Assembly: GCA_002701965.1 (NCBI GenBank)
Contig: NZXM01000037.1
Location: forward strand, 1-12,339
DNA: 12,339 nucleotides
Source of the DNA: Methanobacteriota archaeon
Lineage (GTDB): Archaea; Thermoplasmatota; Poseidoniia; Poseidoniales; Thalassarchaeaceae
Reading direction: 5' to 3'
Part shown: positions 1 through 12,339 of the stretch, piece by piece
Layout: every line of letters begins with the position of its first letter
How positions within the stretch are numbered: the stretch's first letter is position 1
Program-made: the position numbers and the translations under genes
The notes under the pieces: generated by a model
Told to the model about the DNA's origin: nothing
The model's database searches: none
What the model saw: the letters and a program-made list of their open reading frames with translations, nothing else

Positions 1-1
1 A

Positions 2-511
2 GAAAACCCACTACGATTTGAAAAGAAAGGCATGGATTTGGCAGCCTCTCGGGCTCGAGATGTCGAGGCAAAGGTGATGCTGCCAGAGGAAGTTGTCACC
101 CATCGCGATAAGTTGGACTTCGCCGCAAGTCGGGCGCGTACTGTCGAACCAGGTGTCCATTACGATACAGGACCAAACATGCGTGTCATTGGCATGGGGG
201 CTGCAAGTCGTGCTGCAGCCGGCGGTGATGTATCGGAAGAAACTCCTCCACTAACTTCGAATCAGGCGGTTCGGGAAGCCAGTAGCCGTGCTCAAAGGAC
301 TCAACACTTGACAGGACGTTTGGCGGATGTCGAAAAAGCCCATATTCGTGCCATGTCAACAGCATTTACCGGGAGTGGAAACACACAAGTCACCGTTTGG
401 GAACGACTTCGCAAACTGGAATCAAATGGTGTTGAAATCCAAGCCATTGTGGACCAATTTGAAATTGATCCTGATGGTGCTTTAGAAGCGCTAGAGGAGG
501 CAGAAAAATGA
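2..511 (+). CDS. Repeat-containing hypothetical protein, probably 5'-partial
   Basis: I do not recognise this protein. The frame is open from the first complete codon of the window. An ATG at 32 could be the start, but it has no well-spaced SD site. The residues before it also resemble the residues before the second repeat, with the Met at a hydrophobic repeat position, so I think the gene begins outside the window. Numbered from that ATG, AASRAR lies at residues 4-9 and 31-36, AASRAA at 57-62 and ASSRAQ at 83-88: a 26-27 residue period. The C-terminal 45 residues look helical and acidic (WERLRKLESNG, then ALEALEEAEK). The protein looks soluble, with no signal peptide or membrane segment. Its TGA overlaps the ATG of the next gene (ATGA), implying translational coupling to the DnaA-like ATPase, so it may be that protein's partner, scaffold or adaptor (inference). 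Confidence 0.75.
   Translation, partial: ENPLRFEKKGMDLAASRARDVEAKVMLPEEVVTHRDKLDFAASRARTVEPGVHYDTGPNMRVIGMGAASRAAAGGDVSEETPPLTSNQAVREASSRAQRTQHLTGRLADVEKAHIRAMSTAFTGSGNTQVTVWERLRKLESNGVEIQAIVDQFEIDPDGALEALEEAEK
41..295 (+). repeat. Four degenerate ~78-81 bp coding repeats ([A/S]ASRA motif)
   Basis: The motif copies are encoded at 41-58, 122-139, 200-217 and 278-295, so the spacings are 81, 78 and 78 bp. The protein motif is kept while the bases have diverged (for example gcagcctctcgggct against gccgcaagtcgggcg). This points to old in-frame tandem duplication kept by selection on the protein. The first two copies share more flanking sequence (D-[LF]-AASRAR-x-VE) than the last two. More copies may lie upstream of the window. 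Confidence 0.65.
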
Positions 512-2370
512 GCACATTCCGGACGCCACTTCGTGAAGCAATGGAGCGTAGTAGGAGATTTTTGGGAGATTCTAAGCAACCCGAAGAGGGGCCCAAAGGT
601 GAGAGTACCTTACTGGATCACGTCTCGATTCGTGCGCGTATTCGTGCCGAGGCTCGATTTGCCAAGCGATATGATCTACCTGTTGGTGCACCATCTCCTC
701 TGGAACGGCTCTCGATTCTGAGTGGTGATGACTCTGGTTATGGAGAAATGGTCCAATCACGATTAGAAGCCATGCGGGGTAAGATTCTCCAGGGAAGCCC
801 ACTCAATCTCGAAGGTGAATCGTCACGAATCCCAACCGACGTTCCCCGCTGGGTAGCAGGTGAAGGTGACATTGTTTCAAATGATCCAGTGGTCCCGATT
901 TGGAGGGAAGTACTCGAGGAACACCGTGGCTTGAATCCATCCGAACCCCTCAGTGAAACAGACTTGGGCTCACCTCAGATCATCGATTCCGGTCCCGCTC
1001 CCGTATCACGAGATCACGCAGGGCATTGGCCTCCCTATCTACCAAAGCGTTCAGGATTGGACTTTGGGTCATGGCAACAAGGTGCCTCAAACAGAATTGC
1101 AACACAAGCTGCTAGTGAAGTCATCGATTATCCAGCACGTCGCCTGAACCCATTGCTAATCCATGGTACAGCAGGTACAGGAAAGAGCCATCTTCTCTGG
1201 GCGATTGGAGAATCTCTGCACAATGGAATTCCTGATCGTGATGTAAGGCTAATCACCGCAGAAACATTCCCTGAGCACCTGCCAGATGGTTGGGATGATT
1301 TACTGTTGTACGCAAGTACGCTCCTCATCGATGATGCAGATCGTATTTTGATGCGCCCTTCAGGCCCAGCAAACTTGGCCGATGTCATCGGGTGGTCGAT
1401 TGACATTGGCGCGCAAGTGATTCTAACATCCTCACGTCGCTTGGCTGCAGATTCATTACCGATGGGTCGCCTTCGTCAGGCTGTTTCGTCGGGTGTCCAT
1501 GTCGAACTTGGGTCGCCTTCTGAGGGGACGATGCTGTTACTACTCAGGCGCAACACCTTGTCACGTGGGGTATCTTTGACAGACCCTCAGTTACAGGTTA
1601 TTGTTAGCCGAAGTCGCGGTCAATGGAGCCGTGCAAAAGCCGATTTTGAAACCGTTTGTTTGGCACTGGAGTCTGGTGCTTTGCTGGTCGGTGCAGTCGA
1701 TGTCCGAGAGTTGCTCTCTGGTGAAGCGCCAACGATTGTTGAGGCATCTGAAGAAAGCAGTATCGATGTAGAAACCAAGGGTGCGCAAATCGTTGCCGAT
1801 GTCCTTGATTCGGTCCTTCCTGAGTCGGTAGATAATCGGGCAGAAATCGTCAGTGAGCGAGTTCAATTATCCGATGACTATGTTCCTCCTGAACTTCATT
1901 TGCCTACATCTTCTGAGGCAATCAATTCTCTGGCATCAGATTCACTTCGAGGTCATCTAAAGGACATTGCGAATCGCGGTAAAAGAGCGAACATCACCCC
2001 GCAAATACCCGTTGGAAACAACATCGATGCACTGACCGATTCTGCTTTGGATAACCTGGAGAAAATTATCCATGAGCACAGATTCGAGTTGAGAGAACTC
2101 AATCGTGAAATCCACCACATTTCTAGAAAGGTTGATACTGCATCCTCAGATGAATTGGTCTCATTTACAGATCGGATGTTGGCCATTGAAAATCATCTCG
2201 ATAAGTTGCAGGAACTCGGCTCGGGCGAATATGCTCCAGAGATTGAGAATTTCAACCCAAGCGACCTACTTGAACCACGCAAACATCCAGTGCTTGTTCC
2301 AGAAAAAGTTGAACCCGGGAAAGCGATTCTTTGGCCACTTAAGCGTCGTGTTTTGTTGCCAGTTGAATGA
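508..2370 (+). CDS. DnaA/Hda-like AAA+ ATPase with long N-terminal extension and coiled-coil-like tail
   Basis: Residues ~183-400 read as a DnaA domain III. There is an entry motif LDFGSWQQGASNRIA (184-198), then NPLLIHGTAGTGKSHLL with Walker A at 220-227, Walker B LLIDDAD at 272-278 and sensor-1 ILTSSR at 305-310. GRLR at 320-323 matches the DnaA DRL(R/K) segment, and a sensor-2-like SRAKADFE lies at 374-381. By eye, the DnaA box VII arginine finger aligns with Ala325, while the preceding Arg (R321) is kept. Residues 1-180 are charged and Pro/Gly-rich, probably flexible. Residues 405-505 are acidic, 506-571 look like an alpha-helical coiled coil, and a basic tail follows. DnaA domain IV (the DnaA-box-binding helix-turn-helix) is not visible. 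The start has a clear SD, GGAGG at 496-500, 7 nt upstream. The protein should bind ATP and possibly oligomerise. A role as replication initiator, regulator or polymer-forming ATPase is unknown. Confidence 0.85.
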   Translation: MSTFRTPLREAMERSRRFLGDSKQPEEGPKGESTLLDHVSIRARIRAEARFAKRYDLPVGAPSPLERLSILSGDDSGYGEMVQSRLEAMRGKILQGSPLNLEGESSRIPTDVPRWVAGEGDIVSNDPVVPIWREVLEEHRGLNPSEPLSETDLGSPQIIDSGPAPVSRDHAGHWPPYLPKRSGLDFGSWQQGASNRIATQAASEVIDYPARRLNPLLIHGTAGTGKSHLLWAIGESLHNGIPDRDVRLITAETFPEHLPDGWDDLLLYASTLLIDDADRILMRPSGPANLADVIGWSIDIGAQVILTSSRRLAADSLPMGRLRQAVSSGVHVELGSPSEGTMLLLLRRNTLSRGVSLTDPQLQVIVSRSRGQWSRAKADFETVCLALESGALLVGAVDVRELLSGEAPTIVEASEESSIDVETKGAQIVADVLDSVLPESVDNRAEIVSERVQLSDDYVPPELHLPTSSEAINSLASDSLRGHLKDIANRGKRANITPQIPVGNNIDALTDSALDNLEKIIHEHRFELRELNREIHHISRKVDTASSDELVSFTDRMLAIENHLDKLQELGSGEYAPEIENFNPSDLLEPRKHPVLVPEKVEPGKAILWPLKRRVLLPVE

Positions 2371-2371
2371 C

Positions 2372-2827
2372 TTACCAAGTCCTGAATCCTTTCTCAGCAA
2401 CCCGGTCTTTCTCTAGGTGACCCTGAATAACAGGTAACGAAATTGCATCCGCCTCCGGTTGTCGTAAACCTGGACACAATTGTACGGTTTTGTGCCAAGA
2501 TCTGTTTGAAACCATATTCTCATTCCACCATGGGAAAGCAGAACACTGGTCTGGTTTGGCTTTGTAGACACTACAGGATTTGTCATCATTCAGGTAAATA
2601 CAGATGCCATCTTGCTCCCTTGAACGTAGGACATAGCGGCCGTTTTGGCTTCGAGTGCAATCCCGATCTAGCCAATCTTGAACCTCCATTTCGTGGTGTT
2701 TAGCCAACCGTTCAGCATCATGCCTGGCCAAGAAAACAACCCCTCCTGGTTGATCACAACATTTCCCACAATCGGGCTGACATTCAAACCGGACACCCTC
2801 GGAATACCAAGGTCCACGAGCGCCCAT
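2372..2827 (-). CDS. YkgJ-family cysteine-cluster (metal-binding) protein
   Basis: From the chosen ATG this is 151 residues. It carries the YkgJ signature: FECQPDCGKCC near residues 14-24 (Cys16, 20, 23, 24), then the GGVVFLARHDAERLAKH segment. A second cluster follows, with Cys at 76, 85 and 95 in a GICIYLNDDKSCSVYKAKPDQCSAFPWW-like stretch, and a late Cys118. The family is thought to bind zinc or an iron-sulfur cluster and its biochemical role is poorly known. It looks cytosolic, with no signal or membrane segment. The frame could begin at a TTG at 2878, but the added 17 residues are not family-like. The ATG at 2827 fits a TATA-like element near 2890. It is divergent from citrate synthase and ends 1 bp from the DnaA-like gene (convergent). 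The YkgJ assignment is firm and the start less so. Confidence 0.85.
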   Translation of the reverse strand: MGARGPWYSEGVRFECQPDCGKCCDQPGGVVFLARHDAERLAKHHEMEVQDWLDRDCTRSQNGRYVLRSREQDGICIYLNDDKSCSVYKAKPDQCSAFPWWNENMVSNRSWHKTVQLCPGLRQPEADAISLPVIQGHLEKDRVAEKGFRTW

Positions 2828-2886
2828 AGTTCTGCGACATTCGCTTTGGTTTTGAGATTCTGGGTGTAATACCCCCAACCCTTGCC

Positions 2887-2894
2887 CTTATACC
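2887..2894. promoter_or_regulatory. Candidate TATA-like element in the ykgJ-like / citrate synthase spacer
   Basis: CTTATACC on the + strand (GGTATAAG on the - strand) is the only AT-rich TATA-like patch in the 100-bp divergent spacer. Read rightward it lies ~35 nt before the citrate synthase ATG, leaving a short leader that just includes that gene's SD. Read leftward it would start a ~35 nt leader for the YkgJ-like gene. I cannot say which direction is used. No clear BRE was identified. Confidence 0.3.
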
Positions 2895-2927
2895 AAACGC
2901 GCCTTTCGCACGGGCCGAGGAGTCGAG

Positions 2928-4106
2928 ATGAGCGACGAAAATGGTAAGGAAGTACTCTTTGAAGTCACCAAGGACCATCTCGACACCGGACTTCGTGGGA
3001 TTCCAGTCGGTACCTGTCGAACTTCGTTTGTCGACCCGAAGAAGGGTGTGCACTATTGTGGCTATCCCGTGGGTGACCTTGCCGAGATGAGTCCTGAAGA
3101 TGTCATCTTCCTACTCTTTGAGAAGCGACTCCCCAACCGTCAAGAATCCCAGGACTTCCGACATGAATTGGTTCAACGAGCTGAACGCCTACCGACGGGT
3201 GCACTGCGGGTATTGGAATCTCTAACTCCTGGATCAGGGCACCCCATGGATTGGTTGAGTATCGGAATTCAGTCTCTTGGTGTTGCTGAGACCACTGGAG
3301 ATATCCGAGCTGATGGCCTGAATCTTATTTCACGGATGCCAGAACTGATGGCGACCATTTTCTGTCTACGAGGTGGCCGTGGACTCCCTGAAGTAGCCAG
3401 CGAGCCTCAGCGCGGTATGGTGGAGAATTTTGTTCACTTGTTGGGTCTAGAAGGTACAGATGCAGATCGTATGATTCGAACATTACGCGTATTCCTCGTG
3501 CTTCACATGGACCATGGTGGAGGTAACCTTTCCACATTCACAGGGAAGGCCGTTGCCAGTGGGTGGGCCAGTCTATACGCTTCGATTTCCAGTGCCATGA
3601 ATGCGCTATCAGGTCCACTCCATGGTCGTGCAAATCAGTCTTGCCTGGAATTCGTCCAGCGGATTGGGACCTCTGATGAGGCTGAAGTTGAATCCTTTGT
3701 CCGAAAGGAACTGGCTGCAGGTCGCCCCATCTACGGATTTGGCCACGCAGTACTCCGTGCAGAAGATCCTCGTGCAGCAGCACAATTCAAGCTCGGTGAG
3801 GAAATTTGCCCCGATGATCCAAACTTCAAGACGGTCAAGGCGCTACGAGTTGCTGCACCCAAGGTTCTGGGTGAGAATCCGAAAATTAGCAATCCGAATG
3901 CCAACGTGGATATCGCTTCAGGTACACTACTGAATGCGGTCGGCTTCCACAAGCCTGAGTACTATACGACTTTCTTCGGATGGGCTAGAGTTGCAGGAAT
4001 TGCTGCTCAGATTCTCGATGAGCGAAATGCTCGTGGTGGACGAGGGACTCCGATTTACCGACCCAAGTACTACGCTGCGGATTCAACCATCCGTCGCCTT
4101 GAGTAA
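2928..4106 (+). CDS. gltA: Citrate synthase (mitochondrial-like active-site motifs)
   Basis: It should condense oxaloacetate with acetyl-CoA to citrate, the entry step of the TCA cycle, in the cytosol. At 392 residues it is a typical archaeal length. Visible active-site elements are LHMDHGGGN (192-200), GPLHGRANQ with the catalytic His at 232, GFGHAVLRAEDPR with His273 and Arg282, NANVD with the catalytic Asp at 328, Arg354 in the GWARVAG helix, and Arg378 in YRPK. GPLHGxANQ, GHAVLRxxDPR and YYTxxFGxxR are wordings I associate with mitochondrial-type enzymes. Common bacterial and archaeal forms instead read GPLHGGAN and GHRVY. 2-Methylcitrate synthase activity cannot be excluded, but no other prp gene is nearby. 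The ATG has an SD, GAGGAG at 2917-2922, 5 nt upstream. The stop directly abuts the stop of the convergent GDPD-like gene, with no spacer. Confidence 0.93.
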   Translation: MSDENGKEVLFEVTKDHLDTGLRGIPVGTCRTSFVDPKKGVHYCGYPVGDLAEMSPEDVIFLLFEKRLPNRQESQDFRHELVQRAERLPTGALRVLESLTPGSGHPMDWLSIGIQSLGVAETTGDIRADGLNLISRMPELMATIFCLRGGRGLPEVASEPQRGMVENFVHLLGLEGTDADRMIRTLRVFLVLHMDHGGGNLSTFTGKAVASGWASLYASISSAMNALSGPLHGRANQSCLEFVQRIGTSDEAEVESFVRKELAAGRPIYGFGHAVLRAEDPRAAAQFKLGEEICPDDPNFKTVKALRVAAPKVLGENPKISNPNANVDIASGTLLNAVGFHKPEYYTTFFGWARVAGIAAQILDERNARGGRGTPIYRPKYYAADSTIRRLE

Positions 4107-5273
4107 TCACTGGAAGTCTTTGCCACTTCCTCGGTGTCCGATCATTCGACTGACTTCCCAAGGCATGGTCTTTGGACTTGCGTCCCGGGATAATTCATCC
4201 AATTCTCGTTCCCAGCCCCATTTTTTTCTCCATGATGCGAGGAAACCCTTGCGTTCAATATCTGTTAATTCATGCCAAGGTGTAACTTCACGCGTCGCTT
4301 CTTCAATCAGTGCGGCATGATCCGCAGGGTCAGCATTCTGCAATAGGGCCTGACGCTCTACATCCAGAGGTTGACTGGCCCAGCGCATCCATCTCGCTCC
4401 ACCTGTTGGCAGTGTCACCAATTCAGGTGAAGTATAGTCCGTCAATCCCGTCAGCCCCATTTCTCGTAAAGAATTCTCAACTTCGATTGACATGGGCCAT
4501 ACATACGCTTGGTATCCTTTTCTTAATCGATTTAGACGCCGCCCGGTATATCCCGAAAGCCCGAAGGTTCTGCCCAGGGTGATGTGACGAGTTGCCCCGT
4601 GCAAATACTCCAATGCGCATGGCAACATGGGTGCACCCACCAATCTCTGATGTTTCAGATGAAATGCCAATGATAACCACATGAAGGAAGGTAGGGTAAG
4701 TATTCGCTTGACACGTCGGTTTCCAACTTCTGGTGTTGCAGGTTGTAATTGAGCAACAGGCCAATTCACGCTCGCGCGCGCGCACACGTGACGGAATCTG
4801 CGTTTGAAGGAGTAGATGACAACATTCTGTTGTTGTAAATCCATTTCATTCAACATTTCATTCGCCAATCCAGTAATAATTCTAGCATGTTTTTCTCGTT
4901 TCTTTGGATTAACTGAGCCAGCAATTGCCGATCTTGGATGGGGCATCTTCAATTCAACACAAGCGACTTTGCCGTGCTCGCGCCAAGCATTGGTATAGAC
5001 GTCATCTTCAAGCAAGGTTTGGAATAGTGGAATGTTCAGTTCTGCCAATTCGTCGGAGGAATAATCCTCGACCCACTTTGAACCACCCAATTGTTCGATT
5101 TGTGTTGGGGAGAGAAAGTTGTCATGGAAAAGGACCAACTGTCCATCAGTGGTCAATCGGAGGTCGAACTCCACACCATCGGTATGAACCATACCGTGAC
5201 GTATTGCTTCGATTGAATTCTCAATCGGCTTGACCCAGCCCTTGGTCATTGATTGGTGCTGGATGTTCCCCAT
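4107..5273 (-). CDS. Glycerophosphodiester phosphodiesterase-like protein, possibly altered active site
   Basis: The GDPD family hydrolyses glycerophosphodiesters to glycerol-3-phosphate and an alcohol. From the ATG at 5273 the protein has 388 residues, longer than the usual ~240-300. GDPD elements in order: PIENS (16-20), VEFDLRLTTDG with Glu35/Asp37, FHD with His50, VELK with Glu107/Lys109, VIYSF, VWPMS, and LTDYTSP at the barrel end. The N-terminal catalytic HRG is not intact: the expected place reads IQHQSM, keeping His6 but not Arg. An extra segment (~190-250) is partly hydrophobic. About 85 residues follow the barrel, and the last twelve, MIGHRGSGKDFQ, look like a GDPD N-terminus. There is no signal peptide. 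The start is uncertain: in-frame starts at 5294, 5330 and 5345 have no convincing SD, and the last two would run into the divergent transporter gene. It may hydrolyse another phosphodiester or have reduced activity. Confidence 0.8.
   Translation of the reverse strand: MGNIQHQSMTKGWVKPIENSIEAIRHGMVHTDGVEFDLRLTTDGQLVLFHDNFLSPTQIEQLGGSKWVEDYSSDELAELNIPLFQTLLEDDVYTNAWREHGKVACVELKMPHPRSAIAGSVNPKKREKHARIITGLANEMLNEMDLQQQNVVIYSFKRRFRHVCARASVNWPVAQLQPATPEVGNRRVKRILTLPSFMWLSLAFHLKHQRLVGAPMLPCALEYLHGATRHITLGRTFGLSGYTGRRLNRLRKGYQAYVWPMSIEVENSLREMGLTGLTDYTSPELVTLPTGGARWMRWASQPLDVERQALLQNADPADHAALIEEATREVTPWHELTDIERKGFLASWRKKWGWERELDELSRDASPKTMPWEVSRMIGHRGSGKDFQ
4773..4790. repeat. 18-bp alternating purine-pyrimidine tract
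   Basis: A CG-rich stretch alternates pyrimidine and purine for 18 bases (five CG steps, then CACACGTG). Such tracts can adopt Z-DNA under negative supercoiling. It lies inside the GDPD-like coding region, encoding an HVCARA segment, and stands out against the moderate base composition around it. It may be a chance result of alanine and arginine codons. Confidence 0.45.
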
Positions 5274-5328
5274 ATTCAAGCGTCGCCCCTGCATCAAGCC
5301 TAAACACCGTCTAGCATAGTTTGTACAC

Positions 5329-7101
5329 ATGACTGAGGCTGACAAGAAAGCTGTTCGCGGTTACTGCATGTACGATTGGGGCAAATCAGCATTTGAAACC
5401 AGCGTAACGACGGCAATTCTACCTCCATGGTTTCTCTATCTCTTCTTGGAAGCAAATGGACTGACAACGACCATTGCTGGAATCGAAATGTCGGGTACGG
5501 CCATTTGGTCATATTCTGTTGGTATTGCCACCCTTATTGTGGCAATGCTCAGTCCTTCATTTGGCGTCATTGCAGATCGAAGAATGATCAAAATGTGGTG
5601 GCTCAGAATTCTAACCTATCTGGGTGCAGGAGCTACATTCCTACTGGCACTTGCTGGAACTGGATTGATTCCAATCAGTATGAAGTGGGCCTGGTTGATG
5701 ATTATGTTCGTCATGGCCAATATCGGATTGAATGGTGCAGGGGTATTCTACAATGCACTATTACCTCACCTTGGCGATGATACCCAAATGGATGACATTT
5801 CCAACCGAGCCTTTGCATACGGTTACTTCGGAGGTGGAATTCTACTATTGGTACATCTTGCAATGTTTCTTTCTTTGACCGGTGACTGGGTCATTCCTTT
5901 CATTATGGCATCTTCAGGAATATGGTGGTTTGGTTTTTCGTTGCTTACGTTCAAGTGGGTCCCTGAACCTCACATCGAAGAAGAAATGGAACTGACGAGC
6001 TTTCTTGAATCTTCTAAATTCGCTCTATCTGAGGTTGCTACAACTCTGAAAAAGCGCAAAGATTTTCGCACCCTCTTTTTCTTCATGCTGGCATATTTCT
6101 TCTATATCGACGGAATCAACAGTGTGACAGCACTTGCTGGCGTATTCGGACCCGCAGTTTTGGGTTTGACAACGACAGATCTCATTCTAGCCATTCTCGC
6201 AATTCAATTTGTGGCAGCACCTTCAGCGATTGGTTTTACAAAAATTGCAGAGAAGTATTCGACCAAGTCAGCCCTCCAACTATCTCTGATCATTGCAACA
6301 TTAGTCGGTGTTTTGGCCCTGACATTCGCACCACTTACACCTGATTCGCATGACGGGTATGACATCCAATATACTTGGGATGAAGAAACTGAAACCTATC
6401 ACGCCGTGGTTCTCTCCACCTTGGGTGAATTGGCTCAGGATCCAGACAATGAAGAACAGGAATGGGCGATAGAATTCAGAGATATTCTCCCTGTTCAAGT
6501 GAATGATAAAGTCGACGAGGCCGAAGTCCTAGAATGGGCCAAAGACAGTGATGGTCAACCCCTATCTGTTGATGTTGGTAATGCCTCCTTAGATGCTCTA
6601 AAGGCAAAGATTGCAGATTCCAGATTTAGCATGAGCATCAAAAGCGGTGATGATGTAGATTCCCTTGCTGGAATCGATCACCCCACCAATCTAGGTGATG
6701 GGCCATTGGACTTTATCGCAGAGACTGCCAGAGATCTAGTTTGGCAGCCATTGGGGATATCTGTAACAATTCAATTCATGATGCTTGGAGTCATGTTTGG
6801 TTCCATTATGGGTGGTTGCCAAGGTCTTTCAAGAAGCCTGTTTGGTCAAATGATTCCAGAATCACGTAGTGCTGAATTCTTCGGCTTCTTCGGCTTCTTT
6901 GGCAAGGTTGCAGCATTCATCGGACCGATTCTGTACGGAACTTTGGCCATCATCTTTGACGACCGAGTTGCCATTATGAGTATTTTCTTACTCATCTTGA
7001 CGGGCACTATCATGATGAGGTGGGTGGACGTCGAAGATGGCATTGCCGTGGCCAAGGCTGAAGACGAACGTAATCGGGGCCTCACTTCTGCTGAGGAATG
7101 A
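5329..7101 (+). CDS. UMF1-family (MFS) transporter with large acidic loop domain
   Basis: This 590-residue membrane protein has the layout of the UMF1 / Atg22-like branch of the major facilitator superfamily. It opens with YDWGKSAFETSV (15-26), followed by YNALLPHL (141-148), an SNRAFAYGYFGGG segment (158-170), AYFFYIDGINSV (255-266), and GGCQGLSRSLFGQMIPESR with FFGFFGFFGKVA (495-528). I count about 12 membrane helices: six in residues 17-210, three in 246-334, three in 477-565. Between helices 9 and 10 lies a ~140-residue insertion (336-475), rich in Asp/Glu and without hydrophobic segments. With the N-terminus inside, it would face outward. The substrate is unknown; known relatives export amino acids or sugars. 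No SD precedes the ATG, so the transcript may be leaderless. The last 20 bp overlap the 3' end of convergent tatC. Confidence 0.88.
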   Translation: MTEADKKAVRGYCMYDWGKSAFETSVTTAILPPWFLYLFLEANGLTTTIAGIEMSGTAIWSYSVGIATLIVAMLSPSFGVIADRRMIKMWWLRILTYLGAGATFLLALAGTGLIPISMKWAWLMIMFVMANIGLNGAGVFYNALLPHLGDDTQMDDISNRAFAYGYFGGGILLLVHLAMFLSLTGDWVIPFIMASSGIWWFGFSLLTFKWVPEPHIEEEMELTSFLESSKFALSEVATTLKKRKDFRTLFFFMLAYFFYIDGINSVTALAGVFGPAVLGLTTTDLILAILAIQFVAAPSAIGFTKIAEKYSTKSALQLSLIIATLVGVLALTFAPLTPDSHDGYDIQYTWDEETETYHAVVLSTLGELAQDPDNEEQEWAIEFRDILPVQVNDKVDEAEVLEWAKDSDGQPLSVDVGNASLDALKAKIADSRFSMSIKSGDDVDSLAGIDHPTNLGDGPLDFIAETARDLVWQPLGISVTIQFMMLGVMFGSIMGGCQGLSRSLFGQMIPESRSAEFFGFFGFFGKVAAFIGPILYGTLAIIFDDRVAIMSIFLLILTGTIMMRWVDVEDGIAVAKAEDERNRGLTSAEE

Positions 7102-7843
7102 TTCGATCAATCAGCAAGGCGATTTCAAACAACACAATCATCGGTGCTGCGATGAGTGCCAATGACAGTGGGTCTGGTGGAGACAACATGGCGCCAACAA
7201 CAATGCTGGCAAACCACAAATGTCTTCGATAATAAGTCAGGAAACTTCGTTCTACCAAACCACCCTTGAGTGTAATCAAAACCACCAAGGGAACTTGGAA
7301 TGCGAGGGCACTTCCGAGTGCCAATGAAATGAGGAATCCAATCCATGCTTGCAAATGCCAGGTTGATTGTAAACCCACAGCTGTTGCATCTTCATGCAAA
7401 TATTCCAGCAAAAATGGAATCAGAATTTCCCATGCATAAAGCAACCCTGCAAGCGCCAAAGTCAATGATTTCGCCAGTGCCCACAATCCTTTGCCAACAG
7501 AACCGATTTCAAATCCGATGTCCAGGTTCTTTCCATGTCTGGCAGCATCCCAGACCAATGACATCACGACCAACATGATTCCAATATAACCCGCGATTTG
7601 TAGCCTTAGCAATACCAATTCTAAGGGCTGTAGTACGACAATTTCTGTCCCATCCGGGATCAGGCTGGATTGATTGATAATCCAATCAATCCCCTCGCCT
7701 GCAATCGGATATCCGAGAACAAAACCAAACAGAAACAAAACGGCAAGCCCACGAACACGAGTTCGAAGATGTTCTCCCAATTTACGGAACATTCGCATTC
7801 GAGGCGCATTCATAAGTTCCTCAAATTCCAATCCTTCAGCCAT
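7082..7843 (-). CDS. tatC: Sec-independent protein translocase TatC, divergent
   Basis: TatC is the twin-arginine signal receptor of the Tat pathway, which exports folded proteins. The 253 residues have about six hydrophobic segments (roughly 30-48, 72-98, 120-147, 165-190, 208-220, 226-246). The best signature is at the end: SIVVGAMLSPPDPLSLALIAAP, then FEIALLI. This matches the TatC (T/S)PPDxxSxxLLAxP...(Y/F)E motif. FQVP at 182-185 replaces the usual FEVP, so a conserved Glu is Gln. The N-terminal HLxELRxR motif reads KLGEHLRTR, which fits only with a one-residue insertion. The first cytoplasmic loop lacks the usual FxxPgLyxxE wording. Hence it is a clear but unusual TatC, possibly one of several paralogues. 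GAGGAG at 7857-7852 lies 8 nt before the ATG. It follows the upstream acidic membrane gene by 16 bp, so both are probably one transcript. No tatA is in the window. Confidence 0.9.
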   Translation of the reverse strand: MAEGLEFEELMNAPRMRMFRKLGEHLRTRVRGLAVLFLFGFVLGYPIAGEGIDWIINQSSLIPDGTEIVVLQPLELVLLRLQIAGYIGIMLVVMSLVWDAARHGKNLDIGFEIGSVGKGLWALAKSLTLALAGLLYAWEILIPFLLEYLHEDATAVGLQSTWHLQAWIGFLISLALGSALAFQVPLVVLITLKGGLVERSFLTYYRRHLWFASIVVGAMLSPPDPLSLALIAAPMIVLFEIALLIDRIIPQQK

Positions 7844-7859
7844 GTGGATGTCTCCTCAA

Positions 7860-9191
7860 TCAAGGCAACTCAGGAATAAATGGGGTTTTTCTTCGTGGTG
7901 TGGCTTGTTCCTGAATTTCGGTTTGAGCAGGCTCTATGGGCACATCTTGTTGAGTCCAAGCTGGAGCAGCAGTTTCAGGCTCCGGCTCAGTTGCAACCTG
8001 CACAGGTCGGCCCATGAGTGTCCATACTCCTTGTTCTGGATCCCATTCTGCCATACTGGGGAGTTCTGCAGGTCTGACTGGCATCACTGCAGTAGTGGAT
8101 TTCTTGCGAACTTTTTCGACGACTTTTTCCTTGAAACCAGCAACCATTGTCGCCACCCCTTTCGCACCTGTCATTGTAGTGCTAACCACGTCTTTGGTGA
8201 CATTCAGCGTTGTATCTGCTGCTTGAGTGGCCATTGAAGAAATCCGCTCAGTCACATTTGGCTTTGCTTCCTCAAGGGAAATAATCTCGGGAATCTCAGG
8301 CAGAGAAGGAGTGAGCAAGGGGTCTTCTTCTTCTAGAGTGTCTTCAGATGACAAAGGTTCACGGAAGAGTTCTGGTATCTCAGGCAGTTCGCGTTCGATC
8401 CCATCCGAAACAGTTTCACCAATCTGCTCAGTTTCAAGCACAGGTTCAGGCACAGGTTCAGGTTCAGGTACAGGCTCAGGTACAGGCTCAGGGTCCCATA
8501 CGCCCCAGCCGATGTCATCTTCGTCATCGTCTTCGACTTCATCATCGTCTTCGACATCTACAGCCTCATGATTTTCATTCTCAATGTACGCCTCAACCAT
8601 CTCTGTGGTTTCATCGTCAGGAACCGTTGTGGTAAACCGACTGTCTATGAGGGGCACTTCTGCGTCAGTTTCCTTTTCTTCTTCAGCTTCTTCTTCAGCA
8701 TTCGCAGCAGCAATTGCACCCATTTCTCCAAGCGCAGCTGATACAAGATTTTCATCGAGTGATTCAGTCACACCAATCACGGACTCAACAATTGCTTGAG
8801 TATGGGCATCTCCACCCATTGAAGGAAGGGATCCGCCCCCTCCGAACTCAAGTAATTCACGTTCTTCGAGTCCATCATTTTTCTCGATGGCTCCGAATTC
8901 AGGTCTCCGTCGAAGGCAATAGATTGCACCCAAGGTTGAGGGCAATGCAATTGCAAATAGTAACCACTCTTGCGAGGTCATCGCACCAGCTTCCGACCAA
9001 ACAGGATCGGGTGAACCTCCGAAAAATCGATCTTTAAAAAATAACCAGAAATGGAATTTTTGTCCAACACCACCATCGGCAAAGAGGACTGCAGGGAAAA
9101 AGCCCAACATTCCGTTGATTAGAAAGATGACCCAAGTGGGCAATGCCAGAATTAAGCACCACAGTCCAGCTCTGGGATGATACCGCTCCAT
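7860..9191 (-). CDS. Two-helix membrane protein with acidic, Pro-Glu repeat and 11-mer repeat regions
   Basis: I do not recognise the family. From the ATG at 9191 it has 443 residues. Two hydrophobic helices (about 8-32 and 74-93) bracket a ~40-residue loop, so the long remainder would be on the N-terminal side of the membrane, probably cytoplasmic. The tail is low-complexity and very acidic (166-174 and 212-226), then PEPV repeats (234-251), a possible 11-mer amphipathic repeat (320-363) and a basic patch (VRKKS). A small ordered-looking EWDPEQGVWTLMGRPVQ (382-398) precedes a Pro-rich end (PFIPELP). The frame runs back to 9329 into the drg 3' end, but that part is not protein-like and the hydrophobic N-terminus fits this ATG. 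GGAGGT sits 14 nt upstream, farther than usual. It lies between drg and tatC on one strand, so a link with the Tat machinery or envelope is possible but unproven. Confidence 0.8.
   Translation of the reverse strand: MERYHPRAGLWCLILALPTWVIFLINGMLGFFPAVLFADGGVGQKFHFWLFFKDRFFGGSPDPVWSEAGAMTSQEWLLFAIALPSTLGAIYCLRRRPEFGAIEKNDGLEERELLEFGGGGSLPSMGGDAHTQAIVESVIGVTESLDENLVSAALGEMGAIAAANAEEEAEEEKETDAEVPLIDSRFTTTVPDDETTEMVEAYIENENHEAVDVEDDDEVEDDDEDDIGWGVWDPEPVPEPVPEPEPVPEPVLETEQIGETVSDGIERELPEIPELFREPLSSEDTLEEEDPLLTPSLPEIPEIISLEEAKPNVTERISSMATQAADTTLNVTKDVVSTTMTGAKGVATMVAGFKEKVVEKVRKKSTTAVMPVRPAELPSMAEWDPEQGVWTLMGRPVQVATEPEPETAAPAWTQQDVPIEPAQTEIQEQATPRRKTPFIPELP
8103..8234 (-). repeat. Four possible 11-residue amphipathic repeats
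   Basis: Protein residues 320-363 split into four 11-mers: MATQAADTTLN, VTKDVVSTTMT, GAKGVATMVAG and FKEKVVEKVRK. Positions 5 and 6 are always Ala or Val, and position 1 is hydrophobic or Gly. This periodicity resembles the membrane- or surface-binding 11-mer helices of LEA, perilipin and synuclein-type proteins. It is a by-eye reading of a short stretch. Confidence 0.4.
8439..8492 (-). repeat. Short tandem repeat encoding Pro-Glu-Pro-Val
   Basis: On the + strand the run reads as reiterated caggttcagg / caggctcagg units. On the coding strand it encodes about four to five PEPV units, residues 234-251 of the acidic membrane protein. The near-identical codons suggest recent slippage, so copy number may vary between strains. 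Such Pro-Glu runs tend to form extended, stiff spacers. Confidence 0.8.
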
Positions 9192-9259
9192 GATGTCACC
9201 GGGGAACCTCCGATAGCGCTCGCACCTATCAACATCTCCTTCGGAGATGAACCCCTGTA

Positions 9260-10375
9260 TCAGCGTTTGATGATAATCGAAAGTAAATCTCCATCTTTGA
9301 GATGGTGAGCCAATCCGACGCGCTGCCAATCAAATTTCGCAGAGGGGCCCTTCACCCTTGCAAATCTGAATTTACGAACGAAATCTCGATGCAATGTATT
9401 GCAGACATCTTCTACAGTCGAGGTATCTTTGACAATCAATGGCTCGACCAAATCAGCTTCTTGACCCTGAGGTTTGAGGTAGATCGACATGAATCCCAAA
9501 TTGTCGTAAAGGAAATCCTTCATCTTCTCAATTCCCATGCCTGTAAATGCAGAGATTGGCATGACTGGCCACCCATCAGGAAGCATATCAGTCGTCCGTG
9601 TAAGGTCCTCCTGACTTGCAATATCCATCTTGTTTACAACGACCACTGCCTTGGAGTAGACGCGGTTGGCAGCCATGGTATCGACAATGTGATCTGCGTT
9701 CACATCAATGCGCATTGTGACGTGTGCGCTGACCATGCCGAATGAGCGAACAATATCTTGAATCTCTTCATCAGCAAGGTTGGTTTGTTCACAGGTTGAA
9801 CGCACGACAATCCCACCCCTGTCAGTTCGTTTGACAAATACGGGTGGCTTGTCTTCATTCAACCTCATTCCACTAATCTCCAATTCTCGGTTCAAGACAT
9901 TGAAGTGTGATTCTTGGAATGGGTCCACAACATAGAGTACCATGTCACAGGATCGAATTACACCAAGAATTTCCTTTCCTCTCCCCTTTCCTTCCGCAGC
10001 ACCTGGGATCAAACCGGGCAAATCCAAAATCTGAATTTTGGCACCTCGGTGCTCCATTAGTCCAGGGATGCAGGTCAGCGTGGTGAAGGCATATGCACCC
10101 GTTTCAGAATCTTGGCCCGTTAATTGGGCGATAAGCGTTGATTTTCCAACAGATGGGAATCCGACCAATGCGACGGATGCATCTCCAGATTTCTTGACTT
10201 CGAAGCCAGAGGCGGGGCCGCTACTCTTGGAATGAGCCTCTTGAGACTCAATCTTGCGTTTCAACGCAGCGATTTTGGCCTTGAGCTTTCCAATGTGGTG
10301 CATGGTTGCTTTGTTCTTCTGAGTTTTGTCAATCTCTGCTTGAATTTCCGCGATTTGCTCCTTGATTGTCGCCAC
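9260..10375 (-). CDS. drg: Drg-family GTPase (OBG superfamily) with TGS domain
   Basis: Drg proteins are ribosome-associated GTPases of archaea and eukaryotes; in eukaryotes they act with Dfrp partners in translation. All G motifs are visible in the 371 residues: G1 GFPSVGKST (72-80), G2 threonines at 98-99, G3 DLPG (118-121), G4 NKMD (248-251) and G5 SAF (274-276). A basic helical N-terminus (1-50) precedes the G domain. An insert after G3 (~170-240) matches the S5D2L region of Drg. The C-terminal ~75 residues (295-371) are a TGS domain ending GDLLSIIIKR. Length and order are normal for the family. The GTG start is supported by a strong SD. It leads a minus-strand cluster with the acidic membrane protein 68 bp downstream and tatC after that, and is divergent from the 248-residue gene across a spacer with an inverted repeat. 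Confidence 0.95.
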   Translation of the reverse strand: MATIKEQIAEIQAEIDKTQKNKATMHHIGKLKAKIAALKRKIESQEAHSKSSGPASGFEVKKSGDASVALVGFPSVGKSTLIAQLTGQDSETGAYAFTTLTCIPGLMEHRGAKIQILDLPGLIPGAAEGKGRGKEILGVIRSCDMVLYVVDPFQESHFNVLNRELEISGMRLNEDKPPVFVKRTDRGGIVVRSTCEQTNLADEEIQDIVRSFGMVSAHVTMRIDVNADHIVDTMAANRVYSKAVVVVNKMDIASQEDLTRTTDMLPDGWPVMPISAFTGMGIEKMKDFLYDNLGFMSIYLKPQGQEADLVEPLIVKDTSTVEDVCNTLHRDFVRKFRFARVKGPSAKFDWQRVGLAHHLKDGDLLSIIIKR

Positions 10376-10378
10376 AAC

Positions 10379-10388
10379 ATCACCCCCC
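10379..10388 (-). promoter_or_regulatory. Shine-Dalgarno site fixing the GTG start of drg
   Basis: On the minus strand this reads GGGGGGTGAT, one mismatch from the full anti-SD complement GGAGGTGAT. It ends 3 nt before the GTG at 10375, leaving the usual distance between the SD core and the start codon. It supports the GTG over the nearby ATG at 10380, which is out of frame. Confidence 0.7.
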
Positions 10389-10397
10389 GGCTGGCTC

Positions 10398-10418
10398 GCC
10401 CGACCCTATGGGTCGGGC
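10398..10418. promoter_or_regulatory. Perfect 9-bp inverted repeat in divergent spacer
   Basis: GCCCGACCC, then TAT, then GGGTCGGGC form a perfect 21-bp palindrome apart from the central base. It lies 22 bp before the drg GTG and 32 bp before the ATG of the 248-residue gene. It is much more GC-rich than its surroundings. It could be an operator for a dimeric regulator acting on both genes, or an RNA hairpin in the drg leader just upstream of its SD. There is no T-run, so an intrinsic terminator is unlikely. Confidence 0.5.
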
Positions 10419-10450
10419 ACGGGTTCTTCAATCCGATGTGCTAAATCGAC

Positions 10451-11197
10451 ATGGCGAGCATTGATGGATGGGTTGCGCAAGGGAATGGTATGGCCTCGGT
10501 AGACCTGGTCGCCCGTTTGGTCGATATTGCCGTTTTCCGCGGCCTTTGTTCGATTCCAGGGGATCAATTGGCACTCGCCCTGTCAAAGGGTGAATTACGA
10601 GATAAACGACCTGATCAAATCTCTTCATTAGATCGAGCATTCGACATTGATGCGGAAGCAGAATTTCTAGATTGGTACGACGAACAACCTGTAGATTGGA
10701 CTCCTGCAGGCTTTCTTCATGACCTTTCACAAATACCACTTGAGGATGCAGCAAACGGCCTTCGTCTCCTTTCAGATTTGGCGAGTCCCGGTTCATTTCG
10801 ATGCTGGGAAGGTCGGGCAATGTTGTATCTGGATGTCTTATTGAGTCGTAAAATATCTGACATTGATGATTTGTATTCCGATTCAACTTGGGTTGATGCC
10901 AAAGCCGCAGTATCCTCATCTCAACCCGACGAATATGCTGAATCAGTGGTGGTGTCATGGATGGCACAGCGTGAAGACATGGGTGAAACATTAGATCCAA
11001 ACAAGGATGCTAGAATCCTACCCACGATGGAATCTCACCAGACGTCTGCAGATATGTTACATCGGACCTTGCAAACCGCATTGTTGCCAGAGTTGTTCTT
11101 GATGGTTGGACGCGATTGGACTGAAGCAAGCGCATGGGGGCAAGGAAATTGGAATTTACAGAAGCTGCTTGAAAGCGGTCTTCCGGAGGGATCCTAG
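10451..11197 (+). CDS. Hypothetical protein (248 aa) upstream of NMN adenylyltransferase
   Basis: I do not recognise this protein. It is acidic, predicted soluble and looks mostly alpha-helical, with many Leu, Asp and Trp residues (FLDWYDEQPVDWTPAGFLHDL around 72-92; GQGNWNLQKLL near the end). No Walker, zinc-finger or catalytic motif stands out, and there is no signal peptide or membrane segment. An in-frame TAA at 10442-10444 rules out a longer 5' end. ATG 10451 has no SD. ATG 10490 (residue 14) has a weak AAGGGA 5 nt upstream and is a real alternative, giving 235 residues. Its TAG shares one base with the GTG of the next gene (TAGTG), so the two should be translated together. A link to NAD metabolism is a guess from position only. 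Confidence 0.75.
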   Translation: MASIDGWVAQGNGMASVDLVARLVDIAVFRGLCSIPGDQLALALSKGELRDKRPDQISSLDRAFDIDAEAEFLDWYDEQPVDWTPAGFLHDLSQIPLEDAANGLRLLSDLASPGSFRCWEGRAMLYLDVLLSRKISDIDDLYSDSTWVDAKAAVSSSQPDEYAESVVVSWMAQREDMGETLDPNKDARILPTMESHQTSADMLHRTLQTALLPELFLMVGRDWTEASAWGQGNWNLQKLLESGLPEGS

Positions 11198-11742
11198 TGA
11201 AACCCTCACTGATTGTTTTGGGTCGATTCCAACCGTTCCACAACGGACACGCTTCGATGGTCGAAGCCGCCCTAGAACAGGGTGTGCCATTGCGCATTTG
11301 CATCGGTTCCTCTGAGGCTGAACAATCTCTGGAAAATCCATGGAGTGCATCTGAACGCGAGCAAATGATTCGTGCATGGTTGGAGGGAAGGGATGCCGAA
11401 ATCGTCCATGTTCCTGACTTAGGGGATCCTCCAAATTACGTCAAACATGCTGAGGAATTTCACGGACCATCGGGGACGCTTTTCACGACAGATTTTGAGA
11501 CTTCAAAACTCTATAGAGAGGCAGGTTGGGGTGTAATTCTCCATGATCTTGAAAACCGCGAAGATTGGCAAGGTTGGCGAATCCGAGCCACACTACAAAT
11601 GCTGTCTACAGTCCTGGAAGAAGAGGCTGTGATTGCCGCGCTAAGTGTCAATGTCCCTGCTGCAGTAGCTCAACTAATCGTGGACAATGGATGGCAACGT
11701 CGTTTGTTCCACATGGGCACGGGTGGGGAGCCAGTCGGTTAA
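11197..11742 (+). CDS. nadM: Nicotinamide-nucleotide adenylyltransferase, archaeal type
   Basis: It should transfer AMP from ATP to nicotinamide (or nicotinate) mononucleotide, the last or next-to-last step to NAD, in the cytosol. The 181 residues fit the archaeal NadM family. They open with a Rossmann strand and the GRFQPFHNGH nucleotidyltransferase motif (9-18), then IGSSEAEQSLENPWSASER (36-54) with the ENP(F/W)(S/T)AxER motif. NREDWQGWRIRATL (120-133) occupies the place of the second motif, usually NRxxYSGTxIR. The basic Arg at 130 is kept but the SGT core reads QGW. The C-terminus (PAAVAQLIVDNGWQRRL) matches the family's final helix. The start is GTG with SD GGAGG at 11185-11189, 7 nt upstream, inside the preceding gene. 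The TAA stop overlaps the TAA of the convergent DUF1499 gene within a TTAA. Confidence 0.92.
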   Translation: MKPSLIVLGRFQPFHNGHASMVEAALEQGVPLRICIGSSEAEQSLENPWSASEREQMIRAWLEGRDAEIVHVPDLGDPPNYVKHAEEFHGPSGTLFTTDFETSKLYREAGWGVILHDLENREDWQGWRIRATLQMLSTVLEEEAVIAALSVNVPAAVAQLIVDNGWQRRLFHMGTGGEPVG

Positions 11743-12188
11743 CACTCACTTGTCTCAAATGGCGTCTCAATCAAGTGCTCTACAAGTTGATCGATACGTT
11801 CCTGATTTACACCCATGTCGCCCCACCCCAATCGTGATTCAGAATGAATTTGAATCCAAGTTCCATTTTCAGTACATCCTGTTTCGACAAAAAAGTCGTC
11901 GGGGAACATGAACCATCTGGAGTGGAATACTGTGTGTGAACTGGTTGCATCTTCCGATTCGATGGAGACTCCAGATTGTGTAGATATCCAGTCCATAGCT
12001 GCCGATTGAAGTGCTTCGGGTGATGTATTTACAGACATCATCAAGCGCTCACAGTTGTTGCTATTTTCGGGACATTCAGAAGGAATTTCAGAAGTATCTG
12101 GTGCCATAAAAGCCCCTAGGATTTGTATGGTGAATAGGCACACAATCCAAATTGCAGGTGGAATCAAGATCCACCGTCGGGATTCCAC
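11739..12188 (-). CDS. DUF1499-family protein with N-terminal membrane anchor
   Basis: This is a 149-residue protein with one hydrophobic N-terminal helix (about 6-29), either a signal anchor or an uncleaved signal. No lipobox cysteine follows directly. The body matches DUF1499: a CPENSNNC segment (39-46) in place of the family's CPxxPNC, then SRWFMFPDDFFVE (90-102), and HSESRLGWGDMGVNQERIDQL (115-135), which parallels the family's RSxSRxGxxDxGxNrxRi motif. Function is unknown in the family. The domain probably faces outside. The start is GTG with SD AAGGAG at 12201-12196, which lies inside the end of grpE. The 4-bp gap to grpE suggests they share a transcript. The 3' end overlaps the nadM stop. 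Confidence 0.85.
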   Translation of the reverse strand: MESRRWILIPPAIWIVCLFTIQILGAFMAPDTSEIPSECPENSNNCERLMMSVNTSPEALQSAAMDWISTQSGVSIESEDATSSHTVFHSRWFMFPDDFFVETGCTENGTWIQIHSESRLGWGDMGVNQERIDQLVEHLIETPFETSEC

Positions 12189-12192
12189 AGAA

Positions 12193-12339
12193 TCACTCCT
12201 TAGAAACCACGACTCGTGCAGGGCGAAGCACCCGATCTTTGTACATCCAACCGGATTCTAGAGTATCAATCACAGATCCATCAGGGTGTTCTTCTGAAGC
12301 TGGAAGGGTGGTCAAAGCCTCCATGGTATTCGGATCAAA
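12193..12339 (-). CDS. grpE: GrpE co-chaperone, C-terminal 48 residues (5' end outside window)
   Basis: The minus-strand frame open at the window edge reads FDPNTMEALTTLPASEEHPD, then GSVIDTLESGWMYKDR, then VLRPARVVVSKE before a TGA. This is the beta domain of GrpE: FDPxxHEA..., Gxvxxvxqx GY..., drvlRpAxVxV. The usual His of the FDPxxHEA motif reads Met here. GrpE is the nucleotide exchange factor of DnaK. In archaea the DnaK system came from bacteria, and dnaK/dnaJ may lie near its other side. Only the end is visible, so length and start are unknown. Confidence 0.9.
   Translation of the reverse strand, partial: FDPNTMEALTTLPASEEHPDGSVIDTLESGWMYKDRVLRPARVVVSKE

Follow-up and report, generated by a model that had tools for sequence, protein, structure and literature searches.

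What a DnaA-like AAA+ ATPase does in an archaeal chromosome is the question raised by the locus described here. DnaA is the replication initiator of bacteria, and archaea use Orc1/Cdc6, as stated in two papers (PMC3984812, PMC11880632). The window, meaning the whole stretch of 12,339 nucleotides that was analyzed, comprises the first 12,339 of the 16,494 bases of its contig and derives from a 1.39 Mb genome assembly that is 78% complete. The gene under study, gene 2, lies at 508..2370 on the forward strand and encodes a protein of 620 residues; it was recognized as an open reading frame and by profile matches and orthologues. It is a real gene, given that full-length orthologues of up to 83% identity exist and that dN/dS against the nearest orthologue was 0.03, a figure that is indicative only because dS was saturated, and that suggests gene 2 remains under constraint. 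Relatives at 67-83% identity were found under the names Thalassarchaeaceae, Ca. Thalassarchaeum, Ca. Poseidoniales, Marine Group II, and plain Euryarchaeota. The host belongs to the Ca. Thalassarchaeum type of Poseidoniales archaea, in keeping with the archaeal host supposed in a first-pass annotation of this DNA, and a bacterial host was not indicated.

The same annotation had described gene 2 as a DnaA-like AAA+ protein without domain IV, having an N-terminal extension of some 180 residues and an acidic tail of about 220, and each part of this description held. The motifs GASNRIA, NPLLIHGTAGTGKSHLL, LLIDDAD, and ILTSSR occur in DnaA order, and Pfam Bac_DnaA (PF00308) matched residues 186-329 with an E value of 7.8e-16 and 59.1 bits (cut-off 23). 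The NCBIfam DnaA model (TIGR00362) covered residues 185-369 at 72.2 bits, below its curated whole-protein cut-off of 343.9, and the two matches together delimit a DnaA-type AAA+ domain at residues 186-369 (1063..1614). The N-terminal extension is 185 residues long. The 216 residues from 405 to 620 have a pI of 4.8 and include a conserved, helical-looking segment in alignments, a putative coiled coil (residues 510-570, 2035..2217). Domain IV families were absent from the Pfam and NCBIfam matches of gene 2 at E values of 0.1 or better, and none was found in the scanned relatives (for L128, among the best 25 of 30 families).

Further comparisons agreed with the earlier assignment of the domain to the DnaA clade. 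The NCBIfam Hda model (TIGR03420) gave 32.5 bits with gene 2, below its cut-off of 194.8, and the IstB model gave 16.3 bits. Searching of solved structures with phmmer returned five distinct sequences, all of them DnaA (best 2z4r, E 4.1e-10), and DnaA was matched again when a profile of 12 gene 2 orthologues was used. A profile of the Poseidoniales AAA+ domains scored E. coli DnaA at 105.5 bits, DnaC at 26.2, Hda at 22.5, and three Orc1/Cdc6 proteins at 1.5, 0.9, and -0.8. In these profile comparisons DnaA scored above Hda, DnaC, IstB, and Orc1/Cdc6, and in the profile check named in advance the domain was not closer to Cdc6 or IstB than to DnaA. Identity to E. coli DnaA is 23%. By these sequence criteria gene 2 is a DnaA-family AAA+ protein that is not DnaA, Hda, or Orc1/Cdc6. 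The phylogeny with bacterial DnaA that had been proposed earlier was informative in part: the 19 Poseidoniales domains formed a single clade (support 100/99), and bacterial DnaA paired with L121 (87.9/99), but deep nodes had no resolution, and the family may have been gained from bacteria or inherited from long ago.

Alignment and, for the Walker and sensor I motifs, the sequence itself located the nucleotide-handling residues of gene 2, all on the forward strand. Walker A (GTAGTGKS, residues 220-227, 1165..1188) and Walker B (LLIDD, residues 272-276, 1321..1335) are intact, with Lys226, Asp275, and Asp276 in place, and the sensor I region (LTSSR) is found at residues 306-310 (1423..1437). Within the box VII region (residues 319-332, 1462..1503), Ala325 (1480-1482) occupies the arginine-finger position, that of E. 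coli R285. In the sensor II region (GQWSRAKAD, residues 371-379, 1618..1644), Ser374 aligns with E. coli R334, and Arg375 adjoins it. The loss of the arginine finger, read by the first-pass annotation from Ala325, extends to all of the aligned Poseidoniales proteins (0/19 with the arginine). Its statement that the Walker motifs remain is right for gene 2 but not for the order, in which 13 of the 19 proteins have the Walker A lysine and six have Arg (four) or Cys (two); the sensor II arginine is present in 8/19. No lysine was seen in any of the six g12 or two g13 genomes examined, nor in one of three g15 members, the last being a separate change according to a proxy tree built from up to four neighboring proteins. 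The initiator-specific stretch spans 30-33 residues in Poseidoniales versus approximately 39 in E. coli and most other archaeal members.

Replacement of the Walker A lysine by Arg is by itself no proof of a dead site, since E. coli Hda has Arg there too; Hda retains the arginine finger. Among 37 other archaeal DnaA-AAA+ proteins, the Walker A lysine was present in 37/37, the arginine finger in 30/37, and the sensor II arginine in 29/37. The decay of the ATPase is therefore special to Poseidoniales, as the lysine and the finger are mostly intact in the other archaeal proteins. Lacking the arginine finger, the proteins of this order have probably lost or weakened their hydrolysis in trans, and those of genera g12 and g13 may differ further in how they handle nucleotide, with a structural pseudo-ATPase as the extreme.

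Directly upstream of gene 2 the contig holds the 3' end of gene 1 (2..511, forward strand), which encodes the C-terminal 169 residues of its product; its stop codon and the start codon of gene 2 overlap in an ATGA sequence (508..511). The relatives of gene 1 encode proteins of approximately 520-800 residues with a DUF835 domain (PF05763), a domain seen in relatives only, and the complete relative L031:4001-6004 matched DUF835 with an E value of 3.9e-17. Matching of PF05763 to gene 1 was uneven, there being no match in G050 and matches below cut-off in G037 and G056. In 20/20 loci examined, a member of the gene 1 family lay directly upstream of gene 2 and on the same strand, 19 of these being identified by the gene caller and one (L067), whose gene 2 the caller missed, by search coordinates. 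The best match of gene 1 among solved structures was unrelated (E 0.43). Gene 2 is almost certainly coupled functionally to DUF835. A second DUF835 gene encoding roughly 300 residues is found elsewhere in the genomes and has the same broad distribution as the pair. On the other side of gene 2, a profile match identified a CxxCxxCC protein (PF03692) on the reverse strand (2372..2878), relatives of which occur in 17 of 20 positive loci and, by profile search of the loci, in none of 13 negative ones. That the partner belongs to the DUF835 family, and that this family is fused with the AAA+ domain in many related archaea, are observations beyond the first-pass annotation.

The relation of the pair to such fused proteins was apparent from a wider survey. 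PF00308 matched in 171/292 genomes of the class and in 153/389 genomes of the phylum. Outside Poseidoniales, 38 genomes had matches of approximately 69-239 bits, the best Poseidoniales match being 68.8 bits. The 37 proteins compared came from 33 genomes, with G351, G354, G360, G466, G527, and some second copies left out. Of the 37, 23 combine the DnaA AAA+ domain and DUF835 in a single chain, and the other 14 had no DUF835 in the chain; a Pfam check found DUF835 in 8/10 proteins scanned, the remaining two being those already negative. The N-domain of gene 1 was matched by 22/37 proteins, including 19 of the 23 that bear DUF835, and in 19/23 fused proteins the AAA+ domain lies between the N-terminal domain and DUF835. 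A phmmer search with E. coli domain IV, run on these 37 proteins and not on those of Poseidoniales, detected it in none (0/37); the positive control, a bacterial DnaA on a contaminating-looking contig (L121), was found at 2.5e-38. The AAA+ domain of L119 scored 293 bits against DnaA chain 8bv3 and is 49% identical to E. coli DnaA.

Using hhalign, we compared 14 Poseidoniales gene 1 sequences, all from relatives, with the fused set. The N-domain of gene 1 matched that of the fused proteins with P 99.3 and E 3.5e-20, versus P 0.1-0.2 for four unrelated alignments, and the DUF835 domain matched the fused C-terminus with P 99.9 and E 4.9e-33. These matches identify in gene 1 the two domains that flank the fused AAA+ domain. 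In the small DUF835 protein, the C-terminal half matched the helical region before the fused AAA+ domain (P 97, E 8.4e-11), and the N- and C-terminal extensions of gene 2 matched the other profiles at P 1.3 or less. The simplest account would be that one protein was taken apart into gene 1 and gene 2, a direction that we infer only, because the AAA+ tree is without resolution at its deep nodes. A separate split pair, in which an AAA+ gene is followed by a DUF835 gene, occurs in L143.

The pair is widespread within the order and absent from one part of it. Gene 2 was present in 43 of 59 genomes (its own and 58 relatives), being found in 22/23 genomes of family f2 and, within family f1, only in genera g1, g2, g4, and g7. 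Three of the genomes without gene 2 (G005, G022, G052) also lack the neighboring citrate synthase gene, so these misses are probably assembly gaps. The other 13, from seven genera and assembled at 1.3-1.5 Mb, retain the order of the flanking genes but lack the pair. At these 13 loci nothing was found with profiles of gene 2, of the N-domain of gene 1, of DUF835, or of the adjacent membrane (TM) protein, and genome-wide there was no gene 2 and no PF05763 match; one of the genomes (G026) has a PF00308 match at 8.1e-4. The negative genera form one clade in the proxy tree (support 1.000), so the joint loss of the two genes counts as one event. The module was probably ancestral to the order Poseidoniales and lost once.

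Orc1/Cdc6 was over cut-off in 58/59 genomes, irrespective of whether the genus has gene 2, the exception being the 78%-complete genome of the window itself, and gene 2 is thereby excluded as a replacement of Orc1/Cdc6. These counts answer the survey for co-occurrence with orc1/cdc6 that had been suggested earlier. A replication role is disfavored because Orc1/Cdc6 is near-universal, one clade does without the pair, and domain IV was not found. The first-pass annotation had proposed reuse of a DnaA-clade ATPase for regulating initiation, organizing DNA, or assembling its coupled partner; our results support another task and a coupled partner gene, and do not support a tie to initiation control or DNA organization.

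A subtler link to replication would be a regulator of initiation resembling Hda, that is, an AAA+ protein that lacks domain IV and targets Orc1/Cdc6 or the clamp. Hda, the regulatory inactivator of DnaA, is likewise a DnaA-clade AAA+ protein without domain IV and has an N-terminal clamp-binding motif; the Arg found in place of the Walker A lysine has its counterpart in E. coli Hda, and the g12 protein L071 scored higher with the Hda model than with the DnaA model (43.2 versus 39.6 bits). We nonetheless regard such a role as unlikely. The Hda model scores gene 2 far lower than the DnaA model does, the Poseidoniales profile gives E. coli DnaA 105.5 bits versus 22.5 for Hda, and the arginine finger kept by E. 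coli Hda is absent from all 19 Poseidoniales proteins. A whole clade has Orc1/Cdc6 yet no gene 2, and in G036, assembled as one contig, some 307 kb separate gene 2 from the closest of the listed orc1 genes. The coupling to DUF835 would also be left unexplained. The E. coli hda neighborhood, as listed, has no DUF835-type partner. The least probable of the alternatives, at long odds, is an accessory of helicase loading or recombination similar to DnaC, IstB, or RadB: a Rad51-family gene adjoins the AAA+ gene in L127 and L133 and would suit a role with DNA, but this neighbor is confined to one lineage, E. coli DnaC reaches only 26.2 bits versus 105.5 for DnaA, and the membrane-anchored form of the family does not fit.

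The distribution of gene 2 also resembles in part that of archaellins, and an accessory of a type IV filament (archaellum), for example a polar or assembly ATPase, would account for the presence of gene 2 in 22/23 and archaellin-family proteins in 23/23 genomes of family f2, and for the counts of 15/16 and 14/16, respectively, among relatives in genus g1. The link is weakened by exceptions in both directions, as all four genomes of genera g2 and g4 carry gene 2 without matching PF01917, whereas g5 (2/2) and g6 (2/2, one match each) have PF01917 and no gene 2. We consider this explanation improbable, slightly more so than a regulator resembling Hda.

The best reading of gene 2, to which we assign a probability of roughly 0.65, is that it encodes the partly decayed AAA+ half of an archaeal DnaA-DUF835 ATPase that has been split in two and has a signaling or scaffold function. 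Gene 2 would be the AAA+ subunit of a two-gene module with gene 1, the module being a rearrangement of one archaeal protein composed of an N-domain, a helical region, the DnaA AAA+ domain, and DUF835. The AAA+ domain may bind ATP and switch or assemble with the DUF835 protein, and the module would then pass a signal or hold a scaffold rather than bind origin DNA. Signaling or scaffolding is probably the role, in preference to replication, because of the pairing with DUF835, which is fused to the AAA+ domain in many related archaea. Relative to domain III of bacterial DnaA (PF00308/TIGR00362), gene 2 has the same fold family, motif order, and Walker A and B, and differs in that no domain IV was found, the arginine finger is lost, the initiator-specific stretch is shorter, and there is a DUF835 partner.

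We hold in even balance the broader proposition, drawn from sequence comparison, that archaea of this phylum have a third branch of the DnaA family, in which a near-bacterial AAA+ domain would have DUF835 in place of domain IV and serve as a switch in signal transduction, in some members as the internal portion of a membrane receptor, and that in Poseidoniales the branch was split into an operon and became a scaffold, down to a pseudo-ATPase. A membrane anchor is predicted in L148 and L149, the only membrane-form family among the 37 proteins. In L148 one protein combines an Fn3-like part and a TM segment, predicted by simple hydropathy, with a DnaA AAA+ domain (215.6 bits); its gene is followed on the same strand by KaiC and then HisKA_7TM-DUF835 genes, and the topology is inferred. 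This cluster, together with the occurrence of DUF835 alongside receiver domains, speaks for signaling. A connection with anti-phage defense was rejected, PADLOC having given only weak matches on the AAA+ part of L148 (Avs2, E 0.0065; DolB, E 0.00082).

If this reading is correct, a DnaA ATPase would have a life outside replication, and DUF835 would gain a partner and a testable function. The phylum sample includes at least 38 more archaeal genomes with the chromosomal DnaA AAA+ family, which is often fused with DUF835 and offers natural losses, in one clade, and natural Walker A variants. No published description of an archaeal DnaA AAA+/DUF835 family was found in a search beyond which subscription papers and preprints mostly lay. 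In PMC5847659, archaeal response regulators include proteins in which DUF835 (PF05763) is joined to receiver domains, and DUF835 is tabulated there as '(iKaiC)', which we read as inactivated KaiC; this is the same domain as in the gene 1 relatives, joined here with a DnaA-type AAA+ domain, and the word DnaA is absent from the main text of that paper. A relationship of DUF835 to KaiC was not confirmed by hhalign (P 4.2, versus 0.2-0.3 for three controls), and DUF835 matched the archaeal AAA+ set at P 12.9. The 'DnaA-like' AAA+ protein of SSV-type viruses (arCOG07960), as described in PMC4158269, has the name and the AAA+ class in common with gene 2 and is virus-associated.

The wider family varies in length and surroundings. 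Very long members ending in zinc-ribbon-like segments are found in L120, L130, L131, and L150 (checked with Pfam for L130), and short members of 390-475 residues in L128, L132, L134, L136, L145, and L151. KaiC genes are present in 7 of the 38 neighborhoods of the family, the copy in L149 being interrupted by internal stops; a KaiC neighbor is weak evidence because such genes are abundant, with 6-27 per genome in 15 genomes. A zinc-ribbon protein is encoded in 11/38 of the neighborhoods.

Examination of the Poseidoniales loci revealed that a gene encoding a protein of 200-300 amino acids lies close to gene 1, the DUF835-family partner of the DnaA-like gene 2, and on the opposite strand, in 16 of the 20 loci carrying the pair (L066, L068-L073, and L075-L083). 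This protein has one or two hydrophobic segments, and a Pfam scan of two members returned no match. It was not found in the 13 loci having the same surroundings without the pair. The neighbors in the window itself (2928-12188) are ordinary, encoding citrate synthase, GDPD, an Atg22-like MFS protein, TatC, a GTPase with a TGS domain, and an NMN adenylyltransferase-like protein. By eye, the C-terminal tail of gene 1 (window 32-511) has repeated motifs of the A-A-S-R-A type. The gene 2 orthologue at G003:C130:8744-10603 has one internal TGA.

A second DUF835 gene, of approximately 300 codons, was observed in L084-L099 (for example, L088:9467-10387), adjoining what appears by eye to be a histidine ammonia-lyase gene, as well as a zinc-ribbon, EF-hand, acidic membrane protein gene. 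The broad distribution of this second gene is that of the DnaA-like gene.

Searches of the window's entire genome, which is 78% complete, gave no match over the cut-off for Orc1/Cdc6 and no match for archaellin. L121 (G134:C23), whose genome is catalogued under the same family as the window, carries a bacterial dnaA that includes domain IV; this gene adjoins genes judged by eye to be dnaN, recF, and gyrB, and the contig looks like contamination. Where DnaA AAA+ and DUF835 are fused in one chain, a gene judged by eye to be gyrB-like lies two genes upstream in L117, L118, and L122, and the fused gene at L140:1875-4070 is followed by two Ras-like small GTPase genes, one of which was checked against Pfam.
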